From Actinomycetaceae bacterium (GTDB lineage: Bacteria > Actinomycetota > Actinomycetes > Actinomycetales > Actinomycetaceae), in NCBI GenBank assembly GCA_030538185.1, contig JAUNUK010000002.1, forward strand, positions 62,001-126,000: DNA of 64,000 bases, written 5' to 3'. Below the pieces are notes generated by a model, which ran no database searches, had not been told where the DNA came from, and saw only the letters and a list, made by a program, of their open reading frames with translations. This document shows positions 1-64,000 of this stretch, one piece after another. The position numbers and the translations under genes are program-made. Position 1 is the first letter of the stretch, and each line of letters starts with the position of its first letter.

Positions 1-127
1 GGGCCACGGCAATAATTGAAATGGTAGAGAACACACCGATAACGATCATCCACATGCGCAGACCGCCACGTTGCACCCCTCTCTTTATAGTGCGAGGTTT
101 TTCTTGGGTGACTGCGGCATCGCTCAT
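1..127 (-). CDS. N-terminus of an unidentified membrane protein (cut by window edge)
   Basis: Only the first 42 residues are present. The start is ATG at 127-125, preceded by a GGAG ribosome site 5 bases upstream. The visible part has a polar, basic N-terminal tail of about 24 residues containing TIKRG and QRGG, then the beginning of a hydrophobic segment (MWMIVIGVFSTISIIAVA) that looks like a first transmembrane helix. No family can be named from this. It lies downstream of the thiamine transporter genes on the same strand, but a 137-base gap separates it from thiQ, so it may have its own promoter. Confidence 0.6.
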   Translation of the reverse strand, partial: MSDAAVTQEKPRTIKRGVQRGGLRMWMIVIGVFSTISIIAVA

Positions 128-264
128 ATTTACTCCAAATCAACTTGACGTACATAGTAAGGGGTAGGCAACCTGGGGGCTTCCCTCCCAAATAGTCTCA
201 TCGTCTAGTTTCCATCAAATATTAAGGAAATGCTAGTTAGACAGGGATTCAGGTAATTCTCATC

Positions 265-1335
265 TTAGCGAGAAGTATTAGGTATCTGTTTTTCGACAGT
301 AGATAAAACCGTGCAGCAAGCTTCTGTGTCAATGTGAATAAACATGTTTTGACCGGGATGCAAAGGAGCTTGTGAATTTAAGTTTTCATTTACTGTAAAG
401 ACTACATCTGACATTTCATATGGTGTCAAAGAAAGCATTGTGTAGCCCTTTCCGGTCTCTTTCTTGAATATGCGTGTTCGTACACAAGAGGCTTGCCCTT
501 CATGGTTACACGGTTTAATCGCAAGAGGGCCCAAGGCTAAACGTTCCTGTGGCGACATATCGCGCGAAAGCACAATCCCTAACCGCAGACATGATTCTTG
601 ATCTAAGAAAGGACCATAACCCAGGAACTCAGCAACTTCTTGTGTGACCGGGTTCTTCCACAGGTTGTGGGGCGTATCCAAAGCAGCCAGCTTTCCGTCG
701 ATCATGACACCGATATGGTCAGCAACAGCAAATGCCTCATCCTGGTCATGAGTGACATACAGGGCCGTCGTTTTCGATTTCGTTAAAACCTCACGTAAAA
801 GCGAAGACAGTTGAGCTTTCAAATGCGTGTCGAGGGCGGATAGTGGTTCATCAAGAAGTAAAAGTTTTGGCCTGGAGGCAAGGGCTCTGGCGAGGGCCAC
901 TCGTTGAGCTTGCCCTCCAGACAAGGTCTGAACTGCACGATCCTCAAAACCAGGCAGGCCAACCATGTCGAGTAACTCTTTGACGCGCGCCTTTTGTTCT
1001 TCACGGTTCATGATTTTGTGCAGGCCGTACGCCACATTACCTGCGACGTTCCTATGAGAAAACAGTTGTCCTTCTTGGAACATGAGGCCAAAACCGCGCA
1101 AGTGTACCGGTACGTGAGCTAGGTCTTCCCCATCCCAAGCCACTCGCCCTCGGGAAGTCTTTTCTAGACCGACAACGGCGCGCAACAATGAGGTCTTGCC
1201 ACACCCGGAAGCACCTAAAACGGCTAAGGTTTGGCCTTTCTCCAGGTGCAGACTCACGCCATTGACTGCCGTGTTGCTGCCGTAGCGCAGCTCAATATCT
1301 TCAAGGATCAGGCCTTGGGAAGTGTGTGTGCTCAT
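265..1335 (-). CDS. thiQ: Thiamine ABC transporter ATP-binding protein (ThiQ-like)
   Basis: This is the nucleotide-binding subunit of the importer and hydrolyses ATP at the inner face of the membrane. Walker A GASGCGKT is at residues 41-48, the LSGGQ signature at 138-142, Walker B LLLLDEP at about 158-164, and the H-loop in YVTHDQDE. At 356 residues it is about 120 longer than classical proteobacterial ThiQ; the C-terminal extension resembles a regulatory (TOBE-like) domain. The start overlaps the permease stop by 4 bases, so the two are translationally coupled. The thiamine assignment rests on the TPP riboswitch at the head of the operon and on ThiB. By itself the protein could be called a generic Fbp/spermidine-type ATPase. 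Confidence 0.85.
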   Translation of the reverse strand: MSTHTSQGLILEDIELRYGSNTAVNGVSLHLEKGQTLAVLGASGCGKTSLLRAVVGLEKTSRGRVAWDGEDLAHVPVHLRGFGLMFQEGQLFSHRNVAGNVAYGLHKIMNREEQKARVKELLDMVGLPGFEDRAVQTLSGGQAQRVALARALASRPKLLLLDEPLSALDTHLKAQLSSLLREVLTKSKTTALYVTHDQDEAFAVADHIGVMIDGKLAALDTPHNLWKNPVTQEVAEFLGYGPFLDQESCLRLGIVLSRDMSPQERLALGPLAIKPCNHEGQASCVRTRIFKKETGKGYTMLSLTPYEMSDVVFTVNENLNSQAPLHPGQNMFIHIDTEACCTVLSTVEKQIPNTSR

Positions 1336-3020
1336 CGGTAACTCCCTAGGGTGTTGACAGTGTTAAGGCGCTCTGCAAGGACCATGATTGCCGCGGCCAG
1401 AGCAGATAATAGGATTGAAGCGGCCAAGGCCATTCCTTGAAACTGTGGTTCAGGTCTGGACATGAGGCGAAAGATTGCGATAGGCAAGGTCGGTGTGGCG
1501 GGCCTTGCGACGAAAGATGTAGCTCCGAACTCACCCAGGGACATGGCGAGGGCGAAACCAAGTCCGATTGAGGACGCTCGCCATAGATAAGGCCAATCAA
1601 TAGTTAACAGGCGGCGAGGGGCGTTGGCACCCAAAACTGCCGCGGCCTCATATTGGCGTCGCGGGATAGCGCGTAGCACTGGCGTGATATTGCGGATGAC
1701 GAGGGGGATAGCGACAACCGCCTGTGCCAGGGGAACAATCCACCACGAGGCCCGCAGATCGAAGGGCGGATGAACCAGGGTGATGAGGAAACCGAAACCC
1801 ACAGTCACGGCAGAGACACCCAAGGGCAGCATGAAGGCAGCGTCTAAGGCCTTGGCTGTGGCGCGAGCAATGAGATTATGGGGGCGACGGGTAACCACCA
1901 AAGAAACCGCAATACCAATGAACACGGCTATTACTGCTGCCACCAGGGCAATCTGGATAGAGTTGAGGACAGCGCGTAAAACAGTCGTTTGAAGGACCCC
2001 TCCAGGTGTTTCACGGCCCAGATCAAGAAAATTATCGAGGGTGAAAGTTCCTGCTCGATGTAGGGAGCGCCAGGCCAGGGTCACCAAAGGCAGGGCCAGC
2101 AAGAGGGTTGTAATAAGGAAGGTAATGCTTGCAGGCACCGTGTCGCGCAGGCTGAGCGGCTGGGAGATATTGCGGATGTCCAGGGTTTTGCTCGGGGTAT
2201 TGGCTGACATTTTGGCTGCCAAGGCCAGACAGGCGATTACCACAATGAGTTGTACAACCGATAAGACTGCGGCTCCCCGCAGATCCAGAAACTGAGTGGT
2301 GAGGATGTAGATCTCGGTTTCTATTGTTCCAACAGATGTACCTCCCATGACCAGGACCAAGCCGAAAGAGGTTGCGCAAAATAGGAAAACTACCGCACCG
2401 GCTGCGCCAATCGAGGGCAATAGCGCTGGCAAAGTGACGGTCATAAAGGCGCGGGTGGGGGTGGCTCCCAATGCGCGAGCCACGTGGGTTGGGCGGTTAT
2501 CCAGGCGTAGCCAAAAGCTGCCCACAATGCGCACGACCAAGGGAAAGTTGAAGAAGACCATGGCCAGGACAATGGACACTGGGCCACCGGAGATCCCCAA
2601 GAAACCCAAGGGGCCTTGTGCATCCAGCAGTGACCTGAATGCCACGCCCACCACGACGGCAGGTAGCACAAAAGGAACGGAGACTAGGCCTCGAAGCAAG
2701 GTGCGACCGGGGAAGGTGCGCAAGTACAGGGTGTGGGCCGCGGGCAGGCCAAGGGCGATCGACAAGGCTGTGGCTGAAGTGGCCATCCCCAGCGTCAAGA
2801 AGATTAGACGCCAGGTTCTGCGACGGGCAAAAACCTCTTGGAAGGCGCTCATATCTATGCCGCCCTCGGAAATGAAACCTCGTAAAACTAGGGTGACGGT
2901 TGGCCAGGCAAAGAAAATTCCTAAGAAGATTGCGGGGGCCAAGGCCAGCAAAACCCAGGTGGTGCGCCATACCGCTTTGTGAATATGGCGCACCGCCCGG
3001 GAGTTGCTTATCGAAGTCAT
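1332..3020 (-). CDS. thiP: Thiamine ABC transporter permease, two fused halves (ThiP-like)
   Basis: A 562-residue polytopic membrane protein. Two homologous permease modules are joined in one chain, as in ThiP and FbpB, so one polypeptide forms the whole pore. The N-terminal half carries the EAA-type loop LARALGATPTRAFMTVTLP, and the second half carries AAAVLGANAPRRLLTIDWP; these loops contact the ATPase. About 12 hydrophobic helices are visible. It sits 21 bases after thiB and overlaps thiQ, which makes a thiBPQ operon. Alternative: a permease for another small cation or anion; the riboswitch context argues for thiamine or its phosphates. Confidence 0.88.
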   Translation of the reverse strand: MTSISNSRAVRHIHKAVWRTTWVLLALAPAIFLGIFFAWPTVTLVLRGFISEGGIDMSAFQEVFARRRTWRLIFLTLGMATSATALSIALGLPAAHTLYLRTFPGRTLLRGLVSVPFVLPAVVVGVAFRSLLDAQGPLGFLGISGGPVSIVLAMVFFNFPLVVRIVGSFWLRLDNRPTHVARALGATPTRAFMTVTLPALLPSIGAAGAVVFLFCATSFGLVLVMGGTSVGTIETEIYILTTQFLDLRGAAVLSVVQLIVVIACLALAAKMSANTPSKTLDIRNISQPLSLRDTVPASITFLITTLLLALPLVTLAWRSLHRAGTFTLDNFLDLGRETPGGVLQTTVLRAVLNSIQIALVAAVIAVFIGIAVSLVVTRRPHNLIARATAKALDAAFMLPLGVSAVTVGFGFLITLVHPPFDLRASWWIVPLAQAVVAIPLVIRNITPVLRAIPRRQYEAAAVLGANAPRRLLTIDWPYLWRASSIGLGFALAMSLGEFGATSFVARPATPTLPIAIFRLMSRPEPQFQGMALAASILLSALAAAIMVLAERLNTVNTLGSYR

Positions 3021-3041
3021 CAGAGTTTTGGTCGCTTGTGT

Positions 3042-4115
3042 TTAGCCTATGACCAGGTCGGACCACTCGCGAAGCCAGGTGTCTTTGTTGTCGGAGATGT
3101 CTTTGGGGCTGACCTGTAGAGGTGCGGGGGACAGGGGGCCGAATTTACTCAACTCCTCAGAGATTTTGGCGTCCAGGGCTGCGGGATACATGTACATCTG
3201 GTCTGGGATGGTCTCTTGAACCTTGGGACTCATGAGGAACTCTAAGAACTTGGCAGCGCCCTCGGGGTTCTTGGCATTCTTTAGGATGCCCGCATATTCG
3301 ATTTGACGAAAACAGGTATCCAAGAGTGCTGTGGTACGCGTATCTGTGCCTGCTTCGTTGATGGCGGCTGTCGGACTGGAGGCGTAGGAGACCATAATCG
3401 GTCGAGGACCTTCGCCTTCACCGGCCGAATAGTCGACGTTATAGGCCTCGGTCCAGCCATCTGTGATTTTCAGACCGTTATCTTTCAGTTTTGTCCAGTA
3501 ATCTTTCCAACCGTCTTGACCAAACTTGGAAACTGTTGCGAAGAAGAAAGCAATTCCAGGCGTGGAGGTCACAGGTGACATGGCAACGGTGAGGTCCCTG
3601 TACTCAGGTTTGATCAGATCATCGAGGCTGGTAGGTGACGGTTGGTTTTTCTCTAGGAACCACTGCTTATCAATATTGATGCACACGTCACCTATGTCCA
3701 CAGGGGTCAAATCCCTGTTGCCATCAATCAGATACTGTTCATCTACGCCGGGGATGTCGGTGTCAGGGGTCGCAAAAACGCCTTCCTTCAGCGCGCGATA
3801 CGCGTTGATGTTGTCTACACCGAAGGCCACATCTCCCAGTGGAGCGTCCTTCGTAAGGATCAACTGCGAGGTCATGGCCCCACCATTGTCCAAGGCGTTG
3901 AGCTTAACCTTGAGGTTGTTTTCTTTTTCAAAGGCTGCAATATGGGCTTCGTCGAGGGCGAAAGAGCTATGAACCAGGACATTTAATGTCGTGGAGCCAT
4001 TGCTAGATGCACCGGCGGTTCCATCATTTTTAGCAGTTGCCGAGCCACAGGCCGTCAGGCCAAACAGCAGACTCAAGGCGATGAGTGAAGCGAATCTTGT
4101 TTTGCGTGAAAGCAT
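3042..4115 (-). CDS. thiB: Thiamine-binding lipoprotein of the ABC transporter (ThiB-like)
   Basis: Extracellular substrate-binding protein of 357 residues, anchored by a lipid. The signal peptide ends in the lipobox LTAC (cysteine about residue 23), followed by a Ser/Asn/Gly linker. The mature part resembles ThiB/TbpA: an opening beta strand followed by HSSFALDEAHIAAFEKENN, then the motif GDVAFGVDNINAYRA, which corresponds to the conserved DVVLGLDNN region of ThiB. The gene is first in the operon, with its ATG 53 bases after the TPP aptamer, so translation or transcription of thiBPQ should fall when TPP is plentiful. Confidence 0.88.
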   Translation of the reverse strand: MLSRKTRFASLIALSLLFGLTACGSATAKNDGTAGASSNGSTTLNVLVHSSFALDEAHIAAFEKENNLKVKLNALDNGGAMTSQLILTKDAPLGDVAFGVDNINAYRALKEGVFATPDTDIPGVDEQYLIDGNRDLTPVDIGDVCINIDKQWFLEKNQPSPTSLDDLIKPEYRDLTVAMSPVTSTPGIAFFFATVSKFGQDGWKDYWTKLKDNGLKITDGWTEAYNVDYSAGEGEGPRPIMVSYASSPTAAINEAGTDTRTTALLDTCFRQIEYAGILKNAKNPEGAAKFLEFLMSPKVQETIPDQMYMYPAALDAKISEELSKFGPLSPAPLQVSPKDISDNKDTWLREWSDLVIG

Positions 4116-4147
4116 TTTCCAATTCCTAGTGTCGCGTCACAGGATGC

Positions 4148-4167
4148 GTACAGACCTGTATCTGTAC
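4148..4167 (-). promoter_or_regulatory. Hairpin between TPP aptamer and thiB (possible expression platform)
   Basis: A perfect 7-bp stem (GTACAGA/TCTGTAC) with a 6-base loop lies directly 3' of the TPP aptamer on the transcribed strand. No U-run follows, so it is not an obvious intrinsic terminator. Control could instead be at translation, because the thiB ribosome site (AGGAATT) lies shortly after it. The regulatory role is inferred. Confidence 0.4.
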
Positions 4168-4262
4168 GGGAGCTCGACTTCCTACGCCGGTGTTGGCCGG
4201 TTCAGGTTCGAGGGTCTGCGGTTTCGCACTCTCAGCGCTGTGGCACAAGCCATGCGCTCCCC
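4168..4262 (-). ncRNA. TPP riboswitch (THI box)
   Basis: Read on the minus strand, the aptamer shows the classic conserved blocks in order: GGGGAGC, then GCTGAGAGTGCG, GCAGACCCTCGAACCTGA, the CCGG...ACACCGGCGTAGGAAGT arm, and closing GAGCTCCC, which pairs back with the opening GGGGAGC. CTGAGA and GAACCTGA are the pyrimidine-sensing elements; the GCGTAGGAAGT arm belongs to the pyrophosphate-sensing half. It lies just upstream of thiB in the same orientation, which identifies the transported substrate as thiamine or a thiamine precursor. Confidence 0.96.
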
Positions 4263-4347
4263 TGTCGTTTGGGGACCAGTCTACGCCAGAATTCGCCGGA
4301 CCTGTGGTTGTGCTTAAATAGAGATCGACCCACAGAGAGGTATCACC

Positions 4348-5184
4348 ATGGAAAACACGACACCGCGAGTAGTTCAGGCATCCGAAGCTGTCACAGGTAT
4401 TGGCAACGACGGGATCTGGACCCCGGACCCTCGCTCCGCAACGAAACCTGGACGCGTTGTCGTGACAGGCGCGTCTACAGGGATCGGTTGGGCAACGGTA
4501 GAAACGCTACGTGCTGCTGGCTGGAAGGTTGTGGCTGTGGCACGCAGAGCCGAGCGGTTGGCTGCTTTGGCAGCCTCTAGTGGGTGTGAGGCATTTGCCG
4601 CGGATTTATCCGACCCCGTACACACCTGTGCCTTGGCTGATTTTGTATCCGAAACTGGGGGCGCGCAAGCAATCGTCAACAACGCCGGTGGTGCCCTGGG
4701 CTCTGACCCTGTGGCCACGGGTGACCTTAGCCAATGGCGTGCCATGTATGAGCGCAACGTTATGACCTCGTTGAATGTCACGCAGGCATTCCTGCCGAGT
4801 TTGCGCGAACATGGCGGTGACCTGGTGTTTATCACCTCGCTGGCAGCCCTAGAAACCTATCCCGGAGGGGCGGGCTACACAGCAGCAAAGCACGCTCAAT
4901 CAATGTTGCCGGCAACCTTGCGTTTGGAATTGGTGGGTGAAGCGGTGCGCATTAGCGAAGTTTGCCCCGGCCTGGTGCAAACACCAGAGTTTGCGCTCAA
5001 TCGTCTGGGCGACCAGAAGGCTGCTGAAAAAGTGTATGACAAGGTCAACGAGCCTTTAGTTGCCCAGGATGTTGCCGATGCCATTGCGTGGATCTTGTCG
5101 CGTCCCGCACACGTCAATATTGATCGCCTTGTTATCAAACCAGTTGAGCAGGCAACCGCAATGATAAGTAAGGCGAAGGCTTAA
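4348..5184 (+). CDS. Short-chain dehydrogenase/reductase (SDR)
   Basis: A 278-residue classical SDR. The nucleotide-binding motif TGASTGIG is at about residues 40-47, NNAGG at about 111-115, the catalytic serine in VFITSLAAL, and the YTAAKH tyrosine-lysine pair about 13 residues later. The catalytic tetrad is therefore complete and the enzyme should be active as an NAD(P)-dependent oxidoreductase. Closest in style to the YdfG group, which oxidises L-allo-threonine and related hydroxy acids, but the substrate cannot be read from sequence. The first 33 residues precede the Rossmann fold and are longer than usual; the start is supported by GAGAGG upstream. The stop overlaps that of convergent cutC. 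Confidence 0.88.
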   Translation: MENTTPRVVQASEAVTGIGNDGIWTPDPRSATKPGRVVVTGASTGIGWATVETLRAAGWKVVAVARRAERLAALAASSGCEAFAADLSDPVHTCALADFVSETGGAQAIVNNAGGALGSDPVATGDLSQWRAMYERNVMTSLNVTQAFLPSLREHGGDLVFITSLAALETYPGGAGYTAAKHAQSMLPATLRLELVGEAVRISEVCPGLVQTPEFALNRLGDQKAAEKVYDKVNEPLVAQDVADAIAWILSRPAHVNIDRLVIKPVEQATAMISKAKA

Positions 5185-5873
5185 CAGGCAGTCGCCACTT
5201 GCCTCATAATCGCTTCAACCTGAGTCCTATCAGTTCCTTTGTCATTCAGTCCTGGGGCGCGCATATGTACCTCTGACACCCCAGTCTCAATGACAAAGGA
5301 GGCGACGTTATTGGCGCGTATGCCTCCGGAACCCAGGATTGTGATCCTGCCTTTTGAGTACTCAACTAATTCCTTGATGCGTCCGCGTTGGGCCACTGAT
5401 ATGTGCCCACCTGTTGTCAAAACGCGCTCGTAGCCTAAACGGATCAACTTTTTTAACGCCCTGAATTGGTCGGGCACCATATCGAAAGCTCGGTGGAAAG
5501 TCAGAGGGTGTGCACCTGCAGCTTTCCGAAGCTTCAAGGCGCCGCCCTCGTCAATTCTGCCGTCGGGAAGGAGCGCGCCAACGACGAAGCCCACCTGCTT
5601 GCGTTTTCCTTCGCTCAGGCGAGAAAAATGTCGGATGGTGGCGCAACACTTTGCGATCTCGTCACGTGAAAAAACAAAAGACCCAGCCCTGGGGCGGATG
5701 AGAACCTGCAGGCCGCCCTCGGGAGCGAATTTTAATGCCTCTTCGAAGGTAGCTATGGTGGGGGTTAGTCCACCGCATGACAGTTCACGGCATAACTCGA
5801 CGCGCTGCGCGCCCGCTAAAGCTGCAGTGCGAACGCTGGGGGCGTCCTCGACACAGATTTCGATAAGCGTCAC
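5181..5873 (-). CDS. cutC: CutC family TIM-barrel protein
   Basis: A 230-residue protein with the CutC hallmarks: LIEICVED at the N-terminus, AGAQRVELCRELSCGGLTPT, VLIRPRAGSFVF, LTFHRAFDM and LTTGGHISV. Originally described as a copper homeostasis factor in E. coli, a role since questioned, so the real activity is uncertain. I place the start at GTG 5873 because AAAGGTGG lies at good distance and the GTG overlaps the TGA of the upstream ROK gene (GTGA). A GTG at 5882 is possible but lacks a ribosome site. It is the last gene of the fucosidase/sugar ABC operon, which argues for a task in carbohydrate catabolism rather than metal handling (inference). Confidence 0.85.
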   Translation of the reverse strand: MTLIEICVEDAPSVRTAALAGAQRVELCRELSCGGLTPTIATFEEALKFAPEGGLQVLIRPRAGSFVFSRDEIAKCCATIRHFSRLSEGKRKQVGFVVGALLPDGRIDEGGALKLRKAAGAHPLTFHRAFDMVPDQFRALKKLIRLGYERVLTTGGHISVAQRGRIKELVEYSKGRITILGSGGIRANNVASFVIETGVSEVHMRAPGLNDKGTDRTQVEAIMRQVATAC

Positions 5874-6817
5874 GCCTGCCACCTTTCATGTGAGGTGTGC
5901 GAAGCTGCCATAGAGGCCAAAATTGCTGTCCCCCAACCTGTTGCTGAAGAGCCCAAATGTGCTCTAACTATCTCTGGAGGATCGCGCCATTGGAGCAGTG
6001 AAGCCAGGTTTTCGTGAAGGGGATCCAAAAGGAGCGGACCGGCTGATGCCAACTCTCCGCCAACGATTATTCGGGAGGGATCGAGGGCCATGATCAGGTG
6101 TACAAGCCCCAAAGCCAAGGCACGTACGGCAGTATTCCAAACTTCGTCAGCGATATTATCGACACCTAGGCGGTCTTGAATCTCGTGGGCGCCTAATTCG
6201 TGGCCTTTCAAGAAGGAGTAGCGACGCGCCATGCCATCGGTGGAGGCATACACTTCCAGGCAGCCGTATTGACCACAACGGCACAGGTCGCCCGTAGGAT
6301 AAATCGGGCTATGGCCAATTTCTCCAGCAGAGAAGGTATCTCCTGATAAAAGATTGCCGTCTACGCATGCCGCCATTGAGATGCCTACACCGATGGGAAT
6401 CATGAGGAAAGAGTTTGCGCCCTTCCCGGCTCCCATATATTTTTCTGCCAGACCGGCAGCCCTGCCATCATGACCAAGCAATGTGGGGATACCCGTGAGA
6501 TTCTTAATGTCAGCGGCAATATGTGCATTACGCATTTCAATATTTGCAGCGTAAATGGCTACGCCCCTTTTTTCGTCGACAATCCCGGGCACGACAACGC
6601 CAAAGCCGTCGATCCCAGGGTTGCGTTGAAGTAAGTCATGTGCGAGTTGCTTGATTTGGTGGCGAGGATTTTGTTGATCGGTTTCTTGAGACCCTTTGTC
6701 CAAAATTGCACCCAGGGGACTAACCAGCATCCAGTCGATGGATGTAGTACCCACTTCGATGCCTGCTGAAACTCTGGGTACATCGTCCCCATCGGCGTCT
6801 GCCGAGAATCCGGTCAC
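5870..6817 (-). CDS. ROK family sugar kinase
   Basis: A 315-residue ROK protein without a DNA-binding domain, so probably a kinase for a hexose or N-acetylhexosamine. Visible signatures are the N-terminal phosphate-binding strand GIEVGTTSIDW, the GHDGRAAGLAE region with the likely catalytic aspartate, IGVGISMAACVDG, GEIGHSPI, and the ROK zinc site with CRCGQYGCLE. The GTG start overlaps the upstream M81 stop (GTGA), and the end overlaps cutC in the same way. In context it would phosphorylate a sugar released after import; the exact sugar is unknown. Confidence 0.85.
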   Translation of the reverse strand: MTGFSADADGDDVPRVSAGIEVGTTSIDWMLVSPLGAILDKGSQETDQQNPRHQIKQLAHDLLQRNPGIDGFGVVVPGIVDEKRGVAIYAANIEMRNAHIAADIKNLTGIPTLLGHDGRAAGLAEKYMGAGKGANSFLMIPIGVGISMAACVDGNLLSGDTFSAGEIGHSPIYPTGDLCRCGQYGCLEVYASTDGMARRYSFLKGHELGAHEIQDRLGVDNIADEVWNTAVRALALGLVHLIMALDPSRIIVGGELASAGPLLLDPLHENLASLLQWRDPPEIVRAHLGSSATGWGTAILASMAASHTSHERWQA

Positions 6818-8280
6818 ACCGTCACCACCTCAATGTCAATGCTGTCGAGGATCATCTCTGGATCGAAAGGAAACATGGGACGATCTATATGTTTGTATTC
6901 TAGATGACTTAGGTCTTGATTAACGCCACCAGGAGTAAAAGCCAACATCCAATCGGCTTGTGCATCAAATAAGTCGGGTTCGAGATACCCAATTTTGATG
7001 ACGACAATGTCAAAATCCACTGTTCGTAACCCCAAAAGTGCAAATTGTTCGTTTTGTGTGTACTGGTTGCGCGCAGAGGTGACGATGACGGTTAGGCCAT
7101 CGACTTGCAGTGCGGCTGTACGTTTCCCACGCGGATCGTCACATAGGGCGCGTACGACCCCTTGAATTCGTTGCGGACCAGGATCTCTGGTGTCGATGTG
7201 CCCGCCTAGATCGACCTCAACCGTTGCTCCTACTCCTGCCTTCCAACAAATTTCAGCTGCCGCGGGATCGACAATCGAAGCATGAAGGGCAGAGGTCGTG
7301 CCTTCTCGGATTGGTTTCCAGTTCAGCAGGTGGTTGAGCGCAACCGTGACGTCATCCGCTCCACCTGCCCCCGGATTATCCCCAGAATCAGATATAAAGA
7401 ATGGGCGAGGGGCCTGCAGGCTGTGTTCTAAACATTCTTGCATGGTGCCGGTTGGGGCAACGAAGCTAAAATGTGGCCCTGCCTCCCAAAACGCCCAGGC
7501 AAGGCGTTTGGTTTGTTCTTCTATGACCTCGGCGTCATCCCCGTAGACAACGACCGCGCCTTTACACCGTGGCTGATCCGCCCAGGCAAAACCTATCCAA
7601 ATGGCAGCATCCATGACTCCGTCAAGTGCTTCCACTTCGGGTATGAGGGCGTATAAACCTTTGGCTGGCTCCATGCGGGTGGAAGTCTTTTCTCCAGGCA
7701 ACAAAATTGGTACATGTGCCAAGGCCTTTACAGGTTTTCCTGCCCCGGACTCCAGGCGCTGATAGAGGTTATGTGCCGCTCTCATACAGGACTCTTCGGC
7801 ATCTTCGTGAGGAGCCATCCGGTAGCAGGTCAACATGTCACAACCTGCAAATAATTCATGAGAAACATTGCCGTGTAGATCCATAGAGGCCGATATGAGG
7901 GGTTCGGGACCGACGACATCACGGATGGCGGTGATCAGATCGCCTTCCGCATCGTTCATTCCTTCGACACTCATGGCTCCGTGAATATCAAAGAAGACAC
8001 CATCCAAAGGTCCGTCTGCCAGGCTGGCGGTAAGACCTTGAAGGATCTCTAATTTCCAGGCATGGTAGGCGCTTGCCTCGAGGACGCCCCCTGGTAAGGC
8101 AGTGGCGCGCAGGATGGGAATCCACTTCACCTTACGAGCCCAGTCGTGGCTCATCCAAAAGTATCGCTCAAGAAGCTGTGCACCCCGGAGTACGGTGAAA
8201 TCTTGTGCGGTGGATAGGTAGGGGGTGAATGTTGAGGATTCGATGTGGATTCCGCAGATTGCAACGCGGGGTCTTTTCAT
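6814..8280 (-). CDS. M81 family metallopeptidase (MlrC-like)
   Basis: A 488-residue cytoplasmic protein matching the MlrC/DUF1485 family named after microcystinase C. Landmarks are GIHIESSTFTP near the N-terminus, FFDIHGAM and SMDLHGNVS (probable zinc-binding His/Asp), TCYRMAPHEDAEE, and the C-terminal domain with SDSGDNPGAGG. Family members in heterotrophs are often placed in ABC importer operons, but their natural substrates are mostly unknown. Here it follows the sugar permeases by 88 bases and is coupled to the ROK kinase, so a role on an imported glycoconjugate (for example removing a peptide or amide-linked part) is plausible but unproven. Confidence 0.85.
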   Translation of the reverse strand: MKRPRVAICGIHIESSTFTPYLSTAQDFTVLRGAQLLERYFWMSHDWARKVKWIPILRATALPGGVLEASAYHAWKLEILQGLTASLADGPLDGVFFDIHGAMSVEGMNDAEGDLITAIRDVVGPEPLISASMDLHGNVSHELFAGCDMLTCYRMAPHEDAEESCMRAAHNLYQRLESGAGKPVKALAHVPILLPGEKTSTRMEPAKGLYALIPEVEALDGVMDAAIWIGFAWADQPRCKGAVVVYGDDAEVIEEQTKRLAWAFWEAGPHFSFVAPTGTMQECLEHSLQAPRPFFISDSGDNPGAGGADDVTVALNHLLNWKPIREGTTSALHASIVDPAAAEICWKAGVGATVEVDLGGHIDTRDPGPQRIQGVVRALCDDPRGKRTAALQVDGLTVIVTSARNQYTQNEQFALLGLRTVDFDIVVIKIGYLEPDLFDAQADWMLAFTPGGVNQDLSHLEYKHIDRPMFPFDPEMILDSIDIEVVTV

Positions 8281-8368
8281 GAGGGTTCTCTTTCAGGATT
8301 TACAAGAAACGTGGAGGCGGCCTTATGCATGGCCCATGCGGCATGTATGGTATTGAAAATTTGTCTTT

Positions 8369-9280
8369 TTAGCGTCCTCCAAAGCCTGACATTGCGATCC
8401 CCTTAATAAGGTGCTTTTGTAAAGCGATGACAAGGATCGTTGTGGGAACCATAGCGATAATCGAGGCAGCAATCTGTAGATCCCATCGGGTTCCGGTTTG
8501 AGTTGAGAAAGATGCCAAACCAATTGGCAAGGTACCCAGTTGCGCGTAGTCGACGGTCACAATCAACGGCCAGAGATAAGAATTCCAGAAGCCCATGAAG
8601 GTGAAGACTGCCAAAACTGCCAGGGCAGAACGCGTCAGGGGCAAGATGATTTGGATGAAGGTGCGTACTGGCCCAGCCCCGTCAACTCGGGCAGCTTCTT
8701 CCAGTTCATAGGGAATTCCACGCATGAATTGCCGCATAAGGAATGTTCCAAAGGCTCCAAACGCGAAGGGGAAGATAAGGGCCTGGTACGAATTGACCCA
8801 ACCAAACCACTGCATGACGATGAACATTGGAACCACGAGGACTTCTTGAGGAACCATCATCGTGCCCAGAAACAAGATGAAGACAATATCGCGTCCACGC
8901 CAGCGTAGACGCGAAAAAGCGTAGCCTGCGGTCGCCGAGACAAAAAGAACCAAGACGGTGCCCAAAACAGAGGTGATGAGCGAGTTCTTGATATAAGTGA
9001 GGAAAGGTCCGTAGGTGAAAACCTCTACAAAATTCTCCCACCTTAGTCGAGCACCGAAAAGCGTTGGAGGCATTGAAAAGATTTCATCTTTACTTTTCAA
9101 TGCGGAGAAGAATGCGTAGACCAGGGGAGAAATAAATACTAAGGCGGCTAGCCATACTGTCACATTAGCAAGGATAGTTCGCCCTCGGGAATATTCCCCT
9201 CCTAATAGGCCAACCTTTTTTAGCTTTGAGCCGTTGTTTTTATTTCCATTGAGTACAGGGATCATAATATTAGTGCTCAT
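8369..9280 (-). CDS. Carbohydrate ABC transporter permease (MalG type)
   Basis: A 303-residue inner membrane subunit with about six helices and the typical EAA loop ELEEAARVDGAGPVRTFIQI. It pairs with the MalF-type subunit encoded just upstream. The start is ATG 9280, inside the last codons of the preceding gene; a longer reading frame from 9340 would overlap that gene by 71 bases and is unlikely. Uptake of an oligosaccharide that fits the neighbouring fucosidase is the best guess. Confidence 0.88.
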   Translation of the reverse strand: MSTNIMIPVLNGNKNNGSKLKKVGLLGGEYSRGRTILANVTVWLAALVFISPLVYAFFSALKSKDEIFSMPPTLFGARLRWENFVEVFTYGPFLTYIKNSLITSVLGTVLVLFVSATAGYAFSRLRWRGRDIVFILFLGTMMVPQEVLVVPMFIVMQWFGWVNSYQALIFPFAFGAFGTFLMRQFMRGIPYELEEAARVDGAGPVRTFIQIILPLTRSALAVLAVFTFMGFWNSYLWPLIVTVDYAQLGTLPIGLASFSTQTGTRWDLQIAASIIAMVPTTILVIALQKHLIKGIAMSGFGGR

Positions 9281-10184
9281 AGTGAACCCACTTTGTTTGA
9301 ACCTTAAACTGGATGGCCGTAACAAAGATGACCAAGGCAAATAGAATCCAGGCTCCCGCAGCAGCCAGGCCTAGCTGTTGGAATTTGAAACCCCAGTTAT
9401 AGATGAACATCACTAGAGGTAGGGTGGAGTTTCCTGGGCCGCCTCCTGTGAGCATCTGTGGTTGAACAAAAACCTGGAGTGAAGAAATAATGGTCATGAC
9501 AGAGGCAAAGAATATCGAAGGGGACATCATTGGCAGGATTACTGTAAATAACATTCGCCAGCCTTTTGCCCCGTCAATGCGGGCTGCCTCAATAACAGAT
9601 TCAGGGAGCTGTTCGAGTGCTGCCGAAAATATCAACATATTGTATCCCACGCCTTGCCACACGGACATCACCACAATCATGATCATCGCCCACATGGGAT
9701 CGGCTAAGAAGTTAGGAAGTTGTATCCCGAATACTGAAACTGCTATCCCATTGAATAAGCCCTGGGGTTGAAGCATCATTTTCCAAACCAAGACATTAGC
9801 GACCATAGGCGTAACGACTGGGATAAAAAATAAAACTCTAAAGGCATTGCGCCCTGCAATCCGTGGTCCTAATAACAGGGACAGCGTCAATGAGATCAGA
9901 ATGTTAAAGGGGACATACAGCGCCGTAAAGACCGCCGAATTTCGTAGAGCCGGCCAGAAATCAGGGGTGTCGGTTAACAGCTTGATGTAGTTACCGAATC
10001 CCACAAATGTTCTATCTCCAAAAGCTGGCCAATCAAAAAGGCTCATGATGATGGAAAGAGAGACCGGCACAACCGTAAAGAGGCACAGCCCCGCCAGGGC
10101 TGGGGAGACAAACCCCAGAGCCTGGCGGGACTCCACCTGTCGCAAGGTACTTTTGCGGCGCAATGCAGACAGCGCTTTGCTCAT
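9270..10184 (-). CDS. Carbohydrate ABC transporter permease (MalF type)
   Basis: A 304-residue membrane subunit. About six hydrophobic helices follow a basic N-terminal tail; FVSPALAGLCLFTVVPV is the first helix, and the EAA loop reads VIEAARIDGAKGWRMLFTVI. No ATPase gene is present in this operon. As with many actinobacterial CUT1 importers, a shared MsiK-type ATPase encoded elsewhere is probably used (inference). Confidence 0.88.
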   Translation of the reverse strand: MSKALSALRRKSTLRQVESRQALGFVSPALAGLCLFTVVPVSLSIIMSLFDWPAFGDRTFVGFGNYIKLLTDTPDFWPALRNSAVFTALYVPFNILISLTLSLLLGPRIAGRNAFRVLFFIPVVTPMVANVLVWKMMLQPQGLFNGIAVSVFGIQLPNFLADPMWAMIMIVVMSVWQGVGYNMLIFSAALEQLPESVIEAARIDGAKGWRMLFTVILPMMSPSIFFASVMTIISSLQVFVQPQMLTGGGPGNSTLPLVMFIYNWGFKFQQLGLAAAGAWILFALVIFVTAIQFKVQTKWVHYEH

Positions 10185-10203
10185 GCTGAGTATCCGATAT
10201 TAC

Positions 10204-11484
10204 TTAGGAGCCAAATTGCTTTTGAGCTTGCTGCAAAACGTCGCTCATCTTGGCTTGTCCTGTGTAGATAGACACCAGATTTGGTTGCATAAACGGATCG
10301 ACCTGTGACCATTTGGCAGAGGTGTTCTGCCCTTGAACGCCCTTGAATGCTGCCTCAAATGCAGACTTGGCATCGTCACGGTAGGAAGCATCGAGGGATT
10401 CGAAGAACAAAGACTGTGAGGCAGTGGTAGCAGGATAGGAACGTCCGGTGCTGCCGAGCAGATCTTGTGCCTCTTTGGATAGCAAGGAGCCCAATACCTT
10501 GAGTGCTGCCTCGCGGTTTTCACAGGTTGCAGAGATGCCAAAGCCTGAGCCCAAAACCAGACCTATTTCGCCTTTATCTCCCACGGGTAGACGGGTCGCC
10601 CCGGCCTTAAATCCAGCTTCGTTCTTGTAGTATCCCGAAGCGTTCCAGGTGCCGTCTACAGCCATTGCGACGTTTCCAGCGCCGTACTGCTGTTCGCCCC
10701 AACCGGCTTCAGATGCTGAAGGGACAGGGTCAGCAACCTTCTCGGTGAGGACTAGGTCGGCGTACCACTGGGCGGCGGCATCAAAATCAGGGTTATCTAG
10801 TTGGATAACACCTTTGTCGTCGACAGGCTGAGTGCCAGATTTGGCAATGGGAAGCGCCATCCACTGAAATTCGCCCAGTGCCATACCAAATCCCTTATGG
10901 GCATCGGTTGTTGTCCCCTTGGCGGCTGCCAGGAAGTCATCAAAATTCCAATCGGTAGAAGGCGTGGGTGTGCCCGTTGCTTCGAACATGTCCTTGTTGT
11001 AGTAGACCATCATTGCTGCCAGGTCATAGGGAAGACCGTAGAGTTTGCCATCGTGGGTCAAGATATCCAAAGACCCTTCGGCAAAGTTCGCCTTATCAAG
11101 GCCAGCTATTTTTAGGTCTTCGTCTGTGAGAGGGGATAGGGCCTGGTAGAAGCTCGACAGGCGTTGGGAGTTCATGGAAGTCACACATGCCAAGTTGCCT
11201 GAGGACATATTGGTGGTCAGCTTGGTGAAGTAATCATTCCACCCAGCAGATTGGGTTTTGATCTCAATATCAGGGTTTTGCTTCTGGGCAATCTCTGCTG
11301 TGGATTTAATCCAGTTGAGATCGTCATCGGATCCGCCCCACATATCCCAGGTGATTGAGGCCTTTGCATCGCCGCTTGAGCCTCCCTCATCCTTCTTTTG
11401 CGAGGGCGAACAGGCGCTAATGCCTCCGAGAGCTACCATCGCAGCAAGGGATAATGCAGCGACCTTACGGGTACTTTTCTTCAT
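10204..11484 (-). CDS. Sugar-binding lipoprotein of the ABC transporter
   Basis: A 426-residue family 1 extracellular binding protein. The start is ATG 11484, preceded by AAAGGA; a frame open to 11517 has no ribosome site. The signal peptide ends in the lipobox ISAC (cysteine about residue 25), then a Ser/Lys/Gly linker and the mature domain beginning ITWDMWGGSDD, typical of CUT1 sugar binders. It captures the sugar outside the cell for the two permeases downstream. The ligand is not readable; a fucosylated glycan fragment fits the next gene. Confidence 0.88.
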   Translation of the reverse strand: MKKSTRKVAALSLAAMVALGGISACSPSQKKDEGGSSGDAKASITWDMWGGSDDDLNWIKSTAEIAQKQNPDIEIKTQSAGWNDYFTKLTTNMSSGNLACVTSMNSQRLSSFYQALSPLTDEDLKIAGLDKANFAEGSLDILTHDGKLYGLPYDLAAMMVYYNKDMFEATGTPTPSTDWNFDDFLAAAKGTTTDAHKGFGMALGEFQWMALPIAKSGTQPVDDKGVIQLDNPDFDAAAQWYADLVLTEKVADPVPSASEAGWGEQQYGAGNVAMAVDGTWNASGYYKNEAGFKAGATRLPVGDKGEIGLVLGSGFGISATCENREAALKVLGSLLSKEAQDLLGSTGRSYPATTASQSLFFESLDASYRDDAKSAFEAAFKGVQGQNTSAKWSQVDPFMQPNLVSIYTGQAKMSDVLQQAQKQFGS

Positions 11485-11513
11485 TAGAATTCCTTTCAGG
11501 TGTGTTGTGTAGT

Positions 11514-12815
11514 TCATTGGTCTGTGGTGTTTAGTAGTAGTTCGATAACGGGCAGTGGCCCAGGGGGTGCTTGGGCAGGGATGGACAGAGTCAAGGTTCC
11601 GGCGGGTTGTCCACCAGGTTCCGTTGTAAGCGCTTCGACATCAGGATCGAATTGGGTCATGAAGATCTCTGAACCGTCATTCAAGAAGCGCGCAAACTGT
11701 ACGCGACCGGCCAAATTGGGTAGATGCAGGTGAGCAAAAGGCCAGGTCAGAAGGTGAACATACAGTCGGTTTCCGCGTTGGGTGAGCACCGTCCCAGGTG
11801 GGGCAGTGAAGCCTGTGGCTGCGTGGGCTCCGCGGATAGACGCATCATGTTTGGCCATCCACTTCCCGATCTGGGTGATGGTTTCATGGTCGCGTTCCGG
11901 TATGGCCCCTCGGCCGTCGGGGCCAATGTTTAGCAGTAGATTTCCGTCTTTGGAAACCGTGTCTGCCAGGAGTTTCACCAAGGACTCAGTGGATTGGAAG
12001 TTGAGGTTATCGCGGTGGTACCCCCATGTTCCGTTCAAAGTCTGGCAGGCCTCCCACCTGACTTGTTGCCCATCTACTTTCATGGGTTCGCTGGGCTGAT
12101 ATTGCTCAGGGGTCACGAGGTCACCAGGAATATCTAGTCGGTCGTTTATCAAAATATTGGGTTGAAGTTCGCGACACATGCGCTCCAGGTCGCGCGATCC
12201 CCAGTCTTGTTCTCCTTTCCCCATCCATCCGTCGACTTCCCAGGGGTAAGAGAAATCGAAGAACACGTAGTCGATTTGTCCGTAGCGAGTGAGAAGTTCG
12301 CGAACCTGTCCGGAAAGGTACTGCCTATAGCGGCCAAAATCCTTACCTTTGTCTTGTTCTCGAGCGTCTTTATCGTCTCTGCGGGGGTGGTGGAAGTCGA
12401 GGGTGAAATCAGGGTGATGCCAATCCAGCAGTGAGTGGTACAGCCCGATACGCAGACCCTCAGCACGCAGTGCATCAACCCACTCTTGAACGAAGTCTCT
12501 ACCCTGGTGATGAAAGGAAGAGTAATCCGTGAGAGAAGTGTCCCACATGCAAAAACCGTCGTGGTGTTTGGTGGTAAGTACGGCATATCCCATGCCCGCC
12601 TCTTTTGCTAGGCGTGCGATCGCGGGCGCATCGAAGAGGTCTGGTTCAAAGACTTGGGCGTATTTCTCATAGTCTTCAATCTTGGTTCGTTCTCTGGTCA
12701 TGACCCATTCGTGTCGAGCTGCGACAGAATAGAGTCCGAAATGGACAAAGAGCCCGAAGCGCGCTTCGTCAAACCAAGCGTGTTTTTCGAGCCTTTGAGT
12801 GGCGGGATGTCCCAT
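11514..12815 (-). CDS. Alpha-L-fucosidase, GH29, cytoplasmic
   Basis: A 433-residue GH29 enzyme that removes terminal L-fucose from glycans. It has WFDEARFGLFVHFGLYS at residues 14-30, the substrate-contact motif TKHHDGFCMWD at about 82-92, GLYHSLLDWHHPDF at about 124-137, and the nucleophile region DYVFFDFSYPW with aspartate 187. The small C-terminal beta domain (about 340-430) is present. There is no signal peptide, so it works inside the cell on imported substrate. It is the first gene of the seven-gene operon and faces the divergent ROK regulator. Family members also act on other 6-deoxy sugars, so the exact specificity is open. Confidence 0.92.
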   Translation of the reverse strand: MGHPATQRLEKHAWFDEARFGLFVHFGLYSVAARHEWVMTRERTKIEDYEKYAQVFEPDLFDAPAIARLAKEAGMGYAVLTTKHHDGFCMWDTSLTDYSSFHHQGRDFVQEWVDALRAEGLRIGLYHSLLDWHHPDFTLDFHHPRRDDKDAREQDKGKDFGRYRQYLSGQVRELLTRYGQIDYVFFDFSYPWEVDGWMGKGEQDWGSRDLERMCRELQPNILINDRLDIPGDLVTPEQYQPSEPMKVDGQQVRWEACQTLNGTWGYHRDNLNFQSTESLVKLLADTVSKDGNLLLNIGPDGRGAIPERDHETITQIGKWMAKHDASIRGAHAATGFTAPPGTVLTQRGNRLYVHLLTWPFAHLHLPNLAGRVQFARFLNDGSEIFMTQFDPDVEALTTEPGGQPAGTLTLSIPAQAPPGPLPVIELLLNTTDQ

Positions 12816-13016
12816 CTTCTTCCGAGGCCTTTCTCGTAAGTAAACTAAGTCATATCACTTTCTTCGTGTGTGAGGTAGCATACATTGAAAGTGGGCATTG
12901 TGGAAGCGACGAGAATGTAGCGTTATCAAAACTAGATATGTCTACTGATTTGCATTTTCGTGATTAGGCGTTTCAAATATAAGTGGAGCATCTTGCTGCA
13001 AGATTGAAGGAAGTTT
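12816..13016. promoter_or_regulatory. Divergent control region between fucosidase operon and ROK regulator
   Basis: This 201-base AT-rich gap separates two divergent transcripts. An inverted pair of 9-mers, AGTCATATC at 12848-12856 and GATATGTCT at 12935-12943 (8 of 9 complementary), is about 80 bases apart and could be two operator half-regions for looping by a ROK repressor. A GAAGGAAG ribosome site precedes the regulator. I could not identify convincing -35/-10 pairs by eye. Confidence 0.35.
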
Positions 13017-14180
13017 ATGGTAAACGAAGTTCCTCAGACTGACGAACTGAGTCAGACACATCGGGCTATTGTGACGGCAGTTGGCCTGGGGGTCGCCACC
13101 TCCCGTGTGGATTTGACGCGCACGCTGTCCCTTGCAGCCTCGACGGTTTCGATACGCGTCCAAGAGCTCCTGGATTGGGGCCTTTTGGAAGAAATAGGAA
13201 GCGGAGCATCCAGAGGAGGGCGCAGGCCAAGCCTTCTGCAAGTCCCCGGTGGAGCCGGGCATTTTGTGGCAATAGATTCTGGTGCGCAGCATGTGCGTAT
13301 AGGGATAGCCGACTTCCAAGGAGAGCTAAAACACACGCAAGAGGTCGCGTGCAAGCTGTCCCTCGGGCCCGATGCGGTTTTGGAGCAGATTGCCGACAAT
13401 ATCGAAAAGCTACAAGCAAAGTTCGTGCCAAATTCTCCTCTGCGTGGTGTGTGCCTGGGGCTTCCTGGCCCCATCGACATCATCCACGGCTGGGCTGATT
13501 CAGGAACCCGTTTGCCAGGGTGGTCGCGCTTCCCAGTGGCACAGTGGCTCAGTGAGCGCCTGCGAGTTCGAAGCATTGTAGAAAATGACGCAAACCTCAT
13601 GGCTCTTGGGGAACATTTGGTGCACGCAGGACTCTCAACATCGATCACCGTCAAGGCTGGCAGCGCCATTGGTTCCGGGCTGGTCATTGACGGGTCGCTA
13701 TTCAGGGGCGCTTCAGGCATGGCTGGCGACATTGCTCACGCGCGGCTTCCTTCTGCCCCGGACTTGCCTTGTGCCTGCGGTAACACAGGGTGTTTAGAAA
13801 CAGTTGCCTCCGGTGTTGCACTGCTAGAGCAATATCGTGAAGTCGGAGGGAAAGCGCAATCGCTCAGAGATTTGGTTGCGGCAGCTAACAATGGAGATCC
13901 TCTGGCGACAACCCTGGTCAGAGAAGCAGGAAACCGCCTGGGAGAAATGCTGTGCATCGTCGTGGGCTTTGCGAACCCTGAGGCGCTCTTCGTCGGAGGA
14001 CTTCTTTCGACTGTAGAACCCTTTGTTGCGGCGATCCGAGCTGCCTTGTACGGAGGATGTCACTCCATGGTCACCCGAAACCTGTTGATCGCCAAGACTA
14101 CTCGCGGTGCCGATGCAGGCCTTTACGGCGCCTTGCACCTAATCCGAGGAAAGGCCCTTACCGAGGGCGGGGCATCTTAG
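13017..14180 (+). CDS. ROK family transcriptional regulator
   Basis: A 387-residue two-part protein. Residues about 10-65 form a winged helix-turn-helix (SRVDLTRTLSLAASTVSIRVQELLDWGLLEE) followed by the wing (SRGGRRPS). The rest is the ROK sugar-kinase fold used as a sensor, with GLPGPID, ENDANLMALGEH, GSAIGSGLVIDG, GDIAHAR and the zinc site CACGNTGCLE. It most likely represses the divergent fucosidase/ABC operon and is released by an imported sugar or sugar phosphate (inference from divergent placement). The ATG start has GAAGGAAG upstream. A copy of the repeated 9-mer CCGAGGGCG lies in its last codons. Confidence 0.9.
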   Translation: MVNEVPQTDELSQTHRAIVTAVGLGVATSRVDLTRTLSLAASTVSIRVQELLDWGLLEEIGSGASRGGRRPSLLQVPGGAGHFVAIDSGAQHVRIGIADFQGELKHTQEVACKLSLGPDAVLEQIADNIEKLQAKFVPNSPLRGVCLGLPGPIDIIHGWADSGTRLPGWSRFPVAQWLSERLRVRSIVENDANLMALGEHLVHAGLSTSITVKAGSAIGSGLVIDGSLFRGASGMAGDIAHARLPSAPDLPCACGNTGCLETVASGVALLEQYREVGGKAQSLRDLVAAANNGDPLATTLVREAGNRLGEMLCIVVGFANPEALFVGGLLSTVEPFVAAIRAALYGGCHSMVTRNLLIAKTTRGADAGLYGALHLIRGKALTEGGAS

Positions 14181-14190
14181 AGCGAAGCGG

Positions 14191-14895
14191 TTAATCGATA
14201 TCGGAGTGTTGAACCTCAAGGATTTCGACATCCGAAACCCCCTTGAGCTCGGATAGTTGTGCCACCAGGTGTTCCAAAGGCAGGTCACCTGTGAAGCGAA
14301 TATCCACCGACTGTCCGACCCAGTCGACGCCTTGGACCTTGTGGGTTGTGAGTACGGCTGCCTCGAAGTGCATCTCTGCAGCGCATAACAGAATAGAGCG
14401 CATGACCCCATGTGAATCACGGTAGAGGATGCGCACGATCTTGTTGGTATCAGGTTTGGGAAGCAAACCGATAAGAGGGGGAGTGCCGAATATCAGTACG
14501 AAATGAAGGACGACGACTAGGGCAGACAAAGGAAGAAGCCCTGCACCACAGGCGACACCGAGAGCAGCCGATACCCACACCGTTGCGGCAGTAGTCAAGC
14601 CGCGCACAATGTCGCGGTTGACGAAGATCAGACCGGCACCCAGAAAACCAATACCAGAGGCAACCTGCGCAGCGACGCGCGCGGGGTCGTGTGGCCCAAT
14701 TGTTGGAATATCGGCAAAACCGTAGGCCGAAGTGAGGGTGAAGAGGCAAGAACCCAGGCCTACCAGGGCGTGTGTGCGCACGCCGGTTGGCTTGTGGTGT
14801 ACCTGTCGTTCCAAACCAATCAGGCCAGAGAGCAGTGTGGCCGCAATCAGATACACCATTTGGGGAAGAAAAGAACTCAAGTCAATGTTAGGCAT
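14191..14895 (-). CDS. MgtC/SapB family membrane protein
   Basis: A 234-residue protein. The N-terminal half has about four or five helices with the family signature GLIGLERQVHHKPTGVRTHALVGLGS and GIGFLGAGLIF; the C-terminal part (about 150-230) is a soluble ACT-like domain. MgtC proteins affect magnesium-limited growth and membrane ATP synthase control in pathogens; transport itself is not proven for the family. It stands alone, convergent with the ROK regulator (10-base gap). Confidence 0.88.
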   Translation of the reverse strand: MPNIDLSSFLPQMVYLIAATLLSGLIGLERQVHHKPTGVRTHALVGLGSCLFTLTSAYGFADIPTIGPHDPARVAAQVASGIGFLGAGLIFVNRDIVRGLTTAATVWVSAALGVACGAGLLPLSALVVVLHFVLIFGTPPLIGLLPKPDTNKIVRILYRDSHGVMRSILLCAAEMHFEAAVLTTHKVQGVDWVGQSVDIRFTGDLPLEHLVAQLSELKGVSDVEILEVQHSDID

Positions 14896-15048
14896 CCGCA
14901 GTCCGTCCTAAAGAAAGCCATCACCTTTAGGGTTCAGGTTACATTGCGAGGAACAACTAAAGCCCCGTTTTTCAGTCTTTGCAGCAAAAAAGCACTATTG
15001 ATTCGGTCAAACTGGACACGGCTGGGTCACAAAAATTCCTGCGAAAAA

Positions 15049-16890
15049 CTAAGTCCGACCGACGAACCAGTTTCTCAGTTTCGCTATGCGGGCTTCGATT
15101 TCCTCAATTGTCGCCTGTGGAACCTCTGGTCCTCCGCAGGTCTTACGCAGTTTCGTGTGAACAACCCCGTGAGGTTCTCCGCTGCGCCTGGCCCAGGCTG
15201 CCACCAGCTGATTGAGTTCTTTGCGACGCTCGGCGCGCAGACGGTGCTGCGAAACCGCATTAGGACCATGTGCCGAGCTTCCCTTGCCGCCATTCTTTTG
15301 CGCCTTGGCTTGCTTCGCCTGATGTGCCCTCAGCAAGGTCGTCACCTGCTCGGGTTCCAAAAGACCGGGTATCCCCAAAAAGTCCTGCTCTTCTACGGAG
15401 CCGACCTCGGCACCTAATCCAAACTCTGAACCGTCAAACAAAACCCGGTCAAACTCGGCGTGGGCATCCAAGGCTTCAAAGGATCCGAGTAAATCATCGG
15501 AAGCGTTTTCAACTGCATTGACCTGGGCCATTGCCAAATCTTCTTCGGTGGGAGCATCCGGGTCATAGGGCTTGCCCAAGGCGTGATCGCGTTCACGCTC
15601 AAGTTCTGAGGCCAACTGCAGCAGGGGAGCGACCGAGGGCAAGAAGACCGAGGCCGTTTCTCCACGCCGCCTGGCCCGCACAAAACGCCCAATGGCCTGC
15701 GCAAAAAACAAAGGCGTAGACGCTGAGGTCGCATAAACCCCTACCGCCATGCGCGGGATGTCAACGCCCTCGGAAACCATGCGGACTGCAACCATCCATC
15801 TGTCAGTGGACCCAGCGAAGAGGTCAATTTTCTCCGAAGCGCCCTCATCGTCGGATAAAACGACGGTAGCTGCCTTGCCCGTGAGCTCCCGCAGGACCCT
15901 CGCGTATGACCTTGCGGCAGTCTTATTGGAGGCAATGACAAGGCCGCCTGCATCAGGAACACTGCGACGAACCTCGGTTAGGCGCTGATCGGCGGCCGCG
16001 ATAACGGCGCGGATCCATTCCCCTTCGGGGTCAAGAGCCGTGCGCCATGCCTGTTTCGTCAGGTCTTTCGTCAAAGGTTCGCCCAGGCGAGCCTCGTACT
16101 CGTCTCCCGCTTTGGTACGCCATCGCATAGTCCCCGAATAGGTCATGAACAACACCGGTCGAACCACGAAATCACGCAGGGCATCCCCATAGCCGTAGGT
16201 GTAGTCAGCCCGCGAGCGCTTTATGCCCTCGCCATCTTCCACATAGGTCACAAAAGGAATAGGGGAGGTGTCCGATCTGAAGGGCGTGCCAGTCATGGAC
16301 AGGCGTCTGGCCGCAGACTCGAAGGCTTCAGCCACGCCATCGCCCCAGGTCAAAGAGTCTCCTGCGTGGTGTATCTCATCCAAGATCACCAAGGTCCTCT
16401 CGCTTTGGGTACGGGCTTTGTGGACGGAAGGATTCGCCCCCACCTGGGCGTAGGTTACGCACACCCCATCGAAATGTGCGCCGGCTACCAATTGCGCATT
16501 TGTAAAGGCTGGGTCCAGTTGGATGCCCACGTGTGCGGCAGCATCCGCCCACTGTGACTTAAGATGCTCTGTGGGACACACCACCGTAACTTTTGCTATT
16601 TCACGTCGTGACAATAATTCTGTCGCTACCCGCAAGGCAAAGGTCGTTTTACCTGCGCCGGGGGTTGCCGCAAGCAAAAAATCTCTGCCCTGTTGTGATA
16701 CCAAGGTTTGCATATAGGCATCCAGGGCCTCTTGTTGCCAGGCACGCAGTTTCGCGCCCGTGCCCCAGGCGGCGCGCGCGGGAAAGGACGGCGAAAGCTG
16801 CTGGGCGGCGAAGGCAGAGGGCGTAACAGGGGTCTGCGATGACCTGGGTTGGGACAAGGCGTTCAAGGACGCGCACCCACCACAGCGCAC
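15049..16890 (-). CDS. Superfamily 2 DEAD/DEAH-box helicase
   Basis: A 613-residue ATP-dependent helicase of the RAD25/Ssl2-like group common in actinobacteria. Walker A ATPGAGKT is at residues 75-82, DEIH at 171-174, motif III SMTGTP at about 198-203, and the C-terminal RecA-like domain ends with motif VI in QAIGRFVRARRRG. After about residue 430 a charged, Ala/Glu-rich tail follows that I cannot assign. The likely role is nucleic acid remodelling or repair; nothing nearby specifies it. The start is a GTG with a poor ribosome site and an unusual CGGC next to it, so the first about 40 residues are uncertain. Confidence 0.85.
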   Translation of the reverse strand: MRCGGCASLNALSQPRSSQTPVTPSAFAAQQLSPSFPARAAWGTGAKLRAWQQEALDAYMQTLVSQQGRDFLLAATPGAGKTTFALRVATELLSRREIAKVTVVCPTEHLKSQWADAAAHVGIQLDPAFTNAQLVAGAHFDGVCVTYAQVGANPSVHKARTQSERTLVILDEIHHAGDSLTWGDGVAEAFESAARRLSMTGTPFRSDTSPIPFVTYVEDGEGIKRSRADYTYGYGDALRDFVVRPVLFMTYSGTMRWRTKAGDEYEARLGEPLTKDLTKQAWRTALDPEGEWIRAVIAAADQRLTEVRRSVPDAGGLVIASNKTAARSYARVLRELTGKAATVVLSDDEGASEKIDLFAGSTDRWMVAVRMVSEGVDIPRMAVGVYATSASTPLFFAQAIGRFVRARRRGETASVFLPSVAPLLQLASELERERDHALGKPYDPDAPTEEDLAMAQVNAVENASDDLLGSFEALDAHAEFDRVLFDGSEFGLGAEVGSVEEQDFLGIPGLLEPEQVTTLLRAHQAKQAKAQKNGGKGSSAHGPNAVSQHRLRAERRKELNQLVAAWARRSGEPHGVVHTKLRKTCGGPEVPQATIEEIEARIAKLRNWFVGRT

Positions 16891-17064
16891 AAGGTCAAGG
16901 CAAGAATCACGAAGCCATTATAGGGACGACCCCGGACATGGGCTGGATTCGAGAATTCTTGGTGGGTATCAGGTAGGAATACCCGAAGCTGTCAGTATGT
17001 TGAAACAGGTGTCTTCTAATAAGTGACCAACACAGAGCCGGTCAAGCCCCTCAGAGAGGAAATC
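16891..17064. promoter_or_regulatory. Divergent promoter region with a short inverted repeat
   Basis: The gap between the helicase and the RclA-like gene. GGGTAT at 16964-16969 is inverted as ATACCC at 16979-16984, and a palindromic AGAATTCT lies just upstream. Either could bind a redox regulator of the flavoprotein gene, but no regulator gene is adjacent. Confidence 0.25.
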
Positions 17065-18477
17065 ATGTCCGCCACAACGCCTGCACAGACCATGAACTTC
17101 GACGTCATCGTCATCGGTTGGGGCAAGGGAGGCAAGACCTTAGCAGCCACCCTGTCCAAGTCAGGCAAGAAAGTCGCGATTATCGAAGAATCCCAGGGCA
17201 TGTATGGCGGCACGTGTATCAATATCGGCTGTGTGCCCACAAAGTTTTTAGTTCACAGAGCAGAAGAACGACCTTCCAGCAAGGGCATTGCCGAGGACGG
17301 CGAGGCAGCGATCCAGTGGTTCAAAGATTCTGTGGCGGGCAGGGACGGGCTTATCGGCAAGTTGAACGCGGCAAACTATGCCATGTTGGACGCTGCCCAG
17401 AACGTGACCATCGTCGACGGCCACGCACGTTTTACTGGGCCTCACACCGTCGAGGTCCAGGCTGGCAGCGATTTGTTAAAGCTGACTGCCCCCACAATTG
17501 TTATCAACACTGGTGCCACCCATATTGATCCCCCTGCCACAATCGAGGGGGCAGATGCCAGCCGTTTTGTTTACGACTCGACCACTATCCAACACGTTGA
17601 TCCCCTGCCAAAGCATCTGGTTATTGTGGGAGGTAGCTTTATCGCCCTCGAGTTCGCCTCGATGTTTGCACACTACGGTTCGCAGGTTACCGTTCTGGTC
17701 AGACGCCCGATGCCGCTGCCGCAAGAAGACCCGGACACAGTGGAAACACTTATCGACATCCTCACTCAGGCAGGTGTGCGGTTCATAACGGGCACGAATG
17801 CGCTTCGCCTGGAGGACCGCAGTGACCACACTCTTGTCCACCTGGATAACGGCGATACCCTTGTGGCACAGGCCGTACTCTTCGCCCTCGGCAGGCGTGC
17901 ACAAACGGATGACCTGGGCCTAGAAAATGCCGGAATCGAAACAACCGAGCGTGGATTTATCCGTGTTGACGAATACCTGCGAACGAATGTCGAGGGCGTG
18001 TATGCCATAGGGGACGTCAATGGCGGTCCCCAGTTCACGTATATTTCTTTGGACGATTACCGCATTGTTGTAGATCAGCTACTTGGCCAGGGCAAACGCA
18101 GCACCAAGGACAGAAAGGCTGTTCCCTCTACGGCCTTCATCACCCCACCTTTCGCCTGGGTAGGAATGTCCGAGGGCGAAGCGCTAAAAGCCGGACACAA
18201 GGTAGAAATCGCGAAGAAAGATGTCGCCCAGATCGCTTCGATGCCCAAGGCGAAAATCTATGGCCAAACCCAAGGCATGATGAAGTTCATTATTGACGCC
18301 AATACGGATGAAATCCTGGGTGCCAGGCTGATCAGCATTGACGCTCAAGAGCTGATCAATACGGTGGCTTTGGCCATGCGCACGGGTGTGACCGCCACGC
18401 AGCTGCGCGACAGTATTTTCACCCACCCGTCCAGCACAGAGGCCTTCAACGAGGTTCTGGGAGTCCGCCAAGGCTAA
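17065..18477 (+). CDS. rclA: RclA-like pyridine nucleotide-disulfide oxidoreductase
   Basis: A 470-residue flavoprotein. It has an FAD-binding N-terminus (DVIVIGWGKGGKTLA), the redox-active pair GGTCINIGCVPTK, an NAD(P) motif (IVGGSFIALEFASMFAHYG), a second FAD motif (GVYAIGDVNGG), and the C-terminal dimer domain with FTHPSSTEAFNE. The segments FTYISLDDYRIV and GKRSTKDRK match E. coli RclA more closely than mercuric reductase or lipoamide dehydrogenase. RclA protects against reactive chlorine species and acts as a copper(II) reductase. The start is ATG 17065 with GAGAGGAA upstream; a GTG 42 bases earlier lacks a ribosome site. Confidence 0.85.
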   Translation: MSATTPAQTMNFDVIVIGWGKGGKTLAATLSKSGKKVAIIEESQGMYGGTCINIGCVPTKFLVHRAEERPSSKGIAEDGEAAIQWFKDSVAGRDGLIGKLNAANYAMLDAAQNVTIVDGHARFTGPHTVEVQAGSDLLKLTAPTIVINTGATHIDPPATIEGADASRFVYDSTTIQHVDPLPKHLVIVGGSFIALEFASMFAHYGSQVTVLVRRPMPLPQEDPDTVETLIDILTQAGVRFITGTNALRLEDRSDHTLVHLDNGDTLVAQAVLFALGRRAQTDDLGLENAGIETTERGFIRVDEYLRTNVEGVYAIGDVNGGPQFTYISLDDYRIVVDQLLGQGKRSTKDRKAVPSTAFITPPFAWVGMSEGEALKAGHKVEIAKKDVAQIASMPKAKIYGQTQGMMKFIIDANTDEILGARLISIDAQELINTVALAMRTGVTATQLRDSIFTHPSSTEAFNEVLGVRQG

Positions 18478-18532
18478 CGCACGTGCTAAACGTGTGGAGA
18501 TCTTGGGGTTCTGTGATGTGTGTGACAAATAA

Positions 18533-18555
18533 GTAAGGCTTAGCTAAGTATTTAC
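18533..18555 (+). promoter_or_regulatory. Possible DtxR/IdeR-type iron box
   Basis: The sequence GTAAGGCTTAGCTAAG followed by TATTTAC is an imperfect palindrome around a perfect 10-bp core (CTTAGCTAAG). It matches about 12 of 19 positions of the actinobacterial iron-box consensus. It lies 36 bases before the first gene of the Fbp-type transporter operon, where an iron repressor would be expected. Confidence 0.45.
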
Positions 18556-18590
18556 CGCGTGTTCACATGGACTCCTTAGCCTGAGGCGCG

Positions 18591-19328
18591 ATGGGCTTCA
18601 AAATCCTGCAATTGTCTGACCCGCACACGACTGCCTCACACCGCCCCCTGCGGGAAGTCGGCGCATACCTGCTGAGGCGGCCTAAAGAATACGATGCCAT
18701 TGTTCTCAGCGGCGACCTCACTCAACGTGGGCACGCTGAAGCTACAGGAATCCTGATTGAGGACATCGAGGTTTTACAAAGGTGCGCCCCGGTTGTCGGG
18801 GTCAAAGGCAACCATGATGGTCATTTGTCCGGCGTGCAGGTTCCAGGTGTCAGCAATGAAAAAGTCTTTGCGTATAAGTTTGCGCAGCTTAGTATTGTCG
18901 CTCTTGACTCAAATCCCGGCCAGATTGATGCCGAGGCTTTAACTCTGCTGGATTCGCTCTTGGATGATCAGCCTGCTTTCGGGCATGTCTTGGTTATGCA
19001 CCATCCGCCTTTCCCTGCAGCCATGCCGGATTTAATTCGTGAGGACTTTGACCAATGCCAAGAGTTTGCAAAAGTTATTGAAGGGCGTGTACGCCTGATT
19101 CTCAGCGGTCATTACCATCAGATTTCTGCAGGCAGTGTGGCCGGTGTTCCCGTTTGGAGTGCCCCTGCCCTTTCGTACCAACGCTGTGTTACCGCCGACC
19201 TCGATGTTCCTGATGGTTGGCAGGAATCCCCACGTGAATCATCAGAGTTTTGCGTTATTGACCTAGGTGAAACCGACTTCCAGGTGGCACATGTCCATCT
19301 GGAACCAACAAATGGAGGAAAGAAATGA
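18591..19328 (+). CDS. Calcineurin-like metallophosphoesterase (CpdA/Icc type)
   Basis: A 245-residue phosphoesterase with a two-metal centre. Motifs in order are LQLSDPHT, VLSGDLTQRG, GVKGNHDGH, VMHHPPF and LSGHYHQ, the complete set of metal ligands. It resembles CpdA-type cyclic nucleotide or glycerophosphodiester phosphodiesterases. It is the first gene of an operon with an Fbp-type ABC importer, and its stop overlaps the start of the binding protein by 4 bases. It has no signal peptide, so it acts in the cytoplasm, possibly on a phosphorylated compound that is imported (inference). Confidence 0.88.
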   Translation: MGFKILQLSDPHTTASHRPLREVGAYLLRRPKEYDAIVLSGDLTQRGHAEATGILIEDIEVLQRCAPVVGVKGNHDGHLSGVQVPGVSNEKVFAYKFAQLSIVALDSNPGQIDAEALTLLDSLLDDQPAFGHVLVMHHPPFPAAMPDLIREDFDQCQEFAKVIEGRVRLILSGHYHQISAGSVAGVPVWSAPALSYQRCVTADLDVPDGWQESPRESSEFCVIDLGETDFQVAHVHLEPTNGGKK

Positions 19329-20371
19329 TCCGAAAGTTCCTTGCCCCCGCAGTGGGCGTGCTGGTCTTAGGGCTGGCTGCTTGCGGTGGAGGTGCTGCTG
19401 CTTCAAAAACCGACAGCACAGAAACCAGCACAGAAGCGTCCACGCAGACAAGTGCGGACACTGTTGGCTCTATTACTCTCTACACCTCAGAGCCTCAAGC
19501 CAAAATCGATGAACTGGTGGCTGAGTTCAACGTCGCCCAACCAAACGTGAAGGTGGAGGTTTTCAGGGCCGGCACAGGGGATTTGACCACCCGTATTGAA
19601 GCTGAACTAGCTGCTGGTGAGGTCCAGGCTGACGTGCTCTTAGCCGCTGATGCTCCCACCTTTGATAAGTATGTTGCCCAGGATCTTTTCGCACCTTTGA
19701 AGGTGGACACCAGCAATGTCCTGGCTGAGGTTATAGATCCCAAAGGGTTTTATGTGGGCACCCGCGTGATCCCCACGGTTATTGCCTACAACACGGACGC
19801 GGTTGAAACACCTCCGCAAACATGGCAGGAACTGACCGATTCTTCCTACAAGGGCAAACTGGTTATGCCTAATCCCGATGTGTCTGGGGCTGCGGCCTTC
19901 AATGCGGCCGTGTGGATGTTGAACCCGGATATGGGAGAACCCTGGTTGAATGCCTTGGCCGCCAACCAGCCGGTTATTGCTGATTCCAATGGCCCAGTAT
20001 CCCAGGCTGTCGCCACAGGCACGCAGCCCATTGGCATTGTTGTGGACTACTTGGTACGTGACCTGGCAGCCCAAGGCTCACCCATTGCGGTGTCTTACCC
20101 GTCCGAGGGCGTGCCCTACGTATTCCAGCCTGTTGGTGTCTTTTCGTCTTCAAAGAATCAGGATGCGGCCATGATCTTTGCCGACTGGCTGATTTCTACT
20201 GAGGGACAAGACCTGGCAGTCAAGCAAAACTATTTGCCTGTGCGCACGGATGTGACCTCACCTGCAGGGGCACCCACCATGGATGAGCTCAAACTCATGG
20301 CCTATGACCTGGAAAAGGTTTCAGCCTCCAAGAAGGATGCTGTCACCCTGTTCAACAGCCTGTTCCAATGA
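19325..20371 (+). CDS. ABC transporter binding lipoprotein, Fe3+/phospho-ester (FbpA/AfuA) type
   Basis: A 348-residue lipoprotein. The lipobox LAAC puts the cysteine at about residue 21, followed by a Ser/Thr-rich linker to about 45. The mature domain opens with SITLYTSEPQAKIDELVAEF, continues with ADVLLAADAPTF and QPIGIVVDY, and ends DAVTLFNSLFQ, the pattern of the ferric-iron binding family that also includes sugar-phosphate (AfuA) and aminoethylphosphonate binders. The upstream iron-box-like site favours iron; the coupled phosphoesterase favours a phosphorylated ligand. GGAGGAAAG precedes the ATG. Confidence 0.82.
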   Translation: MIRKFLAPAVGVLVLGLAACGGGAAASKTDSTETSTEASTQTSADTVGSITLYTSEPQAKIDELVAEFNVAQPNVKVEVFRAGTGDLTTRIEAELAAGEVQADVLLAADAPTFDKYVAQDLFAPLKVDTSNVLAEVIDPKGFYVGTRVIPTVIAYNTDAVETPPQTWQELTDSSYKGKLVMPNPDVSGAAAFNAAVWMLNPDMGEPWLNALAANQPVIADSNGPVSQAVATGTQPIGIVVDYLVRDLAAQGSPIAVSYPSEGVPYVFQPVGVFSSSKNQDAAMIFADWLISTEGQDLAVKQNYLPVRTDVTSPAGAPTMDELKLMAYDLEKVSASKKDAVTLFNSLFQ

Positions 20372-21999
20372 ACCGCAGCGCCACCATGGCAAGCTTGCGC
20401 GCAATCACCTGGCTGCTTACTGCAGCGGTGATTGTGACACCGTTGGCTGCCATGGTGGCGCTGGGTTTAAGCGGTAATCATTGGGATGTTCTGGCCTCAC
20501 CAGAGATAGCTAGTGCAACCATAAATTCCTTGGTCACCTCTTCTGTTTCGGCAGTGGCTGCGGTTGCCATTGGCACCTATCTGGCGGTGGTCTTGGACCA
20601 CACGAACCTTATGGGACGCTCAGCCTTGCGCTTGTTTGCTTTGTCCCCCATGTTTATCCCTCCCTTTGTTGGGGCCATCAGTTGGCTGGGTGTTTTTGGT
20701 CCCAACTCGGGGATAAACAAAATATGGCGCGGCTTTTTCGATGCGCCCTTGTGGAATCTGTACGGGGCTGACGGCGTTATTTTCTTACTGATAGTCCATT
20801 CCTATCCGATCACATACCTGATCATCGGTGCTGCCCTACGCCGAATACCCTCGGACCTGGAACAGGCGGCAAGAATATCTGGGGCACACCCCCTACAGGT
20901 CTTAAAGGACATCACCCTTCCTCTTTTGCGTCCGGCGATTATCGCGGCCTTTTCCTTGACTTTCGTATCCAACCTGGCCGATTTCGGAATACCTGCAATC
21001 GTGGGCTTGCCGGAACGCTACTACACGCTGTCCACCTTGATCTATCGCTTTATCCAATCGGGAACGGTGGATCAACCCCTTCAAGTCGTGTCGGCAATAG
21101 GGACATTGCTGCTTATGGTGGCCGTTGTGGCAGCCATTCTTGACGCCCAGGTCCGAAAGGGGCATACAGAACTGGACTCGACAGCGGCCTTGCGCGCGCA
21201 AATGTCTTTGGGTGGCGCGCGTCTGCCTTTGAGCGCTGCGACCTGGTTTAGTGGACTGGCCGTTACAGTTTTGCCGATTGTGGCTTTGGGGACGCAGTCC
21301 CTGTCCCCGGCTCCAGGTGTGCATTTGACGTGGGAAAATGTCAGTCTCAATAACTATGTACAAGCCCTGGGCATGAACACAACCCAGATCGGTTTGAGGA
21401 ATTCACTAACCTTGGCTACCGCAGCGGCGATCATTTGTGCCGTTTTGGGCTTGACGATCGGCCTGTTGACGACCCGCACACGGGCGCGTTCTAACCCCTA
21501 CCTCAATGCCATGGCCATGTTGCCCCAGGCCATTCCCGGAACGGTTATTGCAGTAGGTTGGTTGATTATCGCCCCCGCCCTCGGCCTCTTTAATACCCCT
21601 TGGCTGATTTTGCTGGCCTACGTCATGGCCTTTTTAGCGCTGGTCGTCCAGTCAGTGTCTGCCCCTTTGCGGGGTATTCCTCGCGCACTAGAGGACGCCG
21701 CGCGCATTTCGGGGGCAGGTGAGCTGCGCGCCTTGTTGGACATTTCTTGGCGTTTGGGTTTTCCTGCCGCCATCACAGGAGGAGCGATGGTTTTCCTCAC
21801 GGCCGTGCGTGAACTGACCATCTCTGCCTTGCTTCGCTCCCCGGGTTCTCAAACTTTAGGGGTCGCCATTTTCGACCTACAACAGTCAGGGAACTACAAC
21901 GCGTCTTCTGCCCTTTCCGTCCTGGTGACAATCGTTGGAATATTTGGGATTGCCTTACTGGGGCACACATTGGCTGGCAGCAACAAGAATCGAGGATGA
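20368..21999 (+). CDS. ABC transporter permease, fused FbpB type
   Basis: A 543-residue membrane protein made of two permease modules in one chain, with about 12 helices. The coupling loops are LEQAARISGAHPLQVLKDIT in the first half and LEDAARISGAGELRALLDIS in the second. The ATG overlaps the stop of the binding protein (ATGA), so the three transport genes are translated as a coupled set. Same architecture as the thiamine permease at 1332-3020 but clearly a different protein. Confidence 0.87.
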   Translation: MNRSATMASLRAITWLLTAAVIVTPLAAMVALGLSGNHWDVLASPEIASATINSLVTSSVSAVAAVAIGTYLAVVLDHTNLMGRSALRLFALSPMFIPPFVGAISWLGVFGPNSGINKIWRGFFDAPLWNLYGADGVIFLLIVHSYPITYLIIGAALRRIPSDLEQAARISGAHPLQVLKDITLPLLRPAIIAAFSLTFVSNLADFGIPAIVGLPERYYTLSTLIYRFIQSGTVDQPLQVVSAIGTLLLMVAVVAAILDAQVRKGHTELDSTAALRAQMSLGGARLPLSAATWFSGLAVTVLPIVALGTQSLSPAPGVHLTWENVSLNNYVQALGMNTTQIGLRNSLTLATAAAIICAVLGLTIGLLTTRTRARSNPYLNAMAMLPQAIPGTVIAVGWLIIAPALGLFNTPWLILLAYVMAFLALVVQSVSAPLRGIPRALEDAARISGAGELRALLDISWRLGFPAAITGGAMVFLTAVRELTISALLRSPGSQTLGVAIFDLQQSGNYNASSALSVLVTIVGIFGIALLGHTLAGSNKNRG

Positions 22000-22000
22000 C

Positions 22001-23056
22001 ATGTCTGGGGTAGTTCTAAGCGACATCGGGATGACCTTCCCTAACGGCTTCACCGCTTTGGAAGGCATCGACGTAGACATTTTGGACGGAGAGTTTTTGG
22101 CTTTGGTCGGGCCTTCAGGTTCAGGCAAGACGACTTTGCTCAGGGCGGTTGCCGGTTTCCTTACGCCCACAGCCGGCTCCATCCACATTGCAGGGGCCGA
22201 GGTCGCTACGCCTGGGCACGCCAAAGCACCCGAGAAACGCGGCCTTGGGATGGTCTTTCAGCAACATGCGATTTGGCCGCACCTGAGTGTGGGCGACAAC
22301 GTGGGCTATTCACTAAAAATCGCTAAAAAATCGCGCAAAGAGATCACTGCCAGGGTCGATGAACTCTTAGAACTCGTGGGCCTTGCGGGCTTCACGAAGC
22401 GCAATCCAGCAACCCTGTCTGGCGGGCAGCGTCAGAGGGTGGCTTTGGCCCGCGCATTGGCACCTGCCCCTAGCGTGTTGTTACTGGACGAGGCGTTGTC
22501 TGCTCTGGATGAGCCTTTGCGTGATCAGTTGCGTGTGGAGCTAAAGGACTTGACCTCTCGTATGGGACTTACGGTAATCCACGTCACCCACGACCGAAAC
22601 GAGGCACTGGCCTTGGCTGACAGAATTGCCGTGCTGGACCAAGGGCGCATCGTTCAACTGGGTACGCCTTTTGAACTGGTGCGTAACCCTGCAACGCCCT
22701 TTGTTGCCCGTTTTTTGTCGGACGCCACTGTGCTGGACGGCGAGTTAAACGATGAGGGTTTCAAAGCGGACACGCATCCTTTGGCAGTGGGCCGTGAACA
22801 GATCGTGTTCGCGCAGGAAACTGAGAACGCGAAAGGTCGCGGTTCCCTGGCTGTTTTGCCTGGTGACGTTGAACTGGTTGACGACCCTGCAGGTGGGGCA
22901 CACGTCATTAGCGCACTGTTTGGGCGCACGGCCTCTGACGTAATAGTTCAGTGGCAAGACCTGAAGTTGCGCTGTGCTTCCCCTTGGCAGCCAAAGGTGA
23001 ACACCCAGGTCACCCCCAAGATCAAGCGGGCCATCTTTTATCCAAACTGCGCATAA
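22001..23056 (+). CDS. ABC transporter ATP-binding protein (FbpC type)
   Basis: A 351-residue ATPase. Walker A is GPSGSGKT, the signature LSGGQRQ, the H-loop HVTHDRNEA, and a C-terminal regulatory tail runs from about 240 to 351. Walker B reads LLLDEALSALDEP: alanine replaces the usual proline after the catalytic DE, which keeps the catalytic glutamate and should be tolerated. The start is ATG 22001 with GAGG eight bases upstream, one base after the permease stop; the frame is open further upstream, but those codons overlap the permease. Confidence 0.86.
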   Translation: MSGVVLSDIGMTFPNGFTALEGIDVDILDGEFLALVGPSGSGKTTLLRAVAGFLTPTAGSIHIAGAEVATPGHAKAPEKRGLGMVFQQHAIWPHLSVGDNVGYSLKIAKKSRKEITARVDELLELVGLAGFTKRNPATLSGGQRQRVALARALAPAPSVLLLDEALSALDEPLRDQLRVELKDLTSRMGLTVIHVTHDRNEALALADRIAVLDQGRIVQLGTPFELVRNPATPFVARFLSDATVLDGELNDEGFKADTHPLAVGREQIVFAQETENAKGRGSLAVLPGDVELVDDPAGGAHVISALFGRTASDVIVQWQDLKLRCASPWQPKVNTQVTPKIKRAIFYPNCA

Positions 23057-23158
23057 CAGGCGCATATGCAGGTGTATTTCCTGGCGGTGTGGTAGTGGTA
23101 GGGTTTTTCGCAGTTAAAGTTGTTAAACCTGAAGCGGCAACGATGCTAAGGAGCCTCC

Positions 23159-24655
23159 ATGGAGTCAGGTGATAGTAAAACACGGGTAAATGATGCGCAT
23201 CTGCATATTTCGCCAAATGTACCGCCGCACGATAATGAACTGAAGCGTGGACTGAAGGCCAGGCACCTGAACATGATCGCCATCGGCGGGGCGATTGGCA
23301 CGGGCCTATTTGTGGCTTCCGGTGCTTCTATCCACCAGGCAGGCCCAGGTGGTGCCCTATTTGCGTACGCAGCCATCGGCTTCATGGTGTTTTTGCTCAT
23401 GCAGTCCCTGGGAGAGATGGCCACGTACATGCCTGTGGCTGGCTCTTTTGAAACCTATGGGACCAGGTTCGTTTCGCCGTCTTTTGGTTTCGCAATGGGT
23501 TGGAACTACTGGTACAACTGGGCGATCACCGTTGCAGCAGAACTTGTAGCGGCCGCTTTGGTGATGAAGTATTGGTTGCCTGACGTGCCATCAATCGTGT
23601 GGTCAGCAATATTCCTGACAATCCTGTTCGTCCTCAACGCCTTCAGTGTCGGGTCCTTCGGAGAGTCAGAGTTCTGGTTTGCCTCCATCAAGGTCGTGAC
23701 TGTTGTCGTATTCCTGGCTGTCGGCGTCTTGATGATCTTTGGCATCATGGGGGGAAAGTCGCCCGGTTTCGTCAACTGGTCAACCGGGGATGCCCCCTTC
23801 GTCAATGGCGCCTTGGGCATTGTGAACATCTTTATGATTGCGGGATTCTCCTTCCAGGGCACAGAAATGATTGGTGTTGCAGCAGGTGAGGCCAAGGACC
23901 CCGAAAAGAACGTGCCACGCGCCATCCGCACGGTGTTTATCCGTATTCTGCTGTTCTACATCGGCGCTATTACGGTTATCGGATTCCTGCTTCCCTACAC
24001 CGACGACCGCTTGTTGAACCCTAACGGCGATATTGCTGTCGCACCCTTCACCCTGGTGTTTGAAAACGCCGGCGTCCTGGGAGCCGCTGCAATCATGAAT
24101 GCCGTCATCCTGACTTCTGTGTTGTCTGCTGGCAACTCGGGCATGTACGTCTCGACGCGCATGCTCTATGCCCTTGCCCGCGAAGGCAAGGCGCCCAAGA
24201 TTTTCGGCACCACAAACAAGCGCGGCGTCCCCATGGCAGCCTTGCTCGCCACCACGGCTGTTGGCGGCCTGTGCTTTATTACCTCCCTGATAGGTGATGG
24301 GCATGCCTACACCTGGATGATTAACGCCTCTGGCCTGGCGGGATTCATAACCTGGATGGGGATTGCCTGGTGTCACTACAAGTTCCGCAAGGCATACGTA
24401 GCCCAAGGCAATAAGGTCTCTGACCTTCCATACCGTGCTTGGTGGTTCCCTTTGGGGCCTCTGGTTGCTTTGGCTATGTGTGCTTTTGTCATCGTGGGAC
24501 AAAACTATGAGGCACTCCTTGGTCTGACCAGCCCTGATGCCATCTTGACCGCCTACATTGGTCTTCCCCTGTTCTTGGCCTTGTGGGTTGGCCACAAGCT
24601 CATCACAAAGGCGCCCAAGGTAGACCCCAAAGAGGCCAACCTCTCCCGCTCCTAG
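23159..24655 (+). CDS. lysP: Amino acid permease, lysine-specific LysP-like
   Basis: A 498-residue APC-family transporter with 12 predicted helices. Very close in pattern to E. coli LysP: LKARHLNMIAIGGAIGTGLF, LGEMATYMPVAGSFETYG, FAMGWNYWYNWAITVAAELV, FSFQGTEMIGVAAGEAKDPE, NSGMYVSTRMLYALAREGKA and VGQNYEALLG. Expected function is proton-coupled uptake of lysine (or a related cationic amino acid) across the membrane. It has its own ribosome site (AAGGAG) and a 102-base upstream gap. No lysine riboswitch is visible in that gap. Confidence 0.87.
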   Translation: MESGDSKTRVNDAHLHISPNVPPHDNELKRGLKARHLNMIAIGGAIGTGLFVASGASIHQAGPGGALFAYAAIGFMVFLLMQSLGEMATYMPVAGSFETYGTRFVSPSFGFAMGWNYWYNWAITVAAELVAAALVMKYWLPDVPSIVWSAIFLTILFVLNAFSVGSFGESEFWFASIKVVTVVVFLAVGVLMIFGIMGGKSPGFVNWSTGDAPFVNGALGIVNIFMIAGFSFQGTEMIGVAAGEAKDPEKNVPRAIRTVFIRILLFYIGAITVIGFLLPYTDDRLLNPNGDIAVAPFTLVFENAGVLGAAAIMNAVILTSVLSAGNSGMYVSTRMLYALAREGKAPKIFGTTNKRGVPMAALLATTAVGGLCFITSLIGDGHAYTWMINASGLAGFITWMGIAWCHYKFRKAYVAQGNKVSDLPYRAWWFPLGPLVALAMCAFVIVGQNYEALLGLTSPDAILTAYIGLPLFLALWVGHKLITKAPKVDPKEANLSRS

Positions 24656-24781
24656 TCACGAAAAAGTCGTTGATGTGGCCCCTGGATTGCTCTTCGGGTT
24701 AGGGGTCGACGAGGTACAAGCCGCTAATGACAAAGAAATCAGTGCGGTAAGCACCAGTATCCCTAGTCGATTGTGGGACAT
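24656..24781 (-). CDS. Tiny lipoprotein, 41 residues
   Basis: A very short gene with good translation signals: AAGGAG followed by ATG at 24781-24779. The product has a basic start (MSHNRLG), a hydrophobic stretch (ILVLTALISLSLA) and a perfect lipobox LAAC with the cysteine at residue 22, then only 20 mature residues, rich in Ser, Thr, Pro and Asn (CTSSTPNPKSNPG...). It lies 38 bases downstream of the alcohol dehydrogenase gene on the same strand, so it may be co-transcribed. The stop is immediately next to the lysP stop (convergent). It could be a genuine small surface lipopeptide or the remnant of a longer lipoprotein; no family is recognised. Confidence 0.6.
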   Translation of the reverse strand: MSHNRLGILVLTALISLSLAACTSSTPNPKSNPGATSTTFS

Positions 24782-24819
24782 GTCTTTCTCCTTCGGCTGT
24801 GCATCGCGTGCGGCTTCGA

Positions 24820-25866
24820 CTACTCGCTCAGCATGACCTTGATCTCTCGGCGTTTGTCCATGTCGTCATAGGCCTCGGCCGCTTCTTCAAGGGGCCTGGT
24901 TTTGGTGAACACGCTTCCTGGATTGATCGTTCCACTCATGACTTGCTCTAGCAGGCTGGGCAGGTAGGCCCGGACCGGGGCCATGCCACCCTTCAAGCCC
25001 ACATTCCATTCAAAGATGTGCCTCATGGGGATCTCAATGTCGTGTGGCACGCCGACCCAGCCGACCGTTCCGCCGGGTCTGCAAGACTTGATTGCCTGTA
25101 GCATGCCTGGCCCGTCACCGACACACTCCAAAACTCCGTCAGCTCCGATGCCGTCAGTCAAGTCCATGACGACGGCAACGCCCTCGTCCCCGCGGGCCTC
25201 CACTATGTCGGTTGCGCCAAACTCGCGTGCCAATGCTTGGCGTTGGGGATTCCTGGACATGGCAATAATCTGGTGTGCACCCAAGGTTTTGGCGGCCAAT
25301 ACGCCGCACAAACCAACAGCCCCGTCGCCCACAACCGCAACGCGAGAACCCTCACGCACGCCAGCACTTACGGCTGCGTGCCAGCCGGTGCCCATCACAT
25401 CACTGAGTGATAGCAGCGATTTCAACAAGTCGCCCTCGGGAAGTTTGCTTGACTGGGCCCCTTCGGAAAAACCGGGCACCTTGACCATGGAGAAACCCGC
25501 CTGAGGGACGCGCAAAAACTCGGCTTGGCAACAGGAGTAAAAAGAACCGCCGTTGCGGCAAGACCCCGTGAAGCCGCTCACGCAGTCTGGGCATACCCCG
25601 CAAGAGTGCATAAAGGGGTTGACGACGAAGTCACCGAGGGAAAAACCAGTGACGTCTGCGCCTAGTTCAACGATCACCCCCACAGCTTCGTGGCCCATCA
25701 TTTGAGGCTCGGCAATGGGGGTAATGCCCCTGTACCTCCACAGGTCAGAACCGCATACGCAGGAAGCCACAACGCGGATGATCGCGTCCGTTGGTGCCTG
25801 GATGACAGGTTTGGGGACACCGGTGACAGTTATATCAAAAGCTCTGTTCAAGAAGGCTGCGCGCAT
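24820..25866 (-). CDS. Zinc-dependent alcohol dehydrogenase family protein
   Basis: A 348-residue medium-chain dehydrogenase. The catalytic zinc ligands are in CVCGSD and GHEAVG (a His-Glu pair); the structural zinc loop is SCGVCPDCVSGFTGSC; the NAD(P) site is VVGDGAVGLCGVLAA. It oxidises an alcohol or reduces an aldehyde with NAD(P); the substrate is not readable. The start is ATG 25866 with CTGGAGG immediately upstream; the frame is open to 25956, but that longer start has no ribosome site. Confidence 0.88.
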   Translation of the reverse strand: MRAAFLNRAFDITVTGVPKPVIQAPTDAIIRVVASCVCGSDLWRYRGITPIAEPQMMGHEAVGVIVELGADVTGFSLGDFVVNPFMHSCGVCPDCVSGFTGSCRNGGSFYSCCQAEFLRVPQAGFSMVKVPGFSEGAQSSKLPEGDLLKSLLSLSDVMGTGWHAAVSAGVREGSRVAVVGDGAVGLCGVLAAKTLGAHQIIAMSRNPQRQALAREFGATDIVEARGDEGVAVVMDLTDGIGADGVLECVGDGPGMLQAIKSCRPGGTVGWVGVPHDIEIPMRHIFEWNVGLKGGMAPVRAYLPSLLEQVMSGTINPGSVFTKTRPLEEAAEAYDDMDKRREIKVMLSE

Positions 25867-26049
25867 GCCTCCAGGGTATCGCGAACGGGCATGGCTAGTG
25901 AGATTCCTTGCAAAGAGGCCTTGAAACCGCTCCACAGTTGGGGGAAACAGGGGCATAAAGAGTAAAATCCAACGGGCGCATGTGCGTAAAGGCCACAGCC
26001 TAAATGCCTCGCCCTCGGAAAAATTGTCTTTGCTTGTTGGGAAAACTTG

Positions 26050-27972
26050 ATGCCTATTCGTTCAAACCTTCGTAATGTTGCCATTGTCGCCCATGTTGAC
26101 CACGGTAAAACCACTCTGGTGGATGCTATGTTGTGGCATGCAGGCGCCTTTTCTGACCACGCTACGAAGGAAAAAACAGGCGAGCGCGTCATGGACTCTG
26201 GGGACCTAGAGCGCGAAAAAGGCATTACGATTCTGGCGAAGAACACTGCTGTGCACTACACCGGACCTGCCGCGGTTTCGGCAGGGGTTCACGATGGCAT
26301 CACGATTAACGTCATCGACACCCCAGGTCACGCTGACTTTGGTGGCGAAGTTGAACGCGGCTTATCCATGGTGGATGGGGTCGTCTTGCTGGTTGACGCC
26401 GCAGAAGGACCTCTGCCTCAAACGCGTTTTGTCTTGCGTAAGGCGATGGAAGCGGACCTGCCAGTTATCGTTGTCGTCAACAAGGTTGACAGGCCTGATG
26501 CCCGCATCGAAGAGGTCTTGAGCCTGACGACAGACCTGCTGCTGAGCCTGGCAGAAGACATTATCAATTCTGGCCACGATATCGACATTGACTCCGTTTT
26601 GGATTTCCCTGTCGTCTACTGTTCCGCCAAGGCAGGTAAGGCAACCCTGGAACGCCCCGCCGACGGAACCTTACCCGAAGACGATTTAGAACCTATCTTT
26701 GCCACCATCATTGACCGCATACCAGGGCCATCCTACGAAGAAGGCGCGCCCTTGCAGGCGCACGTCACGAACCTGGACGCATCCCCGTTCTTGGGACGCT
26801 TGGCGCTGCTGCGCGTCCACAATGGCACCCTGAAGAAGGGGTCAACCGTGGGATGGGCCAGGCATGACGGCACCATGAAACAAGCCAGGATCTCTGAGCT
26901 CCTGCGCACCGAGGGCCTGGAGCGCATCCCTGCCGAAGAGGCCCACGCAGGCGACATTGTTGCTGTTGCCGGTATTGAGGACATCACCATTGGTGAATCC
27001 TTGGTAGACCTGGCAGATCCCAGGCCGCTGCCTTTGATCACGGTCGACGACCCGGCTATTTCTATGACCATTGGCATCAACACCTCGCCTCTGGCAGGCC
27101 AAGTCAAGGGCGCGAAGGTCACTGCCAGGCAGGTTAAAGACCGTTTGGATAAAGAGCTGATCGGCAACGTGTCTTTGCGTGTTTTACCAACCGACCGTCC
27201 TGACACCTGGGAGGTACAAGGGCGTGGTGAACTTGCCTTAGCGATTTTGGTTGAACAGATGCGCCGCGAAGGTTTCGAGTTGACGGTCGGCAAACCCCAG
27301 GTGGTCGCGAAGCTCATCGACGGCAAGAAGCACGAGCCGATGGAACGCATGACTATTGACGTCCCGGAAGAACACCTGGGGACCGTCACTCAACTGATGG
27401 CTGCGCGCAAGGGACGCATGGAAACCATGGAGAATCACGGGACCGGCTGGGTGCGTCTGGAATTCATGGTGCCAGCTCGCGGGCTGATCGGTTTTCGCTC
27501 CACCTTCATGACAGAGACCAGAGGAACCGGGATAGCGTTTGCAATCGCAGAGGGTTACGAGCCTTGGCACGGTGTTATTCAACGACGTTTGACCGGGTCT
27601 ATGGTCGCCGATCGCATGGGCAAGGCCGTGCCTTTCGCCATGATTAAGCTGCAGGAACGCGGGTCTTTCCTGGTGGAACCCGGTTCGCCTGTGTATGAAG
27701 GCCAGGTTGTTGGCGAAAATTCGCGCAATGAAGAAATGGTTGTCAATATCTGTAAAGAAAAGCAGCAGACCAATATGAGGTCTGCGACGGCTGACTCTTG
27801 GGAAGGGCTCACGCCACCTCGCAGGCTAACCTTAGAAGAGTCGCTAGAATTCATCACGGATGATGAATGCTGCGAGGTTACTCCCGAAGCAGTAAGAATC
27901 CGTAAAGTGGTCCTTAATACGCAGGATCGCTTCAGGCAAAGTGCGCGCATCAAGCGCGAGCAAGAGGTTTAG
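26050..27972 (+). CDS. typA: Ribosome-associated GTPase TypA/BipA
   Basis: A 640-residue translational GTPase. G1 AHVDHGKT is close to the N-terminus, then the switch region RVMDSGDLEREKGITI, G3 DTPGHADFGGEVERG and G4 NKVDRPDA; after the G domain come the EF-G-like domains and the BipA-specific C-terminus (LEFITDDECCEVTPE). Involved in ribosome assembly and stress adaptation. The ATG at 26050 is preferred over a TTG at 26047. One copy of the 9-mer CCGAGGGCG lies at 26010-26018 in its leader, the only intergenic copy in the window. It is followed two bases later by vanW. Confidence 0.95.
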   Translation: MPIRSNLRNVAIVAHVDHGKTTLVDAMLWHAGAFSDHATKEKTGERVMDSGDLEREKGITILAKNTAVHYTGPAAVSAGVHDGITINVIDTPGHADFGGEVERGLSMVDGVVLLVDAAEGPLPQTRFVLRKAMEADLPVIVVVNKVDRPDARIEEVLSLTTDLLLSLAEDIINSGHDIDIDSVLDFPVVYCSAKAGKATLERPADGTLPEDDLEPIFATIIDRIPGPSYEEGAPLQAHVTNLDASPFLGRLALLRVHNGTLKKGSTVGWARHDGTMKQARISELLRTEGLERIPAEEAHAGDIVAVAGIEDITIGESLVDLADPRPLPLITVDDPAISMTIGINTSPLAGQVKGAKVTARQVKDRLDKELIGNVSLRVLPTDRPDTWEVQGRGELALAILVEQMRREGFELTVGKPQVVAKLIDGKKHEPMERMTIDVPEEHLGTVTQLMAARKGRMETMENHGTGWVRLEFMVPARGLIGFRSTFMTETRGTGIAFAIAEGYEPWHGVIQRRLTGSMVADRMGKAVPFAMIKLQERGSFLVEPGSPVYEGQVVGENSRNEEMVVNICKEKQQTNMRSATADSWEGLTPPRRLTLEESLEFITDDECCEVTPEAVRIRKVVLNTQDRFRQSARIKREQEV

Positions 27973-27974
27973 CA

Positions 27975-29762
27975 ATGGCAAAACAGCCCCGGCCCCAGAA
28001 TGTATCGGCGGCCCAGGTATTCCAAGGTTTCCAAGAGGATAAACGCCCTCATGGTAGGCGTATCGCCATCATCGCGGCCATCATGACCACCCTGTTGTTG
28101 GCTTATGGCGGACTTGCCTATGCGGTTTCGGGCAAGGTGCCTCAGGGGACCAGTGTGGCAGGCATAGATCTCTCCGGTATGACTTCTGCCCAGGCCACTA
28201 ATGCTTTGAAAAATGGTCTGAAGGATAGGGACGGGCATCCCTTTGACGTTGCCGTTGAGGGTAAAGCCGCCAGTCTGGATCCGAAAAAAGCTGGGATCGC
28301 TATCGACTATAAGGCGACTATTTCCTCTTTGACAAGGTTTTCTTTGAACCCTGTTCGCATAGCCCAAACTTTCATGGGGCTGGGTGAAAAGAGCGTTATT
28401 TCCACCATTGAGGAAACAAAGCTTGAGGCTGCTTTGAAAGACCTGGCCCCTTCGTTGAAGACGGAACCTGTTGAGGCCGGCGTGACCTGCAAAGGCGAGG
28501 TTTTTGAAAAGACCGAGCCAAAAAATGGTGCAGAGCTTGACGTCAAACAGGCGGTTGCGACCTTGGAAAAGACCTGGGCAACGGATAAACTCCCGCTCGC
28601 TTTGCCTGGCAAAGTCACACTTCCACAAACGACGGCTGAGCATCTTGCCAAGGCATTTGATGAGGACGCCAAGGCCATTATGTCTGGACCTGTAACGGTC
28701 TCTATTGAGGACAAGACAACGGAACTGAGTCCTGGACAACTGTGCGTCTCGTCGACTTTCACTCCCAGCGCCACCGGCCTTGACCTGCAAATCGATGGGG
28801 AAAAACTTAAGGGCTCAATTGAAGCGGCACTACCGGACATCGAAAAGGGCCCGGTGGATGCAACGTTTTCGTTTAGCACCTACGGAGCTGCCGGTACACC
28901 TATCATCAACCCGTCCAGCCCAGGAAAAACACTTTCTGCCGAGGACGTAGCGAAAACAGTGACGGCTGCCGCCTTATCGACAGAAAATCGCATCGCCGGC
29001 CTGACCATGACAGAGAAGGAACCCGAGTTCACGACCGAGAAGGCGAACGCGGCTGGAATCAAAGAAATCATCTCTGAGTTTTCCACGCCTTTGCCCTATA
29101 ACCCGGTTCGTACCCAGAACTTAATCATGGGCACCAACAAGATCACAGGCGTTGTTATCGCCCCAGGTAAAAACTTTTCACTGCTTGGGGCCATCGGGCC
29201 AGTCGATGCCGCGCATGGTTGGACGACCTCGGATGTGGTTGAAAATGGTTTCCACCGCAAAGCTGCAGGTGGAGGATTGTCGCAATTATCAACAACCACC
29301 TATAATGCCGGATTTTTCGGGGGTATGGACGATGTTGAACACACCCCTCACTCTGAGTACTTTTCACGCTACCCAGCAGGCCGCGAGGCTACCCTTTGGG
29401 ATCCACGAATAGATATGAAGTTCGGTAACTCGACTCCGTATCACGTCTTGGTGCAGGGGTGGGTGGCTGACGCGCGAGTGCATGTTCGCTTGTGGTCTAC
29501 GAAACACTATGAAGTTAAGGAGTCATCTTCGGAACGTTGGGGTTATGTTGCACCCAAGACTCGCCACTCCTTGGACCCCAAGTGTGAACCTTCTGCAGCT
29601 GGCACGCCAGGTTTTAGTATCAAAATCCGACGCGAGCGTTGGTTGAACGGTTCGATGCACGACAACCAGGAATGGGTGCATTCCTATGTCGCCCAAGATA
29701 ATGTCGTGTGCGGCCCCAAACCAGACCCCAACGCCCCGCCCCCTGCCCAGCCCACAGACTAG
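27975..29762 (+). CDS. VanW family cell wall protein
   Basis: A 595-residue membrane-anchored protein. A basic cytoplasmic tail (about 1-37) precedes one helix (IAIIAAIMTTLLLAYGGLAY), then repeated extracellular peptidoglycan-binding-like domains (about 60-380), and the VanW domain at about 400-510 with GLSQLSTTTYNAGFF and FFSRYP-like motifs (HSEYFSRYPAGREATLW). The family was first seen in vancomycin-resistance clusters, but its biochemical role is unknown and it is widespread in actinobacteria; nothing here implies resistance. It begins two bases after typA, so the two are probably one transcript. Confidence 0.88.
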   Translation: MAKQPRPQNVSAAQVFQGFQEDKRPHGRRIAIIAAIMTTLLLAYGGLAYAVSGKVPQGTSVAGIDLSGMTSAQATNALKNGLKDRDGHPFDVAVEGKAASLDPKKAGIAIDYKATISSLTRFSLNPVRIAQTFMGLGEKSVISTIEETKLEAALKDLAPSLKTEPVEAGVTCKGEVFEKTEPKNGAELDVKQAVATLEKTWATDKLPLALPGKVTLPQTTAEHLAKAFDEDAKAIMSGPVTVSIEDKTTELSPGQLCVSSTFTPSATGLDLQIDGEKLKGSIEAALPDIEKGPVDATFSFSTYGAAGTPIINPSSPGKTLSAEDVAKTVTAAALSTENRIAGLTMTEKEPEFTTEKANAAGIKEIISEFSTPLPYNPVRTQNLIMGTNKITGVVIAPGKNFSLLGAIGPVDAAHGWTTSDVVENGFHRKAAGGGLSQLSTTTYNAGFFGGMDDVEHTPHSEYFSRYPAGREATLWDPRIDMKFGNSTPYHVLVQGWVADARVHVRLWSTKHYEVKESSSERWGYVAPKTRHSLDPKCEPSAAGTPGFSIKIRRERWLNGSMHDNQEWVHSYVAQDNVVCGPKPDPNAPPPAQPTD

Positions 29763-29789
29763 CTGACTGTATCGGTCGTGTGCTGACCA

Positions 29790-29816
29790 TATCGGTGGGA
29801 GGCGCTCCCGGCGATA
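29790..29816. terminator. Hairpin between convergent vanW and GH31 genes
   Basis: A dyad of TATCG-GT-GGGAG and CTCCC-GG-CGATA around a 3-base loop (GCG), ten paired bases with one mismatched step. It sits in the 86-base gap between two converging genes and probably serves as terminator for one or both, although no long T-run follows. Confidence 0.55.
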
Positions 29817-29848
29817 CACTCACGACCCCACCGCTACTCTCAGCACGT

Positions 29849-32095
29849 CTAGTCGCGGGTGAAAATCGCAGCTAACGATTCCCACTGTTCGGCCTTGACG
29901 AACACGGGGATCTGGGTCCGTGTTTCCACATCCACGTTCACAAGCTGACCGCCATGAACATGCTCTTTGGTCCACGCATTGACCCACTCAGCAGCAGGAA
30001 GATAGACATCCCAGCTGTCGACCGCAGGTTGAAGCACAGGACATACAAGTACGTGGTCTCCCAGCAACCATTGAAGCGGATATTTCCACAACTGCTCATC
30101 GTGCGGGTAGTCGAAGTACAAGGGACGCATGAGGGGATTGGCAGTTGCCACACAATCCCTTGCTGAGACGACCAGATAAGGAATCAGGCGTTCACGCAGT
30201 TCAACCAGTTTTCGCACCTGCCCGATAACCTCGCTATCCCCGGTGCGCTCAGCAATATTCCACGGTGTCCTGTCGACCGAGGGTTTGCGGTGATGATTAA
30301 ACTCAGAGTGGTACTGCATGATGGGCAGAAAAACACTGGCCGCCATCGCGCGAACATAAAGCTCCGCATCTGGGATGGGACCAGAGAATCCTGCAATATC
30401 CCAACCCCAATAGACGATGCCGCACGAGGAGGCCGATAATCCAGCAAACATTGACCAGCGGAACGCTTCCCAGGTCGAGTTTTCATCTCCCGCCCAAAAA
30501 GCACCGTGGGCTTGAGACCCCGTAAACCCGGCGCGAGAAAACGTCACGGGTGCCTTCCCGCAAGATTCCAGCAGTCGACCATAGGCTGCGGCATATGCGA
30601 CAGGGAACAAGTTGTTACCCTCATCTCCGCGCATCTCATCCAAATAGACAAGATCCGAGCCCCAGGCATGTTCCCCGCCATCGGTTTTAAAACCATCAAT
30701 ACCCAGTTCTTCAACCAGGTAGCGACGTTTTTCGGTCCACCAGTGCGCCGCAGACTCATCTCGCAGATCTGGCATTAAAGACAGCGGAAACCACCATCCG
30801 CGATTCCTGTAAGGCCGCAGCGAACCATCGGGGGCAACCTCGCGGACCAGCAAGTTCTTGTCAATCGCGGTTCGCGCATCTATCGCAGCCTGTCCCGTAG
30901 GGTGCGGACGCATCTTGATCAGCGGTATCTGCCACAGGTGCACACGTACCCCCTGCGCATGAAGCTTATCGACCATGCCCTTTGGGTCAGGCCAGGCACC
31001 GTGAGCAGGAAACTCAAAATCAGCTAGACGCATGGGGCCACCATCTTTACGCGGCTCATACCTGGCATCGCGAAAAATCGTGAAGCTCTTTTCATCACTC
31101 CAGGCCTCAATGACCAAGTTCTTTACAGGTATCCGATGTTCTTTGTGCAGGGCCATTTGTCTTTCGACTTCCGCCTGGGTGTTCCACTCATTTCCGGAGG
31201 CCCAAAGGCCAAAAACCCAGTCGGGCATCACTTTGGGACGTCCGGTTTCTTCAAGGAACGCATCCAACACTTCTCGGGGCGCCCCTGCATACAAGGCCAC
31301 TTCAAGCATTTTTTTATTGTCCGAGGGCGAATCGATTAAGGCCTCAACGCACAGGTAACCCGGACGTGTCTGCCCAATGTCAAAGAAGACCCGGCGTGAG
31401 CTTCGCACGTGAAAACCCCAACCTCTGCCTCCTACGACGTGGGCGAATGGCATGGGCAGATAGGTCTTACGGTGTTCACCCTGGCTTTTGTACTGTTCGA
31501 AGACGATTGAATCAAGGGTAGTGCCGCGGTGCTCTAAGGCGTGATACCTCTCACCGAAGCCTGCCACCTTTTCACCTTTGGCTAGGGGCAGGGTAAAACG
31601 AATACTGTGAGCACGGTGGCCGTCATCCAGGACCTCAATGTGTCCAGGAACGATACCGTCTGTCGTATCGCCGACCATCTCGATAGAAGTGTCAGGGGCT
31701 GGACGCCAGGCGGCAATACGGGTTGAAAACCAACGGGTCTTTTGAGGCGTGGCCCCCTTCTTTTCAGCTATAAAACGATAGGTTAGTGTGCTGCCCGCCC
31801 TCGGCGTATCCAAAAAAACCTGCCAGCCACCGGCCTGCCGGGCCTTTCGTGCCTGTGCCGAGGCCAGGTGGCCGCCATCTTGGGACTGTCCTCGCGAAGA
31901 ACGCACGACAGGGTGGGCCACCGCCGTTTGTGAATCTGCTTCATCGATGCAGAATTCGATCTGAACTGATTGGATATCTGCAGAGGTGCGTACACCGAGG
32001 CGAAGCGGGGTGCCTTCAATCGGATGGATGGGGCTACGCTGTTCGGTGTCGTCAGAATAGGGGTGTCCCGAACCAAAGGGGCGGTGCCTGATCAT
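29849..32095 (-). CDS. Alpha-glucosidase/alpha-glucoside hydrolase, GH31
   Basis: A 748-residue cytoplasmic GH31 enzyme. The nucleophile is Asp472 in DGFKTDGGE and the acid/base Asp537 in WAGDENSTW; the N-terminal beta-sandwich (about 1-250) carries FGERYHALEHRG. No signal peptide. GH31 members cleave alpha-glucosides or alpha-xylosides or carry out transglucosylation; the WAGDENSTW and GWDIAGFSG motifs are typical of alpha-glucosidase types. The start ATG 32095 overlaps the GH15 stop (ATGA) and has AAGGAGA; the longer frame to 32161 is rejected for that reason. It probably works together with the GH15 enzyme on the same imported sugar. Confidence 0.9.
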   Translation of the reverse strand: MIRHRPFGSGHPYSDDTEQRSPIHPIEGTPLRLGVRTSADIQSVQIEFCIDEADSQTAVAHPVVRSSRGQSQDGGHLASAQARKARQAGGWQVFLDTPRAGSTLTYRFIAEKKGATPQKTRWFSTRIAAWRPAPDTSIEMVGDTTDGIVPGHIEVLDDGHRAHSIRFTLPLAKGEKVAGFGERYHALEHRGTTLDSIVFEQYKSQGEHRKTYLPMPFAHVVGGRGWGFHVRSSRRVFFDIGQTRPGYLCVEALIDSPSDNKKMLEVALYAGAPREVLDAFLEETGRPKVMPDWVFGLWASGNEWNTQAEVERQMALHKEHRIPVKNLVIEAWSDEKSFTIFRDARYEPRKDGGPMRLADFEFPAHGAWPDPKGMVDKLHAQGVRVHLWQIPLIKMRPHPTGQAAIDARTAIDKNLLVREVAPDGSLRPYRNRGWWFPLSLMPDLRDESAAHWWTEKRRYLVEELGIDGFKTDGGEHAWGSDLVYLDEMRGDEGNNLFPVAYAAAYGRLLESCGKAPVTFSRAGFTGSQAHGAFWAGDENSTWEAFRWSMFAGLSASSCGIVYWGWDIAGFSGPIPDAELYVRAMAASVFLPIMQYHSEFNHHRKPSVDRTPWNIAERTGDSEVIGQVRKLVELRERLIPYLVVSARDCVATANPLMRPLYFDYPHDEQLWKYPLQWLLGDHVLVCPVLQPAVDSWDVYLPAAEWVNAWTKEHVHGGQLVNVDVETRTQIPVFVKAEQWESLAAIFTRD

Positions 32096-33210
32096 GAAGA
32101 AGTCTCCTTGACGTTGATACCAAGTTCTACCGCCAAACGCAGCAGCATTGCGTGACTCCACAACAGCGGGGTGGCAACCTCGCCCCAGCGATCACGCCAC
32201 TCTTGCCGGCGTTCGGGTGCGAGTAGGGGGTTACCAACCTGTTCTGGAAGTTCAAGGCTTTCGGTGGCAGTTGACGCAGCCCAATCTAAGTATTGCCGGG
32301 CTTTTTGAGCATTACCCGTTGACACATGGGCTAGTCCCAGGAAACAAGACAAGAGCGGCCAGCGCCCACCTCCGTAAAAGGTGTCGCCCAGGAAGCGGTG
32401 AACACCGAAGTCGACACTCAGCTGCTGTTCTAGGGCAGCTATTGTGCCTTTGGCCAGGTCACAGGCAGGATCGATTACTCGCAGTGGAGCAATCAGGGCA
32501 GATAAGGAACCATCAAGGGAATCGTTTCCGATCCATTTACACAGGTGGAAGTCGGCGGTTCCTTCCTGGATTATCTTTTGTTTGATATCTCCGTAAGTGA
32601 GGACCGCTGCCTGGGCTTGGAGGCCTTCCACCAGTCCTGCCTCAATCGCAGCCTGTAAACCCGCGGCTATGCACCCCAAGGTGGATATGTGTTGCTGTTC
32701 TCTGTGCTCTTCCCACCAGTCAAAGCAGGGACGATCCCAGGAACTAAGCAAGTAATCAACGGTCAATTGCGCTGCTGGTTTCCACACATCAATGTTTAGT
32801 TTGTGGCGGAGGGCATGTTGGCCAAGTGCCCACAGCCAGGTGCCATATCCATCCAGTTGGAAATCCCACCAGTCATCTTGGCCCATTGAACCGTCGAAGG
32901 TGAATCTGGTCGGCAGCATCTGTTCATCCGGCAGGGGGTTGCCAGCATGTGCGGCTTCAATTATGTGTCCAATCCGGTCTTGGTAACGCATGATGACCAT
33001 GGCACACCAGTCGAAAAATCGGCTCGCAGATTCGACCTCTCCAGCGGCAGACACCCCGTCTGCTATGAACGAACCGTCGCGAAACCAGCAGTAGCCCTTG
33101 TATGCCGAAAACGATGGACTGGCGGGATATGCGCCATTAGGTTCTTGCAGACTGGTGATGACAGTTCTGGAGTGTTTCAGTAGGTGCCCGAGCGAAGCTT
33201 GTGTGGTCAT
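32092..33210 (-). CDS. GH15 glucoamylase-type hydrolase (isomaltose glucohydrolase-like)
   Basis: A 372-residue (alpha/alpha)6-barrel enzyme without a signal peptide. GYCWFRDGSFIADGV at about 39-53 forms the substrate pocket, FDWWEEHR at 163-170 contains the general acid glutamate, and LPEQVGNPL with Glu323 provides the general base region, as in GH15. The length matches compact bacterial GH15 enzymes that split glucose from isomaltose-type ends rather than secreted starch glucoamylases. The start is ATG 33210 with AAGGGA; an extension to 33282 is not supported. It is coupled to the GH31 gene and follows the sugar-binding protein. The substrate assignment is inference. Confidence 0.85.
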   Translation of the reverse strand: MTTQASLGHLLKHSRTVITSLQEPNGAYPASPSFSAYKGYCWFRDGSFIADGVSAAGEVESASRFFDWCAMVIMRYQDRIGHIIEAAHAGNPLPDEQMLPTRFTFDGSMGQDDWWDFQLDGYGTWLWALGQHALRHKLNIDVWKPAAQLTVDYLLSSWDRPCFDWWEEHREQQHISTLGCIAAGLQAAIEAGLVEGLQAQAAVLTYGDIKQKIIQEGTADFHLCKWIGNDSLDGSLSALIAPLRVIDPACDLAKGTIAALEQQLSVDFGVHRFLGDTFYGGGRWPLLSCFLGLAHVSTGNAQKARQYLDWAASTATESLELPEQVGNPLLAPERRQEWRDRWGEVATPLLWSHAMLLRLAVELGINVKETSS

Positions 33211-33278
33211 GTCTTGTCCCTTGATATATGAATGTGGGGGCGAAACACATTCCGCCCCCACATTGGTTGACGGTCTAC

Positions 33279-34547
33279 TCAAAGCAGGGCATTGACGCGA
33301 GTTTCTGCTTCCTTAAGTGCCTCGTCCACGCTCTTGCGTCCCGCAGCTGCCTCAGTCAATTCATCGGTTACGATGTCTTGCATCTCTGCTTGGCGATCGC
33401 CAATGGAGGGAGCCAATGCGACCGCATCAAGGGAGTCCAACACTGCTTGACGATTCGCCGGAGGCGTCTTTTTCAGATAAGTGTCCAGCTGCGCTGCGTC
33501 TGCAATCGGTGGCAGTTCCCACCCCTTGTCTAGGCGCACATCTACTGTGGTCTTGGAGCTGGTGAGGAACTGAGCAAACTTGGTTGCAGCCTCAATATTC
33601 TTGCTTGCAGCGGATACCGCGACAGCGTTTGAGAACATGGCACTGGCATGTTGTGTCTTGCCAGGTTCGACAGCAATGTCCCACTTGAACGCACTGTCTG
33701 CCAGCCCGCTAAACATCCAGATACCTGTATGCCACATTGCAAGCTTTCCATCAGCAAAAAGCTTGGAATCGAAATCAGGAGTGCCAGCACCTTGCTCTGC
33801 TGTGGGCATGGTTTTGCCGCTCTTATTGATCAGCCATTCGGCTGCGGCCTTGCCTTCGGGGGTATTGAAGGCAACCTTGGTTCCATCATCTGATAAGAAC
33901 TTCCCGCCTGCTTGTGCTACGACTTTGTAGAACTCGTTGTAGCTAATTGGCTGGTAGTCGCCCCAAACACCAGAGGCTGTATCTGTCAGCTTTTCTGCTG
34001 CGGCTTGTTCTTCAGCCCAGGTCCAATCCTTGGTCGGGTAATCCAATCCAGCTGCATCGAAAATGTCAGCGTTATAAAACAGAACCACATTCGAAAACGA
34101 GCTAGGCAAAGCGTATTGGGTGCCATCCGTTGCATAGGCATCTGCCAAAGACTTTTGGTAGACAGATGTGTCAACGTCCTTGAGCTGAGCCAAAACGCCG
34201 CTCTTTTGGTAGGCCGCGTAGTTAGCAAACTCAATATCGAAGACATCAGAGACGGTTCCACCAGCCAGGTCGGTTTGCAGTGCGGTGAAGTAGTCAGCAT
34301 AGGGAAGGGTTGTGACCTTGACTTTGATACCCTCATTTTCTTTTTCGAAGGCATCAACTATGGTCTGCAAAGAGGCCTCATTGTCGCCACTCGAAATGAA
34401 ATTCGTGTAGGTGATGGTTGTGGCCTCATCCTTGGCTGGGGCAGAGCTGTCGTTTCCTGACCCAGCTTTTTCGGTAGAGCAACCCGTTAGTGCAAGACCG
34501 ACGACGGCTAGGAGGCCGACGCCAATCGTGGGTATTCTGCGCTTCAT
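33279..34547 (-). CDS. Sugar-binding lipoprotein of alpha-glucoside ABC importer
   Basis: A 422-residue family 1 binding protein. The signal peptide ends in the lipobox LTGC (cysteine about residue 23), followed by a Ser/Ala/Lys linker; the mature domain begins ITYTNFISSGDNEASLQTIVDAFEKEN. In other bacteria such proteins bind malto- or isomalto-oligosaccharides. It lies between the permease genes and the GH15/GH31 genes and delivers the substrate for them. The linker segment is low in complexity. Confidence 0.88.
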   Translation of the reverse strand: MKRRIPTIGVGLLAVVGLALTGCSTEKAGSGNDSSAPAKDEATTITYTNFISSGDNEASLQTIVDAFEKENEGIKVKVTTLPYADYFTALQTDLAGGTVSDVFDIEFANYAAYQKSGVLAQLKDVDTSVYQKSLADAYATDGTQYALPSSFSNVVLFYNADIFDAAGLDYPTKDWTWAEEQAAAEKLTDTASGVWGDYQPISYNEFYKVVAQAGGKFLSDDGTKVAFNTPEGKAAAEWLINKSGKTMPTAEQGAGTPDFDSKLFADGKLAMWHTGIWMFSGLADSAFKWDIAVEPGKTQHASAMFSNAVAVSAASKNIEAATKFAQFLTSSKTTVDVRLDKGWELPPIADAAQLDTYLKKTPPANRQAVLDSLDAVALAPSIGDRQAEMQDIVTDELTEAAAGRKSVDEALKEAETRVNALL

Positions 34548-34586
34548 TGCGTTCTCCTTTGTTTCTGTTTTTCTTGTGGATAGGGA

Positions 34587-35402
34587 TTATTTGATTCCGC
34601 TTGTTGCTACACCTTGAATGATGTATTTCTGAGCGAAAAGATAGACGGCCAACATGGGCAGAATGCTGATGACAGAGCCTGCCATCATGACGTCCCACTG
34701 GGTCGTGTACTGGCCTTGAAGCCCCGCAAGGGCAAGAGGCAGTGTCTGTAATTCAGCTGAGCGCAAGATGATCAGCGGCCATAAAAAGCTATTCCAGGAA
34801 CTCATGAAGGAAAAGACTGCGAAGGTGGCAAGGGCCGGAGTCACCAGGGGAAGGACAATCGTGGCGAAGATACGCAGGTGCCCGGCCCCATCAATCGTGG
34901 CAGCCTCATCCAATTCTCTGGGTACTGAGTCCATCGCTTGCCGCAATAAAAAGACTCCGAAGGCAGAGGCCACACCCGGTAGCAGCACTCCCAGGTAGTT
35001 ATTAACCAGTCCCAGGTCTCGCATCTGAACAAACAGCGGCACCACCAACACCTGCAGTGGGATCATCATGGTTGCTAGGTAGAGGGCAAACACAACGCCC
35101 CGCCCTCGGAAAGGAAGCCGCGAAAAAGCGTAGGCAGCAAGCGAACTGGTGGTCAGTTGACACAAGGTTGTGGCTATGGCCAAGCCAAAAGAGTTGGCAA
35201 TAACACGGGCAAAAGGTGTTTTTGTGAAAAGTTCCGTGTAGGCCGAAAAAGAGGGCTCATCAGGGATTAGTTGGGGAGTTGCGCTCAGCCCGGCCCCAGG
35301 TGATACAGATGTTGAAATAGTCCACAAGAAAGGAAAGAACATGGCGAGGGCGCCGATGATAAGAGCGAAAATTAGTGCGGCCAGCTTCGGTTTATTACGC
35401 AT
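34587..35402 (-). CDS. Carbohydrate ABC transporter permease (MalG type)
   Basis: A 271-residue membrane subunit with about six helices and the coupling loop RELDEAATIDGAGHLRIFATI. Its start overlaps the end of the MalF-type gene by 8 bases. No ATPase gene accompanies it, so a shared MsiK-like ATPase encoded elsewhere is likely (inference), as in the fucosidase locus. Confidence 0.87.
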   Translation of the reverse strand: MRNKPKLAALIFALIIGALAMFFPFLWTISTSVSPGAGLSATPQLIPDEPSFSAYTELFTKTPFARVIANSFGLAIATTLCQLTTSSLAAYAFSRLPFRGRGVVFALYLATMMIPLQVLVVPLFVQMRDLGLVNNYLGVLLPGVASAFGVFLLRQAMDSVPRELDEAATIDGAGHLRIFATIVLPLVTPALATFAVFSFMSSWNSFLWPLIILRSAELQTLPLALAGLQGQYTTQWDVMMAGSVISILPMLAVYLFAQKYIIQGVATSGIK

Positions 35403-36345
35403 AATTCACCCACCTCTTTTGGCCCAGGATTTGTACGACGGTGACGGCCAAAACCAGTAAGAACAGCAGCCATGACAGGGCAGATGCCTCTCCAGCAGCT
35501 GAGTAACGGAAGGTCAGCAAGTAGATCTGTTGGACCACAACTGTGCTGGCTCCGGCTGGTCCGCCTCCGGTCATCGCGTACACCTGGTCAAAGACTTGAA
35601 ACCCATTGATTAGCGAGATCACCACAACGAAAAATGTCGAAGGGGACAGCAGCGGTATCGTGATTTTGAACAGACGTCGCCACGCCCCTGCGCCATCAAC
35701 CTTGGCTGCCTCGTAGAGGTCTTGGGGGATGGCCTGGAGGCCAGCCAAAAGGATAATCATGACGAAGCCGAGGTCTTTCCAGGCAGATGCCAAAATAATT
35801 GAGGGCATTGCCCAGGCAGGATCCGTCCACCATCCTGGACCGTTTATTCCAAAAACCTTGAGGGCGGCATTCACAATCCCGACCTCTGGATTGAGCAGCC
35901 AGCGCCAAACTAAGGCCACGACAATCCATGAGGTGATTACAGGTAGGAAATAGATGCCTCTGAGAAGATTCCTGCCACGAAACTGCGTATTGAGCGCCAA
36001 AGCCAAGGTCAGTCCGCCAACATAGACGATCGGCAGATAGCCCACCAAGTAGTAGACGGTGTTGAAAAACGCGCGTTGCGTATTGGGATCTTGTAGCAGA
36101 GCAATATAGTTGCCGAGCCCAACCCATTCCATCGGCCCAATCAAATTCCACTTATGCAAGCTGGTCCACAGCGCCCCAAGCATGGGATAAAAGGTAAAGA
36201 ACGTCAGGGGCAGCGCACTGGGCAAGAGGAAAGCGGCAACGGTAAGCCCGTACCTAAATTTGCGTCGACTTCCCAGATTGCGCGTCCCTTTTGGGATTTC
36301 CGAGGGCGTTTGCGCAAGTGAACCTGGTTTCAGGGCTGTGGCCAT
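35395..36345 (-). CDS. Carbohydrate ABC transporter permease (MalF type)
   Basis: A 316-residue membrane subunit. A polar N-terminal tail of about 35 residues precedes the first helix (YGLTVAAFLLPSALPLTF), and the coupling loop reads LYEAAKVDGAGAWRRLFKIT. The start is ATG 36345, five bases after the ROK gene ends, preceded by a G-run; the frame extends to 36483, but that part would overlap the ROK gene and codes for an unusual Arg/Pro-rich sequence. Confidence 0.85.
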   Translation of the reverse strand: MATALKPGSLAQTPSEIPKGTRNLGSRRKFRYGLTVAAFLLPSALPLTFFTFYPMLGALWTSLHKWNLIGPMEWVGLGNYIALLQDPNTQRAFFNTVYYLVGYLPIVYVGGLTLALALNTQFRGRNLLRGIYFLPVITSWIVVALVWRWLLNPEVGIVNAALKVFGINGPGWWTDPAWAMPSIILASAWKDLGFVMIILLAGLQAIPQDLYEAAKVDGAGAWRRLFKITIPLLSPSTFFVVVISLINGFQVFDQVYAMTGGGPAGASTVVVQQIYLLTFRYSAAGEASALSWLLFLLVLAVTVVQILGQKRWVNYA

Positions 36346-36350
36346 GGCGA

Positions 36351-37565
36351 TCACGTCCCCGGGGGCACTTGGGGCTGCCCGGCGACAGCGAGGCGTTGGC
36401 GCACCAAGTCGCCCTGTTTGCCCGATTGGCCTTGGGTGTCGAAAGGTGTTGAGAAAACCAGGGCAGCTGCGCCTTGCGCCCAACGGTCATCGTCCCAAGT
36501 TTCCACAACGACAGGCATATCGCGCTTGCGCTGTAGCAGGCAGCTGCGGAATGCTGGTTCAAAACCATAGGCCCAGTGTGGCCATGCGACAACGCCTTCA
36601 CCCAGGATGATGAGGATCTGTGGATCCAGGGTGTTAACCACGCCTGCCAAGGTTCTTCCAAAGAGGTGCCCGGCACGTGAGAAAACTTCTTGAGCTTGGG
36701 GGTCTCCTGTGTCAGCCAGGGCGCAAAGCGTATCAATGGTGGCAGATTTGCCCAGGATGCCAAGGTCTTGTCCTTCACAGACCAAAGCGTTTTGACCGAT
36801 AAGGGCTTCTAGGCAACCTCGGTTACCGCATTGACAAAGGGGGCCATCCTCAAGAACGGGCAGGTGGCCGATTTCACCGGCACCACCGCTGGCGCCCCGC
36901 AGCAATAAGTCTTGGGTGATGATTCCGGCACCCACGCCAGTCCCTATGGTGACGACTAGGGCGTAGTGATGGCCTCGGGCTTTGCCGTAAAGGGCTTCGG
37001 CGATGGCTAAGGCGTTGACATTGTTTTCCACCAAGACTGGAAGGTGCAGGTGGCGTCGCAGGTATTCGCCCAGGGGGACGCGTTGCCAGCCCAGCTGTGT
37101 GGAATCCACGGTTCCAATGTCTTGATGGTCCACATCGGCGGGTAATCCTACGCCTACGCCCAGGACTGGTCGCCGTTGGCCTTGTTCAATAAAGTCTTGG
37201 AGGATGTCGCCCAGGGTTGTGAGGGCCGTGCCAGCCCCTGCGTTGAAGGGCTGTGTGGCAGAACGGGAAACCATGCCATCGATACCGACTTCCACGCAGG
37301 TTACGTGGTCAGCAACGACCTTGACACCAATAGCACACCCGGCATCGGCCACAAGGCCTAATAGTCGGGCGGGTCTGCCGCCCTGAGATGGGCTGTGTGT
37401 CAGTTCCGTAACCAAGCCATCGTCAATGAGTTGGCGAGTGTGCTGAGTAATTAAGGCGGGGGATACGCCAAGAACGCGTGCCAGGTCAGCGCGTGAGGTC
37501 GGGCCGTTGGCCCCGATGTGTGTCAAGATTGCCGACCGTGTGACATCTGCACTACCAAGCTGCAT
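36351..37565 (-). CDS. ROK family transcriptional regulator of the alpha-glucoside operon
   Basis: A 404-residue regulator. Residues 10-65 form a winged helix-turn-helix (TSRADLARVLGVSPALITQHTRQLIDDGLV) with the wing GGRPARLL. The ROK domain shows GVGLPADVD, ENNVNALAIAEAL, IGTGVGAGII, GEIGHLPV and the zinc site CQCGNRGCLE. It is the first gene of the operon and lies directly behind the promoter/operator at 37584-37624, so autoregulation and substrate-dependent derepression are likely (inference). Confidence 0.9.
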   Translation of the reverse strand: MQLGSADVTRSAILTHIGANGPTSRADLARVLGVSPALITQHTRQLIDDGLVTELTHSPSQGGRPARLLGLVADAGCAIGVKVVADHVTCVEVGIDGMVSRSATQPFNAGAGTALTTLGDILQDFIEQGQRRPVLGVGVGLPADVDHQDIGTVDSTQLGWQRVPLGEYLRRHLHLPVLVENNVNALAIAEALYGKARGHHYALVVTIGTGVGAGIITQDLLLRGASGGAGEIGHLPVLEDGPLCQCGNRGCLEALIGQNALVCEGQDLGILGKSATIDTLCALADTGDPQAQEVFSRAGHLFGRTLAGVVNTLDPQILIILGEGVVAWPHWAYGFEPAFRSCLLQRKRDMPVVVETWDDDRWAQGAAALVFSTPFDTQGQSGKQGDLVRQRLAVAGQPQVPPGT

Positions 37566-37583
37566 TGCAAGAACCTTTCTTTA

Positions 37584-37624
37584 GGACTAAATAAAGTCTA
37601 GTCAGAAAGTATGGCGCTCGTCAA
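37584..37624 (-). promoter_or_regulatory. Promoter and overlapping operator-like dyad for the ROK/ABC/GH operon
   Basis: On the minus strand TTGACG (37624-37619) is followed by 18 bases and TAGACT (37600-37595), a good sigma-70-type pair. A short dyad, AGACT and AGTCC separated by an AT-rich spacer (37584-37599), overlaps the -10 box and the predicted transcription start, a natural site for a repressor such as the ROK protein encoded next. The ribosome site GAAAGG follows. Confidence 0.6.
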
Positions 37625-37715
37625 TCTTTTGTGGGGAATATTGATAAATCAGATTAGGGAATGGAGAGGGAAATGGCTTTGAACTATGTTTATTAATAAA
37701 GAAAGAGTTAAATAT

Positions 37716-37758
37716 GTGTGGCTTCTGACCTCACCATGGAAGAGGGCAGAAGCCACAC
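37716..37758 (-). terminator. Intrinsic terminator after the gntP gene
   Basis: A perfect 12-bp inverted repeat, GTGTGGCTTCTG and CAGAAGCCACAC, with a 19-base loop, located 27 bases downstream of the GntP stop. On the minus strand it is followed by an A/T-rich stretch (ATATTTAACT). It probably ends the GntR/OtnK/LtnD/GntP transcript and insulates it from the ROK operon promoter. Confidence 0.7.
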
Positions 37759-37784
37759 GTCTGTACGGGCGTGATTCCTTGTCG

Positions 37785-39212
37785 TCACACCCCCAATGCG
37801 GTAACGACACCGAAGCAGGCCCAAGTGATAGCAAAGCCTGCGACACCAAAGACTGTGGACAGCACGGTCCAGGTTTTCAGCCCATCTTTCACCGACAGCC
37901 CCATGTACTTCGTGACAATCCAGAAGCCAGAGTCATTGATATGCGACAAGCCCAGGGAGCCAAAAGAAATGGCCAACATGACCAACGTGGCTTGTAGTGG
38001 GGTGTAGGCAGCGGCAGCAATCGGGTCTGCCAGCAACCCAGCAGTCGTCAAGATAGCGACGGTCGCAGAGCCCTGTGAAGCCCGCAACGCCGATGAAATA
38101 ACGAAAGCAGCCAAGATGATAGGCATGTTTGTGGCTATCAAGGTATCCGACAGGGCGGCACCAATCCCGCTTTCAACCAAGACATTGGCGAAAACCCCGC
38201 CAGCTCCGGTGACGAAAACGATGATCGCGACTGCAGGCAGCGCAGAATCCAAGACCTCGCCAGCCTTCGTCAATCCCCAGTTTTGCGAACGTCCTATCAC
38301 CACAATCGCCACAAGTGCCGCTACCAACAGCGCAAACTGTGAAGAACCAAACATGGACATGAAGTCATACAGCGGCGTTTCTTTCTCCGTGACCATCGTG
38401 GTCACCGTGCCGCCCATGATCATTGCCAAAGGCAAGATAATCAAGGCCAAGACAGTCCACGCAGAAGGCGCTTTCACCTTCGCCAAGGCCGCAGCCACAA
38501 ACGAGGGACGTTCGGATTCGGCTACACCGGCAGCTTTGGCTTCTTCGTAGGCCAGTTCTTCTTGGGCAGAACGCGTCGCGGGGGACTCGCCCAAAACAAT
38601 GTCATCAATTTTCATCATCCTGGCCACAAAGAACCCGATTAGCGCACCCACCGCCGAGATAGGCAGGCCAATCAGCAACTGCAAACCGGGGTTCACCCCA
38701 AGGGTTGCAGCCCCGGCAACAGGTCCCGGGTGAGGAGGCAAGGCCACATGCACGGTCAACAGAGCGCCCGCAACAGGCAGGCCCAGCTTCAAGGGATTGA
38801 TCCCTGCCACGCGGGCGAAACCAAAGACGATGGGCGCCAAAATGATGAAGCCCACGTCGAAGAACACGGGGATGCCCAGGATGAAGGCCGCAATGGTGAC
38901 AGCCCCGATGATCCGTTTCTTCCCCAGTTTGTCGGTGAAGTATGTGGCCAGCGAATCTGCCCCACCTGCGATTTCAATGACGCGTCCGAGCATGGCCCCC
39001 AGGCCCACGATGATCATGACGGTGCCGCTGGTCTTTGCCATCCCGGCTGTCATGACCGGGATGATGTCACCAATCGGAATGCCTGCGACCAATCCGGTGC
39101 CAAGCGACACCAGCAGCAAGGCCACGAATGCGGACATCTTGAACTTGATGACCATCAACAGCAAAACGATGATCGCAACCGATGCGATCAGCAGTAATAT
39201 CCCTGCTCCCAT
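37785..39212 (-). CDS. GntP family sugar-acid permease
   Basis: A 475-residue transporter with 12 or more helices. Family motifs include GLGAMLGRVIEIAGGADSLA, PVFFDVGFIILAPIVFG, VHVALPPHPGPVAGA, and near the C-terminus SHINDSGFWIVTKYMGLSVKDGLKTW. GntP proteins import gluconate and related aldonates by proton symport. Located two bases after the LtnD-like gene and with OtnK upstream, its substrate is likely a four-carbon sugar acid such as threonate or erythronate (inference from operon). Confidence 0.9.
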   Translation of the reverse strand: MGAGILLLIASVAIIVLLLMVIKFKMSAFVALLLVSLGTGLVAGIPIGDIIPVMTAGMAKTSGTVMIIVGLGAMLGRVIEIAGGADSLATYFTDKLGKKRIIGAVTIAAFILGIPVFFDVGFIILAPIVFGFARVAGINPLKLGLPVAGALLTVHVALPPHPGPVAGAATLGVNPGLQLLIGLPISAVGALIGFFVARMMKIDDIVLGESPATRSAQEELAYEEAKAAGVAESERPSFVAAALAKVKAPSAWTVLALIILPLAMIMGGTVTTMVTEKETPLYDFMSMFGSSQFALLVAALVAIVVIGRSQNWGLTKAGEVLDSALPAVAIIVFVTGAGGVFANVLVESGIGAALSDTLIATNMPIILAAFVISSALRASQGSATVAILTTAGLLADPIAAAAYTPLQATLVMLAISFGSLGLSHINDSGFWIVTKYMGLSVKDGLKTWTVLSTVFGVAGFAITWACFGVVTALGV

Positions 39213-39214
39213 GG

Positions 39215-40123
39215 TTACTCCTTACCTGCAAAGTCTGTGGGGTTGCTCGGGGAAACAACCTTGATAATCGACGAATCGTCCATGGCCCCTTGCCCGCCTG
39301 CCATGCCTGTCAAATACAGTTGTTCTGCGGCAGCGGCAACTGGAACGGGCATTCCAACCGATTTCGCAGCAGAGGTAACAATCCCCATGTCCTTGACGAA
39401 AATGTCCAGACGGGACTTCACTTCAGCACCTTCAGGCGTGTACGCCTGCAAAGAACGAGGCGCGCGATCCCCCAACATGAATGATGCTGCAGCCCCGGCC
39501 ATCAGAGCTTCCAGCGCCTGTTCTTGGTCCAAACCAAGCCTTCCGGCCAAGGCCATGGCCTCACCAGCAGCCGCAATGTGAATTCCACAAAGCAGCTGGT
39601 TGACAGTCTTCATGGCCTGTCCCTTGCCGGGCTCATCCCCGACCAAAACCAGGGTGGAAGCCATTTCTTCCAAAACAGGCAAGGCGTGAGCATACACATC
39701 TGGATAGGCGCCAACGGTCACCAGCAAATCACCAAGACCCGCGCGCGCAGGACCGCCTGACACGGGTGCATCGACTAAGCCAATGCCTTGTTCTTTGAGT
39801 TTTGCGGCCACTTCACTCACCGCATCAATTCCGACGGTGGAGGTCAGGATTATTGCCGCGCCTTCTTTTAAGACTTCGGCAATTCCGTCTTCCCCGTACA
39901 ACAGATTTTCCAGTTGTTCCCGGTTGCGCACGGCAACCAAGACCAGGTCGGCCCCGTGTGCGGCTTCGCGAGCGCTGGGGTATGTCGCCACACCAGCCTC
40001 ATTTCCGAGGGCGGCGCGTTCAGGGGCGATGTCGTAGCCCTTGACCGTGAAGGTTTTGGCTAGGTGGGTTGCCATCTGTAGTCCCATGGCTCCCAGGCCC
40101 AGGGCAGCAACTACTGTGCTCAT
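39215..40123 (-). CDS. ltnD: L-threonate dehydrogenase-like NAD(P)-binding protein
   Basis: A 302-residue member of the beta-hydroxyacid dehydrogenase family. The Rossmann motif is GLGAMGLQMATHL, the substrate-binding motif DAPVSGGPARAGLGDLL, and the catalytic lysine lies in GKGQAMKTVNQLL. The pairing with an OtnK/DUF1537 kinase and a GntP permease is the diagnostic context for four-carbon acid sugar breakdown: oxidation at C2, then phosphorylation. It could also act on another 3-hydroxy acid, and the aldolase and isomerase of the pathway are not in this window. Confidence 0.85.
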   Translation of the reverse strand: MSTVVAALGLGAMGLQMATHLAKTFTVKGYDIAPERAALGNEAGVATYPSAREAAHGADLVLVAVRNREQLENLLYGEDGIAEVLKEGAAIILTSTVGIDAVSEVAAKLKEQGIGLVDAPVSGGPARAGLGDLLVTVGAYPDVYAHALPVLEEMASTLVLVGDEPGKGQAMKTVNQLLCGIHIAAAGEAMALAGRLGLDQEQALEALMAGAAASFMLGDRAPRSLQAYTPEGAEVKSRLDIFVKDMGIVTSAAKSVGMPVPVAAAAEQLYLTGMAGGQGAMDDSSIIKVVSPSNPTDFAGKE

Positions 40124-40153
40124 CTCTAAATCTCCTTCGATTTCTTGCTTGTA

Positions 40154-41584
40154 CTATGCGGATAGTTTGTCTGCGACGTCGGCCAGGGACTCGTCATTGC
40201 CCACGTTTCCGGCAAAGACGATGTAGGGGATGCCTTGGGCTGGCCCGTCTTGAGGTGACCACAGTGAGACAATGCCCGGCAGCATGGGGCCCACGACGAT
40301 CGCGTGCCTAATGCTTAAGCCCTTGGAGGCCACATCCGAGGAAGTGATGCCGCCCTTGGCGATAACGAAACGGGGTTTTACCTGTTTGAGTATGCTTTGC
40401 ACGACGCTCACCACGGCGGCCGAAACCTGGCGAGAGATCTCTAGGGATTCATCCCCAGAGGTCCCGGTTACCAGCAGCCTAGAGGTGCGAATGACGATGT
40501 TTTCAGTGTCTAAGCCCTTGATAGCAGTTTCAGAAATTTCGGCTAGGTGTCCCTCGCGCAGGGCAGGATCCAAGACTTTGGCAACGTCAATTTCCAGTTC
40601 CACAGGATGTCGCCTGGCACGCAGCTGATCCAATTGTCTGGTGGTAAGGCCCACATGTGAGCCGACCACAATCAGCCCGCCTTTGGCGGTATCGCCTGCA
40701 ATCCCGCGGGATGTCTGGACTTCTTCGACACTCAGCGGGGCATGCTCATCTTGGCCAATGCGGGCACGCACGAAGGGAGGGCCGACGCGGTAAATGAATG
40801 TGGAACCCTGGTTTTCGGCTTCGATAAGGGCCAAGGACAACAAGCGCAGGTCTTCTTCTGTGACGATGTCTGGGGCAATGGCTTGGCGCTTAGATGCCTT
40901 GCGCAGCAGAGCGACAACAGCTTCCTGGTCAGTCCTCAAAAGGTCCAGAGGAATGGTGATGACGTCCTCGGCCTTGGTTTTTCCTTGTGTCTTTTCCTCA
41001 ACCCAGCCGGGGATATCGGAATGGCTATAACCGAAGGTGGCGTCCTTAGCGAACTCTGTTTGTGCCACCGGGACGAAACCTGTGGCAAGCGAGCCTGCGT
41101 AGTGGATGGAATCAACGGTTATGCGCCCGGCGTCTCCAAAGGCGGGGACGATGACCACGCCATCAACTACTGTGCCTGTGGCCTCAATACGTGCGGCGAT
41201 GGTGTCGGGTTCCAAGGGGAAGTGTCCGCGCAAAGTCGAATCAGAGCGCGAGACGAAGGCGACTTTGAGGCCTACATCAGCAGCGACGCGCAAGGCGGCG
41301 TCTACCACTTCTTCGTTTACTGCTTTGGCCTGGTCGGGGGCAAGAGAGCGCGAGTTCGTCATCACGTAGACAGCAGGCTTGCCTGTCTCAAAGGCCCAGG
41401 CGAAATCGCTGTCCTCCCAAGAGGTCAGAACGGGCAGATCGGACACTGATTGAGTGCCGGTGGGATCGTCATCGAGGACGACGAAGACGGGTGAACCTGT
41501 TGCTTTTTCGCGTACGGCTGAGGCATTGATCGCCACCGACGCAGGGTAGCCCTCCAACAGGGCGTCAAGAGTTTTAGATTCCAT
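40154..41584 (-). CDS. otnK: Four-carbon acid sugar kinase (OtnK/DtnK, DUF1537)
   Basis: A 476-residue kinase that phosphorylates 3-oxo-tetronates (or threonate/erythronate). The N-terminal domain has VLDDDPTGTQSVSDLPVLT and YVMTNSRSLAPDQA and the conserved SRSDSTLRGHFPLEPDT; the C-terminal nucleotide-binding domain has FVIAKGGITSSDVASKGL. The start is ATG 41584, six bases after AAGGAG; a GTG two codons earlier is possible. It is the first gene of the transcript made from the promoter at 41627-41655. Confidence 0.9.
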   Translation of the reverse strand: MESKTLDALLEGYPASVAINASAVREKATGSPVFVVLDDDPTGTQSVSDLPVLTSWEDSDFAWAFETGKPAVYVMTNSRSLAPDQAKAVNEEVVDAALRVAADVGLKVAFVSRSDSTLRGHFPLEPDTIAARIEATGTVVDGVVIVPAFGDAGRITVDSIHYAGSLATGFVPVAQTEFAKDATFGYSHSDIPGWVEEKTQGKTKAEDVITIPLDLLRTDQEAVVALLRKASKRQAIAPDIVTEEDLRLLSLALIEAENQGSTFIYRVGPPFVRARIGQDEHAPLSVEEVQTSRGIAGDTAKGGLIVVGSHVGLTTRQLDQLRARRHPVELEIDVAKVLDPALREGHLAEISETAIKGLDTENIVIRTSRLLVTGTSGDESLEISRQVSAAVVSVVQSILKQVKPRFVIAKGGITSSDVASKGLSIRHAIVVGPMLPGIVSLWSPQDGPAQGIPYIVFAGNVGNDESLADVADKLSA

Positions 41585-41603
41585 AACCACTCCTTTGTGC
41601 TTA

Positions 41604-41616
41604 GACCTCTGAGGTC
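41604..41616. promoter_or_regulatory. Operator-like palindrome upstream of otnK
   Basis: GACCTC-T-GAGGTC is a perfect 6-bp dyad around one base, just downstream of the -10 box on the minus strand. Likely binding site of the FadR-type regulator encoded at 41757-42452. The dyad differs from the TGGTNNNACCA pattern common in that family, so the link is inferred from position. Confidence 0.5.
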
Positions 41617-41626
41617 ATAGGACTTC

Positions 41627-41655
41627 AGTTTAGGACCATAGTCTCAGCCTGTCAA
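41627..41655 (-). promoter_or_regulatory. Sigma-70-type promoter of the otnK-ltnD-gntP operon
   Basis: On the minus strand a consensus -35 TTGACA (41655-41650) is followed by exactly 17 bases and TAAACT (41632-41627). The start of transcription would fall at about 41620, just before the palindrome at 41604-41616 and about 36 bases before the otnK start codon. Confidence 0.65.
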
Positions 41656-41756
41656 GCAAAATGAAAGTGAACTACGCCATGGTCGAAACGCTTTGGACAG
41701 GTCGTCAAAACATGGAGAAAACTCGCGGACCGCAGAAAGACGATAACAGCTGTCTA

Positions 41757-42452
41757 TCAGGTGGCCGGCAGGGCCTCAATATCGTCTTGGGTTTGTGTCA
41801 TGTGTGCGCGCATGGCTTTTTTCGCGGCGTTTTCGTCTTTCTTTTCAATGGCCTTCAGTATTTGACGGTGATGGCCTTGGGCGCGCTCGCGGACTTCAGG
41901 AATAGCGGTGGTGGCGTATCTGGAGGAGCGCAAGGCATCCTGGAGCGGCTGCATAATCGCAGGAAAAAAGGGATTACCTGAGGCGCGGAAGATGTCGAAG
42001 TGAAAGTTGAGGTCCGCTTGGACTGCCCCGTCGATGTCGTCAGCAGCATCCGCTACATCAAAGTCTGCCAAATGCTCGGCCATGGCCTTAATATCGGCAC
42101 TGTTGCGGTTGGTGGCTGCCAGGCCACAGGCGCCGACTTCAATCATGCGACGCACTTGAACCAGGCGCATCCCCAGTTCACGAGGGGTGCTGGTGTGGGA
42201 TTCAACCCATATCAAGGTCTCTAAGTCTGTCCAGTTTTCCCGAGGTTCGACAAAAGTCCCTTTCCCGTGCAGGACCTTCAAGACACCACGTGAGGACAGG
42301 ACCTTCACTGCTTCGCGCATGGTGGGGCGCGAAACATTCAGGAAGGCAGCCAGTTCCGCCTCTGGAGGCAGCGGCTTAGCAGGGGAAAAAGTCTGCTCAA
42401 TAATGGCTTCCAGAATGGTCGTTGTGGCCTGTTTAACTAGGTCAGTACTCAC
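41757..42452 (-). CDS. GntR family regulator, FadR subfamily
   Basis: A 231-residue regulator. Winged helix at about 10-75 (LPPEAELAAFLNVSRPTMREAVKVLSS, wing HGKGTFV), then an all-helical FCD ligand domain with metal-binding positions in the DLNFHFDIF and EGHHRQI-like (AQGHHRQIL) motifs. FCD regulators respond to organic acids, which fits control of the adjacent sugar-acid operon. The start is GTG 42452 with GAGGAGAA seven bases upstream; a TTG at 42464 is less likely. Confidence 0.88.
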   Translation of the reverse strand: MSTDLVKQATTTILEAIIEQTFSPAKPLPPEAELAAFLNVSRPTMREAVKVLSSRGVLKVLHGKGTFVEPRENWTDLETLIWVESHTSTPRELGMRLVQVRRMIEVGACGLAATNRNSADIKAMAEHLADFDVADAADDIDGAVQADLNFHFDIFRASGNPFFPAIMQPLQDALRSSRYATTAIPEVRERAQGHHRQILKAIEKKDENAAKKAMRAHMTQTQDDIEALPAT

Positions 42453-42522
42453 GTTTCTCCTCAAACTTGATTCCAGTATCCCCTAAATTACTGAGCATTA
42501 CATGTTTCAGGTTGCAAGGGCC

Positions 42523-42735
42523 TCATTGTTCCCACGGCGAGGGCGGCACACGCTTTCCTACCACCATTTTGTGTGCAGGCACATACACATCGCCCTTGCG
42601 GGTGCGAATAACCACGTGGTCGGCTGCGACTTCAAGCAATTCCCCCAAGGCGTCATACAGGCCGTCTTCTTCGCGCCTTCTGACGACAACACGTTCACCT
42701 ACCTGCCAGGACATCCACGGCAGGGTGGCAGGCAT
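42523..42735 (-). CDS. Small beta-rich protein next to the ferredoxin gene
   Basis: A 70-residue soluble protein that starts at ATG 42735 after AAAGAG. It shows alternating beta-strand patterns (VGERVVVRRREEDG, DALGELLEVAADHVVIRTRKGDVYVP), an SH3-like barrel look. Short proteins of this pattern, or the same module at the front of acetyltransferases, commonly stand next to the 7Fe ferredoxin gene of actinobacteria (DUF6725-like); the function is unknown. It is divergent from fdxA across a 78-base gap. Confidence 0.65.
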   Translation of the reverse strand: MPATLPWMSWQVGERVVVRRREEDGLYDALGELLEVAADHVVIRTRKGDVYVPAHKMVVGKRVPPSPWEQ

Positions 42736-42813
42736 CTCTTTGGGGTCCACAGTGAGTGATACTAGACTTGCACTAGCCGTATTGGCTACTTGAGTCTTGA
42801 AGGAGGGACATAC

Positions 42814-43134
42814 GTGACCTACGTTATTGCGCAACCGTGTGTGGACTTAAAGGACAAGGCCTGTGTGGATGAGTGTCCAGTCGATTGCATTTATGAAGGC
42901 AAACGCAGCTTGTACATTCACCCGGAAGAATGCGTCGACTGTGGCGCGTGTGAACCCGTCTGTCCGGTGGAGGCGATCTTCTACGAAGACGATGTCCCCG
43001 AGGAATGGTCAGATTACTACCGTGCAAATGTCGACTTCTTCAAGACCATAGGCTCTCCCGGTGGGGCCCAGGCGCTAGGTCCTTTGGATTTTGATGATCC
43101 CATGATTGCTGCCCTTCCTCCCCAGCAGCACTGA
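42814..43134 (+). CDS. fdxA: 7Fe ferredoxin
   Basis: A 106-residue electron carrier with one [3Fe-4S] and one [4Fe-4S] cluster. Cysteines are arranged as CVDLKDKACVDECPVDC, then CVDCGACEPVCPVEA, followed by the typical PEEW and the FDF tail motif. The start is GTG 42814 with AAGGAGGG just upstream (MTYVIAQPC); an upstream TTG overlaps the ribosome site and is rejected. In actinobacteria this gene regularly precedes dapC, as here. Confidence 0.95.
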   Translation: MTYVIAQPCVDLKDKACVDECPVDCIYEGKRSLYIHPEECVDCGACEPVCPVEAIFYEDDVPEEWSDYYRANVDFFKTIGSPGGAQALGPLDFDDPMIAALPPQQH

Positions 43135-43150
43135 AACTAGCACTGAAACA

Positions 43151-44326
43151 ATGACACCCAATCCCCGTCTTCCGCGTCCCCCTGTTTTGCCGATCTTCCC
43201 CTGGGACACCTTGCTTCCTGCCGCCACCCTTGCACGCCAGCATCCCGATGGCATTGTGGATCTTTCGGTTGGGACCCCAGTCGATGACACACCCGTACAG
43301 ATCCAAGACACGCTGAAAGCCGCAGCAAATGCTCACGGTTACCCACCGACTATAGGAACCAAAGAACTCCAAGATGCCATTATTCACTGGTTCAAGGCCC
43401 GTCGCGGTGTTGATCTGGGGCCAGAAAACATCCTTCCTAGCATTGGCTCCAAAGAGCTAGTCGCCTCCCTGCCCATGCAACTCGGTATGGGTGTAGGCGA
43501 TCGGGTGGGGCACCCCGAACAGGCGTATCCGACCTATGACATCGGGGCGCGCTTGGCGGGGGCTACGCCGATCGCCCTGCCGGAGGATCCTCGTATGTGG
43601 CCAACAGGTCACAAGGCCCCCGCCCTCGTCTGGATTAATTCCCCAGGGAATCCCACTGGCCACGTATTATCAATCCCTGAACTTCGTGCTATTGTCGCCT
43701 GGGCCAGGCAAAACGACGTGGTCATCGCATCAGATGAGTGTTACGCCGAGTTGCCTTGGGAAGAACCTTTTATTTCCGAGGGCGTCCCGTCCTTACTCGA
43801 TCCCCGCGTCACTGATGGGGACATGTCGGGACTCTTGGTTGTGTATTCACTGTCGAAACAGTCCAACATGGCCGGATATCGGGCAGCCTTTGTGGGGGGA
43901 GATGCCCGACTTATCGAACAGTTGCGCGAGATTCGCAAGCACAGCGGCTTGATGGTGCCTGCACCCGTTCAGGCAGCGATGGTGTGGGCGCTAAATGACG
44001 TTGATCATGTCGTGAAGCAGCGCAATGTGTATCAAAAACGCCGCCTTGGTCTGCTTGAGGCATGCCGGTCCCTGGGGTTGTCCAACGATCCCAATTCTGT
44101 GGCTGGGCTTTACCTTTACTTGAAAGACGAAGACGATCAGGAAACGACTGGGCGCGATTTGCTTGCGGCTTTTGCGAGGTTGGGAATTTTGGTTGCGCCG
44201 GGCGATTTTTATGGCCCAACAGCGGATAATCGTGTCCGAATGGCTCTGACCGGCACGGATGAGCGGATTTCAGCAGCAATATCTCGACTTCAAGAATGTA
44301 GCGCACTAAACAAAAATCCCCTATGA
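43151..44326 (+). CDS. dapC: Succinyldiaminopimelate transaminase
   Basis: A 391-residue PLP-dependent class I aminotransferase of the actinobacterial DapC type. FPWDTLLPAATLARQHPDGIVDLSVGTPVD is the family-typical N-terminus; PLP contacts are in INSPGNPTGHV and the Schiff-base lysine in YSLSKQSNMAGYRAAF. It converts N-succinyl-2-amino-6-ketopimelate in lysine and peptidoglycan synthesis, the step after DapD, which is encoded at 45837. The ATG 43151 has no clear ribosome site; translation may be coupled to fdxA, whose stop lies 16 bases upstream. A direct repeat (ACTGAAAC) occurs there. Confidence 0.92.
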   Translation: MTPNPRLPRPPVLPIFPWDTLLPAATLARQHPDGIVDLSVGTPVDDTPVQIQDTLKAAANAHGYPPTIGTKELQDAIIHWFKARRGVDLGPENILPSIGSKELVASLPMQLGMGVGDRVGHPEQAYPTYDIGARLAGATPIALPEDPRMWPTGHKAPALVWINSPGNPTGHVLSIPELRAIVAWARQNDVVIASDECYAELPWEEPFISEGVPSLLDPRVTDGDMSGLLVVYSLSKQSNMAGYRAAFVGGDARLIEQLREIRKHSGLMVPAPVQAAMVWALNDVDHVVKQRNVYQKRRLGLLEACRSLGLSNDPNSVAGLYLYLKDEDDQETTGRDLLAAFARLGILVAPGDFYGPTADNRVRMALTGTDERISAAISRLQECSALNKNPL

Positions 44327-44426
44327 TAGAGGGACTAAGGGCTTGACTCTGACGTTAAGCACACCCTGACCTAAGCAAATGCCTGACGGCAGACTCTATG
44401 TATTACCTCAAGGAGGTTTGAAGGCT

Positions 44427-45803
44427 ATGGCAAATTCAGCTAAAGATGTAAAAAAGGAAGTAAATACGGAGTCTACTGAGGGGACTTCAGCGGCGAGTTC
44501 CTCCGAGCAAGGGCACTTGCAGGTGGGCAGTGTCTCCCTGGACATGCCTCGCATTGCTGCTACCGAAGGGGCCGACGGACTCACAATCAACACGCTGTTG
44601 CGGGACACCGGCACCGTCACCCTTGATCCTGGATTTACCAATACCGCTTCGTGTGTTTCAAACATCACTTACATCGACGGTGATGCAGGAATCTTGCGCT
44701 ACCGCGGTTACCCCATAGATGATCTGGCACGTCAGTCCACCTTTATTGAGGTCGCATACCTACTGATTTACGGTGAACTGCCCGACGCAGCGACCTTGGA
44801 AGACTTCACACGACGAATAAAGCGTCACCGCATGCTGCACGAAGACTTCAAAGCGTTCTTTACCGCCTTTCCGTCCAATGGTCACCCCATGGCCATTTTG
44901 CAAGCAGGTATCGCAGGCCTTGGCACCTACTACCAAGACACTTTGAATCCCCTGGACCCCGAGCAGCTAGACATGGCGACCGTGCATTTACTGGGCAAGG
45001 TTTCCACCATGATTTCCTACATCGCCAAGCGTGCCGCAGGTCTGCCCCTGTTGTACCCCGATAACCAGCGCTCCTTGACCGAAGACTTTATCCGTATGAC
45101 CTTCGGGGTGCCTTACCAGTCCTACGACATTGACCCGGCTATGGTGCGCGCCCTCGATATGTTGCTGATCCTGCACGCTGACCACGAGCAAAACTGTTCG
45201 ACGTCTACAGTGCGTTTGGTGGGCTCGTCACATGCGAATTTGTACTCCTCTGTGGCAGCCGGCGTGGGGGCTCTATCTGGTCCTCTGCATGGTGGCGCGA
45301 ATGAAGCCGTCTTGCGCATGCTCATTCAGATCCGTGACTCAGATATGACAGTGGAAGATTTCGTTCGCAAGGTAAAGGACAAAGAAGAAGGCGTACGCCT
45401 GATGGGCTTTGGTCACCGTGTGTACAAGAACTATGACCCTCGTGCCGCCATTGTGAAAGAAGCCGCTCACGACGTTTTGGCGCGTTTGGGGGTGGCGGAC
45501 TCCCTGCTAGACATCGCTATGGAACTCGAGGATCACGCCCTTTCAGATGATTACTTCGTCTCGCGCAAGCTCTATCCGAACGTCGACTTCTATACAGGTT
45601 TGATTTACAGGGCCATGGGCTTCCCCATGAAGATGTTTACGCCTCTCTTCTCACTGGGGCGCCTGCCAGGTTGGATTGCCCAATACCGCGAAATGATCGA
45701 GGACCCACAGACCCGTATCGGTCGTCCACGTCAGGTCTACACGGGTGAGACCGAACGCCACTACACCTCCCTGCGTGCCCGTGGCCGTAAAATAGTTGAA
45801 TAA
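44427..45803 (+). CDS. gltA: Citrate synthase
   Basis: A 458-residue type II citrate synthase catalysing acetyl-CoA plus oxaloacetate to citrate. Catalytic histidines are in GSSHANLYSSVAAGVGALSGPLHGGANE and in GFGHRVYKNYDPRA; the catalytic Asp lies in the later NVDFYTG region. An N-terminal Ser/Glu-rich extension of about 35 residues precedes the beta-domain (VTLDPGFTNTASCVS). The start is ATG 44427, eleven bases after a full AAGGAGG; an upstream in-frame ATG at 44379 lacks any ribosome site. Confidence 0.95.
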   Translation: MANSAKDVKKEVNTESTEGTSAASSSEQGHLQVGSVSLDMPRIAATEGADGLTINTLLRDTGTVTLDPGFTNTASCVSNITYIDGDAGILRYRGYPIDDLARQSTFIEVAYLLIYGELPDAATLEDFTRRIKRHRMLHEDFKAFFTAFPSNGHPMAILQAGIAGLGTYYQDTLNPLDPEQLDMATVHLLGKVSTMISYIAKRAAGLPLLYPDNQRSLTEDFIRMTFGVPYQSYDIDPAMVRALDMLLILHADHEQNCSTSTVRLVGSSHANLYSSVAAGVGALSGPLHGGANEAVLRMLIQIRDSDMTVEDFVRKVKDKEEGVRLMGFGHRVYKNYDPRAAIVKEAAHDVLARLGVADSLLDIAMELEDHALSDDYFVSRKLYPNVDFYTGLIYRAMGFPMKMFTPLFSLGRLPGWIAQYREMIEDPQTRIGRPRQVYTGETERHYTSLRARGRKIVE

Positions 45804-45836
45804 AACAAAAACTAGCTAAGGAAACGTGGTTGCACC

Positions 45837-46805
45837 ATGACTTCAAGGAATGCGTGGGGGGTTGGGCTGGCAACAGTCACATCATCTGGTAAGACGCTAG
45901 ATGTGTGGTTCCCTAACCCTCGATTGGGCGAAGAAGACCCGGAGCTTATGCGTCAAGATCTTGAACGTCTGGCTCCTCTAGAGAAGGCAGATAAAGCTCG
46001 TGGGGTCCACGCCTCGATTGTGCGGACCAACTCAGACCTAGATCTGGGGCCAGAATCTACCGCAGGCGCCTACCTGCGACTTCACGTCTTATCGCACAGG
46101 CTTGCACAGCCCAATACGGTCAATCTGGAGGGACTTTTCGACAGGTTGCCCAATGTGGTGTGGACCAACTTGGGGCCGTGTGACGTCGAAGATTTTGAAG
46201 AGACCCGTCTGCGCATTCGTGAACTGAACAGTCAACCGGTTACGGTTCGCTCGGTAGATCGCATTCCCAGGATGTTGGACTACGTGTGCCCAACAGGCAT
46301 TTGGGTGGCCAACGCTGACCAGGTTCGCCTGGGTGCTCACCTGGCACCTGGCACGAATGTGGGCCACGCAGGTTTCGTCAACTACAACGCAGGCTCACTT
46401 GGGCATTCAACCATTGAGGGCCGTCTGTCGCAGGGCGTTGTTATCGATGACGGCACGGATATTGGTGGCGGCGCTTCCACGGCCGGAACCTTGTCAGGGC
46501 ACCGCGATATACACGTGCGTATGGGCAAGAACTGCCTGCTGGGGCCAAACGCCGGTCTGGGGATTGCCCTGGGCGATAACTGTGTTGTCGAACCGGGCTT
46601 GTATTTGACTGTGGGAACCAGGGTTTCACTTATGCCCTCTGGCGGCGTTATGCCTGGTCCGTTGGGTGTATTCTCGGAACCACGCGTGGTTGAGGCTAGG
46701 GATTTATCGGGCGTTGACAACATCTTGTTCCGCCGCAACTCCCAGTCTGGCAGGGTCGAGGCCGTAGCCCGTGTCGGACAAACAATCGAGCTAGGCACCG
46801 AATAG
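45837..46805 (+). CDS. dapD: Tetrahydrodipicolinate N-succinyltransferase, actinobacterial type
   Basis: A 322-residue trimeric acyltransferase of lysine/diaminopimelate synthesis, using succinyl-CoA. The N-terminal domain is followed by a left-handed beta-helix with hexapeptide repeats (GAHLAPGTNVGHAGFVNYNAG, STIEGRLSQGVVIDDGTDIGGGAS) and the C-terminal active-site motif MPSGGVMPGPLGVFSE. With dapC 1.5 kb upstream it forms the succinylase branch. The gene ends in front of a strong terminator. Confidence 0.95.
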   Translation: MTSRNAWGVGLATVTSSGKTLDVWFPNPRLGEEDPELMRQDLERLAPLEKADKARGVHASIVRTNSDLDLGPESTAGAYLRLHVLSHRLAQPNTVNLEGLFDRLPNVVWTNLGPCDVEDFEETRLRIRELNSQPVTVRSVDRIPRMLDYVCPTGIWVANADQVRLGAHLAPGTNVGHAGFVNYNAGSLGHSTIEGRLSQGVVIDDGTDIGGGASTAGTLSGHRDIHVRMGKNCLLGPNAGLGIALGDNCVVEPGLYLTVGTRVSLMPSGGVMPGPLGVFSEPRVVEARDLSGVDNILFRRNSQSGRVEAVARVGQTIELGTE

Positions 46806-46825
46806 TTACTGATTCAGGTCTTAGT

Positions 46826-46860
46826 TGAGGGGTGAAGGAGTGCTAGAGCTTCACCCCTCA
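46826..46860. terminator. Strong bidirectional terminator
   Basis: A perfect 11-bp inverted repeat (TGAGGGGTGAA and TTCACCCCTCA) with a 13-base loop, lying exactly between the converging dapD and regulator genes. On the plus strand it is followed by GCTATTTCT. It can serve both directions. Confidence 0.85.
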
Positions 46861-46861
46861 G

Positions 46862-47251
46862 CTATTTCTGTACACTCGTTAGTTCCTTAAGGGCAGCAAT
46901 GTGTCCGTTAAAGGCTTCTAGGCCTTTTTCAGTGAAGGCCACCCATGTTGAGGGGTACCCTCTTTTAGCCAAACGTTTATCGATTTCCACATAGCCTGCA
47001 TCCGCTAATGCCTTAAGTTGTTTAGATAATACGGATGGAGAAACCTCAACTATCTCTTGCAAAACTACGAATTCCATTTCCTTCACGCCACTTAGGGCGG
47101 CACATATCCTGAGGCGGTTGGGCGCATGAATCAGTTCATCAAAAACCGGCTTCACTGACTTGTGAGGCAAGGCCCACGGCTTGGCTTTTCGTGGTCTGTC
47201 GTCGGAAATTTTCTGCCCAGTCTCCTTGATATTTTCCGAGGGCGCTGTCAT
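46862..47251 (-). CDS. Winged-helix transcriptional regulator
   Basis: A 129-residue regulator. After a polar 35-residue N-terminus the winged helix covers about 35-115: HAPNRLRICAALSGVKEMEF, the recognition helix in EVSPSVLSKQLKALADAGYVEI, and a wing with KRGYPSTWVAFTEKG. The pattern fits the small HTH_34/MarR-like group. The ATG overlaps the stop of the upstream membrane-protein gene (ATGA), so the two are co-translated, and the operator-like dyads at 47953-48005 are a natural target (inference). Confidence 0.85.
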   Translation of the reverse strand: MTAPSENIKETGQKISDDRPRKAKPWALPHKSVKPVFDELIHAPNRLRICAALSGVKEMEFVVLQEIVEVSPSVLSKQLKALADAGYVEIDKRLAKRGYPSTWVAFTEKGLEAFNGHIAALKELTSVQK

Positions 47252-47934
47252 GGTTTGGCCTGATTCTGGGTGTTTGCTGCGGCACTAGGTCCGTGCTCGC
47301 TGGTATCTGTGACGGCCTTTTCTTTCGGTTCTTTGTCGGCGATTTCCTTTAGGAACTCTCGTGGGGTGCGCCAAACAGATACCTTTGAGTCGTAGTACCC
47401 CAGGTTCGCTAGTTTTTCTATATATCGGATAAACCAAATGCCCGAGAAATAGAAAATAGCAAAGATAGCAGGAACGATTAGGGCGGCGATAACGTAGTGG
47501 CCATCTTCAAGTAACGGCGAATAAAAATTTGTGGCAGGAATAATCGCTGCCACGGGGATACCTCCCGCTAAGGCGCTGCGTTCGTCATATAGACGTCCCT
47601 TGCGATAAGGCAATCGGGTGTAGAACCGGATATACCACCAGAACACCAGGCATAGAAGTACCAGCATGGCCACGAACAGTGCCCACCATTGCCAACTTTT
47701 ATTTGTAAAGAAATAGCTGGTAATCAACGCTCCGGTTGAAAAGGCTGCAGCAGCGAAACTTATCACAATGACTGGCCAACGCGGCACACGTGTGCGTTCT
47801 TTTGTCTGGGCTTCGGTGTGTTCTACAGCATCCAGGGCCCAGGCTGCCTCTGATTCGCTTGCGTTCGGCGTACCGTTGGGCAAAGCAGTGTTGGTTCGAG
47901 TGTCCTGTTGGACTTTAGCGTCGTTGTTATTCAT
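47248..47934 (-). CDS. Unrecognised integral membrane protein coupled to a regulator
   Basis: A 228-residue protein of unknown function. A polar, Asn/Glu-rich N-terminal tail (about 1-50) is followed by four hydrophobic segments (WPVIVISFAAAAFSTGALI, WWALFVAMLVLLCLVFWW, a central segment around GIPVAAIIPATNFY, and YVIAALIVPAIFAIFYFSG), then a charged cytoplasmic tail rich in Lys and Glu. It has GGAGAGG before the ATG. Co-expression with a winged-helix regulator suggests a membrane partner or stress-responsive unit; there is no catalytic motif. Confidence 0.75.
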   Translation of the reverse strand: MNNNDAKVQQDTRTNTALPNGTPNASESEAAWALDAVEHTEAQTKERTRVPRWPVIVISFAAAAFSTGALITSYFFTNKSWQWWALFVAMLVLLCLVFWWYIRFYTRLPYRKGRLYDERSALAGGIPVAAIIPATNFYSPLLEDGHYVIAALIVPAIFAIFYFSGIWFIRYIEKLANLGYYDSKVSVWRTPREFLKEIADKEPKEKAVTDTSEHGPSAAANTQNQAKP

Positions 47935-47952
47935 AGCCTCTCCAACCCATGA

Positions 47953-48005
47953 TTTCTGCTATGGAATCAACTTTCCATAGCAGAAACTACTTTCCAATAT
48001 GGAAA
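47953..48005 (-). promoter_or_regulatory. Double operator with four TATGGAA half-sites
   Basis: A perfect 14-bp dyad (TTTCTGCTATGGAA at 47953-47966, repeated inverted at 47973-47986) is followed by a second dyad (TTTCC at 47991-47995, GGAAA at 48001-48005). Together they hold three exact copies of TATGGAA or its complement (47960-47966, 47973-47979, 47998-48004) and one near copy (TTCCAAT, 47992-47998). The array starts at the edge of the -10 box and runs into the leader, the arrangement of a repressor site. Confidence 0.7.
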
Positions 48006-48033
48006 CTATAAACTGGATAGCCTTACTTGGCAA
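48005..48033 (-). promoter_or_regulatory. Promoter of the membrane protein/regulator operon
   Basis: On the minus strand TTGCCA (48033-48028), a 17-base spacer and TATAGT (48010-48005) form a good sigma-70-type promoter. The 3' end of the methyltransferase gene, transcribed in the same direction, starts only 9 bases upstream of the -35 box. Confidence 0.65.
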
Positions 48034-48041
48034 GGTGATGG

Positions 48042-49874
48042 TTACGATGCGGCACGGGCATAGGCGCTGAAAAGGGCATTGAGGCGAGCTTCTTCGTCCA
48101 GGGGATCATTCTTGACTGAAAGGTCAAAAAGCCTGTCCATATAGACGTCCAGGTTTTGGTGGGCACGGCGCAGATCCTCAGGCATGGTTTTGGGGTTATA
48201 CAGCCTGTTCAGAAGTGGTTTTTTTGGACTTGTTGCTCTGGCGTCAAGAACCAGCGCTGACAGTCTTGCAAGTTCTTCGACTTGGTCCGCCACAAGCTTC
48301 GGCAGAGGGAAGTTGTTCCATACCAGGGTGTTGGAAAACCTGGGACCGCCACCCAAGGTGCCTCCCACCAGGCGAAGCCAGGTCCAAAAAATCGCAGAAC
48401 TCGCAATCGCGAAAGCCAAGCCATCGCCCATGGGACAGGTGAAGGTCGCATCCGAGGCAATCGCTCCTGCGTCCAGCACAGCAACAGGCAAATAATCCCT
48501 GTTCCCAGACACATGTCTGGGAACACACACGTAATCTTGTGCAGGTTGACGCCGGTATTGAAATAAATGCGGGGCATCAGCCGCAGCCCTAATTGCCGGA
48601 TCGCTAGAAGATTCACGCATGTGACGCACATGGTCAAAACGCCTACGTAAAAGCGCTGATGTCGTCAGTTCATCAACGTCGACCCCTTCGGCCCACAGAC
48701 AGTAGCGATGTCTGCCCGACAGCAGTTCTTGTGCGCCAATAAAGGGCCTCAACAGCGGTGAAGCCAGAGGATCACGTCGGATTTCTGCCAGTTCATCGTC
48801 GTTTTTGACCAGCAGCCCACCACCATCAGCGGGAACCGAGCCCTTCACCATGACAGGCACATCGGAGGACAAAGGAGACCCCCGACGTCGCAGATCAAGA
48901 TCTGGTCCTGGAAAAAGATAGCCATTGATGCGGTCAGGATAATGGCGCTCCGAAGCCCCATTATCTTTCATAACTACCAGTTCGGGAGGGCCTTGCGCGC
49001 CACTACTGTTATTGTCCATACCAATAACCACACAGCTCAAAGCGGCTTCATCGTGAATGGGCCAAGCAAAACCCTGGACCCCCAAAGAGATTCGCCAACC
49101 CGCCTCGAACAGAGGCCCAAAGAACCGTGAAACTCCGAGTCCACGGCTTACCGCTTGGGGGGCAATGTAGACGAAACGCCCTCGGCAATCCTGGAAGTAA
49201 TCGGTAGCTTTTTTGAACCAAGCTGTTGAGTAATCCAAGTATCCGTGTTGCGTTTTACCGAAAACCCTGGACATATCGGCCCGCTGTTGAGGGGTTTTTA
49301 GGTATTGCCCAACGAAAGGGGGATTACCCACAATCAAAACCCCTTCCGAGGGCGAAACGACCTTACTCCAGTCCATGCCAAGGGCGTTACCGCAGATAAT
49401 CTGCCTTTCAATAATTTCTGGGGCGTCTTCTCTGTAGCTCAAGGAGAGCAATGTCGTGCGGACAAGGTCATGCGCCTGGGGGTGAAGCTCGATGCCGAAT
49501 AACTGATGGACATCGACTTGGGGTTCGAGCGAAGTATCAATCTGTACCGAATGGTCTAAAAGGCGATCTAGTACCAAAGATTCAGCATGTCGCAGTTCGC
49601 TCAGGGCTTCCACCAGGAAGTTTCCGCCTCCGCAGGCAGGGTCAAAGAAACGAAGAGATCGAAGTTTAGGCAAGAGGTCCAGTAGCACGTGAGGCTGCGA
49701 ATTGGCACTATATATTTCCTGAATAATGTCTCGGAAACAAAAGCTTTGAAGTACCTCTTTGACCAGGCTGCGTGGAGTGAAGTGCATGCCGTGTTCGCGT
49801 CGTTGAGCTGCGGATAATGAGCTCAGCAGAAGGTCGCCAGCGCTGTACACGTCCGAGGGCTGAGGCGCTGACAA
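48042..49874 (-). CDS. Solitary DNA methyltransferase, MmeI-like (no nuclease domain)
   Basis: A 610-residue class I SAM-dependent N6-adenine-type methyltransferase. HGMHFTP precedes the fold; the SAM site is FFDPACGGGNFLVEAL (Asp78-Gly84) and the catalytic motif IV NPPF is at 184-187. LDYSTAWFKKATDYF, FVYIAPQAVSRGLGV and the target-recognition part RRQPAQDYVCVPRHVSGNRDYLPV with NTLVWNNFPLPK follow the MmeI/type IIG layout. Full family members are about 900 residues with an N-terminal nuclease and helical spacer; both are missing here. No restriction gene is next to it. The proposed TTG start lies 3 bases after the upstream stop; a GTG 8 codons in is an alternative. Confidence 0.78.
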   Translation of the reverse strand: MSAPQPSDVYSAGDLLLSSLSAAQRREHGMHFTPRSLVKEVLQSFCFRDIIQEIYSANSQPHVLLDLLPKLRSLRFFDPACGGGNFLVEALSELRHAESLVLDRLLDHSVQIDTSLEPQVDVHQLFGIELHPQAHDLVRTTLLSLSYREDAPEIIERQIICGNALGMDWSKVVSPSEGVLIVGNPPFVGQYLKTPQQRADMSRVFGKTQHGYLDYSTAWFKKATDYFQDCRGRFVYIAPQAVSRGLGVSRFFGPLFEAGWRISLGVQGFAWPIHDEAALSCVVIGMDNNSSGAQGPPELVVMKDNGASERHYPDRINGYLFPGPDLDLRRRGSPLSSDVPVMVKGSVPADGGGLLVKNDDELAEIRRDPLASPLLRPFIGAQELLSGRHRYCLWAEGVDVDELTTSALLRRRFDHVRHMRESSSDPAIRAAADAPHLFQYRRQPAQDYVCVPRHVSGNRDYLPVAVLDAGAIASDATFTCPMGDGLAFAIASSAIFWTWLRLVGGTLGGGPRFSNTLVWNNFPLPKLVADQVEELARLSALVLDARATSPKKPLLNRLYNPKTMPEDLRRAHQNLDVYMDRLFDLSVKNDPLDEEARLNALFSAYARAAS

Positions 49875-49876
49875 GG

Positions 49877-51175
49877 CTAGGCCCCGCGCATAATGCCGTT
49901 GAGCGATTCAAAGATTAGGGCACCTGCCACGCGGATGCCATTGTGGTGGTATTTTTCGCTAACCCAAGGGACAAGTCTGCGGATACGGGAAGCGGTGCGC
50001 AAGGATTCCTCTAGCGGCACATACATATCGGGGGCATAGACAGCTGCAGCAACAGGGACTTGATTGTCCCCTAAGGTATCCAGATCCCAGTGTGCGGGGA
50101 TGTCCCTGTCTTGGGCCAGACCGAAAGCCGCATCTTTGTATGGACGCAGGGCGGGGTCTTCATCGAAAAGCCAGGGGTATATGTGTTCGCCAGATAGGTG
50201 GAATGCTCGGTCCAGATCGCGAGGATCAGCGTCTTCTTCCATGCCTTCAAATTCTGCTCGCACGCGGTTCGCTGACCAATTGGACGCCTGACCAGGCGAC
50301 ATATAGGCAGGCTCGTGCAGGCAGGCGTACAAGGGTTGCGAGGCAAAAGACAGCTCATGCCCAAGGGCGCCCAAGAACTTCTGCGAGAGTTTGGACTGAC
50401 CGTTCCGAGATACGAAAGGTGATTCCAGCAGGTAATGAAGATTGCGGAACCTGGTCGAAGACCCAAGGCCTAGTCCCAGGGTGCGAAAACGCCTGGCAGA
50501 CAGGCCTTCGCCTGTGGGCAACAATTCTTCTTCATCTTCCAGGTGCGCACAAACCCTTCGCAGCATGGACGCATCCTGGGGATACATATCGTTGTAGGCA
50601 CCATTGCGAATAATGGTTTTTGTGTATGTGGAACGATACAGGTCATCCAGGGTTCCATCCGTGGCCTCCAGGCCCCCAGTGATCATGGAACCAAGCAGTC
50701 CCTCGGGGTGAAAAGACAGATAGCACATGGTCAAGAAACCGCCATAAGACTGACCAAAGGTGTACCACTTGGCATCCCCTTGAAGCTCTTGACGCAAGGC
50801 TTCGGCGTCGCGAATGATTGAGCGTTCCAATAAGCACTTCAGATAGTGGGTCTGGGCAGAAACGTCGCCGGCGGCAGCTAGGTGGGCAGGGTCCAGTGGA
50901 GTAGAGGCCCCGGTCCCGCGCTGGTCCATCAAAACCATGCGGTAGTGGTTTAGGGCAGCACCAATCCAGCCGCCGATGGTGTCCGGTCGATCGGCCGCAC
51001 CGCCTGGACCGCCTTGCAAATACAGCAAGCGTGGTGCTTTTTCCTGGCCAGGGCGCACAATTTCTCGGGCAAAAAGGGTGATGGGTGTGCTGTTGGGATC
51101 CTCCCAGTCCAGGGGTACCGGCATGCGGTACTCAAAAACAGTGCATCCGTCTTGGGTATAGGACAAGGTTTCCAT
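49877..51175 (-). CDS. S33 family proline iminopeptidase-like alpha/beta hydrolase
   Basis: A 432-residue cytoplasmic hydrolase. The oxyanion region is LQGGPGG, the nucleophile serine sits in TFGQSYGGFL, and the catalytic histidine in EKYHHNGIRVAG near the C-terminus; DQRGTGAST is the typical conserved loop. Expected to release N-terminal proline from peptides, but S33 members vary in substrate. It is followed by the DNA methyltransferase after only two bases and preceded by maf at 55 bases, so the three genes may be one transcript. Confidence 0.88.
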   Translation of the reverse strand: METLSYTQDGCTVFEYRMPVPLDWEDPNSTPITLFAREIVRPGQEKAPRLLYLQGGPGGAADRPDTIGGWIGAALNHYRMVLMDQRGTGASTPLDPAHLAAAGDVSAQTHYLKCLLERSIIRDAEALRQELQGDAKWYTFGQSYGGFLTMCYLSFHPEGLLGSMITGGLEATDGTLDDLYRSTYTKTIIRNGAYNDMYPQDASMLRRVCAHLEDEEELLPTGEGLSARRFRTLGLGLGSSTRFRNLHYLLESPFVSRNGQSKLSQKFLGALGHELSFASQPLYACLHEPAYMSPGQASNWSANRVRAEFEGMEEDADPRDLDRAFHLSGEHIYPWLFDEDPALRPYKDAAFGLAQDRDIPAHWDLDTLGDNQVPVAAAVYAPDMYVPLEESLRTASRIRRLVPWVSEKYHHNGIRVAGALIFESLNGIMRGA

Positions 51176-51230
51176 GAGCTTCCTCGCATCCGGTTGTCGT
51201 TAGTTTTTAGGAAGGCAAACACTCTTAGGG

Positions 51231-51875
51231 TTATGTGGAACGCTTGGTCCACAAAGACGGCCAAAACACGCCAAGGTCGTTGAGTAACAACCGCAACAGA
51301 GGCAAAGAAATCCCCACTACGTTATGAGGGTCACCCTCCACGGATTTTACAAAGGCCCCGCCAAGGCCATCGATTGTGAATGACCCGGCAACCTCCAAGG
51401 GTTCGCCCGTGGCCACATAAGCAGCAATCTCTTCAGATGAAAATTCGTTGAATAAAACCTTTGAAGTCGCAGTCTTGCCGAGCTCCGCCCTCGGCAAAGG
51501 GGAATCTGTGGTTGGTGAAACCTGGACAATCCAGTGGCCTGTATGGAGGAAACCCTCAGAGCCAGACAAATCGGCACAACGTTGTAATGCTCGTTCCACA
51601 CTGTGAGGTTTGCCCAAAACCTGGCCGTGGTGCTGCAACATCGAATCACAGCCAATAACAAAATGATTGTCGCTCACGGGCCCGAGACTATCGGCGACAT
51701 TGCGGGCCTTAGCCTTGGCCAGTGCCAGGACCTGTGTCTCGATTGCTTCGTCTTTTACCTGTTGAAGGATTGCATCCTCATCCACATTCGAGAGGCGAAC
51801 AAGGGGATCCAAGCCGGCAGCGCGTAGGGTGGAAAGACGGGCGGGGGAGGCTGAAGCTAAGACAATGATCGTCAC
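51231..51875 (-). CDS. Maf family nucleotide pyrophosphatase
   Basis: A 214-residue house-cleaning enzyme that hydrolyses non-canonical nucleoside triphosphates. The N-terminal LASASPARLSTLRAAGL is the family signature, followed by the KAKARNVA region, FVIGCDSML, GKPHSVERA and GAFVKSVEGDPHNVVGISL with the catalytic aspartate. Septum-formation effects reported for Maf in Bacillus are indirect. Divergent from the adenylate cyclase gene. Confidence 0.92.
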   Translation of the reverse strand: MTIIVLASASPARLSTLRAAGLDPLVRLSNVDEDAILQQVKDEAIETQVLALAKAKARNVADSLGPVSDNHFVIGCDSMLQHHGQVLGKPHSVERALQRCADLSGSEGFLHTGHWIVQVSPTTDSPLPRAELGKTATSKVLFNEFSSEEIAAYVATGEPLEVAGSFTIDGLGGAFVKSVEGDPHNVVGISLPLLRLLLNDLGVFWPSLWTKRST

Positions 51876-51934
51876 CGACCTAGCCTAAACCACCTCCACA
51901 ACTAAAGACACGGCAGACGCTGGAGGAACCAAAG

Positions 51935-51973
51935 ATGCCAAAACTCATGCGGAGGGCTAGTCTTGGTCTGTGA
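51935..51973 (+). CDS. Possible 12-codon leader ORF coupled to the adenylate cyclase
   Basis: A short open frame (MPKLMRRASLGL) with a strong GGAGGAA ribosome site 6 bases before its ATG. Its TGA overlaps the GTG start codon of the cyclase gene in the form GTGA, and it is in a different frame. This is the usual geometry of translational coupling. The cyclase GTG itself has only a distant GGAGGG, inside the leader. Too short for statistical support, but the overlap is exact. Confidence 0.4.
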   Translation: MPKLMRRASLGL

Positions 51974-53010
51974 CACAGCACACATCCAGGATTTACGGCG
52001 AACAGCAGCTATCAACCGTTGAACGTCATCAAGACCGACTGCTTGGCTCTGCCCCTTGTTATACCCTTTCTCAGCTGGCCAAAAAAGCTGGAACCACTGA
52101 AGAAATAGCCTCCGAGTTTTGGTTGGCGATGGGATTTCCCAAACCGGAATCAGATGAGGTGATTTTTTCTGAGGCGGATATTGAGGCACTAACGCTTGGG
52201 CTTGAAATGATCGAATCTGACGTCATTGACAAGCGCACCTGGATCTCTTTGCTGAGAGCACAATCCCACATCACCGACAGACTAGTTCTGTGGGAGTTAG
52301 AAGCCCTTGTCGAGGACAGAATACGGCGATGGGGCTTGGATGACACCTCTGCCAGGATTGTGACCCTGGACCGGATTATGGACACTTTCGGCTACCTTGA
52401 GCGCCACCTTGGTTATGCGCGCAGGCGCCAAATGAGTGCCTTATTGTCGCGGATAGATGCAGAGGTCTCGCACAGGGGAGACGACAGCGCGACGCCTGAG
52501 ATGTACCCACTGTTGCGTTCCCTGGGCTTTGTCGACATGGTTGCCTACACCAGGCGCTCGGCTGACCTGGGGGCAAGTGCCCTGGGATCCTTGGTGGAGG
52601 CCTTCGATACGACTGCGCGCAACACTATTACCGCATCTGGAGCACGCTTGGTCAAGAGCATTGGGGATGCGGTCCTCTACATTGCAGATGACTTGGAAAC
52701 CGGGGCAGAAACCGCGCTCAACCTCATGGAAGAGCTGGAAGCAGTTCCTGAGATGCTATCTGTGCGCGCCTCTTTGGTATATGGGCACGTCCTTTCGCGC
52801 TCGGGGGACATCTTTGGTCCGCCTGTTAACATCGCTTCGCGCTTGGTCGATGTCGCCTCGCCCTCAACAGTCTTGATGGATGAGGGTACGGCGAAAAATT
52901 TGAGGGCAATGCGGGGCTTCGAACGCTACGTGGTAAACGAACACGGGGTTGAGGTCCTCAAAGGGGTGGGAGAAATCCGATCTTTTACTCTGGAACGCAA
53001 TAAGCCTTAA
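51970..53010 (+). CDS. Class III adenylate cyclase with N-terminal regulatory domain
   Basis: A 346-residue cytoplasmic cyclase. The N-terminal half (about 20-165) is all-helical and resembles the regulatory module of mycobacterial Rv1264/Rv2212 (YTLSQLAKKAGTTEE... then DRLVLWELEALVEDRIRRWG). The catalytic domain has both metal aspartates (FVDMVAYTRR and KSIGDAVLYIAD), the ATP-specifying lysine (VKSIGD) and aspartate (GDIFGPPVN), and the transition-state Asn/Arg pair (VNIASRLV). All catalytic residues are present, so it should make cAMP as a homodimer. It precedes a two-component system on the same strand. The GTG start overlaps the leader ORF. Confidence 0.88.
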   Translation: MTQHTSRIYGEQQLSTVERHQDRLLGSAPCYTLSQLAKKAGTTEEIASEFWLAMGFPKPESDEVIFSEADIEALTLGLEMIESDVIDKRTWISLLRAQSHITDRLVLWELEALVEDRIRRWGLDDTSARIVTLDRIMDTFGYLERHLGYARRRQMSALLSRIDAEVSHRGDDSATPEMYPLLRSLGFVDMVAYTRRSADLGASALGSLVEAFDTTARNTITASGARLVKSIGDAVLYIADDLETGAETALNLMEELEAVPEMLSVRASLVYGHVLSRSGDIFGPPVNIASRLVDVASPSTVLMDEGTAKNLRAMRGFERYVVNEHGVEVLKGVGEIRSFTLERNKP

Positions 53011-53106
53011 GACCTTGAGCTTCCCCTTAGGGATCAGGGCTAAATACTCCCGAGATCCTCAACAATGGGTCAATTCTTTCCCTTTGGATGCCCAGGAATC
53101 GGTGAA

Positions 53107-53805
53107 ATGACCTATGATGGCAAGGTGACTACAGTGCTCCTTGTTGAAGATGATCCCGCAATTGCAGAACCTCTGGCGCGTGCGCTTGGCCGTGAAGGCT
53201 ACGAAGTTAGGTCATATGGCACAGGGCGCTCAGCGCTTGAAGAAGTATTTGATGCTGACCTAGTGATCCTTGACCTGGGTCTGCCGGATATTGACGGTCT
53301 GGATGTCGCCCGTCAGATCCGCGCCGATGGACGTGTTGTGCCCATCCTTATCCTGACTGCTCGCACCGATGAGGTAGATATGGTGGTCGGTTTGGATGCC
53401 GGCGCCGATGACTATGTGACCAAACCCTTCCGTCTGGCCGAATTGCTGGCTCGCGTGCGTGCGCTCCTGCGTCGCGCAGGCGGGGAACTGACAGATGAAG
53501 ATGAGTTAGTAGCCCAGGATGTCAGGGTCGATGTTGCAGCTCATCGCGCCTTCCAGGGCACACGTGAGCTACAGCTAACTGCCAAGGAATTCGAACTTTT
53601 ACGTGTCTTGGTTCGCCATGCGGGCTCCGTAATAGAACGTGAAATAGTTATGCGTGAAGTCTGGGGCTCAGATCCAAATGGCTCTACCAAGACCCTGGAT
53701 ATGCATATCTCTTGGCTTCGACGCAAGCTCGGTGACGACGCCCTGGATCCGCACTACATCACAACAGTGCGCGGTATGGGCTTCCGTTTTGAGACATCTC
53801 AATAG
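53107..53805 (+). CDS. OmpR/PhoB-type response regulator
   Basis: A 232-residue regulator. The receiver domain (about 8-120) has the acidic pair EDD, phosphorylation aspartate in VILDLGLPD, Thr in LTARTD and Lys in VTKPF. The C-terminal winged helix (about 135-230) has LTAKEFELLRVLVRHAG and ends GMGFRFE. A sensor kinase follows 21 bases later. The ATG 53107 has a weak ribosome site; GTG at 53125 gives the more compact start MTTVLLVEDD, and one of the two must be the real start. The signal sensed is unknown. Confidence 0.9.
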   Translation: MTYDGKVTTVLLVEDDPAIAEPLARALGREGYEVRSYGTGRSALEEVFDADLVILDLGLPDIDGLDVARQIRADGRVVPILILTARTDEVDMVVGLDAGADDYVTKPFRLAELLARVRALLRRAGGELTDEDELVAQDVRVDVAAHRAFQGTRELQLTAKEFELLRVLVRHAGSVIEREIVMREVWGSDPNGSTKTLDMHISWLRRKLGDDALDPHYITTVRGMGFRFETSQ

Positions 53806-53826
53806 TCGATAGAAGGTCCTCATTCC

Positions 53827-55152
53827 ATGAGGTGGCGTGCTCTTCAAATGACGGTGATAGCTGTTCTTGTCGCCGTCATTTGTCTTGCAGTCCCAACGGG
53901 AGTCTACGGTTCGATCCTTATCTGGAGGAACGGTGCCTCTTCGGCCGATGGCACTGCGCAACAGTATTCACGCACTGTTGATAGGCGTTTAGTCTCTGGT
54001 GAGCCAGTCACTCAGGCGGTGATTAATTCTTGGATACGAGCTCGTCCTACAGATATGAAGCTGGTGGTTTTATTACCCGATGGGCGCACGCTCACCGGGG
54101 GTAACATCGAAACCAGCTTCGCCCATCACGCATCATTTTCATCCCTGGCGGGAGCAACTATCCGGGTCACTATTTCGGGTGAGCCTGAAATCAAACAGAT
54201 TGCCGCCTTTATCAGCATCCTGCTCACGGGTGCCACCTTGTCCCTCATGGTGGGCTGGGCTTTGGCCTTGCGCGGCTCCAGGCGTATCTCTGCCCCGCTG
54301 ATCTATCTTGCCGCCCAAGCAGAGCAGCTGGGGTCCGGTACTGTGCGTGCTCAGGTCAAGCCTTCGGGTATTGAGGAAATTGATCTGGTCCAGGCTGAGT
54401 TACAGCGCACAGGGGAGCGCTTGGCAGGGCGTCTGGCTGCAGAAAGACAGTTCTCTGCAGATGCCTCTCACCAGTTGAGGACCCCTTTGACTGCCCTTTC
54501 TATGCGTTTGGAAGAGATCGAGATCATCACCACTGAAGACGAAGTGCGTGAAGAAGCCAAGGTTTGTTTAGAGCAAGTGGAACGCCTCACCGGGGTAATT
54601 GAAGATCTGCTCAAAACTTCTCGCCAATCCAGCGGAGGTACCACACAGGCCATTAATGTCTCCAAGGTCTTTGAACAACAAGAACGAGAATGGGGACCCG
54701 CTTTTAAGAAGGCAAAAAGGACTTTGGCCTTCATTGACGAATCTGACAGGCCAGCTCTTGTCACACCTGGAACGCTCGGTCAAGCCCTTGCCACTGTTAT
54801 CGAAAACTCACTCAAATACGGAGACGGGACCACGACCGTCACCGCACGTATGGATACAACCAAGCACGGTATTTTTATAGAAATACTTGACGAGGGCGTT
54901 GGCGTTGACGAAGAGATCGCTGCAGACATCTTCTTGAAGGGAGTCTCTGGATTTGGCTCAACCGGCATTGGCTTAGCTCTTGCGAAACAGCTGATCGAGG
55001 CTGACGGTGGCCGCATTGAACTGGCGCAGCGTGTTCCTCCACTTTTCTCTATCTATGTGGCGGCAATCCCTGCCTCGCTTGACCCAAATAAGGTCTTGCC
55101 TCGTGGCGCTATGGTCTCTGTGAGCCCCAGGAAACGCAGATTCACTGGCTAA
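53827..55152 (+). CDS. Sensor histidine kinase
   Basis: A 441-residue membrane sensor. The first helix spans about 7-32, an extracellular segment of about 90 residues follows, then the second helix (IAAFISILLTGATLSLMVGWALAL), a HAMP-like linker, and the H box with the phosphorylated histidine in FSADASHQLRTPLTA. The ATPase domain has N box VIENSLKYGDG, G1 DEGVGVDE and G2 GSTGIGLALAKQL. It phosphorylates the response regulator at 53107. The sensory domain is short and gives no clue to the ligand. Confidence 0.9.
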   Translation: MRWRALQMTVIAVLVAVICLAVPTGVYGSILIWRNGASSADGTAQQYSRTVDRRLVSGEPVTQAVINSWIRARPTDMKLVVLLPDGRTLTGGNIETSFAHHASFSSLAGATIRVTISGEPEIKQIAAFISILLTGATLSLMVGWALALRGSRRISAPLIYLAAQAEQLGSGTVRAQVKPSGIEEIDLVQAELQRTGERLAGRLAAERQFSADASHQLRTPLTALSMRLEEIEIITTEDEVREEAKVCLEQVERLTGVIEDLLKTSRQSSGGTTQAINVSKVFEQQEREWGPAFKKAKRTLAFIDESDRPALVTPGTLGQALATVIENSLKYGDGTTTVTARMDTTKHGIFIEILDEGVGVDEEIAADIFLKGVSGFGSTGIGLALAKQLIEADGGRIELAQRVPPLFSIYVAAIPASLDPNKVLPRGAMVSVSPRKRRFTG

Positions 55153-55170
55153 ATGGTTCAGAAGTGCGGG

Positions 55171-55629
55171 TCACTTGCCGGTGAATACGAAGGACTTGTA
55201 GCAGGCATAGCGCAAAATTGTTCCTAAGACTAGGCCAATAACATTGCCGGATATATTGTCTGCGAGGGCTGAGGTAAACCCTAAGAGGTAATGCGATACC
55301 CAGATGCACAGTAGCGAAGGTAGCATGCCAGCCACGTTGACCAGCGCAAAGAGTACAACCTCGCGCAGGGGTTTCTTGGTGGCCTTGCCTTTGAAGGTCC
55401 AAGAGCGGTTCACAACCCAAGAAAAGAGCGTCGCAATCCCAACTGAAATGACCTTATCTGCTACGGGAGTACCAGGGGAGATAACCAGTCTGAGGAGGTT
55501 GAAGATAGATAAGTCCACCACATAGTTGGCCCCACCCACCGTGAGGAACTTCGTGATTTCTACACGGTTGTTTTGCAAAAACTTCAGAAGCCACAACAGT
55601 GGGGATACCTTTGGGGCGTTTGTACTCAC
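55171..55629 (-). CDS. GtrA family membrane protein
   Basis: A 152-residue protein with four helices. KFLTVGGANYVVDLSIFNLL, NRSWTF and GTILRYACYKSFVF are the typical GtrA features. GtrA-type proteins are thought to flip undecaprenyl-linked sugars, so a part in cell envelope polysaccharide export is plausible. The start overlaps the stop of purK by 4 bases, an unusual pairing with a purine gene, but the glycosyltransferase genes 1.8 kb away fit the same envelope task. Confidence 0.88.
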   Translation of the reverse strand: MSTNAPKVSPLLWLLKFLQNNRVEITKFLTVGGANYVVDLSIFNLLRLVISPGTPVADKVISVGIATLFSWVVNRSWTFKGKATKKPLREVVLFALVNVAGMLPSLLCIWVSHYLLGFTSALADNISGNVIGLVLGTILRYACYKSFVFTGK

Positions 55630-56771
55630 GAAACTCCCATTAAAATGTCAGCCGCTCCATGTGCCTGCGCAAGACATATGTCGAGGTCCGGGCCACTAAC
55701 TGTGACGTGTCCCAGCTTCCGATTCGGACGGTTGGCCTTGCCATATAGATGGATTTTTGCCCGTGGAAAACGCTGTAGAGCCTCCGGCAGTCCCTCGGTC
55801 GGATCTTCCAATTGCGAACCTAAGACATTGACCATGACACTCCAGGGTGCGCGCGCGGAAGTCTCACCCAAGGGATAGTCCAAGACGGCGCGTAGATGCT
55901 GCTCAAATTGTGAGGTGACGGCCCCATCAATGCTCCAATGCCCTGAGTTATGTGGTCGCATCGCCAGCTCGTTAACCAGCAAACCCGCAGGCCTGTCGTG
56001 GGTTGCCCTCACCTCGAAGAGTTCCACCGCGTAGACACCGACAATGTCCAGGGAGGTACCTATGTCGTAGGCCAGCGTGGTAGCCATCTTTTCCAGGGCC
56101 TCATCTAGATCGGGTGCTGGTGCAATGACCTCAGAACACTGCCCGTCCAACTGCACTGATTGCACAACAGGCCAGGCGCGAAATTCCCCGCTTGGGTTTC
56201 TGGCAGCCATGATGGCAAGTTCTCGTGAGAAAGGGACGCGTTCTTCAATAAGAATCTCTGATGAGATCTCCTCAGCCCACTGGAGGTATTCCTCAAGGTC
56301 ATGCGCAACCAGGATCCCTCGTCCGTCATAACCACCCGTGGAAGACTTTGCGACGAGGGGCCACCCAGCATCGCGTCCAAAGGCCTCCACATCTGCCACA
56401 TCACGCACCTGTACCCACGCCGGGCAGGGGATGTTGGCATCAGATAAGCGTTTGCGCATGGCTATCTTGTCTTGGGCATACAAGAACGCCTGTGGTGTAG
56501 GGGCAAGCCGTACCACCGGCGCGAGGTGGTCCAGTATGTCCCGCCCGATTAACTCGTGCTCATAGGTCACCACCGATGCGCCCTCGGCAAGCATAGAAAT
56601 TTTTTCCGGGTCGCTGGCCTGGCCGATAACGGTGTCCCTAACTACTTGTGCTGCTGGATCATTGAAATCATTAGCCAAAACACGTAGCTTGACACCAAGC
56701 TCGATGGCAGCGGATTGCATCATTCGAGCGAGCTGACCGGCACCAATGACTGCGACTGTTGGTTTTTCCAC
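55626..56771 (-). CDS. purK: 5-(carboxyamino)imidazole ribonucleotide synthase
   Basis: A 381-residue ATP-grasp enzyme of purine synthesis, using AIR, ATP and bicarbonate. The N-terminal nucleotide motif is VIGAGQLARMMQSAAIELG; the ATP-grasp domain has VAKSSTGGYDGRGILVAHDLEE, and metal/ATP residues are in VELFEVRATHDRPAGLLVNELAMRPHNSGHW. It acts before PurE, encoded 38 bases upstream on the same strand. Length and motifs are normal. Confidence 0.94.
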   Translation of the reverse strand: MEKPTVAVIGAGQLARMMQSAAIELGVKLRVLANDFNDPAAQVVRDTVIGQASDPEKISMLAEGASVVTYEHELIGRDILDHLAPVVRLAPTPQAFLYAQDKIAMRKRLSDANIPCPAWVQVRDVADVEAFGRDAGWPLVAKSSTGGYDGRGILVAHDLEEYLQWAEEISSEILIEERVPFSRELAIMAARNPSGEFRAWPVVQSVQLDGQCSEVIAPAPDLDEALEKMATTLAYDIGTSLDIVGVYAVELFEVRATHDRPAGLLVNELAMRPHNSGHWSIDGAVTSQFEQHLRAVLDYPLGETSARAPWSVMVNVLGSQLEDPTEGLPEALQRFPRAKIHLYGKANRPNRKLGHVTVSGPDLDICLAQAHGAADILMGVS

Positions 56772-56809
56772 ACCTGTACCCTATGCCTGTAAAGAGCTTT
56801 GTCTAAAAA

Positions 56810-57352
56810 TCATGCGTCATGGCGGAGGTCTTCCAGAGCCTTACCTTTATCAATAGCGGTTTGCCGCAAAGAAACCTGGTATTCAGCCAACTCTTTTCGC
56901 AACCGCTTGCCCTGTTCGTCGCTGCCGGTGGCCAAGATGCGAAGTGCCAAAAGGGCTGCATTTGTAGAGTTGCCGATCGACACGGTAGCCACAGGAACTC
57001 CAGCTGGCATTTGCACAATGGACAGCAAAGAATCCATGCCTTCAAGGTGTTTCAAAGCCACGGGGACCCCAATGACGGGAAGTACGGTAACCGAGGCCAA
57101 CATCCCTGGCAGGTGTGCCGCCCCGCCCGCTCCAGCAATAATGGCTTGCAGCCCTCGTCCTGAAGCTTCGCGCCCGTAGGCCAACATATCTTCGGGCATG
57201 CGGTGCGCAGATACCACGCGGGCCTCGAAAGGGATAGAGAATTGTTCCAAGGTTGTAGCGGCTCCCTGCATGGTGGGCCAATCAGAATCGGAACCCATCA
57301 CAATGCCAATAATGGGGGCCTTGGCTAAGTGTTCGCTCGCGTTGGTACTCAC
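56810..57352 (-). CDS. purE: N5-carboxyaminoimidazole ribonucleotide mutase
   Basis: A 180-residue class I PurE. The signature [14 protein letters not shown] is at the N-terminus, then [15 protein letters not shown] and [28 protein letters not shown]. It converts N5-CAIR from PurK to CAIR. The GTG start has no strong ribosome site; the 14 residues before the signature are polar and may be shorter in the real protein. First gene of purE-purK-gtrA. Confidence 0.94.
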
Positions 57353-57411
57353 CTGGCTAGTCTAGGACAATCGGCGCAAGGCTGGGTAAGCCCGTGAGGT
57401 AATGTTAGGGC

Positions 57412-58359
57412 GTGAACGGAGTCGAAACCTCAAATCCACAGCCGAAGGTGCTGGTTTTGCTGGCAACCTATAATGCTGGCCCCTGGATTCAAGAACAGCT
57501 TTCTTCGATTCTGGAGCAGGCTGACGTGGAGTTAAGCCTTCTGGTTTCCGATGACGATTCAACGGATGGCACGCGCGAGTACCTAGAAGAAATCGCCCAC
57601 AAAAACCCCAGGGTGTCCATTGCGCCCAAACGTGAGGGAGCTGCGGGATCTGCCCAAAATTTCCTCTATCTGTGCCACCTGGCCTTGGCTTATGTGGGCG
57701 ACTACGACTGGGTGGCCTTTGCGGACCAAGACGATATTTGGCATTCCCAAAAGCTGATTCGACAAGTCGATTTGGCGGTTCGTTGGCAGGCCAGTGGTGT
57801 TTCATCCTCCGTTTTGGCTCTCTACCCCGATGGGCATCTGGAGCCTATCCGCAAGGATTACCCCCAAAGACCCCTCGATTATGTGTGTGAATCCCCAGGC
57901 CCGGGCTGTACTTTCCTCATGCGCCCCGAGGTCCTTGACCTGACCTTGCGTGCGGCCAAGGCCATAGATTCTAACGAGGTCGGTTTCCACGACTGGTTGG
58001 TCTACGCAGCAACGAGGGCCGCAGGAAAAACCTGGGTGATCGGCTCGTGGCCTTCCGTGAAGTACAGGCAGCACGCCTCGAATGTGCATGGGGCTAATCG
58101 CGGCCTGGGTGCCATAAAGCAACGTCTGGGCCAGTTGTCTTCGGGGTGGTATCGCAGGCAGTTCATACTCATGGCTACGGCCGCCGTGGCTACGGCAAGT
58201 TCAGAAGACACCCGCGCAGACCTGCAGCGGGTATTGCGTGCCCTGGAGTCCAAGAGCCTGGCTGCTAGGCTTGAAATACTCAGGTTGGCGCCTCATTTGC
58301 GCAGGCGCAGACGCGATCAGTTCGTCTTGGGTGCCCTTGTCCTTTTGGGTATTTGGTAG
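57412..58359 (+). CDS. Glycosyltransferase family 2 (rhamnosyltransferase-like)
   Basis: A 315-residue GT2 enzyme. VLVLLATYNAGPWIQEQLSSIL and SDDDSTDGT bind the nucleotide sugar; FADQDDIWH holds the metal-binding Asp residues typical of rhamnosyl/O-antigen transferases. It lacks membrane helices except a possible hydrophobic C-terminus (FVLGALVLLGIW). Likely adds a sugar to a wall polysaccharide. It starts at GTG 57412 with TTAGGG upstream and is followed by the epimerase gene 19 bases later. Confidence 0.87.
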   Translation: MNGVETSNPQPKVLVLLATYNAGPWIQEQLSSILEQADVELSLLVSDDDSTDGTREYLEEIAHKNPRVSIAPKREGAAGSAQNFLYLCHLALAYVGDYDWVAFADQDDIWHSQKLIRQVDLAVRWQASGVSSSVLALYPDGHLEPIRKDYPQRPLDYVCESPGPGCTFLMRPEVLDLTLRAAKAIDSNEVGFHDWLVYAATRAAGKTWVIGSWPSVKYRQHASNVHGANRGLGAIKQRLGQLSSGWYRRQFILMATAAVATASSEDTRADLQRVLRALESKSLAARLEILRLAPHLRRRRRDQFVLGALVLLGIW

Positions 58360-58378
58360 TTCGGTAGAGGAGACTTTG

Positions 58379-59413
58379 GTGAAAATTCTTGTGACGGGCG
58401 GTTCCGGTTTTGTCGGTTCTCGCCTGATCCCGAAGCTTTTGGGGCAGGGACACTCGGTGACGTGTTATGACATTCGGGTGAATCAGGCTTTTGCGGATTT
58501 CACCGTGAATGCCGACGTGCGCGACCGCGTGGCCTTGCATGAGGCAAGCCGCGGAGTGGATGCCATTATTCACTTGGCAGCAGCCCACCGCGACGATGTA
58601 AAACCAGTATCTTTGTACCAATCGGTCAACGTGGGTGGTGCCCAGAACGTCGTCCAGGCAGCCGCCGATAACGGGGTGTCGACAATCATCTTCACCTCGA
58701 CAGTCGCACTCTACGGCCTCGATAAAGAAAACTCGAGAGAGACCGATACCCCAGATCCCTTCAATGAGTACGGCCGCTCCAAGTGGGAGGCCGAAGAAGT
58801 TTTTCGCGCCTGGCACACGCAAGGCAAGACCCTTTCCGAGGGCGATGCCACCAAGGAATCCGCGCGCAAGCTGCTTATCGTGCGTCCCTGCGTCATCTTT
58901 GGCGAAGGTAACCGTGGCAATGTCTACACCCTGGCAAAACAGCTGTCTTCGGGGATGTTCATGACTGTTGGGGATGGTCAGAACCACAAATCCATGGCGT
59001 ATGTGGGAAACGTGGTGGAGTTTTTGGCCCAACGCCTGGTGGATGTGCAAGGGTATGAACTTTATAACTACGCAGACAAACCCGATCTCTCCACCCAAGA
59101 GTTAGTCTCGATTTTACGCAAGGCGCTCAACAAACACACCGGTCAGTCCCTGCACATTCCCTTAGAACTGGGGATGCTTGGGGGCAAGGTGTTTGACGTT
59201 TTGGCTGCCATTATCCGCAAACCTTTGCCGATATCCTCAGTGCGCATAAAGAAATTCGCGGCATCCACTGTGGTCAACGCCGATGCCTTGGAAGCGCTTG
59301 GGTTCCAACGTCCTTACACTTTGGCCGAGGGGCTGCAACGCACGATAAACGCAGAGTTTGGTAAGGGTAGGGGAGTCCCTATGCTCTCGGCCTCAGGTGG
59401 CGGTTCTCAATAA
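58379..59413 (+). CDS. NAD-dependent epimerase/dehydratase, extended SDR
   Basis: A 344-residue nucleotide-sugar-modifying enzyme. The Rossmann motif is VTGGSGFVGSRL; the active site includes FTSTVALYG and YGRSKWEAE (tyrosine and lysine), and the substrate region contains VRPCVIFGEGNRGNVY. Expected substrate is a nucleotide sugar (UDP- or dTDP-linked) feeding the glycosyltransferases. The start is GTG 58379 with GAGGAG nine bases before it; the frame is open to 58238 but overlaps the GT2 gene there. Confidence 0.86.
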   Translation: MKILVTGGSGFVGSRLIPKLLGQGHSVTCYDIRVNQAFADFTVNADVRDRVALHEASRGVDAIIHLAAAHRDDVKPVSLYQSVNVGGAQNVVQAAADNGVSTIIFTSTVALYGLDKENSRETDTPDPFNEYGRSKWEAEEVFRAWHTQGKTLSEGDATKESARKLLIVRPCVIFGEGNRGNVYTLAKQLSSGMFMTVGDGQNHKSMAYVGNVVEFLAQRLVDVQGYELYNYADKPDLSTQELVSILRKALNKHTGQSLHIPLELGMLGGKVFDVLAAIIRKPLPISSVRIKKFAASTVVNADALEALGFQRPYTLAEGLQRTINAEFGKGRGVPMLSASGGGSQ

Positions 59414-59433
59414 CCTCAACACAGTTTGGGGCG

Positions 59434-59459
59434 CTGGCCTTCTTAGCTGGCCTTCTTAG
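59434..59459 (+). repeat. Tandem 13-bp duplication
   Basis: CTGGCCTTCTTAG occurs twice head to tail in the 65-base gap between the epimerase stop and the convergent LCP gene. Probably a replication slippage product, perhaps within a terminator region; nothing else is visible. Confidence 0.8.
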
Positions 59460-59478
59460 GGCCCTCGTGTGCCCTTGT

Positions 59479-60741
59479 TTAGATGCATTGTAAATCTTGA
59501 GTACTCTTCTGCCCGGTCTTGAGTTTCCCCCAAAAGTCCTCTATTCGCGCCGGGTCCAGTTGTACCGTCGACCCAACCCCTCCAGGTTGGTAGTTCAAGG
59601 ACGCTAGGGGAGGGGTTCCTTGTAGACCATTCTTGGAGGCTTTCTTCATGGTCAGCAGCATATCGGCCAAGGTGAAGATGGAGGCATCATGGTCCACTCG
59701 CACCGCTTTCAACCCCGCATCTGCCACCCGCATCGTTGCCTTGGGTGAAAGGATGACCTTCTTGGATAAGACTTCAGCCATGAGCTGAGAGATCACCTGG
59801 CGTTGCCTTTCGGTACGCCCAATATCTCCGCGCGGGTCGTGATAGCGCATACGCGAAAACGCCAGTGCGGTGCGTCCGTCAGATGGGTGACAGCCCGCCT
59901 GCCAATACATCTGTGAATTCGGATCGTGAACGTCCTGGTCATAGCACAGATAGACACCGCCAACAGCGTTAACCAGACCTTCCACGCCCTCCATGCCGAT
60001 CTCGGCATAGTGGTCTATCTTCAGGCCAGTCATAGCTTCCACGGTGGCCACAGTCAAAACAGGGCCACCGAAAGAAAAGGCGGCATTCAGCTTATTTGGG
60101 CCATGTCCTGGTATTTCAACGTAGGTGTCTCGTGGTAAAGAAATGACCGCAGCCTGCCCGTTCTTAGCCTTGCGGATCAGCAATAGGCTGTCTGCCCTCT
60201 GCCCTTCTGTGCCGTCTGCTTCAACACTGCCTTCGCCACGCCTATCTGAGCCTGCAACAAGATATGTCGTGCCTTCGACGGCACTCGCCTGGCTTAAAGC
60301 ATCGACCTTCTGTAAACGCGAGTTGATTGACCAGGCAATGATCGCCACATAGGCAGTCATGGCAAGTAAAACAAGCACAAGGAGAGCCACGACGACCCTA
60401 AGCCACCTGCGTCCGTGCGCTCGTGCCGGACCTGCTTGCCTCGGGGCAGGGGCGATAGTTTCGTGGTGTGTGGGGTTCTGTGTGTAACTGCGGGGGACTT
60501 GCGCGGGGCGAGGCCCGAGCGGAATGGCTGAGGGGCCACCACGCTTAGGCGAGGAGCCGGGGGTGCTGTCTGCCCCAGCGCTGTTTGCGCTTTGTCCCGG
60601 GATTGAAGGCGAAGGTCTGCGTGGCAAAACCCGCGTGGCATCACTTGGGGGAGGAGTATGTGGGCTACCCACAACCTTTGCTCCCTGCGCCGAGGGTGCA
60701 GGACGTGGATTCATCGGAGGGAAACTCGGCGGTTTTGTCAC
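59479..60741 (-). CDS. LytR-CpsA-Psr (LCP) family protein, second copy
   Basis: A 420-residue membrane-anchored ligase that attaches polysaccharide or other glycopolymers to peptidoglycan. A Pro/Ser-rich cytoplasmic tail of about 110 residues (EXPxR-like repeats of P, S, A) precedes one helix (WLRVVVALLVLVLLAMTAYVAIIAW); the LCP core follows with AGSDRRGEG, RADSLLLIRK, ISLPRDTYVEIPGHG, NKLNAAFSFGG and FSRMRYHDPRGDIGRTERQRQVI. The start is GTG 60741 with AGGAAA, one base after the other LCP gene's stop. Confidence 0.9.
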   Translation of the reverse strand: MTKPPSFPPMNPRPAPSAQGAKVVGSPHTPPPSDATRVLPRRPSPSIPGQSANSAGADSTPGSSPKRGGPSAIPLGPRPAQVPRSYTQNPTHHETIAPAPRQAGPARAHGRRWLRVVVALLVLVLLAMTAYVAIIAWSINSRLQKVDALSQASAVEGTTYLVAGSDRRGEGSVEADGTEGQRADSLLLIRKAKNGQAAVISLPRDTYVEIPGHGPNKLNAAFSFGGPVLTVATVEAMTGLKIDHYAEIGMEGVEGLVNAVGGVYLCYDQDVHDPNSQMYWQAGCHPSDGRTALAFSRMRYHDPRGDIGRTERQRQVISQLMAEVLSKKVILSPKATMRVADAGLKAVRVDHDASIFTLADMLLTMKKASKNGLQGTPPLASLNYQPGGVGSTVQLDPARIEDFWGKLKTGQKSTQDLQCI

Positions 60742-60742
60742 G

Positions 60743-61966
60743 CTAGTTTCCTGTAGATGTTCCTGGGGGAGCACTTGGCGTTGGGGTAATCCCAACGGAA
60801 TCAGGATTCGACTCAGTGGCCGTAGCCGGGGGTTCTACAGGCTTGGCTTCCTTCCCATCAATGTTGGTTCCCTTGACTGTGGCAGCAAGTGGTTTATCCG
60901 AACGTATGGCCTCCCACACGCCCTCGGCAGCTGGGGCAGGAATAACCTTGGCCCTGTTGTAGGGATAATCCTCGACAGGCAACATGTAGAAGTTAATCTT
61001 GGAAGGGTCGATGCCCGACATGGATAAGGCCAAGCCGCCCAAAGTCGTTACGGAACCGAATTCCTCGGACATCGTCAGCGACTTCATGCCTGCACGCAGG
61101 AAGGAGTACAAGGAGGGCAGGTCAGTGAGGTAGTTTTTGCTCAGCGCCTCTTTCATAATGGCACCAAGCAACTGCTGTTGACGCCCGATACGCGATAAGT
61201 CGGAACCATCTCCGAGCCCATAGCGCGCCCGAGCGTAGCCAAGTGCCTGCTCAGAGTCGAGCTTCTGGCAACCGGCGGGCAGGTTAACAGTGTTCTTTCT
61301 ATCGTGGACGGCCTTGTCCAGACACATATTGACCCCGCCTAAGGCATCAATGACGCCCTTGAAGCCGGCGAAATCCACAACAACAAATTGATCCACGTAG
61401 ACATTGGACATGCCCTCAACGGTCTTTATTGTGCACGCAGCCGCGGCAGCGACATCATTTTCACCTCCGGCCAGGGCGAAGGAGTCGTTGAACATGCCCA
61501 GCTGCGTGGAGGCCGGGAAAACCTTGCCTGCACTATTCTTGCATTCCGGCCGTTTGACCATGGTGTCTCGCGGTATCGAGATGATGTCAATACGCTTTCT
61601 GTCAGCTGCGATGTGCATGACTAAGGTGGCATCCGAGCGCATTCCGGTGATTTTATAACCGCGCTCGTCGTACTCGACGTTGTCACGGTGGTCCGAGGCG
61701 ATCAGGACGATGTTCAGGTCTTTGCCTGCATAAGAGTCCGTCGGGTTTTCCTCTTTTGGAGTGTCAGGGCGTTCCTCATCCTTGCCCAACAGAGAGGAGA
61801 CATCCACCTTTTTAGACCAAGAGTTCGCGTCCGCATAGACCAAGGCACCCAGAGTCACAACGAAAAGAAACAGAAAAACGGATACCAAAAGAAGGCCCCG
61901 CAAGACGGGGTGCCTGTGTTGGCTCATTGCACTGTGACGAGCCCTGGGGGATTGTGAAGATGCCAC
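60743..61966 (-). CDS. LytR-CpsA-Psr (LCP) family protein, first copy
   Basis: A 407-residue LCP protein: a short cytoplasmic tail, one helix (LRGLLLVSVFLFLFVVTLGALVY), then the catalytic core with IASDHRDN, RSDATLVMHI, ISIPRDTMVKRPE, FNDSFALAGGE, YARARYGLGDGSDLSRIGRQQQLL. The C-terminus is a Thr/Pro/Ser-rich tail. The two LCP genes form a tandem pair with a 1-base gap but differ a lot in sequence, so they are not a recent duplication. The start at GTG 61966 is weak; ATG 61927 is an alternative. Confidence 0.9.
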   Translation of the reverse strand: MASSQSPRARHSAMSQHRHPVLRGLLLVSVFLFLFVVTLGALVYADANSWSKKVDVSSLLGKDEERPDTPKEENPTDSYAGKDLNIVLIASDHRDNVEYDERGYKITGMRSDATLVMHIAADRKRIDIISIPRDTMVKRPECKNSAGKVFPASTQLGMFNDSFALAGGENDVAAAAACTIKTVEGMSNVYVDQFVVVDFAGFKGVIDALGGVNMCLDKAVHDRKNTVNLPAGCQKLDSEQALGYARARYGLGDGSDLSRIGRQQQLLGAIMKEALSKNYLTDLPSLYSFLRAGMKSLTMSEEFGSVTTLGGLALSMSGIDPSKINFYMLPVEDYPYNRAKVIPAPAAEGVWEAIRSDKPLAATVKGTNIDGKEAKPVEPPATATESNPDSVGITPTPSAPPGTSTGN

Positions 61967-62013
61967 AAGCTAAATGTTAGGCCCAAAGTGTGTGAATTTC
62001 CTGTGTGCCTTGC

Positions 62014-62460
62014 TTAGGGAAGACCAGTTTCTCCATTTTTTTCTTCCGAGGGCGGCTTAGTCGACACGTTTTCTTGCGCATTACTGTGGTCGCGTGCTTC
62101 CAAAATTGCTAGCCGCCTTGTGAGGATGGTGATCTGCCTATCGGTAGCCAAATGTCGTCGCCAATCCACAACCAGGTAACCGAAAAACACGATGACCAGC
62201 CCATATAGGACCAGATCGGTGCCACGTCCAACCCCTAAAAATAGGGCCAAAGAGGAAAGGGCCTGCGGGAAAATAATGGCGCTGAGGGCAGCAATGGCAA
62301 AGATGAAGGTTAAGATCCTGCGCACAGCCATGTGCCTGGCACCCTCTGATCTCGTGATCGAGACCACTAGAAGAATGACAGCAGTGACGAGGACGGCCTT
62401 GATGCCAAGCTGGGCGCCCGTGGTGCTGGAGCCGAGCATCTGGAGAATATGAGTCAGCAT
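62014..62460 (-). CDS. DUF2304 membrane protein
   Basis: A 148-residue protein with three or four helices (LGIKAVLVTAVILLVVSI, ILTFIFAIAALSAIIF, LVLYGLVIVFFGYLVVD) and a charged coiled tail (LATDRQITILTRRLAILEARD). DUF2304 genes typically stand next to a DPM1-like glycosyltransferase, as here (4-base gap), and may help present the lipid-linked sugar. Function of the family is unknown. Confidence 0.85.
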   Translation of the reverse strand: MLTHILQMLGSSTTGAQLGIKAVLVTAVILLVVSITRSEGARHMAVRRILTFIFAIAALSAIIFPQALSSLALFLGVGRGTDLVLYGLVIVFFGYLVVDWRRHLATDRQITILTRRLAILEARDHSNAQENVSTKPPSEEKNGETGLP

Positions 62461-62464
62461 TGCG

Positions 62465-63157
62465 TCATCCCATTATGAGGTCGTAGAGGATATTGACAGA
62501 GTTCCAAAGAGATTGACCTTTGGATTTGGAGTAATCGGTATAGGCGATTGTCACAGGTATTTCCTCCCAGGGCAGTCCTGTCTTTCCGATTTGGGCGACA
62601 ATCTCTGATGCGTGCGCCATGCGGTTTTGTTTAAGGTGAATCATGCTGGCTGCGTCTCTGCGCAACAGGCGTACCCCATTGTGGGCATCTGTGACTTTCA
62701 TGCCAGTCGAGCGGGCAGTAAACCACGCTGCGAAGCGTAGGACTAGACGCTTCAAAGCGCCCGCCTCGGATTTGCCTTCGAGGAATCTGGATCCGAAGAC
62801 CACTGCTAGGTTTTTTTCTTCAGCCAGCGCATACATTTTTTCAATATCGGTTATCTCGTGTTGCCCATCAGAATCGAATGTGGCGATATACCGGGCTTGG
62901 GTGTGCTTCAAGGCGTATTCAATACCTGTTTGTAGGGCTGCACCCTGACCGAGATTCACGGCATGTTCTACAAGAATCACACCACTTTTGCGCACCTCGT
63001 CACCAGAGTTGTCGCTGGATCCGTCATTGACGCAGACAATCATGGGGAAATGGGCACGTGCCATGTGAAGGACTTGGGCCAGCACTGTTGCCTCGTTGTA
63101 AACAGGTACGACTAGGCAGACCGCTTCCTTGGCGGATGTTGGAATGTCTGTGGACAT
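62465..63157 (-). CDS. Glycosyltransferase family 2, polyprenyl-phosphate type
   Basis: A 230-residue soluble GT2 resembling dolichyl-phosphate mannose/glucose synthases. VVPVYNEATVLAQVL and NDGSSDNSGDE bind the nucleotide; TFDSDGQHEITDIEKM holds the DxD metal motif, and VFGSRFLEGKSEAGALKR is typical of the group. It should charge undecaprenyl phosphate with a sugar for envelope synthesis. First gene of the GT2-DUF2304-LCP-LCP run on the minus strand. Confidence 0.88.
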   Translation of the reverse strand: MSTDIPTSAKEAVCLVVPVYNEATVLAQVLHMARAHFPMIVCVNDGSSDNSGDEVRKSGVILVEHAVNLGQGAALQTGIEYALKHTQARYIATFDSDGQHEITDIEKMYALAEEKNLAVVFGSRFLEGKSEAGALKRLVLRFAAWFTARSTGMKVTDAHNGVRLLRRDAASMIHLKQNRMAHASEIVAQIGKTGLPWEEIPVTIAYTDYSKSKGQSLWNSVNILYDLIMG

Positions 63158-63392
63158 AGCTTCATTGTGACACCACTTCTCGAAAGTGACTCAATCACTG
63201 GACACAGAGAACAATTATTATTACTGTTGCAGAAGTGATTATTGAGAAAATTTGAGGTTTAAATCTCTCAAACATTACTAAAATGCATCAAATCGTCATG
63301 TGGTCAATATCTCCGCCGATTTGCTGCAAAAGAAGTGCACAATTAAAACAGTCGCTGACACTACTTGGATAGGCGAAAAGATAGGTTTGGGT
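63158..63392. other. AT-rich divergent gap
   Basis: This 235-base region separates the GT2 gene from the secreted amidase-like gene. It is clearly richer in A and T than the rest of the window. A weak dyad (TTTGAG at 63251-63256, CTCAAA at 63267-63272) is present. I see no gene, RNA or convincing promoter pair, although promoters for both neighbours must lie here. Confidence 0.4.
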
Positions 63393-64000
63393 ATGCGAAG
63401 AATACGAATATGGACGGCTGCTTTGGCAGCACTGGCAGTGGTGGGTGTGGCTACCCCGGTGGCTGCCGCACCAAGCGAGCTTGCACCACCGACCGAGACC
63501 CCGGTGACATCCTCATCGGTGAACCTAGTCCCGACCTCGTCCGTGAAGGGCCTGAGTGCCAGGCAGGTCGCGGACTCTATTCAAGACATTAGTGCCTCAC
63601 AGAATTCTCAGAGCCAATACGTTGATACGGCAGGCAGGCTCGTGACACGCACACCTGTTCTCAGCGCTCGCGTTCTTGCAAACGATAGCTATGAGTATGC
63701 CGCGGCCACAATGGCCATCAAGCCTAAAACGGCTATCGTCGTCTTGACGTGGGACCGTGGTAGTGAAGAGCCTCTTGCGGTATTGGGGCGCGAGCGTAAA
63801 GGCTCCACCTGGGGTGAGTGGGAAGCACTTAACGAAGAAGTCGTATTCTCAAAGTCCGAAACACGCCAAGGATCAGAGCCTTGGCTTGTGCGGGACGCTG
63901 ATGAGGTCCAAGCAGTTGTGGTCAGCGCTGATGGTGTCGCCGTTGGAAAGCCAACGCTTGAGGTCATCGATCCAGGAATCCAGCTAACAGATGCCTTAGC
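63393..64000 (+). CDS. Secreted cell-wall amidase-like protein, N-terminal part (cut by window edge)
   Basis: The first 202 residues are visible. A signal peptide (MRRIRIWTAALAALAVVGVA, cleavage likely after PVAAA) is followed by a Thr/Ser/Pro-rich linker and a beta-domain with AIVVLTWDRGSEEPLAVLGR and STWGEWEALNEE. This domain is found at the front of actinobacterial PGRP-type N-acetylmuramoyl-L-alanine amidases, which cut the stem peptide from peptidoglycan. The amidase domain itself would lie beyond the window, so the assignment is inferred from the front part only. The ATG 63393 has AGG upstream. Confidence 0.7.
   Translation, partial: MRRIRIWTAALAALAVVGVATPVAAAPSELAPPTETPVTSSSVNLVPTSSVKGLSARQVADSIQDISASQNSQSQYVDTAGRLVTRTPVLSARVLANDSYEYAAATMAIKPKTAIVVLTWDRGSEEPLAVLGRERKGSTWGEWEALNEEVVFSKSETRQGSEPWLVRDADEVQAVVVSADGVAVGKPTLEVIDPGIQLTDAL

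Follow-up and report, generated by a model that had tools for sequence, protein, structure and literature searches.

An operon of an HTH_34 regulator and a four-helix membrane protein in an Actinomycetaceae bacterium, and its probable negative autoregulation through promoter palindromes, as judged from relatives

We analyzed a 64-kb stretch of DNA (64,000 nucleotides, here the window, to whose first letter all positions refer) from the 2.42 Mb genome of an Actinomycetaceae bacterium, which belongs to the same family as Mobiluncus porci. The minus strand of the window encodes a two-gene operon in which a gene for a membrane protein comes first and a gene for a winged-helix regulator second (Table 1). 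The start of the regulator gene overlaps the stop of the membrane-protein gene through an ATGA, as a preliminary description of this DNA had reported. The promoter given there, TTGCCA and TATAGT separated by 17 bases, is also present, although taken by itself such a match is no more than chance would give (1 found; mean of the shuffles, 1.4). It had been placed almost inside the end of a methyltransferase gene, and this is right: the open reading frame (ORF) ends at 48042, 8 bp ahead of the -35.

The methyltransferase (48042-49874, minus strand) is MmeI-like and of type IIG. It aligns to profile positions 297-907 of 912, thus without the N-terminal nuclease part, and looks like an orphan methyltransferase or a remnant. 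The ORF upstream of it (49877-51175) is unrelated and hydrolase-like. On the other side of the operon, an inverted repeat without a T run (GAGGGGTGAAG/CTTCACCCCTC, 46824-46862) separates the convergent dapD and regulator genes.

Table 1. Features of the operon and its promoter region (positions in the window).
Feature	Position	Strand	Remarks
-35 hexamer TTGCCA	48028-48033	-	Place where relatives carry the -35-containing operator
-10 hexamer TATAGT	48005-48010	-	Last T doubles as the operator's first base, as is most common in relatives
Main operator TTTCCATATTGGAAA	47991-48005		At the predicted transcription start; rank 1, 26.7 bits
Second, putative operator TTTCCATAGCAGAAA	47972-47986		One good and one degenerate half; rank 2, 19.6 bits
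Weak third copy TTTCTGCTATGGAAT	47953-47967		Mirror image of the 47972 copy; rank 23, 5.3 bits
Ribosome-binding site GGAGAGG of the membrane-protein gene	47937-47943	-	Read from the sequence
Membrane-protein gene	47248-47934	-	228 aa product
HTH_34 winged-helix regulator gene	46862-47251	-	129 aa product; PF13601 profile match

Three 15-bp pseudo-palindromes of the form WTTC-N7-GAAW begin at 47953, 47972 and 47991, each a step of 19 bp from the next. Two are exact TTTC-N7-GAAA and one has a terminal T. The preliminary description had seen two dyads here, with three exact and one near TATGGAA/TTCCATA words, and all of these were located (47960, 47973 and 47998, and, for the near match, the left half of the palindrome at 47991). 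It had also taken an array of TATGGAA half-sites as the recognition unit, and this had to be given up. The word is not enriched in the 64-kb window (7 found, 5.4 expected) and is not the conserved unit in relatives; what makes it stand out is clustering and dyad arrangement, not frequency. The actual element is the 15-bp palindrome TTKCC-N5-GGMAA. A palindromic matrix built from 186 sites of relatives, with the window excluded, was used to rank 63,982 window positions. The sites at 47991 and 47972 came first and second, and the next best position reached 9.3 bits. At the -35, the operator left half TTGCCA is kept and the right half is decayed (TTGCCAAGTAAGGCT; the full 15-mer scores -9.9). A second full operator containing the -35, which is common, if not universal, in the class of loci termed A below, is thus absent from the window.

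The regulator belongs to Pfam family HTH_34 (PF13601; 70.1 bits against a cut-off of 27, E=1.8e-19). The ArsR profile HTH_5 is weakly matched (29.4 bits, cut-off 22) and MarR profiles fall below their cut-offs. The top PDB match of the structure model (pLDDT 85.6) is 1UB9 (TM 0.85 of the target, rmsd 1.2), which together with the profile bears out the winged-helix assignment made earlier. Cys50, in the motif R-L-x-x-Cys, is kept in 80 of 80 loci from named genomes and is possibly a redox or metal sensor.

The pairing of the two genes is conserved. A single-protein search found the regulator in 19 of 59 related genomes. A profile of 14 regulators matched proteins in 150 of 213 genomes of the family; the weaker matches are probably other winged-helix proteins. 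A protein of two or more membrane segments ends where the regulator begins in 90 of the 96 distinct regulator loci, and at all 80 HTH_34 loci from named genomes a membrane protein lies directly upstream of the regulator; the control was passed by 1 of 410 random positions. These named loci include Mobiluncus, Glycomyces, Streptomyces, Nonomuraea, Amycolatopsis, Arthrobacter, Pseudoalteromonas and Cellvibrio, as well as metagenome-derived Woeseiaceae, Maricaulis, Planctomycetota and Gemmatimonadales, whose bin labels may be wrong. As Pseudoalteromonas isolates carry the pair, it has spread beyond Actinomycetota even if those labels err. No third gene is conserved (the commonest neighbor family occurs in 9 of the 80 loci), so the module consists of two genes.

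TTKCC-N5-GGMAA is found upstream in 31 of 82 dereplicated loci (shuffles: mean 0.13, maximum 1). The strict pattern was chosen once a first set of loci had been seen. In the named-genome set, which came later, it is found at the operon promoter in 75 of 80 loci (161 sites, shuffle mean 0.35); start sites and promoters of relatives were assigned by rule, and the upstream regions of some loci may be mis-set. The spacings between sites in the named loci cluster at 23-24, 28-29, 31-34 and 50-52. The usual array is TTTCC..GGAAA, then TTGCC..GGAAA with its left half as the -35, then TTTCC..GGAAA right after the -10. At spacings near 51, inspection by eye often shows TTGAC-N5-GGAAA in the middle position, which makes a better -35 but a poorer operator. 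Of 75 loci, 46 have TTGNCN beginning at -28 or -29 as counted from the last operator (-28 in the window), and the commonest end point of TANNNT is the operator's first base (+1 in the window). In L035, among the nearest relatives of the window, TTGCCAATTTGGCAA contains the -35, and TATAGT leads into TTGCCATATCGGCAA. Of 75 named loci, 56 have an ATG or GTG in frame within the last operator, often as Met-Glu-Ser/Thr/Asn, judged by reading frame only; for Pseudoalteromonas, a later start codon behind a ribosome-binding site looks equally good. In L149, L163, L129 and others, the operator right half ATGGAAA seemingly is the start of the membrane protein, coding for Met-Glu- (again by frame only). 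The window has a leader, without overlap of start codon and operator.

Other promoter regions show further arrangements. That of L020 contains, by eye, a very long perfect inverted repeat (arms of about 28 bp) consisting of two operators that mirror each other; the -10 is close to the loop. The membrane-gene leader of the Mobiluncus pair (L002) has a long inverted repeat (GGGGACGGTTTCGTCTTTGCT / AGCAAAGACGAAACCGTCCCC), and a possible third operator type (e.g., TACTTGCACCAAGTGAAAGTA) precedes related pairs in L093 and L098.

The preliminary description had made its proposal depend on conservation of the dyads in relatives. The 47991 type is conserved; extra copies spaced by 19 bp are not, as this spacing is absent from the relatives, and for this reason the downstream copies at 47972 and 47953 may not be operators. 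Of the two dyads as parsed there, the second (47991) stands, with a counterpart in relatives in both sequence and promoter position, and the first is better described as a good and a poor operator back to back. Because these two sites are mirror images, they form 14-nt arms (47953-47966 and 47973-47986) that are 100% complementary and 6 nt apart. Such a repeat exceeds what two operators need. It could act as an RNA leader hairpin ahead of the ribosome-binding site, with control exerted on mRNA stability or translation and with 47991 as the only operator. The predicted leader fold (-21.7 kcal/mol, z = -3.77, more stable than every shuffle) and the missing 19-bp spacing in relatives point this way. 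However, a mere hairpin arm would not be expected to rank second in 64 kb by a DNA-operator matrix from relatives, as the 47972 site does, and an exact copy of its reverse complement, TTTCTGCTATGGAAA, is present in L166 as a DNA element, at operator position with canonical spacing. In addition, with the start codon seemingly inside the last operator in most relatives, there may be no leader RNA there. We regard the hairpin as a live rival for the 47953/47972 pair, though an unlikely one; the 47953 copy in particular may be part of a hairpin instead of an operator.

Regulators at these loci fall into classes with different operators. In class A, TTKCC-N5-GGMAA is found at 26 of 43 loci and GTTTG-N5-CAAAC at none of the 43. 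Class B, defined by GNL[ST]-H in the recognition helix, has GTTTG-N5-CAAAC at 26 of 33 loci and TTKCC-N5-GGMAA at none of the 33 (Fisher p for the match of class and operator, 3e-9 and 3e-14). Both classes are probably clades, so that there are fewer independent events than loci, and the co-variation may reflect few such events. The strict motif is missing at 17 of 43 class A loci; as start sites were guessed, the upstream regions taken for some of these may be off. Six regulators are outside the class rule, and five of these six have the class A operator. The window sides with class A, with TTKCC-N5-GGMAA immediately after the -10. The strongest argument for direct reading of the palindrome by the regulator is that operator type follows the DNA-reading helix.

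The membrane partner of class B is of a different family, as 1 of 33 matches the class A partner profile. Judged by sequence, class B is a sister system with its own operator code. Examples are L045, L049, L063, L014 and L022, where the partner has about five segments and the palindrome is GTTTG-N5-CAAAC.

The membrane protein of the window scores 32.3 bits against the class A partner profile, which was built without the window and the Mobiluncus pair (controls, about 3 bits). We take it to be a true but divergent member of that family. An AlphaFold2 model from 24 sequences (mean pLDDT 70.8) has a well predicted N-terminal helix (residues 27-48) and four long membrane-type helices; conservation centers on helix 27-48 and the P-x-W that follows. 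Model and homology thus agree with the four-helix membrane protein described earlier. Neither this protein nor its 23 relatives match a Pfam family above cut-off, and a search of the PDB with the fold of this protein gave nothing at E<=0.001 (lowest E, 2.4). A weak match to MFS_1 (E 3e-4, below cut-off, in 1 of 24 members) was attributed to hydrophobicity and rejected.

The operon, the operators with their position on the promoter, and the match of operator type to regulator type all emerge from comparison of the loci. Our main reading, to which we give a probability of roughly 0.8, is that this two-gene module is under negative autoregulation, with the regulator blocking its own promoter. Autoregulation by the winged-helix regulator had been proposed before, and comparison now supports it strongly: the operator is conserved in most pair loci and its type co-varies with the DNA-reading helix. 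We infer that the regulator binds, that it does so as a dimer, and that it represses rather than activates. The HTH_34 protein would occupy the 15-bp palindrome over the start site (47991) and also sites just downstream of the start (47972 and, weakly, 47953). Bound there, it would block RNA polymerase and hold both the membrane protein and the regulator low. The operators overlap the -10, the start and the region just downstream, and so suit repression by polymerase block.

Operons of a DNA-binding regulator and a multi-helix membrane protein are also known from LytTR Regulatory Systems (HdrRM, BrsRM), which are autoregulated, widespread and mostly unstudied, and which work by positive feedback through direct repeats upstream of the -35 (PMC6193735). 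With the same gene logic, the regulator could activate its own operon and the membrane protein could inhibit it. We consider this quite improbable. LytTR sites lie upstream of the -35, whereas the operators of the module, which are palindromes, overlap the -35, -10 and start (from the -10 downstream in the window), as expected for repression. Some relatives do have a further copy, located 23 bp upstream of the one at the -35; the window lacks it. The regulator also lacks a LytTR domain, Pfam giving HTH_34 and other winged-helix matches only.

A small and probably autorepressed two-gene unit could instead be a toxin-antitoxin-like or immunity module, in which the membrane protein is harmful or protective and the regulator merely keeps it low. 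The patchy distribution (the 19 of 59 related genomes above) and occasional presence on plasmids (36 of 72,556 records) are in keeping with this. However, there is one phage record only, and comparison with defence models gave nothing beyond generic winged-helix hits. The regulator-antitoxin gene usually comes first in type II toxin-antitoxin pairs, whereas here the regulator gene is second. We judge such a module to be unlikely.

A regulon beyond the operon was not supported by a genome-wide search with the strict pattern. The host genome has 27 matches to TTKCC-N5-GGMAA (10 for the reversed control pattern), and the others lie nearly all within long, coding-like ORFs; two of these matches were inspected closely. 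The best-looking of them, TTTCCAAAATGGAAA, falls in an ORF of 189 aa, probably jag, with a yidC-like gene on one side and an rsmG-like gene on the other. Near a match at a PIN-like ORF (L109), there is no regulator/membrane pair.

Under negative autoregulation, the likeliest role of the membrane protein would be to lift repression in response to a signal, its conserved N-terminal helix keeping the regulator at the membrane. By analogy, the closest working model for such a role is SdpR/SdpI of Bacillus subtilis, also a two-gene operon of an autorepressor and a polytopic membrane protein, in which SdpI sequesters SdpR at the membrane (PMC1626106). Differences are that no SdpI profile is among the Pfam matches of the window protein or its 23 relatives, that the gene order is reversed (membrane protein first in the window), and that the module has no conserved SdpC-like partner gene nearby. 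Sequestration and its signal are speculative, and we would put sequestration at somewhat below an even chance.

Other comparisons concern the regulator. PH1061 (1UB9) is HTH_34 by profile and the best structural match, but it is archaeal and has, as far as our searches show, no studied operator or membrane partner. MarR and ArsR repressors share the winged-helix fold and palindromic sites over their own promoters, but HTH_34 fits the window regulator far better than either. A literature search, with most subscription journals outside its scope, found no paper on the module, HTH_34, PF13601 or TTTCCGTCATGGAAA, and for PH1061/1UB9 it gave unrelated papers only. Operons of an autorepressor and a membrane protein are known; the HTH_34 pair with TTKCC-N5-GGMAA palindromes is apparently unstudied.

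In a broader reading, which is possible but a little short of probable, such pairs would form a widespread and undescribed class of membrane-linked autorepressor switches, in which the membrane protein, on an envelope signal, would sequester the regulator and so free its target. Records are from Actinomycetota, Pseudomonadota, Planctomycetota and Gemmatimonadota. The promoter code would be fixed, one operator containing the -35 and the next overlapping the -10 and start; in many species, the right half of the latter (ATGGAAA) would also be the start and first codons of the membrane protein. If true, the HTH_34 family, for which we found no paper, would gain a defined DNA recognition code, and the matched second class with a different code would be useful for learning how recognition helices read DNA. 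A four-helix membrane family without a Pfam entry would gain a testable role as sensor or antagonist, and the promoter, so compact that operators take in the -35, the start site and often the start codon, would be an example of overlapping constraints.
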